A DNA stretch of 36,702 bases from Thermoproteota archaeon (GTDB lineage Archaea > Thermoproteota > Thermoprotei_A > Sulfolobales > Ignicoccaceae), in the NCBI GenBank assembly GCA_013154085.1, contig JAADDE010000034.1, forward strand, positions 1 through 36,702. The letters run 5' to 3'. The notes below the pieces were generated by a model. The model was not told the DNA's origin. It ran no database searches and saw only the letters and a program-made list of their open reading frames with translations. Made by a program: the position numbers and the translations under genes. Positions 1 through 36,702 of this stretch are shown in pieces. Within the stretch, counting starts at the first letter, position 1; each line of letters begins with the position of its first letter.

Positions 1-559
1 CGTCTATCACTATGTTGAGCCAGTGAGTCGCGCTCGCCGCTACTTTGTGGAAGGGGGCGGGGGCGGGGCCGCTGGGCACAGGGTAGTCATTGAAGACGAT
101 GTCGTGGGTGTTGGCTAAGTAATTGCTTAAGTTTATTGCGCGCTCTTTTATCTTCTGGTACTTCTCCTCGAGCTCCTTGGCAAACCTCTTTACCTCGCCC
201 CGCATCAGTGCGTTTTTATCTAGGGCAGGGACTAGGTCGACCTCTATTACTTTTCCTTCAGAAGTGGTAAAGCTGACCTTCCTGACGACCTCGTCCGGCG
301 CCGCCTCGCCCATCAGAAGTTCCAGCAACCCCGGACCTTCGGCCGCGCCCAGCAACCTAGAGGTGAGCCTCGGGGACCAGAGGTCCCAGTCCACCAAGGC
401 TACTTTGTAGTCCCTCTGTGCGATGAGGAATGCGACTTCTACCGTGATACTGGTCTTGCCGACGCCGCCCTTGGGGCTCATGGTTCCGTAGACGTTCTCC
501 TTCTCCACGCCCTCAATGATTTCGTCCTCCTTCTTTCTCCTACGGAAGAGGAATAACAT
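1..559 (-). CDS. ParA/MinD-type P-loop ATPase (partial, C-terminus outside window)
   Basis: The reading frame starts at ATG 559 on the minus strand and runs off the left edge, giving about 186 residues. After a basic N-terminus it carries a deviant Walker A motif, PKGGVGKTS, near residue 30, then VALVDWDLWSPRL, which matches the Walker A' segment of the ParA/MinD/Mrp superfamily. Members are ATP-switch dimers that segregate DNA or position protein complexes. The gene starts only 5 bases after the stop of the 201-residue gene upstream, so the two are probably co-transcribed. No ParB-like helix-turn-helix protein is adjacent, so whether it moves DNA or protein cargo cannot be told. The family call is firm; the role is inferred. 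Confidence 0.85.
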   Translation of the reverse strand, partial: MLFLFRRRKKEDEIIEGVEKENVYGTMSPKGGVGKTSITVEVAFLIAQRDYKVALVDWDLWSPRLTSRLLGAAEGPGLLELLMGEAAPDEVVRKVSFTTSEGKVIEVDLVPALDKNALMRGEVKRFAKELEEKYQKIKERAINLSNYLANTHDIVFNDYPVPSGPAPAPFHKVAASATHWLNIVID

Positions 560-564
560 CGCTA

Positions 565-1170
565 TCACCTGGTTATGATCTTTACTTTTGCCATATTACC
601 AACCCGCGCTTCCAATACCTTTTCCAACTGATGCAAGACCTTCTTGGGTATCCTCTTACTCACTATAACAAACAGCTCATGGTTACTCACTTTCACCTCA
701 CCTTCCAATCCTAGTTCTCTTATCACGTTTTCTATTACTTGCGCAACCTCATCAATTACCTCCTCCGGCGATATTACAGTCTCTCCTACTCCCGCCTCCA
801 CCAACTCCTTATCCGGTATGAATAGGTCTATCCCCGGTATCACTTGAACTACCTTCCTAATGTCGTCCGGCAACGAGCCGACGTCGAGGCCCACGCTTTC
901 GACCAGCGCTTCGACGTTTTCCTCCCTTCTGATGAGGTGGGGTACAACCAACAGCGCCAGTACTGCGTTGCGGAAGTCGGATTCGGTTGGTATCTTGGGC
1001 TCCCCCGAGACTAACCTGTTGTTCTCTATTGTTAGAATGTATTTATCCCAAGTTAGGTCCTTCTTTAACAACAACAGAATTACGGTTCCCCTCTTTATCT
1101 TCCTCGCCTCTCTGAGCACCTCCTCTGGTCTTTCTACTTTCTTGATGCTCTTCCCCTTCTCGTCGCTCAC
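565..1170 (-). CDS. hypothetical protein, putative partner of the ParA-like ATPase
   Basis: This is a 201-residue soluble, charged protein starting at GTG 1170; no Shine-Dalgarno sequence is visible, and an AT-rich box about 35 bases upstream suggests a leaderless transcript. I recognise no family. It has an N-terminal alpha/beta stretch of hydrophobic strands (around TVILLLLKKDL), a central helical part and a C-terminal segment rich in Val, Glu and Lys that could be two beta-alpha units. It is the first gene of a minus-strand operon with the ParA-like ATPase, and its position is typical of a cognate adaptor. That role is inferred from context only. Confidence 0.7.
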   Translation of the reverse strand: MSDEKGKSIKKVERPEEVLREARKIKRGTVILLLLKKDLTWDKYILTIENNRLVSGEPKIPTESDFRNAVLALLVVPHLIRREENVEALVESVGLDVGSLPDDIRKVVQVIPGIDLFIPDKELVEAGVGETVISPEEVIDEVAQVIENVIRELGLEGEVKVSNHELFVIVSKRIPKKVLHQLEKVLEARVGNMAKVKIITR

Positions 1171-1203
1171 AGAGTAATGCCCCCATTCGCTCTGCCGACA
1201 CTA

Positions 1204-1214
1204 GGTTTAATTTT
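1204..1214. promoter_or_regulatory. AT-rich TATA-like box between divergent genes
   Basis: GGTTTAATTTT reads as a TATA-like element in both directions. On the minus strand it lies about 35 bases before GTG 1170, giving an almost leaderless transcript. On the plus strand it could serve the unknown operon beginning near 1294. Confidence 0.4.
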
Positions 1215-1293
1215 CTGTGCAACAAACCCTATTCGGCCAGAAGGGGTATGATCCTTTGCCCAGCGTCTCTAACTTGATTCCTCTCGGGTACGC

Positions 1294-1825
1294 AATGGTC
1301 AGGGGTCCTTGCGGAGGAGCGGCATTAAGGAAGATTTTAAGTAGTACGTGCTACCTAATAAAAGCAAGATCGTCAAAAATCGGCGAATTTGTGGTCTGCA
1401 ACGGCAAGGTCCTCAGGGGGAGCTGGGACGGCCTCGAGGGCGAGGACGCGTGGAACGCGTTGATAAACTTCGTCGAGAAGGGCGAGGAGGTCGTCCACTT
1501 GACCTTCTACCCCAGCCCGGAGGGCGCGGAGCTAGAGGGAGAGTTCGAAGTTATGCTGGTTACTGAAGGGGAGACGAGCTCCGAATACTTCTCCGGCGTA
1601 GGCGCCGTGGCGCTGGGTAAACAAGTCTTGGCCATCCTGCACCGCCTCACGGCCTTGGGTTTGGACGTTGAAGACCTCGAGCTTGAGGTCTCGGGAAGCA
1701 AACTACTCCTTAAGGTAGTGAGCCCTTCAAAAGGTAAGAAGATAGATTTAGAGAAAATTAAAAAAATAGTGCTGGAGTACGTAGAGCCTTTAGGAATAAA
1801 GGAGGTCGAGGTGATATTGGCATGA
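1294..1825 (+). CDS. hypothetical protein, first gene of an unknown four-gene operon
   Basis: The open frame extends back to GTG 1217; I place the start at ATG 1294 because the likely TATA box at 1204-1214 would put transcription start after 1217, but this is uncertain. The product is about 177 residues, alpha/beta and acidic. Its middle (around IGEFVVCNGKVLRG) shows alternating short strands of the kind also seen in the fourth gene of the operon (around GKVLLRIELTGEKIV), so the two may share a fold. The C-terminal 40 residues end in a beta-alpha-beta pattern. It overlaps the next gene by ATGA, indicating translational coupling. I cannot name a function. Confidence 0.65.
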
Positions 1826-2559
1826 CAGAGCTCTGCTGGGCGTTAGGAACAATCGACTGGAAGGGCAAGGATCTACTGAAAGCCATAAACACTGTGAGGA
1901 GCAAGGGCTTGAGCGCGCGTGTGAGCGTAGTGTGGCCGACGCTCGACATACTCTTTATAGAAGGCGTAGTAATGGGATATAAAGGAGACTTAAGTAGCTT
2001 TTCAGTCTCCCATCATGTTGACGTCAACGTCTTCTCGTTCAGCGACGCAGAAGCCTTAGTAGAGCTTGAAGACAAGGATTATATCCACGTAAACTCGATC
2101 GAGAGCTTAATATCTCTCATAAAAGAGATAACCGTAAAGGAGGCACTGGTCATAGGAGGGAGGGTGTTTCCAATACTGCATCTCATCGATCCCTCTTCCA
2201 TAAACGTCGACGTTACAACGTGGAGAAGCTTCACTGAGGACGTGGACGAGCCCAAGTTGTTCTTCTATAACGAGTTTGTGAACAATGAAGCCGTCGTATA
2301 CAACATAGTCTCGCTGACAGACAATTGGACCTTGGATATTTTATATTGCAGGGGTTCTGTGATGGGGGCAACTCTCTACATGCCAGAACAAGTTGAAACC
2401 GTTACTGGGGCCGACGCGTTCCTCTACCCGCTCAGCAGTCCTGGCAAGTGGCTCATCACCAAGGCGAGGCCCTTCCTTTGCCCAGAGATCAAGGTGAGGC
2501 TTGACCCCGAGTTGGAGGAAAAGATAAAGAAGTCCGAAGAGGGGGTTGTCAAGCTATGA
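1822..2559 (+). CDS. hypothetical protein (245 aa), unknown operon gene 2
   Basis: This 245-residue soluble protein is rich in hydrophobic strands and acidic loops, with no Cys or His cluster and no transmembrane segment. It starts at an ATG overlapping the previous stop codon (ATGA) and ends overlapping the next start, so it is translationally coupled on both sides. The sequence contains two similar-looking alpha/beta stretches (around residues 25-100 and 170-220), but I do not recognise a domain. Operon context with a divergent ParA-type ATPase is the only functional hint. Confidence 0.7.
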   Translation: MTELCWALGTIDWKGKDLLKAINTVRSKGLSARVSVVWPTLDILFIEGVVMGYKGDLSSFSVSHHVDVNVFSFSDAEALVELEDKDYIHVNSIESLISLIKEITVKEALVIGGRVFPILHLIDPSSINVDVTTWRSFTEDVDEPKLFFYNEFVNNEAVVYNIVSLTDNWTLDILYCRGSVMGATLYMPEQVETVTGADAFLYPLSSPGKWLITKARPFLCPEIKVRLDPELEEKIKKSEEGVVKL

Positions 2560-2996
2560 TTATCGTTGGTATCGGTGTAGACGACTTGATCTCAAAGCTC
2601 AGAAAAGAGATAGAGGAAATAGAGAAGGAGCTAGAAGCACACGGGGAAGTGTTGGTACCAATAATGGAATACGGACGGAAGGAGTTCCTTCAGTATAAGC
2701 TTCTGGGACACAAAAAGAAGCCTCCTCAAGGAGAAAAGCTTAACGAGAACCCTCCCATAATCCTTCACAAATCCCTAATAGTACTTCTGAAGTCCTACGA
2801 GGGCGATGTTTCGGAAATCTTGAAGGAATATCGCGAAGAGCTTGAGAACTTAATTAGCTTTGTAGAAATGAGGAGGGAAGAGTTTAAGGACCACATCTTT
2901 CTCGTAGTTACGAAAGGCGCAAAAATTCTTGTGGTCTACATACTTCCGCCAAAAGTACCAAATTATGAAAAAATCAGGAAGGCGCTTGAGGGGTGA
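2556..2996 (+). CDS. hypothetical coiled-coil protein (146 aa), unknown operon gene 3
   Basis: A 146-residue protein with a strongly charged helix near the N-terminus (LRKEIEEIEKELEAHG) that should form a coiled coil, a Lys-rich loop around residue 55 (GHKKKPPQGEK), a second long acidic helix, and a C-terminal beta strand (IFLVVTKGAKILVVYILP). It starts at ATG 2556, overlapping the previous gene's stop. The coiled coil and basic loop would suit a scaffold or nucleic-acid contact, but nothing identifies a partner. Function unknown. Confidence 0.7.
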   Translation: MIIVGIGVDDLISKLRKEIEEIEKELEAHGEVLVPIMEYGRKEFLQYKLLGHKKKPPQGEKLNENPPIILHKSLIVLLKSYEGDVSEILKEYREELENLISFVEMRREEFKDHIFLVVTKGAKILVVYILPPKVPNYEKIRKALEG

Positions 2997-3002
2997 GCTG
3001 CA

Positions 3003-3662
3003 GTGCCCTTCTTAAGCAGGGGCAAGACGCTCGGATTCAAGAGAATAAACCAGTTTTATACGCTGGAGAACATACTCCAAGAGCTGGCCAAGGGAGGGTT
3101 CATAGGACGCTTGGTCTTCGACGGCGTCTGCAGAGACTTGGGGAAGGTTTTGCTTAGGATAGAGCTCACGGGGGAGAAGATAGTCGCGCTGGAAGCCGAG
3201 GTCGGTGGAAAGCTCTACAAAGGTCCCCAAGCACTTGAGTACTATAGGAAGTGCCTCACCGAAGGTGAAGGATATGTTGAGATAATAGAGCTCGACAGTG
3301 AAAAGGTGCTGATAGATCTGGAAGACAATCCAGATGCGCGAATAAACTTGATGATAGAGCTACCAGAAGCCAGACTGAAGTTCTCGGCTCTTCACGCAGC
3401 TGCTAAGGGTAAGGGACTTGGACTTTTGGGAAAAATGCTATACGATATGACTACGACGGAATGCTTGACGGTTGAGGGGATAATAGACGGCAAGTGCGAC
3501 GGTGTTATAAAGGGAGAGCTCTGCCCTGACAGCGTAAACGTCGTCCTTTCTGTGAAAGGAACAGTAAGCAACATCTCGAGGAAGGACGAGCTCGAGGGCG
3601 CGTTTAACGCTGCTCAAGAAAGCTGTAGTATGGCAGAGCTCGTAATGAAGAGGAGCGGATAG
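3003..3662 (+). CDS. hypothetical protein (219 aa), last gene of unknown operon
   Basis: Starts at GTG 3003 behind a clear GAGGGGTGAG ribosome-binding sequence, 6 bases after the preceding stop. Residues 20-100 form an alpha/beta region (ILQELAKGGFIGRLVFDGV) reminiscent of archaeal DUF2226/DUF4388-like domains that follow a helix-strand-strand pattern; this resemblance is weak. The C-terminal part contains four Cys (around ECL, GKCDG, ELCPD, ESCSM) that could hold a metal or form disulfides. It converges with the methionine synthase gene, with 9 bases between stops. No firm function. Confidence 0.65.
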   Translation: MPFLSRGKTLGFKRINQFYTLENILQELAKGGFIGRLVFDGVCRDLGKVLLRIELTGEKIVALEAEVGGKLYKGPQALEYYRKCLTEGEGYVEIIELDSEKVLIDLEDNPDARINLMIELPEARLKFSALHAAAKGKGLGLLGKMLYDMTTTECLTVEGIIDGKCDGVIKGELCPDSVNVVLSVKGTVSNISRKDELEGAFNAAQESCSMAELVMKRSG

Positions 3663-3671
3663 TAAAAGGGC

Positions 3672-4694
3672 CTACTCGTAACCCAGCTCTCTTCTCACTT
3701 CCTTTGTAGCGTCAACCATAACCTTCATTTTCTTGAAAGCTATATCCCTGTCCCCGAGGATCTTCAGTCCGCAGTCGGGCTTCACGTAGACGCGCTCGGG
3801 CGGCATTATCTCCAGCACCTTGTATATTGCATTCTTTATGAAATCCTTGCTCTCTACCTTTTTAGAGTGGATATCTATCACGCCGTATCCCAGCTCCTTA
3901 CCGCTACTCGCGTAGTCGTACTCCTTTATCGCTTCAAGCAAGCGGAAGTTGTTATTGACGAATTCGAGATCAAACTGATCGACGGGGAAGTCCAACAGAT
4001 CTGGGAACAGCTTCTCTACGTTCCCGTGGCAGATGTGGACTATCTTCTTAGCGTCGTCCATTCCTTTGAAGACTATTGAAAGCGCCTCCTTGGTTATCTC
4101 TATATCTTCCTTATATGGGTGTGTTGACAGAGCTGGCTCGTCGACTTGCAAATAGCGCGCACCAGCGTCGTAAAGCGCCTTAAGTTCGTTGTGTAGTGCC
4201 TTGGCCAAATCAATTATCAGCTCATTTCTATCGCGGTAGTAGTCGTTGAACGCCCAGTCAGCCATAGTATAGGGCCCAGTAATTATGGCCTTCACTGGTC
4301 TTCCTTGCGAGAACTCGGTGGCGTACTTCCAGTCCGTAAGCGTCATAGGCTCTTTCCACCTTATCTTGCCCACCACTATGGGCTTCCGGTAGTGCACGTT
4401 GTCGAATATCCTTACCCAGTCCTCGGGCTTATTGCCGACGACGAAGCCCTCCAAGCGTTCAGCGAAGTAGACCTCCATGTCCTCCCTTCTCTGCTCGCCG
4501 TCCGAAAGGATGTCAATGCCAGCCTTCAGCTGGTCCTCGACCGCCAGCCTTATCGCCTCACGTATCATGCGCTCGAATTCTTCTTTGCTTATTTCACCTT
4601 TGTAATACTTTTTGAGTGCCTCCTTCGCTATTGGGAATTTGGGGTAGCTACCGACGACAGTTGTAGGAAGCACCTTAGGTACTTCGTACTTCAC
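3672..4694 (-). CDS. metE: methionine synthase, cobalamin-independent type, catalytic (C-terminal-domain) subunit
   Basis: A 340-residue protein matching the catalytic C-terminal barrel of MetE, about half the length of the bacterial single-chain enzyme. It begins with the typical [12 protein letters not shown] and carries the zinc and homocysteine-binding signature: HICHGN (His and Cys ligands), the acidic segment FDLEFVNN, and VKPDCGLK near the C-terminus with the third thiolate ligand. It transfers a methyl group to homocysteine to make methionine. The gene lies 6 bases after a homologous gene without the ligands, so the pair probably forms a split MetE as seen in other Crenarchaeota. The methyl donor cannot be read from the sequence; folate or modified-pterin carriers and corrinoid proteins are all possible. 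Confidence 0.9.
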
Positions 4695-4700
4695 TTTTCT

Positions 4701-5762
4701 TCACCCCCCGTAGGCAAGCTCCCTTAACTTAAAGGCTATCTCGGCCAATCTCCTCATCTTCTTTCTAATGTAAGAGTAGGGAAGCACATCGTAGCGGTAG
4801 TTAGCACTGACGTGAATCTCGTTGGCGTCGACTTCTTCGATCAAGTTAAGCAGTTTAGCTGCCGTTTCCTCTATAGGTTCTAGCTTCACGTTGAGTGCAT
4901 CTGTAACGCCGAAGTCTATGAGCGGGTAGGGGTAGCCGTACTCGGCAAAGAGGTCCTTAGCCTCGTCGTAGTTCCAGAAGGTCATGTCGAAGCCTATACC
5001 GTCTACCCTCAAATCCAGCATCAGCTTGTAGGAATTCTCCGGGTTCTTGAAATATGTTTTCACCAGCAAGGGTGTATCGGTATAGGAAGACAGCAGATTG
5101 ATGTATTCGATGCCCAAGGCCTTCAGCTCGCCGGGGACCTCTGGGTCCACCAATGCGGGCTCCTCAAGCTGTATGTAGTCCACGAACTGCTCGATTTCGC
5201 TGATCTCATATGCAAGCGCTCTCGTCAGATCCGCCATCAGCTCATCAACGTTGTTATAGTACTGGTCGTCAACATGGAGGGCGAAGGTGAGCGGGCCGGG
5301 CAAGCTGGCCTTAAGGGGCCTGGGCGCGACTGTGCTGGCTATGTAATGCTCAGTCGCCGTCGCCGGCCTAGTGGGGCGTATCTGCTCCTTCACTACCGCC
5401 CGCTTGTAGTAAAAGTTGAGTTCGTAGTAGCGATAGTAGCCGCCCACCTCCGGAAGCTCGAAGCCCGCCCAAGTGGAAGTGAAGGGTCTGAAGACGTCGT
5501 CCCACATCAAGTGCCCCGTAGTCAGCAGGTCCAACCCTTCCTCGCACTGCTCATCGAGCACCTTGGTTAGGTTCCTCTCGAAGGTGTCGCGCAACACAGT
5601 ATAGTCCAGCTTCTTCGCTGAGTAGGCGTCGATTGCTTTCCTGAGCTCGGGCGGCCTAGGATAGCCCCCGGGGTGCGCTGCGACGACCTTTATCCTCACG
5701 CTCCCATCCGGAAGGGTCTCGCTTATGGGAGGAATATTAGGTCCTCCGTGCCTTACCGGCAA
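4701..5762 (-). CDS. MetE-like protein without zinc ligands (N-terminal-domain-like partner)
   Basis: A 353-residue TIM-barrel protein homologous to the downstream catalytic MetE half: it shares the AHPGGYPRPPEL start, SLPGPLTFALH and QLEEPALVDP segments. The residues that bind zinc in MetE are absent: the place of HICHGN is taken by LVKTYFKN and that of KPDCGL by VSANYRYD. This is the pattern of the MetE N-terminal barrel, which shapes the methyl-donor site but is not catalytic. Together the two genes would reconstitute a split MetE. Its annotated start overlaps the end of the methyltransferase gene upstream by 26 bases, consistent with one operon. The complex is inferred, not seen. Confidence 0.8.
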   Translation of the reverse strand: MPVRHGGPNIPPISETLPDGSVRIKVVAAHPGGYPRPPELRKAIDAYSAKKLDYTVLRDTFERNLTKVLDEQCEEGLDLLTTGHLMWDDVFRPFTSTWAGFELPEVGGYYRYYELNFYYKRAVVKEQIRPTRPATATEHYIASTVAPRPLKASLPGPLTFALHVDDQYYNNVDELMADLTRALAYEISEIEQFVDYIQLEEPALVDPEVPGELKALGIEYINLLSSYTDTPLLVKTYFKNPENSYKLMLDLRVDGIGFDMTFWNYDEAKDLFAEYGYPYPLIDFGVTDALNVKLEPIEETAAKLLNLIEEVDANEIHVSANYRYDVLPYSYIRKKMRRLAEIAFKLRELAYGG

Positions 5763-6315
5763 CTAAGCAGAAGCCCCCCATGTCCCTCCACTCTTCTACT
5801 ACGAACCCGTGCTCCTCCAGCTTTTCTTTCCTCATGACGGACTTCCCACCTATAAGCCGCAACAAAAGCACCGTCCAGCACCAAGATTTGTCCAGCTCTC
5901 CGAAGAGGTACAACTTGCTTACCTTTTTTATCTCTTCTAGCATCTCGTCTTTTTCTTTGTCAGTCAAGTGATGAACCATTGTAAAGGTTACGACTGCGTC
6001 GAATGCATCGCTCCGGAAGGGCAAGTTCGTGGCCGTTCCCAGCACTAAGTCGAATGGGCATCTCTTTAGGCGTTCTTTAGCTATGAGCAAGAACTTCTTA
6101 GATATGTCCAGGCCCACGCCGTAAGCCCTGCCGCAGAGGGTCTGGAGCATTCTGCCGGTCCCGGAGCCTACCTCAAGGATGCGTGCCCCCGGAGGAACCT
6201 TTGATGCCACTTGACCGTAGTAGCCATACTTCATGAATATGACCGCAACAAAGCCGTCGTGGAATGGGTACGTGAGCTCGAGTAACTTAGTTATCACCTT
6301 CTTCCTCGCGCACAC
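5737..6315 (-). CDS. class I SAM-dependent methyltransferase
   Basis: Predicted length is 192 residues from GTG 6315, which follows the ribosome-binding sequence GGGAGAGAGG; the open frame reaches TTG 6363. It shows the Rossmann methyltransferase signature: motif I ILEVGSGTGRML, an acidic residue at the end of strand 2 (VGLDIS), and motif IV/V VTFTMVHHL. This resembles the UbiE/Methyltransf_11 group; the acceptor substrate is unknown. It is first in the operon with the two MetE-like genes, so a link to SAM or methionine metabolism is possible. Upstream lies a repeat-rich intergenic region shared with the ORC-like ATPase gene. Confidence 0.85.
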   Translation of the reverse strand: MCARKKVITKLLELTYPFHDGFVAVIFMKYGYYGQVASKVPPGARILEVGSGTGRMLQTLCGRAYGVGLDISKKFLLIAKERLKRCPFDLVLGTATNLPFRSDAFDAVVTFTMVHHLTDKEKDEMLEEIKKVSKLYLFGELDKSWCWTVLLLRLIGGKSVMRKEKLEEHGFVVEEWRDMGGFCLVAGKARRT

Positions 6316-6337
6316 CGCCTCTCTCCCTGCAGGATAC

Positions 6338-6443
6338 TTGGACAGAGCACTATTACAGTACAACTATGAAGTTCATCCAAGTCTGCTCCCGTACACTTGG
6401 ACACAATGGTGGTCTTGTCCAAACGCTCTGTGCAACTGTCCAA
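6338..6443. repeat. upstream cluster of TTGGAC/GTCCAA boxes
   Basis: Within the 186-base divergent intergenic region (6316-6501) the hexamer occurs as TTGGAC at 6338-6343 and 6397-6402 and as GTCCAA at 6417-6422 and 6438-6443, with a partial copy ATCCAAG at 6376. Spacing of the last three is 20 and 21 bases, about two helical turns, and the inner pair is in inverted orientation. The extended form is TTTGGACA or TGTCCAAA. The cluster covers the probable promoters of both the methyltransferase operon and the ATPase gene, so it could be an operator; the same box recurs after the ATPase gene. Confidence 0.75.
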
Positions 6444-6501
6444 ACGATCCGGTCACTATGCTTTATCATTCTGGACTCCTACCCCTAAGGGGTCGGAGAG
6501 A

Positions 6502-7713
6502 GTGAAGGACACTGACTTCTACGAGCTCATTCGAAGATTCGAGCCGGTGCCCCTCGACGGCGACATGCTCCGGTTCTATGTAAAGAGGTACGAGCCGGAC
6601 GAACTGTTTGAAAAGCTGGTATTCGAAAAGGTGATGAAGAATAAAGGCACTGCGAGGGTTATGATCGTTGGGAGCTATGGGCTAGGAAAGACTACGTTTC
6701 TCAACTACTGGAGGACCCGTTTCGACGTGCCCTACCCCCGGAGCCCGCTGGAGGCATCAGCAAAGAAGGACATACCGATAGTGATAAAGGTCACATTCGA
6801 CGAAGATCCAAAAAAGTTCTTACACAGCTTGCTTAAGGGCATCGAAAAGGGATTTAAGAAACCCGGGTGGATCTACTACGTCGGCCTAAACCAAGAATAT
6901 GAGAAGCTCTTCAAATATATCACACAAGTGGTGGAGAACGTCCTCACGCGGTACGAGCGCTTGGGCCGCGTTGACTTGGACACCCTCAAGTCCGCTATCA
7001 GCTTCATCTTAGAGAACACCAATGTGCCTCTCGTGTTTATGATCGACGGGTTCAACTTGTCCGAGTCGTTCGAGAGCTTGGCATTTTGGTTCGACAACCT
7101 GCTCCAAGGGCAGAATAGGGCCACATTCGTAATTACGCTTACCAGCGAAACTTTACAGACCTTCCGTATGAGGTATCCTTTCATAGTCAGCAAATTTGTT
7201 GAGATACGCATACCGGGTTACACTGCGGAGGAGATGAAAAAGGTGTTCATGAAAAGGCTTGAGGACTTCTCCACCGAGGACAACCCCTACTATCCCTTTA
7301 AAGAGGAGTGGATCGAGCTGATATGGTCCCACTTCCCCATACTGAGGGACGCAATCAAGGTCGCACAGAGGGCCCTAACTTACGCAGCGAAAGAAGGGAA
7401 GCTCCGCGAGAAGCACATAGAGCTGGCAATAAGGGAGGCAGAGCGCGCCGTTGAAACTACTGTTCTGTTTGAGCTTGACGAGCTCGACAGGATGATCTTG
7501 AAAGCACTCACCGAGCTCGGCGAGGCCGGACCGAGCGACGTCACGCGCTGGCTCAAGTCTCAAGGCTACGACGTAGCGAAGAGCACGGTCCACTACCGCC
7601 TGAAAGAGCCGCTCTCGAAGAAGGGTTTGGTGGAGAAAGTAGGCAAGAGTGGGCGCAGGGGTAAGTATAGGATCGCCGACAGGCGCCTCATCGAGCTCTT
7701 GCGGTACCTCTAA
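6502..7713 (+). CDS. ORC1/Cdc6-like AAA+ ATPase with C-terminal winged helix
   Basis: The open frame begins at 6397, but the first 35 codons lie within the repeat cluster; GTG 6502, preceded by GGGGTCGGAGAG, gives 403 residues and is preferred. Order of parts: Walker A GSYGLGKTT near residue 55, Walker B-like strand VFMIDGFN (Gly replaces the usual Glu), sensor-1-like FVITLTSET, an ORC-type lid beginning IPGYTAEEMKKVF and containing LRDAIKVAQRAL (sensor 2 region), then a winged helix from about residue 320 (ELDRMILKALTELGEAG through STVHYRL). The order fits ORC/Cdc6 and related archaeal ATPases, but Walker A differs from ordinary Cdc6 (GPPGTGKT). It is flanked by TTGGAC boxes on both sides. 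It could be a replication initiator, a partition protein or an autoregulator. Confidence 0.75.
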   Translation: MKDTDFYELIRRFEPVPLDGDMLRFYVKRYEPDELFEKLVFEKVMKNKGTARVMIVGSYGLGKTTFLNYWRTRFDVPYPRSPLEASAKKDIPIVIKVTFDEDPKKFLHSLLKGIEKGFKKPGWIYYVGLNQEYEKLFKYITQVVENVLTRYERLGRVDLDTLKSAISFILENTNVPLVFMIDGFNLSESFESLAFWFDNLLQGQNRATFVITLTSETLQTFRMRYPFIVSKFVEIRIPGYTAEEMKKVFMKRLEDFSTEDNPYYPFKEEWIELIWSHFPILRDAIKVAQRALTYAAKEGKLREKHIELAIREAERAVETTVLFELDELDRMILKALTELGEAGPSDVTRWLKSQGYDVAKSTVHYRLKEPLSKKGLVEKVGKSGRRGKYRIADRRLIELLRYL

Positions 7714-7718
7714 GGGAG

Positions 7719-7760
7719 ATTTGGACACGATTTGGACGTGCTTTAGACTTCTTTTGTCCA
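7719..7760. repeat. left downstream TTTGGAC boxes
   Basis: ATTTGGAC occurs at 7719-7726 and again at 7730-7737, exactly 11 bases apart in the same orientation, immediately after the ATPase stop codon. A degenerate copy CTTTAGAC follows at 7741-7748, also 11 bases on, and an inverted copy TTTTGTCCA lies at 7752-7760. Confidence 0.8.
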
Positions 7761-7950
7761 GCCTCTGCACACCATGTTGTATACATAATTGTACTTCCGA
7801 ACGCATCGAGCCTCCAAACCCGGGAACCCCACAGCAACGTACATTCCAAAAGAATTCATTATACAAAACGACTTTCAAAACCTAACATCTCCACCGCTCA
7901 CGCCGCTTAGCGCGGTCGGTTCGGATCGTCTAAGCGCAGATACAAATCAA

Positions 7951-7990
7951 AGTCCAACAGCAGTCCAAGGTTTGTCCAAACTCTGTCCAA
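7951..7990. repeat. four GTCCAA iterons with exact 11-base period
   Basis: GTCCAA begins at 7952, 7963, 7974 and 7985: four same-orientation copies with exactly 11 bases between starts, so all lie on one face of the helix. Flanks vary (AGTCCAACAG, AGTCCAAGG, TGTCCAAAC, TGTCCAACT), so this is not a simple tandem duplication but a conserved core in phase. Orientation is opposite to the TTTGGAC copies at 7719-7737. It ends 1 base before the stop codon of the SPOUT gene. Confidence 0.85.
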
Positions 7991-7991
7991 C

Positions 7992-8822
7992 TCATTCGCA
8001 GAGACCGGACTCCAGGGATGAGATGAGGCCGACCGACGCCCATAGGGCTTCCTCGAGTCTCACAGTCTTCACACCCTGACAAGGAATTATGTTGACTACC
8101 AAGTCAACGTCCACGTCCGGATACTTCTCCGGAATCCCTGCGTCCGGAGAACCGAACATGAGTGCCACGTCGCCGGGCACGACTTCTCTGAGCTTGCCCG
8201 GCCACTCTCCTTGCCTACTTGTGACCACAACCTTAAGCTTCTCTCTTTTGTAATATTCGATTGCATCATAGATTGTCTTGAAATACCTCACTTCAAAGCC
8301 TAGGTACGCTCCCCGCCAGATGCCCCTTTTCATTCCGATAACCTTCTTTACTTTTCTCTTTTTATCGAAAGCTACTAAGACCAGCGAGCCCTTTCTGCAC
8401 GACTTCAGCTTTGCTCGAATCCTGCTCTCCTCGCCGACGTCTATAACAGCGTTCGAGCCGTGCTCACAAGCGACGACCAAACCCACCTTGAACAGCAACC
8501 CTTCCTCGCGGTCCACGAAGCCCTCGTTCAGTTCCTTTATTGTAACCGGCGGCAGTACGCCGGCATATCGTAGCTCCGGCCTCAAGGGGAAGGCGAGCTT
8601 CCTCAAATAGGCTGGGTAGCTGAGGTACGTAAGCACGCTCATGAGGACGTCGAAGCCGGGCCCCGGAGGGCCGTAGACGTCAACGCCCTCAGCTCTCAAG
8701 GTAGCCGCCGCTCTGGCGATGTACCCTGCGACTAGGGTCTTTTCGCGCAAGGAGGGATTTGCCGAAAGCGCGTCTCCCGGTATGGAAATGCGGAGCCTCC
8801 TATAATAGCACCTCAAAAGCAT
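7992..8822 (-). CDS. SPOUT-superfamily RNA methyltransferase (DUF171 / C9orf114-like)
   Basis: About 276 residues from ATG 8822. The start of the protein (RRLRISIPGDALSANPSLREKT) and the C-terminal knot region (IIPCQGVKTVRLEEA, then LWASVGLI) match the Methyltrn_RNA_3 family related to human SPOUT1/C9orf114; the segment VALMFGSPDAGIPE fits the cofactor-binding part of the trefoil knot. An internal region around residues 110-170 would be the inserted OB-like domain. Members bind RNA and are predicted SAM-dependent methyltransferases; the archaeal target is not known to me. Its ATG overlaps the stop of a 30-codon gene upstream (TGATG), implying coupled translation. Confidence 0.85.
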   Translation of the reverse strand: MLLRCYYRRLRISIPGDALSANPSLREKTLVAGYIARAAATLRAEGVDVYGPPGPGFDVLMSVLTYLSYPAYLRKLAFPLRPELRYAGVLPPVTIKELNEGFVDREEGLLFKVGLVVACEHGSNAVIDVGEESRIRAKLKSCRKGSLVLVAFDKKRKVKKVIGMKRGIWRGAYLGFEVRYFKTIYDAIEYYKREKLKVVVTSRQGEWPGKLREVVPGDVALMFGSPDAGIPEKYPDVDVDLVVNIIPCQGVKTVRLEEALWASVGLISSLESGLCE

Positions 8823-8914
8823 CACTTCTTAGACTTCTTTTGAAGCCTCTTTTCCACCTTACTCCTGTCCGAAGACTTCTCCATGAATAAGCTAGTCCTC
8901 TGCCTCCCTCCCAT
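8822..8914 (-). CDS. 30-residue basic mini-protein, translationally coupled to the SPOUT gene
   Basis: ATG 8914 opens a 30-codon frame ending in TGA whose last base is the first base of the ATG of the SPOUT gene (TGATG). The product starts MGGRQRTSLFMEKSSDRSK and ends VEKRLQKKSKK, so nearly half the residues are Lys, Arg, Ser or Gln and it should be an extended RNA-binding peptide or leader. A GGTGAG sequence lies about 10 bases upstream. The MGG-plus-basic start recalls N-terminal tails of archaeal ribosomal protein S25e, but the winged-helix part of S25e is absent. It may be a real small gene or a coupling leader. Confidence 0.5.
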   Translation of the reverse strand: MGGRQRTSLFMEKSSDRSKVEKRLQKKSKK

Positions 8915-8984
8915 CACACTCACCACTCCAGTCCCGTGAGATCGGGGTTATAATGAAGGGTGCTTCGGAGGATCTGGGAAGAGT

Positions 8985-10037
8985 ATGGACAAGTTGAGGG
9001 TAGCAGTTCTGGGCGCCACTGGAATGGCCGGACAGTGGTTCGCGTCGCTACTAGAAGAGCACCCCTATTTCGAGCTAGTGGCCCTTGGAGCCTCAAAGCG
9101 ATCGGCGGGCAAGAGGTACCGCGAGGCAGTCAAGTGGATAATCCCAAGACCGTTTCCCGAAAAGTTCGGCGACCTCGTGGTCTTCGACGCCTCGGACCCA
9201 GAATCCCTCCCAGAGAAGGTGGACTTCGTGTTCTCTGCCCTTCCCAGCGAGGTAGCGGGCGAAATAGAGCTGAAGTATCTCAAAAAGGGAATAGACGTAA
9301 TTTCAAACGCATCTCCGTTCAGACTGGAGCCAGACGTGCCTCTGATGAACCCGGAAATAAACGCGGATCACTTGGAACTGCTAAAGAATCAAAAGAGGTG
9401 GGGCGCAAAGCTTGTGAAAAATCCGAACTGCACTACAGCCGTTCTTACCTTACCCCTGAAGCCGATACTGGACGAATTCGGTATAGAGGATATTAGCGTC
9501 GTAACGATGCAAGCCATAAGCGGGGCGGGCTTCGCGGGCCTCACCGCCTACTCTATAGTAGACAACTTAATCCCGTACATCTCTAAAGAGGAATACAAAG
9601 TAAAGGTGGAGTCTAAGAAGATGCTTGGAGCTTTGCGCAATGGCCAAATCGTTCCAGCCGACTTCATAATAGAAGCGACGACCACCAGGGTGCCGGTTCT
9701 CGACGGCCACACGGAGGTCGTCTACGTGAAGACTGAGAGAGCGACCGACGCGGAGGCCGTAAAAGATGCTCTCAATTCCTTCAAGGGCGAGCCCCAGCTC
9801 CTTTCCCTGCCCACAGCACCCGAGAGGCCCGTGATCGTAAGGGAGGAGCCCGACAGACCTCAACCGCGCTTGGACAGGATGAACGGCAACGGGATGTCTG
9901 TCACTGTGGGGAGAATAGAAGTAATGGACACAAAGAGGATAAGGATGGTCCTCGTCGGCCACAACCTCTTGAGGGGAGCGTCCGGAGTGAGCTTGCTGAC
10001 GGCCGAACTGATGTATAAGAAGGGCTACATGACGTAG
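8985..10037 (+). CDS. asd: aspartate-semialdehyde dehydrogenase
   Basis: A 350-residue enzyme that reduces aspartyl phosphate to aspartate semialdehyde with NADPH, the branch point to lysine, methionine, threonine and isoleucine. The N-terminal dinucleotide-binding motif is [14 protein letters not shown]; the catalytic cysteine is in NPNCTTAVL near residue 148, followed by [11 protein letters not shown], and the active-site base is probably His in the segment [11 protein letters not shown] or nearby. Length and order fit the archaeal/fungal type. It starts at ATG 8985 after a GGGAAGAG ribosome-binding sequence and ends overlapping the convergent NYN gene by 13 bases. Confidence 0.95.
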
Positions 10038-10648
10038 TATTTACTCCAGTCCTCCCTTTCTTCCCTCTCCTCCGCAAGTTCTTCGTGGCGAGCGGAGACC
10101 TCTCTTCTGCGCTTCTTTCTCTTTGGCCGCACGTCGGGGTAGAAGTAGACTTCGTTCCCCGCTATAAGGTATTTCACTACGCGGTACTTGTCCCTGACCC
10201 AGGGAAACTGCTCCCTCCACTCTTTGAAGACGTCGTTGCTTATTATCAGTCCATACTCCCTTTCTGCGATAGACAAAATGAAGTAGTCCGCCGGCGTTCC
10301 TGCGGGTGTCTGAAGCACCTTCCCTTTATTTAGAAGCTTCTCAAGCACCTCGGGCTTATCCACCTTGTACCGCAGCGAGGCGTCGGCCACAGCGTAAACT
10401 TCAAACCCCCTTTTCTTCAAGGCATCCATGACTATCAATAGGTTTTCGATCCTTCCTTTGTTGTTGGGTTTAGGACCGTGCAGTACCACGTTGGAGGCGT
10501 CCACCACGGCGACGGAGTGCGGGACCCTAACCCTCGCGTGGCGCGGAGCGCTCTTCTTTTCGACATATCTCTTTAGGCGAGGTACCAGCAAGTTCGTCGC
10601 GAGCGTGACTGTAACAGCCAGCAATATCGCCAGTAAGTACTCCCACAT
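10025..10648 (-). CDS. membrane-tethered Zc3h12a-like NYN ribonuclease
   Basis: A 207-residue protein with one N-terminal transmembrane helix (residues about 3-25) followed by a basic stretch and a PIN/NYN-type nuclease domain. The segments VAVVDASNVVLHG (first catalytic Asp), YAVADASLRYKVD, TPAGTPADYFILS and LIISNDVFKEWREQ match the Zc3h12a/Regnase-1 family (PF11977), where clustered aspartates bind Mg2+ for RNA cleavage. The C-terminus is a highly charged Arg/Lys/Glu tail. The predicted topology puts the nuclease in the cytoplasm at the membrane. It stands alone between asd and hisG and overlaps asd tail to tail. Family assignment is from motif order. Confidence 0.8.
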   Translation of the reverse strand: MWEYLLAILLAVTVTLATNLLVPRLKRYVEKKSAPRHARVRVPHSVAVVDASNVVLHGPKPNNKGRIENLLIVMDALKKRGFEVYAVADASLRYKVDKPEVLEKLLNKGKVLQTPAGTPADYFILSIAEREYGLIISNDVFKEWREQFPWVRDKYRVVKYLIAGNEVYFYPDVRPKRKKRRREVSARHEELAEEREEREDWSKYYVM

Positions 10649-10725
10649 GCCAGACCCGTCGTGGCCCAGCTCGTACTCGTGGCTCTTATGAGTTCTACAA
10701 CTTAACCGGTTGCGGGAACGCTTTC

Positions 10726-11589
10726 TTGGGAGAGCGATTGCGCCTAGTGGTGCCTAGCAAGGGACGATTGAAGGAAGTTACCTTGGAGTTGCTGGAGCAA
10801 GCGGGAATAAAGCCGGCCTACTTAGACTCGCGTGCCTTGATAGTGCCCTCGAACAAGCCCGACCTCGACTTAGTGTTTGCTAGGCCGGAAGACATCCCCT
10901 GGATAGTCGAAAGCGGCGCCGCAGAAATGGGGATAACCGGCCACGACTACGTCGTCGAGTCCGGACGCGACGTCGCGGAGCTCCTCGATCTTGGCTATGG
11001 CAGGTCCAAGCTCGTGCTGGCAGTTCCCGCTTCCCTTAACATAAAGGACCCTAAGGAGTTGCCTCCAGGTTTCCGCATCGCAACGAAATTTGTGAACATC
11101 ACACAAGAGTACATCAAAAACAAGGGCGTAGATGCAAAGATAATAAAAATCAGCGGTTCGGCCGAAATAATGCCCGGGATTGGGGCTGCCGACGGGATAG
11201 TAGACATTACCTCAACCGGAACAACTCTAAAGCTGCACGGCCTAGTACCCATAGACACCCTCTTGGAGAGTACAGCACGGCTAATAGCGAGGAGAGACGT
11301 AGCTGAAAGCCGCAGAGTGGAGGAAGTAAAACTAATGATTGAGTGCGTCCTAAGGGCAAAGAAAAAGAAACTACTCATGATGAACGTTCCGGACAGCGTG
11401 CTGAAAGAAGTCCTAAAGATGTTGCCAGCGATGTCCGGTCCAACAATAAGTAAGGTAGAGAGCGACGAACCTATGTGGGAAGTTATGGTTGCCGTGGACG
11501 AAGACGTTCTGCCAGAAGTCATCTTAAATGTGAAGAAAGCCGGGGCAAGAGACATCCTCGTACTTAACGTAGAAAGGTTAATCCCTTAA
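10726..11589 (+). CDS. hisG: ATP phosphoribosyltransferase (long form)
   Basis: A 287-residue enzyme for the first step of histidine synthesis, condensing ATP with PRPP. The N-terminus reads LRLVVPSKGRLKEVT; the PRPP-binding loop is GIVDITSTGTTLK; the final 75 residues form the regulatory HisG_C domain typical of the long, self-sufficient form that needs no HisZ. The start is TTG 10726, or TTG 10738 just after GGGAGAG, which would give the commoner HisG N-terminus. A hisF gene lies 11 kb away, so the his genes are not in one operon here. It overlaps the convergent gene by 12 bases. Confidence 0.95.
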   Translation: MGERLRLVVPSKGRLKEVTLELLEQAGIKPAYLDSRALIVPSNKPDLDLVFARPEDIPWIVESGAAEMGITGHDYVVESGRDVAELLDLGYGRSKLVLAVPASLNIKDPKELPPGFRIATKFVNITQEYIKNKGVDAKIIKISGSAEIMPGIGAADGIVDITSTGTTLKLHGLVPIDTLLESTARLIARRDVAESRRVEEVKLMIECVLRAKKKKLLMMNVPDSVLKEVLKMLPAMSGPTISKVESDEPMWEVMVAVDEDVLPEVILNVKKAGARDILVLNVERLIP

Positions 11590-12396
11590 CTTCCTAATGA
11601 TCATGTCGATAAAGCTTATCACGACCGGCGCGGCAACCACCGTAAGAATTATGTGATCCTCTACTTGGACTATTCTGTAGAGGTACAGCACGCCGTTCAC
11701 GAGCAAGGCCACGTCCCCGCCGCGCGTAGCGACCTCGCGGACCACTTTCTCATAGCTGAACACAGCTATTGGCCTCCATTGAAGATACACCACAACCTTG
11801 GTCTCTTGGGATAGCACGGCAAAGCGGTCTATGGATATGCGCTGACATCCTTCGTCCAAAAGCTTGCGGAAGGCTTCCTCGTACGCGTAGACCCCATCTT
11901 CGCTACAGAAGTAAAGGGTTCCGTTTCTGTATGCAACATCATTCGGGACAAAGCTCAAACTAATAGTAAATCCGCCACCCTCCCTGTGGACGTCCACTGC
12001 GCTACCCCTTACTACAATCAATCCGTCGTCCAATGGTTCCACAATAGTGACGTTGTTCATTATATAAGTTACATTAGTAAGTAGGTCGTAAACAAGTGCA
12101 ACTTCTCCTCTCTTAACGAGGGCGACGAAGCGGGCCGACGAGCGACATTCGTCAGGAACGAAGCCCGCGTCCACAAGAGGCACAATGCCTTTGGGCGAGA
12201 GCATGAACAGTCTAACCTTATCACCGGTGAGCGCCACTACGTAAGCTCCGTCAACGCACGCCGGCTTCCCGGGTAGTTGAAGATGGAGGGAACCCATACT
12301 AATCAAACCGCTGACGTAAGCTACTATCAACACGTCTTCATAAAATGAAAGACAGCAGACGCCGTTCAAGGTCTTTAGGAGTATTGCAAAAATCAT
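11578..12396 (-). CDS. probable exported protein with C-terminal membrane anchor, unknown function
   Basis: The frame is open to 12702, but everything before about 12396 lies opposite cmk and is rejected; ATG 12396 gives 272 residues and ATG 12297 a shorter form. The N-terminal stretch (residues about 20-37) is hydrophobic and may act as a signal. The body consists of repeated short beta strands separated by polar turns, several starting with a V-x-V/L pattern and ending D-G or N-G, as in a beta-propeller-like fold. The C-terminus has a transmembrane helix (around IILTVVAAPVVISFI) followed by the basic IRKLRD tail. Sequons such as NVT and NGT are present. Function unknown. Confidence 0.6.
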   Translation of the reverse strand: MIFAILLKTLNGVCCLSFYEDVLIVAYVSGLISMGSLHLQLPGKPACVDGAYVVALTGDKVRLFMLSPKGIVPLVDAGFVPDECRSSARFVALVKRGEVALVYDLLTNVTYIMNNVTIVEPLDDGLIVVRGSAVDVHREGGGFTISLSFVPNDVAYRNGTLYFCSEDGVYAYEEAFRKLLDEGCQRISIDRFAVLSQETKVVVYLQWRPIAVFSYEKVVREVATRGGDVALLVNGVLYLYRIVQVEDHIILTVVAAPVVISFIDMIIRKLRD

Positions 12397-12418
12397 CACG
12401 CGGCGCCGGTGAAGAGAG

Positions 12419-12937
12419 ATGGTCGTCGTAATAATAAGCGGGCCACCGGGCAGCGGAAAGAGCACGGTTGCCAAGAAGTTGGCAGAGGAGCTCGGAGTGG
12501 AGTACGTGTCGGCCGGCCAGATGTTCCGCGAACTCGCCAAGAGGCTCGGAGTGAGCGTTGTCGAATTAAACGAGATGGCTATGAAAGACCCATCAATTGA
12601 TATAATGATAGACAGAATGATATTGGAGAGGTCCGAGCGGGGCGATGTAGTGGTCGAAGCCCACTTGGGAGGCTGGGTTGCCCGCCCGTACGCCGACCTC
12701 AACGTCTACTTGACTGCCCCTCTGAACGTGAGGGTTCGCCGCGTCGCTCGGAGAGACGGCAAGACTCCTGAAGAGGCTGTGGAAGATATATTAAAGCGTG
12801 AGGAGCTTCAGTGGCTCCGCTTCAAGGCCCTCTACGGCTTCGATACCTCGTCGTTGGAAGTTTTTGATCTTGTCATCGACACCACAAAGTACGCTCCCGA
12901 GGAAATAGTGAAAATAATATTACTGGGACTTCGATGA
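12419..12937 (+). CDS. cmk: cytidylate kinase, archaeal type
   Basis: A 172-residue kinase phosphorylating CMP (and dCMP) with ATP. The P-loop is ISGPPGSGKSTVAKKLA at residues 6-22; EYVSAGQMFRELA forms the nucleotide monophosphate-binding part; VVVEAHLGGWV and the Arg-rich lid RVRRVARRDGK follow. Length and sequence match archaeal Cmk, which is shorter than the bacterial enzyme. In archaea this gene often sits near ribosomal or truB genes; here it stands between a secreted protein and mrp, overlapping the convergent mrp by 18 bases. Confidence 0.95.
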   Translation: MVVVIISGPPGSGKSTVAKKLAEELGVEYVSAGQMFRELAKRLGVSVVELNEMAMKDPSIDIMIDRMILERSERGDVVVEAHLGGWVARPYADLNVYLTAPLNVRVRRVARRDGKTPEEAVEDILKREELQWLRFKALYGFDTSSLEVFDLVIDTTKYAPEEIVKIILLGLR

Positions 12938-13762
12938 ACCTTCTATCTTCTCTACCACTTTGTCGGCGATCTTCAAGAACTCTTTGGCTGCTGGCGTATC
13001 GGGGTACTCAACGAAGAACGGAAGACCTTTGTCGTTGCTCTCGGAAATGCGCGGATCCAGTGGCACCGAACCCAAGAAGTCCACCCCAGCCCTCTCCGCA
13101 ATTCTCTTGCCGCCGCCGCTGCCGAAGATGGGGTAGGTCTTTCCGTCACATGGACACGTGAACCCTGACATGTTCTCCACTATGCCAAGTATAGGTATAT
13201 TAAGCCTCTTAGCAAAGTTAATCGACTTCATGACTACCTTCTGTGAAACTTCAGAGGGTATCGTAACTATTACGGAGCCGGTTAAGTTCGGTATCATCTG
13301 AGCTACCGTAAGGGGCGCGTCGCCCGTTCCCGGAGGCAAGTCTATTAGCATGTAATCGGCCTCCCCCCAAATCACGTTCTCGAGAAGTTCCAACATAGCG
13401 TTGCTGAGCATTGGACCTCTCCATATGACTGGAGACTCCTCGTCTGGCAACATGAAGTCCACGCTAACTATCTTCACTCCTAGGGGTCCGGTGACCGGTA
13501 TCAAGCCCTCGGGGGTGGCGTAGACGCGCTGCCCTTCCACACCCATCATCTTGGGTATGCTGGGACCGTAGAAGTCTGCGTCGAGCACTATGACCTTCTT
13601 GCCCCTGTACGCTAGCGCAAAAGCCAAGTTGGCCGTAACGAACGACTTGCCCACTCCGCCCTTTCCGCTCATGACGGCGACCTTGTATTTTATGCCGCTT
13701 AAGCGATCAGCTATGTTCTTTTGAATCTCTTGAATGGGTCTGAAGGGCAGTTTCTTTTGCAT
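12920..13762 (-). CDS. mrp: Mrp/NBP35-family iron-sulfur carrier ATPase
   Basis: The protein carries the deviant Walker A SGKGGVGKSFVTANLA, then VIVLDADFYGPSIPKMMG and LIDLPPGTGDAPLT, all diagnostic for Mrp/ApbC/NBP35. Near the C-terminus is VENMSGFTCPCDGKTYPIFG, whose CxC is the usual site for the bridging Fe-S cluster. It probably delivers Fe-S clusters to apoproteins. The frame is open to GTG 13783, but a TATA-like TTTTATTATAG at 13789-13800 predicts a transcript starting next to ATG 13762, giving a leaderless 280-residue protein. It is divergent from mevalonate kinase. Confidence 0.92.
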   Translation of the reverse strand: MQKKLPFRPIQEIQKNIADRLSGIKYKVAVMSGKGGVGKSFVTANLAFALAYRGKKVIVLDADFYGPSIPKMMGVEGQRVYATPEGLIPVTGPLGVKIVSVDFMLPDEESPVIWRGPMLSNAMLELLENVIWGEADYMLIDLPPGTGDAPLTVAQMIPNLTGSVIVTIPSEVSQKVVMKSINFAKRLNIPILGIVENMSGFTCPCDGKTYPIFGSGGGKRIAERAGVDFLGSVPLDPRISESNDKGLPFFVEYPDTPAAKEFLKIADKVVEKIEGSSKSQ

Positions 13763-13788
13763 AGCCACGCTCGGGACCCGCACCTCGT

Positions 13789-13807
13789 GCTATAATAAAA
13801 ATAAAAA
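13789..13807. promoter_or_regulatory. shared AT-rich promoter region of mrp and mevalonate kinase
   Basis: The run CTATAATAAAAATAAAAAG in the 71-base gap supplies TATA boxes for both directions: read on minus it lies about 26 bases before ATG 13762 of mrp, and on plus about 30 bases before TTG 13834 of mevalonate kinase. Confidence 0.55.
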
Positions 13808-13833
13808 GTCTTAGGATAGCCGAACCGGGAGCG

Positions 13834-14796
13834 TTGCAAGTAAGGGTCAGGGCGCCGACCAAGGTTACGCTCTTCGGCGAGCATTCTGTGGTTTACGGCT
13901 ATCCGGCAATAGTCTTCTCTCTGCCCATATACATTGATGTCAGCGCCACAGAGCACGACGACATATTAATCGTGACCGGACCAGCAAACGTAAGCTCTGT
14001 AGACCTTGTGATAAAAGAAGATAGAATAGATGTAGGTCCTAAAACTAAAAAATATTTGATGAGGTACATATCGTACATACTGAAGGCGATAGAGCGGTTC
14101 AGCGTACCCGGTATAATGATAGAAATTAAATCGCCGTTGCCGGTAGGCGCCGGCTTAGGAACCAGCGCGGCAGTGGCAGTGGGCACGGTAGCGGCGATCA
14201 GCATACTTAAAGGCTTAAACGTAGACAAGATGGAGATAGCCAAGCTGGCATGGGAGGTAGAAAAGTTGGTGCAGGGCAGGGCCAGTCCGATGGACACGGC
14301 CGCGTCGGCACTCGGAGGAGTGCTCTGGATTGAGAAGAAGGAAGAATGGAATATAGAACCGCTGAGTGTAGATGAGATAAACCTAGTTATCGGCGTATTT
14401 GAAAAGCAGAAGACAACAGCTTCCCTCGTCGCAGAGGTGGCCGAGAAGCTGAAAAGGAACCGCCTCTACAGCGAGGTCATCAAACTGATGGGGGAAATAG
14501 CGCGGGAAGCCAGAAGGGCGCTCGAAGACCGCGACTGGAAGAGGCTGGGTGAGCTCATGAAACTCAACCACGCCATGTTGGAGGCATTGGGAGTCGTCAC
14601 GGAAGAGACCAGTCGCGCAGTCCACTACGCCATAGAGGCGGGTGCGTTAGGGGCTAAGGTATCCGGCGCCGGCGGAGGAGGCGCCGTGGTAGCTCTAGCT
14701 GAGGATCCTATACCCGTAGCCTCTGCGATGAAGGTATCTGGAGCCAAAAAGGTTTTCACTGTATCGGAACCCTCGAATGGGGTTGAAATACTTTGA
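13834..14796 (+). CDS. mvk: mevalonate kinase
   Basis: A 320-residue GHMP kinase that phosphorylates mevalonate in the isoprenoid pathway feeding archaeal ether lipids. Motif 1 is APTKVTLFGEHSVVYGYPA; motif 2, the Gly/Ser-rich ATP loop, is SPLPVGAGLGTSAAVAVG; motif 3 near the C-terminus is GAKVSGAGGGGAVVAL. The catalytic Asp is in RASPMDTAASALGG. It starts at TTG 13834. CarS, a later step of lipid synthesis, lies about 3 kb downstream on the same strand. A short T-run (14801-14805) follows the stop codon. Confidence 0.95.
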   Translation: MQVRVRAPTKVTLFGEHSVVYGYPAIVFSLPIYIDVSATEHDDILIVTGPANVSSVDLVIKEDRIDVGPKTKKYLMRYISYILKAIERFSVPGIMIEIKSPLPVGAGLGTSAAVAVGTVAAISILKGLNVDKMEIAKLAWEVEKLVQGRASPMDTAASALGGVLWIEKKEEWNIEPLSVDEINLVIGVFEKQKTTASLVAEVAEKLKRNRLYSEVIKLMGEIAREARRALEDRDWKRLGELMKLNHAMLEALGVVTEETSRAVHYAIEAGALGAKVSGAGGGGAVVALAEDPIPVASAMKVSGAKKVFTVSEPSNGVEIL

Positions 14797-14798
14797 GC

Positions 14799-14805
14799 TA
14801 TTTTT
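14799..14805 (+). terminator. T-run after mevalonate kinase
   Basis: The run TATTTTT lies 3 bases after the mvk stop, followed at once by the next promoter; it fits an archaeal poly-T termination site. Confidence 0.35.
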
Positions 14806-14810
14806 ACGGT

Positions 14811-14823
14811 ACTTTTAAAAAGC
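14811..14823 (+). promoter_or_regulatory. strong TATA box upstream of the CxxCH surface protein
   Basis: ACTTTTAAAAAGC lies about 35 bases before ATG 14855, followed by GAAAGGA as ribosome-binding sequence. The good box, the ribosome-binding site and the uniform C-ending codon use of the gene suggest high expression. Confidence 0.5.
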
Positions 14824-14854
14824 AGAGTGCAGAGATCCCGTCGGGCGAAAGGAA

Positions 14855-15481
14855 ATGAAAAGGCTCGCCTTTGTCCTCCTCGCTACCATGATGGTGCCCC
14901 TCTTCGCAATGTCCAACGGCGCCCCCAACTTCAGCTGTACCATGTGTCACCAGGACGCCAAGCCCATCGCACCTCAGAACATCGTGATCAGCGGTTTGCC
15001 CCAATACTACGAGCCCGGCAAGGCCTACAAGCTCACCATCGAGATAAAGGACGTGAATGAGTGCACCCCCGCAATGGTCGCTTGCGGAGGCTTCGCGCTG
15101 CAAGCTAGCGCCGGCGAGTTCAAGATCATCGACCCCGAAAACACCTTCATCGCTCAGCCCGCTCCCGGCGAGAGCTTCGTAACCCACACCAAGGCTGGTA
15201 GCATGATGAAGAAGTGGACCGTCGAGTGGATTGCCCCTCAAGAGCCCCAGCCCGTAACGCTTAAGGTAGCGGCCCTAGCAGCAAACGGCGACGGTACGCC
15301 CTTCGGCGACTACTTCGGCATGAAGGTCTTCCAAGTGCAGCCCGCCCAAACCGGCATGCAAGAGCAGCCCGCTCAGCAGGCTGAGCAGCCGGCCGGAGAG
15401 GGCAATGTTGTCACCATAACTAAGACCGTATGGGTAACCATGACTGTGACGAAGACTGTCACCGTAACCCTCACCGGCTGA
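14855..15481 (+). CDS. exported single-CxxCH (haem c-type?) protein with Reeler-like domain and Thr/Val tail
   Basis: A 208-residue secreted protein. Residues 1-22 form a signal peptide ([17 protein letters not shown]). Right after it comes FSCTMCHQD, a CxxCH motif that could bind one haem c. Residues 40-160 have the strand pattern [19 protein letters not shown] of Reeler/choice-of-anchor domains found in archaeal and bacterial surface cytochromes. A Gln/Ala/Pro-rich linker (about 165-185) leads to a C-terminal tail [20 protein letters not shown] and the chain ends without a membrane anchor. The tail closely resembles repeats in the Thr/Val protein at 22213. Codon use is strongly biased to C-ending codons, hinting at an abundant protein. 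Haem attachment is predicted only. Confidence 0.75.
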
Positions 15482-15490
15482 TTTTTTAGA
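15479..15490 (+). terminator. T-run after the CxxCH protein gene
   Basis: ATTTTTTAG directly follows the TGA stop (six T at 15482-15487), matching archaeal poly-T termination. Confidence 0.5.
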
Positions 15491-15554
15491 TCGACACCTC
15501 TCCCTTACTTTGCAATTAAAAGCGGTCCTTCCTTCCCTGCGGCGGGTGAACTCT

Positions 15555-15827
15555 GTGAGCGCGGCCAGTTACGACAACGAAGCAAAAATTCGTCAAGCGA
15601 TGACCATGCTCATGAGGATAATAAACGATCCCTCAGTGCCCAGAAACATCCGCCGGGCGTGTATAGAGGCGGTCCGCCACTTGGAAAACGACAAGTTGAG
15701 TCCGGGCGTCCGTGCGGCTAACGCCATCAGCGCTTTGGACGAAATAGTTCAAGACCCAAACATGCCCATACATACTAGGATTACCATATGGAACGTGGTA
15801 ACGTTGCTCGAAACGGTGAAGGACTAA
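15555..15827 (+). CDS. UPF0147 family protein
   Basis: An all-helical protein of 90 residues matching the archaeal UPF0147 family: the two repeats [20 protein letters not shown] and [20 protein letters not shown] are characteristic. The frame is open to TTG 15510, but GTG 15555 sits 5 bases after GGGTGA and gives the usual family length. The function of the family is unknown. It is followed by FAU-1 after 11 bases, suggesting an RNA-related operon. Confidence 0.9.
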
Positions 15828-15838
15828 GGGGTCACCAG

Positions 15839-17236
15839 ATGATTAGAGTCAGGGTACGCGGAATTTACGCCACTGCCTTGGCTGTGTCATTACTCGAGAA
15901 CGGCTTTGAGCTCTCTGACCTATCTGCAAAGCTGAGGTCCCGTCTAAGGTACGAGGGATCACCAGAACCGCCCCACGTCACGGTCAAGCAATCCGACAGG
16001 GAGGCTGATGAAATAGTAATAATCGGCTTCCCGGAGGAGGCTGATGCCGTCATAGCGGCTCTCAGAGAGACGTTCCCGTACTCCGTTCATCATATAGCTA
16101 GGCCCAACCTACACTCAGCCTACAAAGTGGTCGTCGATGAGAGTTGTAAAACCGTCGTCGAAGGTGTCGAAGCCCGCGTTGTGGCGAAAGAGTGCTACGA
16201 GGGCAAAGAGCTTGTTGCCGAGGTCGTTAAGAGCAGAGTATTTCCACGAGATGAGGTGGTCTTGGAAGAAGGCTTCCGAGTAATAGGCTTCTACGCCGAG
16301 CTGATAGTGGGCCGCGGGCCCGGCGTAACGTTCTCCAAACATATAACTAATCCTTCTGTTAAATCTTTGCTAATATCGCTGGCGAGTGACATAACGCTCA
16401 AGGGCTTCAAGGTGCACTGGCGCTCCTCAGCGAGGAGCGCCCCAGTGGAGGCGCTCCGCTCCGAGCTCGAGAGGCTTCTCGACGAGGCCATGAAGATATC
16501 AGTTATGGCCAGAGAGGCTCCTCCGGGCACACAACTCTATCCGGGAGAGAGGCTGGACGTCGTAGACGTTGTTTTTGAAGATAAGAGAATCATGGATGCC
16601 ATAAGAGGCGAAGTGGTGCCGACCATGCCTTACCACCACAGCCTAAAGTCGGGCGGCGAGAAGATGTCATCGGCTACAGAGCTCGGAGACAAGATATCCG
16701 CATTTTCAACCATACCTCCAGAGAGCGTCTACGAATACCTCTATGAGGTGGCTAGGGACTCAAAGAGCCTAGCGATCCTTCACAAAAAGATCAGCGGCGA
16801 AAGGATTGTGCTCGGAAGGGCCACGGTCAGAGACGTGCTTCAAGGATACATTGTAGTGAGCCGCAAGGTGAAAGAGTACGGCAAGTATGACGGGATCGGC
16901 GAAGTAAAGGAGCCTGGAGACGTGATACTCAGCTTCATTAGGCCCTTCGAGAAGCACCTCATACATGCGTACTTTGATCCCTACGGGTTGCTCAAGGGGA
17001 TATACGTTAACGTAAACACGGGCATCGAAATAGGGGAGGGAAACGTAAGGTACTTAGATCTGGAGGTAGATGTGATCATCAAAGGGGAAATTGTAAAAGC
17101 AATTGACGTGGAAGAGCTCAACTCCTTGCCAGCGCCCCTGGCGGAGCTGGCCAGCAAAGAGGTTGAAAGGTTGCTGAAAGAATCAAACCGGATAGTAGGC
17201 CTTGTCGAGCGCGGCGCGGAGCTTCTTCAGAGGTAA
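15839..17236 (+). CDS. FAU-1-like RNA-binding protein / probable ribonuclease
   Basis: A 465-residue protein matching the archaeal AU-rich RNA-binding protein FAU-1, related to the N-terminal half of RNase E/G. Seen here: N-terminus MIRVRVRGIYATALA, a domain with VIGFYAELIVGRGPG, the conserved TMPYHHSLKSGGEKMSSA segment, and the C-terminal KHLIHAYFDPYGLLKG portion. FAU-1 of Pyrococcus binds AU-rich RNA and has been linked to rRNA processing; that is family knowledge. I choose ATG 15839 rather than the upstream frame start at 15788 because it follows the UPF0147 stop and begins the family N-terminus. It shares its last bases with the next gene. Confidence 0.88.
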   Translation: MIRVRVRGIYATALAVSLLENGFELSDLSAKLRSRLRYEGSPEPPHVTVKQSDREADEIVIIGFPEEADAVIAALRETFPYSVHHIARPNLHSAYKVVVDESCKTVVEGVEARVVAKECYEGKELVAEVVKSRVFPRDEVVLEEGFRVIGFYAELIVGRGPGVTFSKHITNPSVKSLLISLASDITLKGFKVHWRSSARSAPVEALRSELERLLDEAMKISVMAREAPPGTQLYPGERLDVVDVVFEDKRIMDAIRGEVVPTMPYHHSLKSGGEKMSSATELGDKISAFSTIPPESVYEYLYEVARDSKSLAILHKKISGERIVLGRATVRDVLQGYIVVSRKVKEYGKYDGIGEVKEPGDVILSFIRPFEKHLIHAYFDPYGLLKGIYVNVNTGIEIGEGNVRYLDLEVDVIIKGEIVKAIDVEELNSLPAPLAELASKEVERLLKESNRIVGLVERGAELLQR

Positions 17237-17708
17237 GTTTACCCTCTTGTATGGACCTCCTAAGAAAAAGTTGTACCTACTGCCCACGAAGCTTGTGGGG
17301 GAAGGCTTTGTATATCTGGCTCCCAGCGAGCTGTCGCACCTCCTTTCTGCACTAGAGAGAGGGTATGCTTCCACCTACGGGAACGCGCGCGAAATGGTGA
17401 TCAAGATACTGGCAGCAATGAGAGAGAATTTGGATATAGTTCTGGTAGAGCCGGCTTCCGTGCTCGTAGGCTTGGGCCCGCGGTCCAGGAAGATCATGTC
17501 GTTCCTTTCGTGGTATTCCATGCGATATGCAGAAGAGGTGAGGAGGAGCGTGTTTTTTGTTTCCCGTGTAAGCGAGTTCAGCAATCAGCCGCCCTTCGTG
17601 CGGTATATAGAGCCTTGGGTACACGCACTCGCGGAAGCCGCGGAGCTCCGAGGGCGCTTCGTACTGAAGATAGAGCATTCGGAGGGAGTGGAGGTATGGG
17701 AGTACTAG
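17202..17708 (+). CDS. hypothetical protein between FAU-1 and CarS
   Basis: A 168-residue basic soluble protein starting at TTG 17202 inside the FAU-1 end, or more likely at TTG 17247 behind AGAGGTAAG, which removes the overlap. The N-terminal piece LLYGPPKKKLYLLPTKLVGEG is followed by a helical region and by strands IVLVEPASVLVGLGP. I do not recognise it. Its stop overlaps the start of carS by 13 bases, so the four genes UPF0147, FAU-1, this one and carS look like a single transcription unit. Confidence 0.6.
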   Translation: MSSAARSFFRGKFTLLYGPPKKKLYLLPTKLVGEGFVYLAPSELSHLLSALERGYASTYGNAREMVIKILAAMRENLDIVLVEPASVLVGLGPRSRKIMSFLSWYSMRYAEEVRRSVFFVSRVSEFSNQPPFVRYIEPWVHALAEAAELRGRFVLKIEHSEGVEVWEY

Positions 17709-18211
17709 AGATATTGGGTGAGGTGCTCTACTATTTGGCCATCTACTACGGACCCGCAATGGTTGCTAACGCATCTCCTGTCTTAGTGGGCAAGGGCACG
17801 CCGATAGACAGAGGTGTCGCGTTCGTTGACGGAAGGAGGTTGCTCGGAGATGGCAAGACTTGGGAAGGCCTCATCATAGGCCTGCTCTTCGGCACAACGA
17901 TCGCCGCCGTCGAAGCAGTGGCGTTCAACAACCCCACTATGTACGTCTACGGAGTCACCGGAGCAGTGGGCGCTCTGATAGGCGATATCGTCGCCTCCTT
18001 CTTTAAGAGGAGATTGGGGTACGAAAGGGGAGCGCCCTTACCTGTCGTGGATCAGCTGGACTTCTACATAGGTGCCACAGTCTTCATGCTCTTGGTGGGT
18101 TGGCAGCCTAAGTGGGGCGACGTAGTGGCGGGAGCCGTGCTGATAGTGGCGCTGCACAAGCTCACTAATTTGATTGCCTACTATCTCCGGCTGAAAGACG
18201 TTCCTTGGTGA
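17696..18211 (+). CDS. carS: CDP-archaeol synthase (CDP-2,3-bis-O-geranylgeranyl-sn-glycerol synthase)
   Basis: A 171-residue integral membrane enzyme with about five hydrophobic helices that activates unsaturated archaetidic acid with CTP before polar head group attachment. It has the family signature around [16 protein letters not shown], preceded by [16 protein letters not shown], and the second polar loop [20 protein letters not shown] place the start at ATG 17696 after GGAGG; the upstream extension of the frame belongs to the other reading frame of the preceding gene. It overlaps the convergent nop10 gene by 47 bases. With mevalonate kinase it marks this stretch as lipid-related. Confidence 0.93.
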
Positions 18212-18359
18212 GCTTCATCATTATCCTGTATTTGACATACCTGTCTTCGGGGCTGAACCGCGGCGGGTGCGGGACGACCGTCCTGGATCCACAGACCGGA
18301 CACTCGTCCTTGAACGTGTAGCGCCCGCAGTTCAAACACTTCCTCATCAAGAACTTCAT
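18165..18359 (-). CDS. nop10: H/ACA RNP protein Nop10
   Basis: A 64-residue protein with the Nop10 zinc ribbon [14 protein letters not shown] followed by CPVCGSRT, then the conserved [17 protein letters not shown] linker and C-terminal helix. Nop10 bridges Cbf5 in box H/ACA pseudouridylation complexes. Its ATG overlaps the stop of the aIF2-alpha gene upstream (ATGA), an arrangement common in archaea. Another H/ACA protein, Gar1, is encoded 2.3 kb away. Confidence 0.95.
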
Positions 18360-19180
18360 TTCCTCTCCACCTGCTCGAACCTCACTACGTCCAGAGCCTC
18401 CTGCTTCGCCTCTTCAGCTATTTTCTCCCCTATCGCTTCGAGGACCTTACCGGCGGTCTTGTAGTCGAAGGCTGTTACCTCCACCATGTATCTGGGAGCG
18501 CCTACCGTGTATACCCTAACTCTCACCTCATCGCCCTTCATGAAGTCGTAGGCGCTCATCAATGTCCTCCTTATCCTGTCCACTCCGTCCGGAGCGAACG
18601 ACTGGAGTATCGCCATTCCCACTACTTTTGCCGGCTTGATCTTTATATGAGTCTTCGCTACCTCAGTTATTACCTTCGCCACGTCTTCCGGTATTCCTAA
18701 GGACGTCAGGACCTCCTCGCCGCGGAGGGCAGCTTCCTCGAAGACGCCGAGGAGGTCTCCGAAGTGCCTCTGTATGTGCGGCTCGAGCATGCTGTAGAGC
18801 TTGTCGTAACTTATGCCCAGCTGTTCGGCCACCAACTTCAACAAGTTTTCGCCTTTTTTGAACCTCTTGTACATATACATCTTTCTTTTTCTTTCTGAAT
18901 CGGTAACCTTTTTCAGTGATAGGTCAACAGTTCCCCTCTTCCTGTTTACTCTTATTACCTTACACACTACCTTCTGGTTCTCCCTCAGTACTTGCCTTAT
19001 GTTTTTTACCCATCTGGAGGCCACCTCACTCCATGGCAAGTATGCTTCTAGGTCCCCGTATTCGTCCAGCGTTACGTAGGCTCCGTAGTCGAATACCTCC
19101 TTTACTGTGGCCACCACCAGCTCGCCGACACGCGGCAACCTCTTCCTAGGCACGATCCGACGCCCCGCCACGGCTCGCAC
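18356..19180 (-). CDS. aif2a: translation initiation factor aIF2, alpha subunit
   Basis: A 274-residue protein with the N-terminal S1/OB domain ([20 protein letters not shown] then [17 protein letters not shown]), the central helical domain and the C-terminal alpha/beta domain of aIF2-alpha. It belongs to the trimer that brings initiator tRNA to the ribosome. In archaea the Ser51 loop is variable; here it reads [14 protein letters not shown] 19153 would also be a plausible start, removing a basic extension. It is coupled to nop10 and follows the UPF0200 gene by 10 bases. Confidence 0.95.
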
Positions 19181-19190
19181 GGATGCTTAA

Positions 19191-19769
19191 TTACCTACAG
19201 CTCTCCTCTATAATTTCCTTCAGTATCTTCTTCGCCTTGTTTACAAAATCCTCCAAGCTCCCAGCGTTATTTATTATTATGTCCGCTTGCTCCATGACTT
19301 TGTCAATGCCCAATGCCAGCTCGCTCGCGTCCCGCGCCCTCAGAAGCCTCTCTACGTCCCCTAGGTCGTCTTCCCTACCTCTGGCGGCCAGGCGGGCCAG
19401 CCTGATCTCGAACGGTGCCTCTATACCTACTACTATAACCTTGGCTACCTTCTTGAACGCCTCCAGCTCCTCTGGAGTGCGACAACCGTCAACCAAAACC
19501 ACACAAGCATCTTTGTACTTCTTCATTATTATATCAATTACCATCTTTGCAATTATCGCTTGGCCTCCTTTCTCTCTTAGGTCCCTTGCCACCGCACGCA
19601 GGTTCTCGCTGGTCGGTTCAAGCCCCCTGCGCTTGGCCTCCTCCCTAACTATATCTCCCATTACTATTACTGGTATCCCGAGCTCCTTAGCGATGCTGGC
19701 GAAGGTCCCTTTGCCCGCTCCCGGTAGACCGGCAGTAATTATTATCGTGCGCGGTATCTTGACTCCCAA
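19191..19769 (-). CDS. UPF0200 P-loop kinase-like protein
   Basis: A 192-residue nucleotide-binding protein: P-loop ITAGLPGAGKGTFASIAKEL, then VIVMGDIVREEAKRRG, DLREKGGQAIIAKM, VVLVDGCRTPEEL and a lid ARLAARGREDD. This is the UPF0200 family, often annotated as dephospho-CoA kinase- or adenylate kinase-related; no biochemical role is established as far as I know. It starts at TTG 19769 and leads the aIF2-alpha/Nop10 operon. Confidence 0.88.
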   Translation of the reverse strand: MGVKIPRTIIITAGLPGAGKGTFASIAKELGIPVIVMGDIVREEAKRRGLEPTSENLRAVARDLREKGGQAIIAKMVIDIIMKKYKDACVVLVDGCRTPEELEAFKKVAKVIVVGIEAPFEIRLARLAARGREDDLGDVERLLRARDASELALGIDKVMEQADIIINNAGSLEDFVNKAKKILKEIIEESCR

Positions 19770-19787
19770 GCGGTGCTTTGGCGAGCG

Positions 19788-19813
19788 CTATAAAGCCTTG
19801 CAAGAAAAATAAG
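19788..19813 (+). promoter_or_regulatory. probable promoter of the S8e operon
   Basis: Two TATA-like boxes, GCTATAAAG and AGAAAAATAAG, lie 35-60 bases before GTG 19847, with the strong ribosome-binding region GGGGGAGCTGGAAGG in between. Confidence 0.45.
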
Positions 19814-19846
19814 CGCCGCCGCTAGCCGAGCCGGGGGAGCTGGAAG

Positions 19847-20239
19847 GTGGGCGTGTACCAGGGCCCGGACTTGAAGAAAGTTACTGGAGGCAAGAAAAGG
19901 AGGCACCGCAAGGTAAAGAGGAAGTACTGGATGGGAAGATACCCCATCAACACAACCCTCGCTGAAAGGGAGAAGAGGAAGATAGAGAGGGTCAGGGGAG
20001 GCAACGTCAAGGTAAAGCTGAGGTACGCACTTTATGCAAATGTAGTGGACCCCAGAGACAACAAGACAAAGAAGGTAAAGATAATTAGGATAGTGGAGAC
20101 GCCCGCAAACAAAGAGCTGGCGAGGCACGGTATAATAGTTAAGGGAACCAAAATTGAAACCGAGATAGGAATGGCGGTAGTCACATCCAGGCCCGGTCAA
20201 GACGGCCTCGTTAACGCCATACTGATACAGGGGAAGTAA
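19847..20239 (+). CDS. rps8e: 30S ribosomal protein S8e
   Basis: A 130-residue basic protein starting at GTG 19847, with [28 protein letters not shown] and the C-terminal [17 protein letters not shown] typical of archaeal S8e. It abuts srp19 directly (stop TAA then ATG), heading the cluster S8e, SRP19, Gar1, TFB. Confidence 0.97.
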
Positions 20240-20545
20240 ATGACGTTGCGAAAATATAAAGGAAAGAAGGTAATTTTGTGGCCCCAATATTTCGACGCAA
20301 CGCTCAGCAGGAGGGAGGGGCGCCGCGTCCCGAAGTCTCTGGCCGTGCCCCACCCTACCCAGCGCGAGCTTCTCGACGCTTTGGCGTCCTTGGGCCTCTC
20401 TGCCGAGCCTTTAGAGGCCCGCTATCCTAGGGAGTGGTGGAACAAAGAGGGGCCCGTGCTGGTGGAGAAGGAACGCCCGAAGACGGATCTGCTGAGGACG
20501 GTTGGCGAGGAGTTGCGCAAGAAGAGGTACGGTGTAAGCGATTAG
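20240..20545 (+). CDS. srp19: signal recognition particle 19 kDa protein
   Basis: A 101-residue protein with the SRP19 signature KKVILWPQYFDATLSRREGR and VPHPTQRELLDALASLG. It binds the tips of SRP RNA helices 6 and 8 and helps SRP54 assemble. It has no gap to S8e and its TAG stop overlaps the GTG of gar1 by one base. Confidence 0.96.
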   Translation: MTLRKYKGKKVILWPQYFDATLSRREGRRVPKSLAVPHPTQRELLDALASLGLSAEPLEARYPREWWNKEGPVLVEKERPKTDLLRTVGEELRKKRYGVSD

Positions 20546-20820
20546 TGCTACCCGGAAAATATCTGTGGGTCGTCACTTTCATTCCGTGGGGGCCTCCCGT
20601 GAAGGGTCGCGTGCACTCCATAACGCGCACCGGACTCTATGTAATAGAGATAGAATCCAGTCCTCCGCGCATAGGAAGTAAGGTGGAAGCTGGCAAGTTT
20701 CGAGGGACTGTGGTCGACGTAATAGGGCCTGCGGGCAAGCCGTTCCTCATAGTAAAGGGAGAGAGAGGAAAGCTGGAGAAGGATGAAGTCGTAAAGATAG
20801 AAGTCAAAAAGAGGAGGTGA
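20545..20820 (+). CDS. gar1: H/ACA RNP protein Gar1
   Basis: A 91-residue protein starting at GTG 20545, whose G is the last base of the srp19 TAG stop; the longer frame back to 20434 lies in another reading frame of srp19 and is not used. The Gar1 beta-barrel is seen in PPVKGRVHSITRTGLYVIEI, PPRIGSKVEAGKFRGTVVDV and IGPAGKPFLIVKG, followed by a basic tail. Gar1 binds Cbf5 and speeds product release by H/ACA complexes. It overlaps the ribosome-binding site of the TFB gene. Confidence 0.93.
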   Translation: MLPGKYLWVVTFIPWGPPVKGRVHSITRTGLYVIEIESSPPRIGSKVEAGKFRGTVVDVIGPAGKPFLIVKGERGKLEKDEVVKIEVKKRR

Positions 20821-20825
20821 TCGGT

Positions 20826-21860
20826 GTGAGCTACGCATCAACTTCTCCAGCAGCGACGCGGTGTCCGACGTGCGGCAACGTTGACCTAGTACGTAACGAG
20901 GTCGGCGACTACGTGTGTCCAGTGTGCGGCACAGTGGTTCTCGAGGCCAGTGAAGTAGAGTTCGACTCCTTCGAGGGCTACGACTCCAACAATCAGAGGC
21001 TTGAGAGCCGGGCCAGCCTAACTAGGGCGCGGCACGACAAGGGCCTCGGTAGCCAGATAACAGGCGGACGCGGAAAGTACCGCTTGCTCGCAAAGACCCA
21101 AGACAGAATAAAGTTCGGCAACGAGAGGGAGAGCTTTCTGGGCGACGTGAAGAAGGGCATAGAGGAGTTCTCTTCACTCATATCAAGAACCCTAGTGCCT
21201 GTGCAGAGGTACATCATCGAAGATGCTTACAACATATCCGATTACTTAGTGACCGTATACGACAAGCTCCCGCGGAAGCTTCGGAGAACCTCCATAGAGG
21301 CCAGAAGGCTCGTCGGCTTGGCGATATTGCTGGCCGTAATAAAGGAGTACGGAAGCTATCTGCCCCCGGAAATAGTGCTAAACAAGCTCGGCTTGGATCC
21401 CAAGAAAAAAAGAGAAGTTAAGGAAATGTACACATATCTGCACAACTCTATCGTAAAGAAGAAGATAAGTGCACAGAAGGATGCAATTACAAAAATGAAG
21501 GAATCTGCAGTAATACTGCTGAATTATCTGAAGAACGATGCGGGGATAGAGCCCGAAAGGGACACGCTGATCTTGGAAGCAGTCGAAAAGATACTGCTGG
21601 CGCTGGAAAGCGCTAACAGGGGAAGCCTGGGGAGCAAGCTCGCCAGCTCCTACCTCGGAGGGGCCATGTACTTGGCCCTCCGAGTGCTGGCCACCAGCCC
21701 GAGGGCGATGCTTACTCAAGACGCTATAGCAAAAGTCCTCGCAAAGGGTCCAAATTCGCTGAGGAGTGCCTACGTAGAAATACTTAATAAAACGCTCGTT
21801 GTGGTAGAAGTACCGGCCAAGCCTCCAAGAAATAAAAGCAGAAGGAGGAAGGCAAGATAA
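20826..21860 (+). CDS. tfb: divergent TFB-type transcription initiation factor
   Basis: A 344-residue protein starting at GTG 20826, 4-5 bases after GGAGGTGAT (GTG 20817 is also in frame). The N-terminal zinc ribbon is CPTCGN...CPVCGTVV, as in TFB/TFIIB. Two helical repeats follow (about 95-185 and 215-330); LPRKLRRTSIEARRLVG and SLGSKLASSYLGGAMYLALR fit cyclin folds only loosely. The B-reader/linker region (GLGSQITGGRGKYRLL) is recognisable but atypical. The position after gar1 is the usual place for tfb in archaea. It may be the main TFB in a fast-evolving lineage or a paralogue; I cannot tell without the genome. The C-terminus is very basic. Confidence 0.8.
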   Translation: MSYASTSPAATRCPTCGNVDLVRNEVGDYVCPVCGTVVLEASEVEFDSFEGYDSNNQRLESRASLTRARHDKGLGSQITGGRGKYRLLAKTQDRIKFGNERESFLGDVKKGIEEFSSLISRTLVPVQRYIIEDAYNISDYLVTVYDKLPRKLRRTSIEARRLVGLAILLAVIKEYGSYLPPEIVLNKLGLDPKKKREVKEMYTYLHNSIVKKKISAQKDAITKMKESAVILLNYLKNDAGIEPERDTLILEAVEKILLALESANRGSLGSKLASSYLGGAMYLALRVLATSPRAMLTQDAIAKVLAKGPNSLRSAYVEILNKTLVVVEVPAKPPRNKSRRRKAR

Positions 21861-21869
21861 GGGTACAGC

Positions 21870-22154
21870 TTGCCCGAGGACAGGGCGATTAACGCGATAA
21901 TAAACTATTTGATAGACCTCTACGAGCGCTTGCGGGCCATAGTGGCTCACTACTTGCACATCTACGTGTTTTCGAAGGACCCTGCGCTGGCGGCCAAGTA
22001 CGGCGATTTTCTGATATTCATGGTCACGCTGACGGTCATATATGCACTCATAGAACTGCTCGAGGGTTTCAAGAAGTTCTTCAGAGTCCTCCTTCTCTTG
22101 GGCTGGACTATCCTAATAGTCTTGATAGCATTGAACTACTTGGCCGCCAGATGA
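21870..22154 (+). CDS. small two-helix membrane protein
   Basis: A 94-residue protein from TTG 21870, 9 bases after the TFB stop. After a charged N-terminal half it has two transmembrane helices (around FLIFMVTLTVIYALIELLEG and VLLLLGWTILIVLIALNYL) joined by a short basic FKKFF loop. Unknown family. The basic loop and the N-terminal charge suggest a hairpin with both ends on one side. It is followed by the Thr/Val surface protein. Confidence 0.65.
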   Translation: MPEDRAINAIINYLIDLYERLRAIVAHYLHIYVFSKDPALAAKYGDFLIFMVTLTVIYALIELLEGFKKFFRVLLLLGWTILIVLIALNYLAAR

Positions 22155-22169
22155 CGAGTCTGTACGAGT

Positions 22170-22181
22170 GAGATAAAAATC
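22170..22181 (+). promoter_or_regulatory. TATA-like box of the Thr/Val surface protein
   Basis: GAGATAAAAATC lies about 33 bases before ATG 22213, followed by the ribosome-binding sequence GGAGAGGGA. Confidence 0.5.
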
Positions 22182-22212
22182 TGGGTCACATCCTTCGCTG
22201 TGGAGAGGGACG

Positions 22213-22920
22213 ATGAGTGGCAAGGGACTCTTGCTGGCTCTGGCTTTCTTACCCTTGATATTGGCTCAAACCACAGTCACGACAACAGTAACCAGCACGA
22301 CGTACACTACCACGACGCTCACAGTGACGCTGGTTCCCGGTAATCCCTCCACCCTAATCATTCCCGTCACAAAAACTACGTACACTACTGTGTTCACTAC
22401 CGTTACTGTAGGGGCACAACAAGCCCAACAAGCTCAGAACGTGGTCTACACCACAGTAACCAAAACTACCTATACGACCGTGTACACCACAATAACGGCT
22501 ATCGTGCGTACGATATACAGTACGGTTACCACGACGATATACCAGAACGTCTACAAGCCGGTTACGTTCTACATTACAAAGACCGTAACCGTCACGAAGA
22601 CCATACCTACTATAATAAACAACACGGTAACTACGACTGTAACCCAGTACGTGACGCTGACCACCACCTTTGTGCAAGTGATAAGCGCCGTGGTGACCAC
22701 AACAGTGACGCAGACCCTGACCACCGTAGTCAGCAGTACCTTCACGCAGTTCCAAGCTCTCACAGTGACTACCACAGTATTCATAACCAAGTACGTGACC
22801 GACGTCGTCACCACGACTATTGAGAACATAGGCGGCGTCTACGTGCCGGCCGCCCTCGCAGCCGGTCTGATGGTAATACTGTTCGTGCTGTCGTTGATCT
22901 TCAAGAAGGTCGGAGAGTAA
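22213..22920 (+). CDS. Thr/Val-rich membrane-anchored surface protein of low complexity
   Basis: A 235-residue protein with an N-terminal signal peptide (residues 1-18, cleavage probably before QTTVTTT), about 185 residues of Thr alternating with Val, Ile or Tyr, and one C-terminal transmembrane helix ([20 protein letters not shown]) with a short basic end. By hand count about 72 residues are Thr, roughly 31 percent. Motifs such as [16 protein letters not shown] and VTTTVTQ recur without strict periodicity. The alternation predicts long beta strands with Thr on one face, so a stalk, filament or sheet outside the membrane is likely. Similar Thr/Val stalks precede membrane anchors in many crenarchaeal surface proteins, but here the stalk is the whole protein. 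Confidence 0.8.
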
Positions 22921-22963
22921 AAACACTTTTTCCAAATACTTATGTCCCACCTCGGGAGGCTTC

Positions 22964-23731
22964 TTGCCCCTTACCAAGAGGATAATACCTTGTCTCGACG
23001 TTAAGGACGGACGCGTAGTTAAGGGTGTTCGCTTTGAAAACCTCCGCGACGCCGGAGATCCGGTAGAGCTCGCAGCGTATTACGAGGACCAAGGTGCTGA
23101 TGAAATAGTCTTTCTCGACATCTCTGCGACGCCCGAAGGAAGAGAGACGATGATAAACGTGGTGAGGGAGACAGCCTCAGTGCTCAATGTCCCCCTTACT
23201 GTGGGGGGCGGAGTGAGGTCGCTGGAGCACTTCGAAAAGCTCCTTTCGGCCGGAGCGGACAAGGTCAGCGTCAACACTGCTGCAGTTCGCAACCCCAGCT
23301 TGCTGACAATAGCAGCCGAGGAGTTCGGCTCTCAAGCGGTGGTTATTGCAATAGACGCGAAGAGGGTGGGAGGCCGCTGGGAGGTCTTCGTCAGCGCGGG
23401 CAAGGTGCCAACGGGGCTAGATGCCGTAGAGTGGGCCAAGGAGGCCGAGAGGCGCGGCGCCGGCGAAGTGCTTCTTACGTCAATAGACTACGATGGGACG
23501 CAGAGGGGCTATGACATAGAGCTCACCCGGGCGGTCAGCGAAGCTGTGAAGATACCGGTGATAGCCTCCGGCGGCGCCGGCGAAGCTGAGCACATATACC
23601 GGGTTTTGACCGAGGGTAAGGCGGATGCCGCTTTAGCGGCGAGCATTTTCCACTACGGCAAGTACAGCGTTGCGGACGTCAAGCGCTACTTGATGGAGCG
23701 TGGAGTTAGCGTGAGGCCTTGTTGCTGGTGA
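22964..23731 (+). CDS. hisF: imidazole glycerol phosphate synthase cyclase subunit
   Basis: A 255-residue TIM barrel starting at TTG 22964 behind GGGAGG. It has the HisF signature [19 protein letters not shown] with the catalytic Asp, [19 protein letters not shown], the second catalytic Asp in [15 protein letters not shown], and phosphate-binding [11 protein letters not shown]. With HisH it makes IGP and AICAR in histidine synthesis. No hisH gene is adjacent. The end overlaps the convergent membrane protein gene by 46 bases. Confidence 0.97.
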
Positions 23732-24069
23732 ACTCGAGATATTGCGTCCGTCACTAGGTAATACTCGATCGCGTATGCGGCGTTGAAAGGTAGCGACATA
23801 TACATTTTATGTACCAAGCTCACGAATGCAAGCACCAGCAGTAGGAACAGCGAGCCGGCCGCTGGACCCGCTCCGTCTATTATGAACGAGGCCACTACAC
23901 CCACTATAGTGTAGTAGAGAGTCCACGAGACTAAGGTGGCCCAGAACAGCTCCCAGCGGTATGCCAGCCCGAAGTATAAGCCGGCTCCAACGGCCAGGGG
24001 CAACGAAAGTGAAAACGATATGATTAGCCTCCCCCCGGGCCCCCAAGGGACGCGAGCCTTTGACGCCAA
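23686..24069 (-). CDS. small polytopic membrane protein, unknown
   Basis: A 127-residue protein with about four hydrophobic helices (around [58 protein letters not shown] and a weaker last one). No family recognised. The TTG at 24069 overlaps the start of the divergent transferase gene by 10 bases, so the real start is probably further inside. Its 3' end overlaps hisF. Confidence that it is a gene rests on the membrane pattern, which an antisense frame of hisF alone would not give. Confidence 0.55.
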
Positions 24070-25064
24070 CGTTCTTCGCCGTCACAGCGTTCTTCGTGGC
24101 CCTTATAACGTCGTACTACGTAACGAAAGAATGGATACGTGTGGCGACCAGAAGGGAGCTGGTTGGGAAGGACGTCAACAAGCCCTACGAAGTCTACGTC
24201 CCCGAGGCCGGAGGAGTGGGTTTCGTAATGGGATTCTCCCTCGGCCTGCTCGCTACTATAGCAATAAGCGTCTTTGTCGCGTACGAGGTGATGTGGTGCT
24301 TCTACGCCCTCGCCGCTCTGAGTACGGCCCTCATGGCTGCGTTCATAGGCTTCGTTGATGACGTCTTGGGATGGAAAAAGGGCCTCTCCCACCGGGCTAA
24401 GGTTATGTCAACTATACCAATAGCCATACCGCTCATGGCTGTAAAGGCCGGCGTATCAGTCATGTGCCTACCCCTCATAGGATGCATGGACTTCGGCCTG
24501 CTCTACCCGCTAGTATTGGTGCCGGTCGGAATAGTCGGCGCAACTAACGCGTTCAACATGATCGCTGGGCTGAACGGCCTCGAGGCCGGGATGGGTTCTA
24601 TAATAATGGCAACCTTAGGCATCATAGCGATAAAAAAGGGTGCTATGGCGGCGTCTGTCGTGGCCAGCGCGGCCCTCGGCGCAATATTAGGCTTCTTATA
24701 TTGGAACAAGTACCCAGCAAAAGTGTTTCCGGGGGACGTGTTTACCTATTCAGTAGGCTCCATGATAGCGTCGGTGGCTATATTGGGCAACATGGAAGGA
24801 GCTGCTCTAATACTCTTCATACCGTATTTTGTAGAACTCTTTCTATATATTTACGGAAAGCTACACAAGATAGAGAAAGAGAGCTGGGGGGTGCCTTCTG
24901 GTCAGTGCCTCGAGGTGCCTTACGACAGACCTTACAGCGTCACGCACCTCGCAATGTTGCTCCTCAAGCGTTTGAGGGGTTGCGCGAGGGAGCAGGAGGT
25001 GGTGGCCCTTTTGCTGGCCATCGAGGCTGGCTTAGCGATAATAGTTCTTGCTCTCTACGTGTGA
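24060..25064 (+). CDS. GlcNAc-1-phosphate transferase family (GPT/AglH-like)
   Basis: A 334-residue multi-pass membrane enzyme of the MraY/WecA/Alg7 family, starting at TTG 24060. It shows FIGFVDDVLGWKKGLSHRAK (Mg2+-binding Asp pair), VGATNAFNMIAGLNGLEAGM and VFPGDVFTYSVGSMIASVA, with about ten membrane helices and a C-terminal cytoplasmic loop. It links a sugar-1-phosphate to a polyprenyl (dolichyl) phosphate and probably starts lipid-linked oligosaccharide synthesis for N-glycosylation. The substrate sugar, GlcNAc in the eukaryotic homologue, is inferred. Confidence 0.92.
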   Translation: MTPTFFAVTAFFVALITSYYVTKEWIRVATRRELVGKDVNKPYEVYVPEAGGVGFVMGFSLGLLATIAISVFVAYEVMWCFYALAALSTALMAAFIGFVDDVLGWKKGLSHRAKVMSTIPIAIPLMAVKAGVSVMCLPLIGCMDFGLLYPLVLVPVGIVGATNAFNMIAGLNGLEAGMGSIIMATLGIIAIKKGAMAASVVASAALGAILGFLYWNKYPAKVFPGDVFTYSVGSMIASVAILGNMEGAALILFIPYFVELFLYIYGKLHKIEKESWGVPSGQCLEVPYDRPYSVTHLAMLLLKRLRGCAREQEVVALLLAIEAGLAIIVLALYV

Positions 25065-25074
25065 GGGGAGGGGC

Positions 25075-25467
25075 TTGGACGACAAACTGCTGTCCTTGCG
25101 CAGGAAAGTTATTGTAGAAGCCATCAAGAAGGCATCAGAGCACTTCCCGCTGAACTACGCTCTGCTGTGCTACGATAAGGACAGCGGCCTCTTCCACGTC
25201 GTTGTGAAATTTCCCGAGAAGCCGTCGCTCTACGCCGCAGACATGCATGACTACATATACACGCGCTTCGGCATGGACCCAAGATTCTACGTGGTCAATT
25301 CTCTTGAGCCACTCACCAAGGTAAAGATGCTGGAAGAGTGTGAGCTCGTGGTGGGCAGCGCGGATGAAGTTTCCAGCGATTTGGAGATAGCAAAGGAGGA
25401 GGCGAGGAGGTTCGAAGAAAATCTCAAGGACGTGGCCCGGCTCTACGGAACCCTAAGGAACGGATAA
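25075..25467 (+). CDS. hypothetical soluble protein (130 aa)
   Basis: Starts at TTG 25075 behind GAGGGGAGGGG, after the transferase stop at 25064. The product has an N-terminal helix, strands YALLCYDKDSGLFHVVVKF, a conserved-looking ADMHDYIYTRFG segment, and a charged C-terminal helix. It vaguely recalls nucleotidyltransferase-like folds, but no catalytic motif is visible. It overlaps the convergent isomerase-like gene by 44 bases. Function unknown. Confidence 0.65.
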   Translation: MDDKLLSLRRKVIVEAIKKASEHFPLNYALLCYDKDSGLFHVVVKFPEKPSLYAADMHDYIYTRFGMDPRFYVVNSLEPLTKVKMLEECELVVGSADEVSSDLEIAKEEARRFEENLKDVARLYGTLRNG

Positions 25468-26554
25468 GGGCCTCCAGCACTTCTGCCTCTCCGGAGTCGA
25501 CCCAGACGCGGTGGTTGCCCAACATCTTAGGAGGCTCTCTAACCCTCATCCAGATTTGAGTCTCGCACGCATCCATCCTAGGGCCTTTCATTGTAACCCC
25601 CTTGACAATCTCATAATCGTCCTTTGCAAAGCGCAATGCAATGGAATCCTTCCCCTCCTCAACATACCCTCTGATGGCTACGGGGTTTCCGGTCTCGTAG
25701 TGCCGGACTAGAGAATATCTGTCCAAGAGGGTTAAGGGTGCAGTACAATGAGCCAGCATGATCTTTTCTTCGTCCACGTAATCTAAGTTAAATACGCCTC
25801 CCACCCTGCCAAGCGCCGAAAAGATCATGATCATCGAGAACAGCGAATTCAAGTCTCCCTCGCAAGCAAATGGGAAATTTGCAGCGTTGAACAGTGCTAG
25901 CGCCAAGCACGGAGTCACGTACAGCTCCTTTATGAGGGGGAAGCAGTTTATTGCCGCGGCTCTAAAGCCGCTAAGCAGGCGTCGTAGCGCTTCATATAGG
26001 CGCGCGGCCTTGTACAAGTCCTCATCCGACACCGCAACCTCCGACGCGCCGACTTTGACCGACCTCACGACCTCCTCAACGTCTTCGTTTCTGACGTCTT
26101 CATATGCTTCGATTACCTTCTTAATGTCGATATCTATTACTTCCGCGCCCAAATACTTGCGGAAGTCTTCTCTTCCCAGCGCGGGGGCTACCAGCCAATC
26201 GGCGACGCCTCCTATGAGGGCTATCTTGGCTCCTACGAACCTCTCGAGCCTCTTCAGGCCACTGAGGGCCTTCATCTCATCTTCTTTGTCCTTTACAAAT
26301 ATCAAACCCCCTTTGGGAAGCGCGGCAGCGGCCTCTAGGGCGGCGGCCAGCGAGTTCTTGTAGGGATATGCAAGCAAGAGAAAGGCTTTGGGATCGCACT
26401 TGTCGTAGGCCTCCAGCACGAACCTCTCCGAACCCCCGCTCTCTACCTTCACCGCCACGAGTCCGCCGGGGGAGCACGTGCCGACAAGTCCAGAGTGGCT
26501 CGCCTTGAGCACGTCCAAGGCGTAACCCCTCGAAGGGTTTTTACCTAACCTCAT
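25424..26554 (-). CDS. L-fucose isomerase-like protein (COG2407 type)
   Basis: A 376-residue protein from ATG 26554; the frame extends to 26743 but that part lies opposite L21e. The C-terminal half resembles the FucI/AraA-like group: an acidic Cys-Glu-Gly-Asp segment (FACEGDLNSLFS), FNLDYVDEEKIMLAHCTAP with a possible metal-binding His, a VKGVTMKGPRMD segment and the final GNHRVWVDSG. The N-terminal domain contains LLLAYPYKNSLAAALEAAAA, the Rossmann-like part. It may interconvert an aldose and ketose, but the substrate is unknown. The resemblance is at fold level, so treat as putative. Confidence 0.7.
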   Translation of the reverse strand: MRLGKNPSRGYALDVLKASHSGLVGTCSPGGLVAVKVESGGSERFVLEAYDKCDPKAFLLLAYPYKNSLAAALEAAAALPKGGLIFVKDKEDEMKALSGLKRLERFVGAKIALIGGVADWLVAPALGREDFRKYLGAEVIDIDIKKVIEAYEDVRNEDVEEVVRSVKVGASEVAVSDEDLYKAARLYEALRRLLSGFRAAAINCFPLIKELYVTPCLALALFNAANFPFACEGDLNSLFSMIMIFSALGRVGGVFNLDYVDEEKIMLAHCTAPLTLLDRYSLVRHYETGNPVAIRGYVEEGKDSIALRFAKDDYEIVKGVTMKGPRMDACETQIWMRVREPPKMLGNHRVWVDSGEAEVLEALIRSLGFRRAGPRP

Positions 26555-26575
26555 TAGCCTCGCGCGGGTGGCGGT

Positions 26576-26875
26576 ATGGTTAAGGCGCCCAGAGGCTGGA
26601 GGCATAGGACGCGCCACATATACAGAAAGAGGGTACGCGAACGCGGAGCCGTTCCTCCGCTGAGCCAAGTGCTGATAGACTACAAGCCCGGGGACAAGGT
26701 GGTGATAGATCCCAATCCAGCGGTGTGGGCCGGCATGCCCCATCGCCGCTTCTGTGGCAAGGTCGGCGAGGTAATCGGCAAGCGCGGCAAGTCTTACCTA
26801 GTGAAGGTTAGGGACGGCGATGTCCATAAAACTATTATAGTACGGCCCGAGCACCTCAAGCCCTTCAAGCAGTAA
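26576..26875 (+). CDS. rpl21e: 50S ribosomal protein L21e
   Basis: A 99-residue basic protein: MVKAPRGWRHRTRHIYRKR, then YKPGDKVVIDPNPAVWAGMP and FCGKVGEVIGKRGKSYLVKV, which are the L21e SH3-like barrel signatures. ATG 26576 lies 21 bases from the divergent ATG 26554. A hairpin terminator follows. Confidence 0.97.
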   Translation: MVKAPRGWRHRTRHIYRKRVRERGAVPPLSQVLIDYKPGDKVVIDPNPAVWAGMPHRRFCGKVGEVIGKRGKSYLVKVRDGDVHKTIIVRPEHLKPFKQ

Positions 26876-26894
26876 AAGCCAGCGCCGGCTTTTT
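26874..26894 (+). terminator. hairpin with T-run after L21e
   Basis: AAAAGCC (26874-26880) pairs perfectly with GGCTTTT (26887-26893) around the loop AGCGCC, and a further T follows. It starts within the L21e stop codon and lies before the ribosome-binding site of the QueD-like gene. Archaea usually terminate on T-runs, so the stem may be incidental, but the T5 run itself fits. Confidence 0.55.
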
Positions 26895-26911
26895 GAGGAC
26901 GGGAGGAAGGA

Positions 26912-27364
26912 GTGGCACTCACCTGTATCAGCGTGGAAGAGAGCTTTCCGGCGGCGCACTATACCAACCCCAGGCTGAGCCCCGCCGGCACGTTCCACGG
27001 CCACAACTGGAGGGTGAGGGTCGCCGTATGCAAAGAGGGCGTGAGCGCGTGGGTAGTTGATGCCGTCAAGCTCCGTGAGGTCCTAAGCGATATAATAGAC
27101 CCATTGCGCTTCAGCATTTTGGTTCCGGAAACGGATGCGAGAGTGTGGCTGGGCCCTGATGGACTGAAAGAAATAATTGAGGAGAGCTTGGGCGTGAAGG
27201 TAAGGGTGGCCGTGTTGCCCTATCCTATAGTCTCCGGGGAAGTGGTCGCTCACTACATCTGCACCCGCATTAAGGACGAGATAAGCGCGGACTGTTGCAA
27301 AGTGGAGGTCGAAGAATCGCCCGGCGAAGTGGCCCTGTACGACGAGTGCGCGACGCCAGCCTAA
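26912..27364 (+). CDS. 6-pyruvoyl-tetrahydropterin synthase / QueD-like protein
   Basis: A 150-residue protein of the PTPS/QueD T-fold, from GTG 26912 behind GGAGGAAGGA. Zinc ligands are seen in EESFPAAHYTN and TFHGHNWRVRV. The catalytic Cys usually found a few residues before HGH is missing: the loop reads NPRLSPAGTFHGHN. The C-terminal EESPGEVALY holds the substrate-binding Glu. QueD makes 6-carboxy-tetrahydropterin on the way to archaeosine, an essential tRNA modification in archaea, but PTPS homologues have varied activities. The exact reaction is uncertain because of the missing Cys. Confidence 0.85.
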   Translation: MALTCISVEESFPAAHYTNPRLSPAGTFHGHNWRVRVAVCKEGVSAWVVDAVKLREVLSDIIDPLRFSILVPETDARVWLGPDGLKEIIEESLGVKVRVAVLPYPIVSGEVVAHYICTRIKDEISADCCKVEVEESPGEVALYDECATPA

Positions 27365-27382
27365 CTTTTATTTCCTGTAGAA

Positions 27383-27730
27383 TTGGCGGCCGTCACGAAG
27401 AGGGAGCGTGGCGTGGTACTGCCCCCAATAGATGAGGTAATAAAGATATATTCCAAATACGTGGACGAAGAAGACATAGATTCAGCGAACAGATTCTTGG
27501 CGTCCGTTGCAGCGGTCGCCGCGTATGCGGCGAGGGCCGGTCTAGATCCAGAAAAGGTTAGGAATTACGTGGACGAGCTAAGGGAGAAAATAGTTGAGGG
27601 CCCCGAGATGATAAATCCGTACGTTTTCGGACTATTGGGCGATTTAATAGAAGACCCGACAAACATTGAAGCGGTAAAGGAGAGGTTGAGGCTGATATGG
27701 AGTATGGACGAGCTCGGCCTAGAGGACTGA
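27383..27730 (+). CDS. helical hypothetical protein (115 aa)
   Basis: From TTG 27383, 18 bases after the QueD-like stop. The protein is almost entirely helical and acidic: an N-terminal basic tail, DIDSANRFLASVAAVAAYAA, DPEKVRNYVDELREKIV and a final amphipathic helix. No Cys, no motif. It overlaps the zinc-finger gene by 34 bases and may be its partner. Unknown family. Confidence 0.6.
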   Translation: MAAVTKRERGVVLPPIDEVIKIYSKYVDEEDIDSANRFLASVAAVAAYAARAGLDPEKVRNYVDELREKIVEGPEMINPYVFGLLGDLIEDPTNIEAVKERLRLIWSMDELGLED

Positions 27731-28254
27731 GGTGTCACTGCGGAAGGGTGGCTGTGGCGAAGCATCCTGCATCCGGAACACCGCTCTGTGCAAAGCACTT
27801 CCTCCGCTACGTGAGGAAGAGGGTCGTGCGCAATATGTACAAATTAGGCATAAGAGACACGTACGTTGACCCCTCATACGGAGAGGTCGAAGCTGTAATA
27901 GTGAGGGACGCCTTGTCCGAGAGGGGCATAGAAGTAAAAATAGAAAAAGGAAGAGGAATGAGGGTAATGTCAATAGACAAGGTGCTTTACTTTTTGCTCA
28001 AGGCATTCTACGAGGGCGACCGTGAGGCGCTGAGGCTGGCGGATCCCAGGGAGTCCAAAAACCCGGCGTTCAGCTTGCTGCCGTACGAGGTTGCGCTGTA
28101 CGCGAAGCTGACGGGGCTGAACCCCCCTAGGGAGCGGTTTGAAGGAGCCTTATGGAGGATCGCCAGGGCCGTAGCCCTCGAGCAGCCCACCGAGGCCTAT
28201 TCGTCTCTCAAAATCATATCACAGCTCTCGCGGGTCTTCCCAGTACTTCATTAA
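27697..28254 (+). CDS. TtuA/Ncs6-like protein lacking the PP-loop domain
   Basis: A 185-residue protein starting at ATG 27697 (no other start precedes the finger). The N-terminus LRCHCGRVAVAKH with CAKHFLRYVRKRVVRNMYK is the zinc-finger-plus-helix that opens TtuA/Ncs6 tRNA thiolases. Further on, KVLYFLLKAFYEGDREAL and SLLPYEVALYAKLTGLNPP resemble their C-terminal part. The SGGKDS ATP-pyrophosphatase signature is missing; about 60 residues of other sequence take its place. The protein therefore cannot activate tRNA in the known way and may be a pseudoenzyme or regulator. The 36-base overlap with the convergent KH gene is at its end. The homology is recognised by eye. Confidence 0.55.
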   Translation: MEYGRARPRGLRCHCGRVAVAKHPASGTPLCAKHFLRYVRKRVVRNMYKLGIRDTYVDPSYGEVEAVIVRDALSERGIEVKIEKGRGMRVMSIDKVLYFLLKAFYEGDREALRLADPRESKNPAFSLLPYEVALYAKLTGLNPPRERFEGALWRIARAVALEQPTEAYSSLKIISQLSRVFPVLH

Positions 28255-28782
28255 GTTCCTGCGCTTCGTGAACCTCATGGCGTTTTCCAGCCGCTTATAC
28301 ACGGTGGAGTGCATCTTGCCTTCCATTAGCTCTCCGATGGCCCTCTTCGCCGCCTCGACGTTGTCGTATTCGCCTATGATTGCGACCTTGTCGTCGCTTA
28401 TGCTTACCTTCACACCCGCTATCTCTTCTATGTTGCGCTTAGCCCTACCCTTCTTGCCTATTACGCGTCCGAGTATCCTGCGTAGCGCCTTTTCGTCGTG
28501 GTGATCTAGGAGCGCTTCTTTGACGTCTATAACTTCCATAACGTATTCCTCTCTTAATAATAGGAAGGCCGTGTCTGCGTCGAAGCCGTGCGCCAGCGCT
28601 TGGAGAACGTTCTTAGCGTTCATCAAGTCGAGCGGAGAACTGCTCTCCGTCGGCTCTATTATTATTCTTCCGCCCTCCTCAACTTTTATTTTAGTTCTCG
28701 TCACATCCATCAAACGATCAAGCACGCCGCTCTTCTTCAACTGTTCGACCCTTTCGGGAGGGACAACCATGTATAATTTCAT
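28219..28782 (-). CDS. KH-domain rRNA-processing protein (aDim2/Krr1/Pno1-like)
   Basis: About 187 residues from ATG 28782, which begins KLYMVVPPERVEQL; TTG 28800 is an alternative. It has two KH-like domains: residues about 1-75, and a second with RRILGRVIGKKGRAKRNIEEI, the GxxG loop (GKKG), and KVAIIGEYDNVEAAKRAIGE. The C-terminal MKYWEDPREL is typical of archaeal Dim2. These proteins bind the 3' end of 16S rRNA and contact aIF2-alpha; that is family knowledge. Its promoter would overlap the divergent nucleotidyltransferase start. Confidence 0.88.
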   Translation of the reverse strand: MKLYMVVPPERVEQLKKSGVLDRLMDVTRTKIKVEEGGRIIIEPTESSSPLDLMNAKNVLQALAHGFDADTAFLLLREEYVMEVIDVKEALLDHHDEKALRRILGRVIGKKGRAKRNIEEIAGVKVSISDDKVAIIGEYDNVEAAKRAIGELMEGKMHSTVYKRLENAMRFTKRRNLMKYWEDPREL

Positions 28783-29743
28783 AGAGGCGTTGCCCGACAA
28801 GGTACGACCACCTCGGGCTTGCGTGTGCGGTGGCGTGGAGGTGGTTTATGTCTTGTGGCCCCTTGAGGACAAGAGACTTTTGGTGCTCAAAGACTCGGTC
28901 GCGGTAGTGGTCGGTTACGAGCATCCGCCCAAATGCTTCGTCGCTTATGTGAAGTACGTTCTGGGCAGCGGCATATGGAAGGGCTACGAGAGGATGGTTA
29001 AGGAGTATTCTCCCACTGCCGTCGTTTGGAGCCGATCGAGCTTTGACCCGAACTTCGGCACGGCCGTGCCGCTGGTGTGCGAGGACGAAGTCGTAGATGC
29101 GCCCGACCCCTTCCAAAGGCTGGAGGAAATACTCTCTTCGCCGAAGGACGAGCTGGAGGAGGCTGTAGTAAGCCTGGCCTCGAAGTTCAGCTTCGACTTC
29201 GGCGTCGGGGGCTCGATCCTCCTAGGGATGCACCACGCGAGGTCGGATATAGACCTCCTTATTTATGACAGAAAAGATCCTTTGGGAGTCTTCTTGGGGC
29301 TGGAAGCGGACCCGGATCTGGCGCCGGCCCCAGAATGGGTGTTCAGCGTCGCTTCGAGAACCGGCTTGTCCGTCTCAGCGGTGAAGGAGCTCTACACTAA
29401 GTCACTGAGGGCCAAGTACGGCGGTAGGTACGTCTCCTTTGCTTTCGTAAAGCGATCCTTCGTGCCCTACGGACACAGCGCTTCCGTGCTGCTCGGACGG
29501 TTTCGAGGCACTTTGAGATTTGATGGCAACCCGGAGGTTGCCTTGTATTATCCCCACGTCCGCACGGCCGGGGAATTCGTCTTGGAAAGCTATGAAAGCG
29601 CGTTCTTGCGACCCATGGTGATGTGTGACCGAGTGAGGGTCAGCGGACTGCTTTATATGAAACCCGACGGAACAAAGATAATCAGAGTGGGCACGAAGGA
29701 GTTCATGGGCCACGTTCTTCCAAAACCACCTTGCCGTTTATAA
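28769..29743 (+). CDS. predicted nucleotidyltransferase with N-terminal Cys motif
   Basis: About 324 residues from ATG 28769 behind GGGAGGG; TTG 28790 is an alternative that avoids overlap with the KH gene. The N-terminus has CVCGG. Residues around 145-175 carry FGVGGSILLGMHHARSDIDLLIY, the GS...SDIDL signature of Pol-beta-type nucleotidyltransferases with both metal-binding Asp. The C-terminal half is alpha/beta and unfamiliar. It may add nucleotides to an RNA or small molecule; the substrate is unknown. It overlaps the convergent secreted-protein gene by 41 bases. Confidence 0.75.
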   Translation: MYNFIEALPDKVRPPRACVCGGVEVVYVLWPLEDKRLLVLKDSVAVVVGYEHPPKCFVAYVKYVLGSGIWKGYERMVKEYSPTAVVWSRSSFDPNFGTAVPLVCEDEVVDAPDPFQRLEEILSSPKDELEEAVVSLASKFSFDFGVGGSILLGMHHARSDIDLLIYDRKDPLGVFLGLEADPDLAPAPEWVFSVASRTGLSVSAVKELYTKSLRAKYGGRYVSFAFVKRSFVPYGHSASVLLGRFRGTLRFDGNPEVALYYPHVRTAGEFVLESYESAFLRPMVMCDRVRVSGLLYMKPDGTKIIRVGTKEFMGHVLPKPPCRL

Positions 29744-30302
29744 TTATTTTAACCTTGCTTGCGTTCCCCCAAGCAATGACCACGTCGTAGACCTTCGAGG
29801 GCGGGCATATGTCAAGCCAAGGCTTTATTTTTTCTACCTTTACGTCTATAACTAACGTCCGGTTGGCGACGAACGCGTCTACGCTGACTCTCTTGCATAT
29901 GGAATTGTCTATGGGATAGATAACTGTCGTGCCGTTGCCCTCGGCAGTTGATGCAAGTACTTGGGAGAACAGATACCTTTGGCCGCAAGTGAGGTTGGGG
30001 AGCGGCACGCTCTTCCACGAGACGACCGGTTCTGGTTTGTTGAGCAAGCTTAGGGCCTCTACAGTGCAAGCCCATGGCGTGTCGGCCGGGACATAAACTT
30101 TCACGTAAGGTACGTTGCAAACCTCCTTTACCACCATGTCTAACGTCGCATTCTCGGGCACGCTCTTCAGTACCAGCAACCCTTTATCCGTCACCGCGAT
30201 CCAGCCCCCCTCTACGGGAACCAGCGAGTTGACAGAAGCAGTCATCCTCATGGTAGCCAGCGCTATCGGCAGGAAAAGAAGAAAGATAACGCGCCCCTTC
30301 AT
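29703..30302 (-). CDS. exported protein of unknown function
   Basis: A 199-residue protein from ATG 30302; the frame extends to 30401 but the extension lies opposite the divergent gene. Signal peptide: KGRVIFLLFLPIALATM. The mature part has several Cys (EVCNVPYV, WACTVEA, NLTCGQR, ICKRVS, DICPPS) that could make disulfides, several N-glycosylation sequons (NATL, NLTC, NGTT, NRTL, NASK) and a beta-rich pattern. No anchor at the C-terminus. Its start is only 5 bases from the start of the divergent exported protein, so the promoters overlap. Confidence 0.7.
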   Translation of the reverse strand: MKGRVIFLLFLPIALATMRMTASVNSLVPVEGGWIAVTDKGLLVLKSVPENATLDMVVKEVCNVPYVKVYVPADTPWACTVEALSLLNKPEPVVSWKSVPLPNLTCGQRYLFSQVLASTAEGNGTTVIYPIDNSICKRVSVDAFVANRTLVIDVKVEKIKPWLDICPPSKVYDVVIAWGNASKVKIIINGKVVLEERGP

Positions 30303-30307
30303 GCTCC

Positions 30308-30853
30308 GTGGCCGGTAGGAATCCGTTGAGGATAATAATAGCGTTGATGGCCCTAGCCCTTCTGGCACACGCCGCCTGCGAGGGCGACAGCAGTCCTCCA
30401 TCGCCGGAGCTCATAATTATAAGAGGAAATCTCCTCACGATCTCCGGCCTGAGCGACCCCTGCAAGGTTGCCACGCTGGAGGTGATAGTGGCTAAAGGAA
30501 ACTTAACGAGCACGGTGCTCTCCACACAACCGGGCAGCGAGAGGGTGAACGCGCTGGTGGAGCTTCCCTTGGAACCTCCAATAACCTTAACCATAAGGTA
30601 CTCGGACGGGGCCGGCAACGTCGGCTCGCTTACTTGGAACATAAAGTACTACCCTTACATCGCCCACACACTGGAACAGATGATAGTTCAAGGGACTAGG
30701 GCGGTAGTCGTGATAAGTCCTCCCCCGGCGAGGCCGGCCCTTCCCCCCGAGCTGGGGGACGTAAACGTGCAGACCACCACGTGGCTAATCATGGCTACGC
30801 TGGGCTTTGCCCTGGGCCTCATAAGGTATGTACTCTCACGTAGAAGTTCTTAA
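30308..30853 (+). CDS. exported protein with C-terminal membrane anchor
   Basis: A 181-residue protein from GTG 30308, or TTG 30326 behind GGTAGGA. The signal peptide is LRIIIALMALALLAHA, and mature residues begin ACEGDSS. The middle is beta-rich with NLTS as a sequon and only two Cys. The C-terminus has a transmembrane helix (TTTWLIMATLGFALGLIRYVL) and the basic SRRSS end, so the domain faces outward. Unknown family. It faces the exported protein on the other strand and may form a pair with it. Confidence 0.7.
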   Translation: MAGRNPLRIIIALMALALLAHAACEGDSSPPSPELIIIRGNLLTISGLSDPCKVATLEVIVAKGNLTSTVLSTQPGSERVNALVELPLEPPITLTIRYSDGAGNVGSLTWNIKYYPYIAHTLEQMIVQGTRAVVVISPPPARPALPPELGDVNVQTTTWLIMATLGFALGLIRYVLSRRSS

Positions 30854-30890
30854 TTCGCTACGCGGGTCTACGTGAAGTGGGTTCAAACTC

Positions 30891-31673
30891 TTGTCAGTGG
30901 CGCTAGTGGGCGCTAAGAGGCTGGGAAGGAGGCTGGCGTCCCTCTTAGAGGGGGACAGCGACGTTGAGAGGGTTTACGTCTGTTGTGTGGATTATTCCAA
31001 CTTCAAGCCGTCTGGAAAAAGCATACTAGTAGAGGAAGATGTAGTCTTCGAGATAAAGCCGGACGTCGTGGTTGAGGACGTGGGCGCCGAGGGCGCTAGG
31101 GAGGTCATAAGAAAGGCGCTCCGCGGCGACTCAAACGTCGTCGTACTGAGCGCGTCTGTTTTCTCCGACATGAAGTTCTTAGAAGAGGTAGACGAGGAGG
31201 CTAGGGCAAGAGAGAAGTACGTCGTGGTCCCCTTCGGTGCGTTGCCGGCCATGGACGCGCTGGAGGCGCTTTCGCTTGACAGCTTGAGGGCCGTTGATAT
31301 ATCCATTAGGAGGTCCCCGGAGCAACTGGCATCCATATTGCGGGAGGCCGGACTGGAGCCAGAAGCGGTGGTCGCACCCGTGGTGGTGTACGAGGGCTCG
31401 ACGCTCGAGGAGCTCGAAAAAGTGAAGGAAGACATAAACACATTGATGGCTGCTGTGCTGGCCAGCGGTAAGGACCCAATGCTCAAGATAGTGGCCGACA
31501 ATGAAGTTGAGGAGTCCGAATATAAGATAAAAATAGTGTCGGATATAGCACAGATAGAGGTCAAGGCAAATTACAAGACCATTGAGGAAAGTAAATTGAG
31601 CGAGATAATCGTTTATTCAGTATATCGTGCGGTCAAGCGGTTGCTGAAAAAAGGCGGGGTGGTGGTGGTCTGA
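30891..31673 (+). CDS. L-aspartate dehydrogenase family (NadX, DUF108)
   Basis: A 260-residue protein from TTG 30891. Rossmann N-terminus VALVGAKRLGRRLASLLEGD, then LSASVFSDMKFLEE, FGALPAMDALEALSLDSLRA and the C-terminal VADNEVEESEYKIKIVS match the archaeal aspartate dehydrogenase family (PF03447 + DUF108), which makes iminoaspartate for NAD synthesis. The motif that normally contains a His (NxHxIxV) reads SEYKIKI, so a catalytic residue may be absent; this comparison is from memory. It overlaps the dph6 gene by 4 bases. Confidence 0.75.
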   Translation: MSVALVGAKRLGRRLASLLEGDSDVERVYVCCVDYSNFKPSGKSILVEEDVVFEIKPDVVVEDVGAEGAREVIRKALRGDSNVVVLSASVFSDMKFLEEVDEEARAREKYVVVPFGALPAMDALEALSLDSLRAVDISIRRSPEQLASILREAGLEPEAVVAPVVVYEGSTLEELEKVKEDINTLMAAVLASGKDPMLKIVADNEVEESEYKIKIVSDIAQIEVKANYKTIEESKLSEIIVYSVYRAVKRLLKKGGVVVV

Positions 31674-32329
31674 GAGCAGTCGCGCTGTTGTCGGGCGGAA
31701 AGGACAGCAACTACGCCCTCCATTGGGCGGCCCTCCACGGCTTGGAGCTCTGTTGCGCAGCGACTTTGAAGCCGCCGGAGGATTCCGAGCTCTTGCAGTT
31801 TCCCTCTGTAGAGCTGGCAGGGCTCCAGGCTAAGGCGATGGGACTGAAGTGGATGTATGCCATTGGCGACGAGGAAAAGCTCGAGGAGTTGCTCGGGAGG
31901 GCGCGGCGCGAGGGGGCAACTCATGTGGTCAGTGGGGCCCTCCTTTCGGATTATCAAAGACAGAGGCTCGGCTTCGTCGCGAAGTCGCTTGGCTTAGTTC
32001 CGGTGAACCCCCTCTGGAGGATTGACCAAGAGGAATACATGAGGTCTCTGGTGAGGCACGGCTTCGAGTTCATTATCATACGGGTGGCGGCCGAAGGCCT
32101 GGGGCCGGAGTGGCTGGGTCGGGTGATAGACGAGGAGGCCGTGGAGGAGATAATCAGGATTGCCAAGAAGTACGGCTTCAACCCGGCGTTTGAGGGGGGC
32201 GAGGCAGAGACTTTGGTCCTAAAGGCGCCTCTGTATAGGAAAAGGCTCAGGGTGAGGGGGACAGCGCGCAAGAGGGGCTGGGGCGACTGGGTGTACGAGA
32301 TCACCGAAGCGTGGCTGGAAGAAGCTTAA
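31670..32329 (+). CDS. dph6: diphthine-ammonia ligase (Dph6), unusual start codon
   Basis: A PP-loop ATPase of the DUF71/Dph6 family that completes diphthamide on elongation factor 2. It has LLSGGKDSNYALHWA, then THVVSGALLSDYQRQR and NPLWRIDQEEYMRSLV and the C-terminal GFNPAFEGGEAETLVLKAP. The first beta strand (RAVALLSGGKDS) is encoded only if translation begins at CTG 31670, which overlaps the previous TGA (CTGA); no ATG or GTG exists in frame, and TTG 31688 would start right at SGGKDS. Start choice is therefore open; length is 219 or 213 residues. Confidence 0.9.
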   Translation: MRAVALLSGGKDSNYALHWAALHGLELCCAATLKPPEDSELLQFPSVELAGLQAKAMGLKWMYAIGDEEKLEELLGRARREGATHVVSGALLSDYQRQRLGFVAKSLGLVPVNPLWRIDQEEYMRSLVRHGFEFIIIRVAAEGLGPEWLGRVIDEEAVEEIIRIAKKYGFNPAFEGGEAETLVLKAPLYRKRLRVRGTARKRGWGDWVYEITEAWLEEA

Positions 32330-32335
32330 AAGTGA

Positions 32336-32968
32336 GTGCTAGTGCCCCCTACGGGCATTGAAATGAAGTACTTGCTGGATACCATGAGGGAGATAGCGAC
32401 GTTTGTCTACTTTGCAAGCAAAATGCTGAAGGAGCATCAAGTCGAGGAGTTCACTAACTTGCTGGTGAAAGCTTACAACACGCCCGGAACAAAAGTGCTG
32501 GTCATGGGAGCAGGGAGGAGCGGTTTGGTGGCCCGGGCCTTTGCGATGAGGCTTATGCACTTGGGGTACAACGCATACGTGCTGGGGGACACGATAGTTC
32601 CGAGCGTCCGCGAAGGAGATGTGGTGGTAGCAATTTCGGGATCCGGAAGCACGAAGCTTGTCTTGGCGGCAGCCGAAGCGGCGAAGCAAGTGGGCGCCAC
32701 CGTGGTGGTGCTCACCAGCTATCCACACTCTCCCTTGGGGAAGATGGCAGACGTAGTGGTCGAGATACCCGGCAGAACGAAGGTATCTAAGTCGCAAGAC
32801 TACTTCGCGCGGCAGATACTCGGCCAGCACGAGCCCCTAGCCCCGCTGGGCACCCTCTTTGAGATAACCGTGCAGTCTTTCTTGGACAGCTTAGTGGTGG
32901 AGCTCATGCACAGGCTGGGCAAGAGCGAAGAAGACTTAAGAATGCAACACGCAAACATCGAGCTGTGA
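32336..32968 (+). CDS. 6-phospho-3-hexuloisomerase
   Basis: A 210-residue SIS-domain protein from GTG 32336. The sugar-phosphate site shows [32 protein letters not shown] and [12 protein letters not shown], and the last helix ends [13 protein letters not shown] as in archaeal PHI proteins such as MJ1247. It interconverts fructose 6-phosphate and 3-hexulose 6-phosphate, used in archaea to make pentose phosphates by the reverse ribulose-monophosphate route. No HPS gene is adjacent. Its TGA overlaps the next GTG. Confidence 0.92.
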
Positions 32969-33828
32969 GGTTCGAGGTACTCAGAGACTTTGACCCGTGG
33001 AGTGGCCAGCTCTGCACGTGCCCGAGAAAGTACAGCCTCCAGCCCTACACCAACTGTCCGTTCTCCTGTCTGTACTGCTACGCGACGTCGTACATAAAGC
33101 GTCCGTTCTCGCCTAAGAAAAATTTCCTTGAGAAGCTCAGGAGGGACTTAAAGAAGGCAGATAGGAGCAAGTTCATCAATATGTCAACTTCCAGCGACCC
33201 CTATCCACCCATAGAAGCGGAGTTGGGACTGACGCGCTCCGCCCTCGAGCTCTTGAGGGAGCACGGCTTCAGAGTCTTAATAACCACGAAAGGAACTCTC
33301 GTGACCAGAGATATAGAGTTGCTGAGGGGAATAGGCGCAGTTATGATGACCATAACCACCTTGGACGACAGGCTGGCCAGAAGGCTGGAGCCGGGAGCTC
33401 CCCCGCCCTCGGAGCGCGTGGAGGCTTTGGGAAGGGTCGCGTCGTCTGTTCCGGCGGGCGTGAGGCTCGACCCAATAATCCCGGGCGTGAACTCCTCGGA
33501 GGAGGAAATAAGAGAAATGCTCAGAAAGCTGAGGTCGCTCGGAGTTCTGCACGTAATGGCGTCTACTTACAAGGCCAAGCCGGACAACCTAAGAAGAATG
33601 GTAAAGATATTCCCGCACTTGAACAAGCTCTACGAGCGTGCCGAGAGGGTCGGGGGGTACCGCTACCTCCCCAGAGCCGTGAGAGAGGAGCTGCTCAGGC
33701 CGGTCGCGGAAACTGCACGCAAGCTCGGCATGAGCTACGCGTTCTGCCGCGAGGGAATCCCGTTCGAAGCGCCCTCTTGCGACGGCAGTCACTTGTTGCC
33801 CCACAGCAGGCACTTGCCGTCCACGTAG
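32965..33828 (+). CDS. SplB-like radical SAM protein (COG1533 type)
   Basis: A 287-residue protein from GTG 32965. The radical SAM cluster motif is [16 protein letters not shown] (CxxxCxxC), followed by [42 protein letters not shown] and a C-terminal [17 protein letters not shown] with further Cys. Related to spore photolyase-like proteins, but archaeal members have no known substrate and often act on RNA or small molecules. Its last 40 bases overlap the Cys-rich gene on the minus strand. Confidence 0.88.
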
Positions 33829-34109
33829 CAGACGCACGCCGGACACTTCTCCGGGCCCTCGCACTTCTCGGGCACGCTCTTTCCCTCCTTCAATCTCTCA
33901 ATTACCTTTTCCACGGCCTCCGGCCCGATCTTCGATGCGTTCACCAAGCAGTGCTGGACGGCTTTCAGCATGTGAAGGCCCTTTCGGTACAGCGGACACT
34001 CCATCCACCTCTTGGTGTGTATTCCGAATATGTTTGGGCTTTCTTTGCCGTCTACCAAGCACAAGTACATATTGCCCTTTAGCTTTCTGGCGAACGGGCA
34101 GATGTCCAA
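33789..34109 (-). CDS. Cys-rich small protein, putative metal- or Fe-S-binding
   Basis: A 106-residue protein from TTG 34109 behind GTGAAGGGCG. It carries about ten Cys: DICPFA, YLCLVDG, MECPLYRKG, VQHCLVN, and a C-terminal group [18 protein letters not shown] with CLLW. The N- and C-terminal arrangements (Cx2 to x10 spacing) look like a metal-binding pair, perhaps Fe-S. No family recognised. It faces the SplB-like protein tail to tail and overlaps it, which argues for care about its 3' end. Confidence 0.6.
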   Translation of the reverse strand: MDICPFARKLKGNMYLCLVDGKESPNIFGIHTKRWMECPLYRKGLHMLKAVQHCLVNASKIGPEAVEKVIERLKEGKSVPEKCEGPEKCPACVCYVDGKCLLWGNK

Positions 34110-34163
34110 CGCCCTTCACCTCGTTTTATCGCCCCGCACTGTGCACCTCCGGGTCTAGAGGCG

Positions 34164-34847
34164 TTGCGTAAGCTGAAAATAATAATGGCATACTCTGCGC
34201 TGGAAACAGTGCCTCGCGAAATCGCTGGTCATCCGGAAGTGAGGAGGCATGCGGAGAGGCGCGGGAAGCCCCCGACCAAGCTGATCCTTGACAAGAGCTA
34301 CCACTACCACGCAATGTCAAAACTCAAGGAGAAGGAGTCGCGGGGAAGGCCGGACATAGTCTTCATGTTTCTGGCGGCCGCCCTTTCGTCTCCCCTCAAC
34401 ATAAGGGGGCTGCTGGAAGTGTATATCCACACCAGGCAAGATTTGGTGATATTTGTAAACCCCAAAATGAAACCAATAAGGAGCTATGAGAGGTTTCTGG
34501 GCATAATGGAGCAGCTCTTCGAATATGGGCGTGTCCCTCCGGACTCCGAGGAGCCGTTTATGGAAGTACGAAATATGACCTTAAAGCACCTAGTAAGGAA
34601 GATCATTGGGGCAAAGGGAATAATCCTCATGGATCCGAAGGCCCCTCTGAAGAAGCCTAGGGAGGTGGCGCAGCTGGCGTTCGAGCACCCAGTGGTGGTT
34701 GGAGGCTTTCCTCGAGGAGACTACGGCCTGGAGGCATACGAGCTCAGCCTCCATAGATACTACATCTTTCCGGCAGTCTTGGATTACTGGCTTGTGGCCG
34801 ATCGCATTATAGCGTCCTACGAGGAGCTTGTTGGGGTGTACGAGTGA
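34164..34847 (+). CDS. nep1: 16S rRNA pseudouridine N1-methyltransferase Nep1
   Basis: A 227-residue SPOUT-fold enzyme from TTG 34164. Diagnostic segments: SALETVPREIAGHPEVRRHA, KPPTKLILDKSYHYHAM, GRPDIVFMFLAAALSSPLN, HTRQDLVIFVNPKMKPIRSY, and the knot part VVVGGFPRGDYG. Nep1/Emg1 methylates a pseudouridine in small-subunit rRNA and helps ribosome assembly. Its stop overlaps the next GTG (GTGA), coupling it to a membrane protein gene. Confidence 0.95.
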   Translation: MRKLKIIMAYSALETVPREIAGHPEVRRHAERRGKPPTKLILDKSYHYHAMSKLKEKESRGRPDIVFMFLAAALSSPLNIRGLLEVYIHTRQDLVIFVNPKMKPIRSYERFLGIMEQLFEYGRVPPDSEEPFMEVRNMTLKHLVRKIIGAKGIILMDPKAPLKKPREVAQLAFEHPVVVGGFPRGDYGLEAYELSLHRYYIFPAVLDYWLVADRIIASYEELVGVYE

Positions 34848-35341
34848 AATCAAGCTTTATAATAGCCATATCCACGATAATGATAGCTCTTGCCGTGGGT
34901 TCGCTGGACTACGACAGTATAGGAGGCTCGACGTCGTTGTTGAACCCGGCAGCCGCTATAGCTACCGTCATAGCTTTCATAGCCCTTGTCACTTACGAGG
35001 AAGGAAGCTCTGGGGAATTGCACAGAGAAGTGCTTAAAGGGTCTCTGCTGGCTGCTGTCGCACTCGACTTAGCTAAGACGTTCAGCTTGGTCACAGGAGC
35101 TTTGATCCCGGAGCAGCTGAGGATGAGCGTAATCTGGCTCGGGATAGGTCTAATAGAACGAAAGGAGATAACGCTCTTCGCGACGCAACCGTTCCCTATA
35201 GGGCCAGTGCCCTTCGAGGCAAGGGCGCTGGCGCTGGACCCGGTCCCCTTAATCCTCTTGGGCTATTATTGGTTCGCGATTCGCCGAAAAGCTAATAAAA
35301 GCCAGCCGGGATCCCCCGCGCGGAGGGCCGCCGTAGTATAG
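34844..35341 (+). CDS. membrane protein, unknown, running into the tRNA-Glu gene
   Basis: A 165-residue protein from GTG 34844. It has four or more hydrophobic segments (around SSFIIAISTIMIALAVGSLD, AAAIATVIAFIALVTYEE, LLAAVALDLAKTFSLVTGA and VPLILLGYYWFAIRRKA). The final 18 residues (NKSQPGSPARRAAVV) are basic and read through the tRNA promoter and into the first 15 bases of the tRNA gene. Unknown family. The overlap may be real or the gene may be out of use at its end. Confidence 0.6.
   Translation: MKSSFIIAISTIMIALAVGSLDYDSIGGSTSLLNPAAAIATVIAFIALVTYEEGSSGELHREVLKGSLLAAVALDLAKTFSLVTGALIPEQLRMSVIWLGIGLIERKEITLFATQPFPIGPVPFEARALALDPVPLILLGYYWFAIRRKANKSQPGSPARRAAVV
35284..35301 (+). promoter_or_regulatory. 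promoter of tRNA-Glu
   Basis: CGAAAAGCTAATAAAAG is a purine-rich BRE followed by a TATA-like box whose centre lies about 30 bases before the tRNA start at 35327; it is embedded in the 3' end of the membrane-protein gene. Confidence 0.6.
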
Positions 35342-35404
35342 TCCGGCCAAGTATGCGGGCCTCTCAAGCCCGTGACCCGGGTTCAAATCCCGGCGGCGGC
35401 ACCA
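35327..35404 (+). tRNA. tRNA-Glu (CUC anticodon), CCA encoded, no intron
   Basis: The acceptor stem GCCGCCG pairs with CGGCGGC (35394-35400), followed by discriminator A and CCA. The D arm has GUAU/GUAU pairs, the anticodon arm is CGGGC-CUCUCAA-GCCCG with anticodon CUC, and the T arm CCGGG-UUCAAAU-CCCGG is perfect. Codon read is GAG (Glu). No intron is visible. The CCA being present in the DNA is noted; it is common in some crenarchaeal tRNA genes. Confidence 0.95.
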
Positions 35405-35461
35405 CCACGGGCACCTCTCCCCAAAGCAACAATTCCCTAAGACGGGTCATCATCGATCTCC

Positions 35462-35898
35462 ATGGGGCCGGCTTTGGCATCAAAGGAGGCGTACCTCTTG
35501 TGCAAGAGGGCCAAGGAGATGTTCGAGGGAGCGGTGTGGCACTTGGAGAGGGGTCACTAGGACTTAGCATGCTTCGAGACTGACAAGCAGTGCAACTATG
35601 GATAAAGTGCATGCTTCTGGACTTGTGGAACGAGGCCCCCCACCTCCACGACCTCGGTCAGTTGCTGGGTTTCGCCCTCAAGAAACTCTTGGCGTCTGGT
35701 TCGGAGGTGGACAAGCTGGCAGAGAAGCTAGGGTCAATGAGAAGGGATTTATGGTTCCTCTCGGAAAGTTATTACGAGGCTAGGTATGAGGAGGTGGAGT
35801 ATCTCAAGGAAGATGCCGAGAGGTGCATAGCTATGGCGGGCGCGCTGAGGGATGTAATAGAAGATAGTGAGAAGGGTTGCGCGCGGAGGAGTATATGA
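35462..35898 (+). pseudogene. broken HEPN-domain gene (internal stop and frameshift)
   Basis: ATG 35462 starts a HEPN-like frame ASKEAYLLCKRAKEMFEGAV then HLERGH, which stops at TAG 35558-35560 where HEPN families often have Tyr; it then reads DLACFETDK in the same frame. The match resumes in a different frame from GTG 35590 (VQLWIKCMLLDLW, then HLHDLGQLLGF), needing about one extra base. The two defects lie within 32 bases. The rest of the helical domain is intact up to 35898 and its stop overlaps the MNT start by ATGA. The most likely reading is a decayed HEPN partner of a HEPN/MNT toxin-antitoxin pair; a sequencing error is the alternative. Confidence 0.7.
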
Positions 35899-36224
35899 TA
35901 GAGATGCTTAGGGAGCTGAGCAAGTGGAGGAAAGTGGCGAAGATGGTAGCTGAGGCGGCTGAGGAAGTGCTGGGAAGCGTGGAAGTATATGTGGTTGGCG
36001 GCGTCGCCGAAGGAAGATTTACGGCGGCGAGCGGCCTAGACGTATTAATATTGGCTAGAAACGTCCCTCCTACATCCAAGAAATTGTGGATCGCCGCTGA
36101 GATAAGAGAAAGAGCTATTCACAAGGGTGCCCCTTTATACTATCCGCTAAACCTCCACATCTACAACAAGCAGGACTTCGACAGCTTGAAAAAATATTAC
36201 AAGAAAATGATAAGAATCAAATAG
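35895..36224 (+). CDS. MNT-type nucleotidyltransferase with degenerate catalytic motif
   Basis: A 109-residue protein from ATG 35895 behind GGAGGAG; TTG 35877 also lies in frame. After a helical N-terminus it reads VYVVGGVAEGRFTAASGLDVLIL, which lines up with the GSxxxG...SDIDLL signature of minimal nucleotidyltransferases (MNT), but the Ser is Val and one catalytic Asp is Gly. The last part HIYNKQDFDSLKKYYKK is typical of MNT ends. It overlaps the broken HEPN gene by ATGA. In HEPN/MNT pairs the MNT protein counteracts HEPN by AMPylation; this copy is likely inactive or altered. Confidence 0.7.
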   Translation: MIEMLRELSKWRKVAKMVAEAAEEVLGSVEVYVVGGVAEGRFTAASGLDVLILARNVPPTSKKLWIAAEIRERAIHKGAPLYYPLNLHIYNKQDFDSLKKYYKKMIRIK

Positions 36225-36271
36225 CTACTAGCAAAACAGAGCCTGCTTTAAGAGAATGCGGTGAGCTGAGG

Positions 36272-36484
36272 GTGGTTGCCGAAGCGGAAGTGGTTGTGTT
36301 CGTGCCCCCGTTCTTGGGGACCTCGCTGATATCAATATTACTATTCATAATCGCCAAGAATAAGCTGGGGTGGGGATACGCCTACTCGATAACGCTGGCA
36401 TCTCTCCTCTCGGCACTGCTCGGCGCGTTGATGTATATTGTAATGACAATAGTGCTGGGGTGCCCGCCGTGCAAAGTTCCGTGA
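36272..36484 (+). CDS. small hydrophobic membrane protein (70 aa)
   Basis: From GTG 36272 behind GGTGAGCTGAGG, a 70-residue protein with two transmembrane helices (around VVVFVPPFLGTSLISILLFI and ITLASLLSALLGALMYIVMT) joined by KNKLGWGYAYS and a C-terminal GCPPCKVP with two Cys. The Cys pair may form a disulfide. No family recognised. It could be a small structural membrane component; nothing supports a more specific call. Confidence 0.55.
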   Translation: MVAEAEVVVFVPPFLGTSLISILLFIIAKNKLGWGYAYSITLASLLSALLGALMYIVMTIVLGCPPCKVP

Positions 36485-36503
36485 GCATGAGGAAGTTCGT
36501 CCC

Positions 36504-36579
36504 CTTGCCCATCAGCCGCCGCCTCGGCGGCTTAGCAGGGGTCCCTGACCCCCGCCGCCGTGCGAGCGGGCCCGGCAAG
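36504..36579. ncRNA. GC-rich branched hairpin structure, possible structured RNA (strand unclear)
   Basis: CTTGCC (36504-36509) pairs with GGCAAG (36574-36579), enclosing AGCCGCCG/CGGCGGCT (36514-36521 and 36525-36532, loop CCT) and GGGGTC/GACCCC (36538-36543 and 36547-36552, loop CCT). Such nested perfect stems are expected for a functional RNA. The reading frames across it look like shadow frames. I cannot identify it as RNase P, SRP RNA or another family, and strand is not decided: a TATA-like CTATAAGG lies upstream on the minus strand. Confidence 0.4.
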
Positions 36580-36612
36580 CTTTGAGCCTTGTTGCGAGAT
36601 ACCTTATAGCAA

Positions 36613-36622
36613 TACTTATTAA
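36613..36622 (+). promoter_or_regulatory. TATA-like box before a GC-rich leader
   Basis: TACTTATTAA lies about 25-30 bases upstream of the GC-rich segment starting near 36640, suggesting a transcript that continues beyond the window. Confidence 0.4.
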
Positions 36623-36652
36623 CCCCTTCCGGTGCTAGGCTGACTCGGAGGG

Positions 36653-36683
36653 CCCGCCCCGGAGCGGGGAGAACCGGGGCGGG
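36653..36683. other. perfect 10-bp hairpin at the window end
   Basis: CCCGCCCCGG (36653-36662) pairs perfectly with CCGGGGCGGG (36674-36683) around an 11-base loop. It follows a TATA-like box and is not followed by a T-run, so it is more likely the 5' part of a structured RNA or leader than a terminator. The gene itself would lie outside the window. Confidence 0.45.
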
Positions 36684-36702
36684 GGAGCAAACTAATAAAC
36701 GG

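Follow-up and report, generated by a model that had tools for sequence, protein, structure and literature searches.

The locus described here raises the question of what a ladder of regularly spaced repeats does between the converging ends of two genes, beside a gene for an AAA+-type ATPase with a winged helix. It lies in a window of 36,702 nucleotides (the whole stretch of DNA that was analyzed) from a 1.18-Mb Ignicoccus assembly, G000. Our comparison set comprised five genomes of the genus, including two that each consist of one closed contig, G017 (1,297,538 bases) and G006 (1,394,664 bases), and a more AT-rich relative, G038. We take G017 to be I. hospitalis KIN4/I and G006 to be I. islandicus, the species being inferred. 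The genomes were covered through selected stretches and sequence searches, short of complete tiling. The ATPase gene is present in four of the five genomes; in the fifth, whose assembly is 56% complete, we found no match.

Phased boxes in a convergent gap

The gap spans 278 bp (positions 7714 to 7991) between the stop of the ATPase gene at 7713 and the end of a minus-strand gene for a SPOUT-like RNA methyltransferase at 7992, confirming that both flanking genes end in it, as an earlier note on this DNA had stated. It contains two inward-facing arms with six exact TTGGAC boxes in 11-bp steps, which form four phased pairs. Between the arms lies a match to ucm, a motif of 11 bp that all three Sulfolobus origins (oriC1, oriC2, and oriC3) and the two origins of Aeropyrum pernix carry in their unwinding regions; a ucm-binding protein, UBP, binds it and contacts MCM (PMC12141716). 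The features of the gap are as follows.

7720 to 7727, plus strand: left arm box L1, TTTGGACA
7731 to 7738, plus strand: left arm box L2, TTTGGACG, 11 bp after L1
7742 to 7749, plus strand: left arm box L3, TTTAGACT, degenerate here but complete or nearly so in the relatives
7777 to 7783, minus strand: incomplete ucm copy in inverted orientation, TTGTATA, retained in three of the four species
7825 to 7899, no strand: AT-rich core, putative duplex unwinding element, 64% AT compared to 36 to 52% in the flanks
7858 to 7869, plus strand: core element ATTATACAAAAC, ucm-like, putative UBP site or unwinding region, halfway between the arms where AT content peaks
7928 to 7947, minus strand: two degenerate right-arm boxes (GTCTAA and ATACAA), in a 12-bp and then a 23-bp register, in all four species
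7951 to 7958, minus strand: right arm box R1, GTTGGACT
7962 to 7969, minus strand: right arm box R2, CTTGGACT
7973 to 7980, minus strand: right arm box R3, TTTGGACA
7984 to 7991, minus strand: right arm box R4, GTTGGACA, immediately adjoining the convergent gene's stop

The earlier description was confirmed. The four GTCCAA cores were found exactly where they had been reported (7952, 7963, 7974, and 7985). The degenerate third copy of TTTGGAC is TTTAGAC at 7742, the inverted copy is the degenerate TGTCCAGC at 7755, and the 7-bp inverted repeat consists of TTGTATA at 7777 to 7783 and TATACAA at 7860 to 7866. The two TTTGGAC copies on the opposite strand exist as well, but they had been placed one base off, at 7719 and 7730 instead of 7720 and 7731. 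The right half of the 7-bp inverted repeat is part of the ucm element; the left half represents a second, incomplete ucm in inverted orientation, some 80 bp away from the main copy. In the window's species the AT-richness of the core is only moderate. An Rfam scan detected no RNA family at the locus.

In 5,000 dinucleotide shuffles of the gap, we obtained a mean of 0.19 boxes and a maximum of 3, and one shuffle contained a single phased pair. Exact TTGGAC-N5-TTGGAC occurs four times in the 1.18-Mb assembly, every time at the locus, compared to no occurrence of a reversed control pattern, even with one mismatch. Exact 11-bp phased pairs are confined to the locus in all four species (four in G000, three each in G006 and G017, and one in G038), and TTTGGACA-TTGGAC pairs no more than 30 bp apart are almost restricted to it. 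The four species share one register—0/11/22 in the left arm and 0/12/35/46/57(/68) in the right arm—which is conserved base by base in species whose GC contents differ widely. Four Ignicoccus species have retained the gene together with the two arms in this register, and one of the outcomes that the earlier note had listed as refuting, a loss of the boxes in relatives that keep the gene, is not observed in any of them.

The neighboring ATPase and its promoter region

Further boxes, overlooked in the earlier note, precede the ATPase gene.

6337 to 6344, plus strand: upstream box 1, CTTGGACA, where the divergent methyltransferase gene starts
6396 to 6403, plus strand: upstream box 2, CTTGGACA
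6416 to 6423, minus strand: upstream box 3, TTTGGACA, promoter-proximal
6437 to 6444, minus strand: upstream box 4, TTTGGACA, promoter-proximal, just ahead of a TATA-like CTTTATC
6502 to 7713, plus strand: putative initiator gene (AAA+-type ATPase with a C-terminal winged helix, 403 aa), with a GTG start

The encoded protein has a P-loop (GSYGLGKT), a Walker B-like FMIDGF, a lid (RIPGYTAEEMKKVF), a sensor-2-like arginine, and a winged helix-turn-helix (wHTH) at residues 331 to 386; its domain order—AAA+, lid, winged helix—is that of Orc1/Cdc6. Orthologues in three other Ignicoccus species are 75 to 83% identical to it, with an almost invariant winged helix, and the gene is linked to the locus in all four species, its initiator activity being inferred. 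No full-length homologue was found outside the genus in about 400 other genomes of the order and phylum. The Walker B glutamate is missing in all four orthologues (VFMIDGF or FLIDSF, that is, IDGF or IDSF), which is unusual in an AAA+ initiator.

The ORC-like gene proposed earlier is linked to the repeats, but its likeness to Orc1/Cdc6 is only distant. The Orc1/Cdc6 model TIGR02928 gives 25.6 bits against a cut-off of 181.3, with a match limited to the lid-to-wHTH stretch, and hhalign against an Orc1/Cdc6 alignment gives 84.5% probability over the lid and wHTH. By these sequence-based measures, the ATPase is Orc-like in domain order yet outside the Orc1/Cdc6 family by the curated cut-off; Orc1/Cdc6 genes above that cut-off are located elsewhere in the genomes. 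An AlphaFold2 model built from two sequences only (pLDDT 48) was too poor for use. Paralogue-like matches in the same genome and in the order were discarded as generic winged helices (a Csa3-type CARF regulator and a threonine-synthase fusion), and a further one was a true Orc1/Cdc6.

The four upstream boxes lie in the divergent promoter region of the ATPase gene in the orientation ++--, and the 59-bp spacing between boxes 1 and 2 is kept in three species. Because these boxes occupy the gene's own promoter region, we infer a regulatory role in addition to that of an origin. Closely after upstream box 1 we also observed a strictly conserved block, CACTATTACAGTACAACT (window 6336 to 6400; also in L019 and L018), which probably serves as promoter for the divergent methyltransferase gene or as a site for another factor. 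Elsewhere in the window, two adjacent cobalamin-independent methionine synthase-like genes (3672 to 5762) each match both Meth_synt_1 and Meth_synt_2, and positions 10025 to 10648 encode a protein with a Zc3h12a-like NYN ribonuclease domain (Pfam PF11977, 98 bits), of a family best known from animals.

The ucm element and the ORB-type origin

At the local AT maximum of the core, ATTATACAAAA (window 7858 to 7868) is identical in all four species while the rest of the inter-arm sequence has diverged, making it the sole invariant element apart from the boxes. It matches Sulfolobus ucm, ATTATACAAAC, at 10 of 11 positions, with the first ten bases identical; the Sulfolobus sequence was defined by an affinity oligonucleotide and a mutated control (PMC12141716), and at Sulfolobus oriC1 the motif is essential and occupies the midpoint between ORB2 and ORB3 (Dhanaraju et al. 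2025, PMC12141716). The shorter ATTATACAAA occurs only once in G017 (1.30 Mb) and once in G000 (1.18 Mb), each time at the locus, three times in G006 (at the locus, at the ORB origin described below, and at 597 kb), and six times in G038, the locus and the ORB origin among them; a first-order model predicts 9e-5 occurrences per 300 bp in G017 and 8e-4 in G006. In the 1.39 Mb of G006, the 12-mer ATTATACAAAAC with at most one mismatch is found in just two places, one at the locus and one at the ORB origin. Shuffles matched for composition give a less extreme picture, producing a ucm with at most one mismatch at the locus in 0.5 to 3% of cases per species, and the weight of the motif therefore rests on its position, invariance, and genome-wide rarity taken jointly. 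Nor would ucm alone suffice to make an origin, given that Sulfolobus UBP also binds ∼329 non-origin sites. Other matches with at most one mismatch, on contig C8 of G000 and at 513 kb in G017, were rejected: they lack flanking inverted repeats and apparently lie in coding sequence. Among the small basic open reading frames of sampled I. hospitalis DNA (∼40% of the genome, with two candidates tested and no UBP sequence as query), no UBP was identified.

A mini-ORB search located a classical ORB origin in three Ignicoccus species.

L100:2785-3270 (G017:C1 26.8-27.3 kb), L109:2059-2538, and L108:1986-2450: ORB-type oriC1, with 46- to 52-bp inverted repeats and a 360- to 395-bp AT-rich core

In G017, an inverted repeat of 46 bp, near-perfect and containing TTCCACTGGAA as well as a CCCCTA string, encloses a 394-bp AT-rich core, and at the orthologous sites in G006 (614.3 to 614.8 kb) and G038 the arms measure 51 to 52 bp and are 96% complementary. 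The repeats contain a TTCCA-type ORB and a G-string, and the core holds an exact ucm in G038, ATTATACAAAAC in G006, and a weaker ATTAGACAAAAC in G017 (hospitalis), the last of which is not significant on its own against composition-matched shuffles. No orc1/cdc6 gene adjoins oriC1 in the three species. This agrees with Podar et al. 2008 (PMC2614490), where a passage on the predicted I. hospitalis origin gives Orc1/Cdc6 genes as absent from it without specifying which origin is meant. OriC1 and the locus lie at 27 and 674 kb in G017 and at 614 and 1341 kb in G006, almost diametrically opposite each other (0.499 and 0.479 of the circumference, respectively), as expected for two evenly spaced origins. 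Both have inverted arms around an AT-rich core with ATTATACAAA(A/C) or a near match; they differ in that the arms of oriC1 are single 46- to 52-bp ORB-containing inverted repeats and no initiator gene adjoins them.

A probable second origin and the competing explanations

The locus meets two criteria of a crenarchaeal chromosomal origin, namely, inverted boxes flanking an AT-rich core and a ucm in the core between them. It does not meet that of an Orc1-1/ORB oriC1, the presence of ORB elements (TCCA..GAAA plus a G-string): a search of the locus in G000, G006, and G017 gave no ORB-like match, which bears out the earlier remark that the motif is unlike the usual ORB. As in the Sulfolobus oriC1/Orc1-1 system, inverted boxes surround an AT-rich core with ucm midway, and the gene of an AAA+/winged-helix protein, here only a putative initiator, adjoins them (PMC12141716, PMC4010727). 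In contrast to Sulfolobus oriC1, however, the locus has 11-bp-phased TTTGGACA iterons instead of ORBs, its putative initiator falls far outside the Orc1/Cdc6 family cut-off, and it occupies a convergent gap downstream of the gene.

With the oriC3-WhiP system of Sulfolobus and Aeropyrum, the locus would share the character of a second-type origin with non-ORB repeats, an adjacent winged-helix protein (here a putative initiator), and ucm, coexisting with an ORB oriC1, whereas the neighboring genes are different. For comparison we used a protein of 239 aa (L118:7528-8247, in G042, a genome taken to be that of S. acidocaldarius), which we presume to be WhiP because of where its gene lies and because it has two winged helices. 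Unlike the locus ATPase, it has no P-loop; no significant similarity between the two was detected. Judged by sequence, and with a comparison protein that is itself presumptive, the locus ATPase is not WhiP, as it shows neither tandem winged helices without a P-loop nor similarity. Directly downstream of the presumptive whiP (L118:7440-7527), there is a ucm-like TTTATACAAAC. Bacterial iteron plasmid origins and DnaA-box arrays also combine helically phased repeats, an AT-rich unwinding region, and an autoregulated initiator, features that have counterparts here, inferred in the case of the autoregulated initiator, but there is no sequence relation to them, the context is that of archaeal MCM and ORC, and two inverted arms take the place of one tandem array.

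Of the three roles suggested in the earlier note—iteron-type origin, partition site, or silencer—our comparative data favor the first, because the boxes are conserved together with the gene and with a ucm core, an element that these organisms carry in their ORB origin as well. We are thus fairly confident that the locus is a second chromosomal origin (oriC2-like) of Ignicoccus, specified by the adjacent ORC-like AAA+/winged-helix protein and existing beside the ORB-type oriC1, although its firing and the binding of the protein are inferred, without replication or binding data. The main doubts are this lack of replication data, a silent GC skew, and the position opposite oriC1, which would also suit a terminus. 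In sampled stretches, gene-corrected skew at fourfold sites makes no clear turn at the locus and no interpretable turn at the ORB origin, and is uninformative. A replication terminus or fork trap, in which the inward-facing arrays stop or pair converging forks, would account for arrays that are inverted and polar and that lie, in each of the two closed genomes, almost half the circumference away from the ORB origin. We nevertheless consider it improbable, because an origin-type ucm in an AT-rich core sits between the arms and the arms are linked to the gene of an initiator-type ATPase, which has boxes in its own promoter region. Gene orientation, too, leans toward divergence from the locus, as at an origin, but this evidence is weak (top 11 to 35% of positions, not significant). 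We know of no Tus-like trap in archaea.

That the ATPase and its boxes form a centromere-like partition site aiding chromosome segregation is suggested by the iteron arrays adjoining a gene for a DNA-binding ATPase and by the absence of SMC from the Desulfurococcales (PMC10769869). There is little to sustain it, however, since a Pfam scan of seven proteins (3.7 to 10.6 kb) revealed no ParA/SegA-type neighbor, leaving the ParABS/SegAB criterion unmet, the ATPase is AAA+/Orc-like and not of the deviant Walker A, ParA-like kind, and the ucm in its symmetric AT-rich core would remain unexplained. The ucm core is equally unaccounted for if the protein is a MalT/STAND-like transcription regulator, with the boxes as operators plus a downstream titration or looping site. 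Weak NACHT and AAA_22 matches and the boxes in the divergent promoter region speak for such a purely regulatory system, but the array that is both larger and more regularly phased sits between the ends of two converging genes, a place that calls for no promoter, and phased boxes occur nowhere else in the genomes, leaving no regulon; we regard this explanation as unlikely as well. Archaeal origins are thought to have been captured from extrachromosomal elements (PMC4010727), and the gene is restricted to the genus, so that a remnant of an integrated plasmid with a silent origin could be envisaged. We give this very little credence: no relatives of the ATPase were found in plasmid, phage, and viral collections, no integrase was present among the scanned neighbors, the window's sole tRNA gene is 27 kb away, and strong purifying constraint acts on the protein (75 to 83% identity) and on the register of the boxes, which would not be expected of a dead remnant.

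If the locus acts as a second origin, the winged helix of the ATPase would bind the boxes and build a filament-like, inward-facing array on each arm, with the 11-bp pitch, one helical turn, placing the boxes on the same face of the helix. The two arrays could then strain or melt the AT-rich core and recruit two MCM helicases around ucm, after which UBP might help to release MCM, the role proposed for it at Sulfolobus oriC1. Through the boxes in its promoter region, the initiator may be autoregulated, titrated, or both. Since all orthologues lack the Walker B glutamate, the protein may remain bound to ATP, in which case control could be exerted through its synthesis and through box occupancy.

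Multi-origin crenarchaea combine distinct initiator-site pairs with a common ucm (PMC12141716, PMC10769869, PMC4010727), and by analogy the locus fits this pattern with a new recognition module. The ORC-like gene had previously gone unnoticed and the 11-base repeat is new. Together they probably define a third archaeal replicator-initiator class beside Orc1/Cdc6-ORB and WhiP-oriC3, characterized by 11-bp TTTGGACA iterons, a ucm core, and a genus-restricted Orc-like initiator without the Walker B glutamate. Only a few classes of initiator are known from archaea, and for Ignicoccus, which hosts Nanoarchaeum equitans, the origins were previously unresolved; both candidate origins now have exact coordinates in two closed genomes of apparently cultivable species. 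If our interpretation is true, a new initiator-site pair would have just ucm in common with other origins, making the ucm/MCM step the constant part of crenarchaeal origins and the recognition module the exchangeable one.
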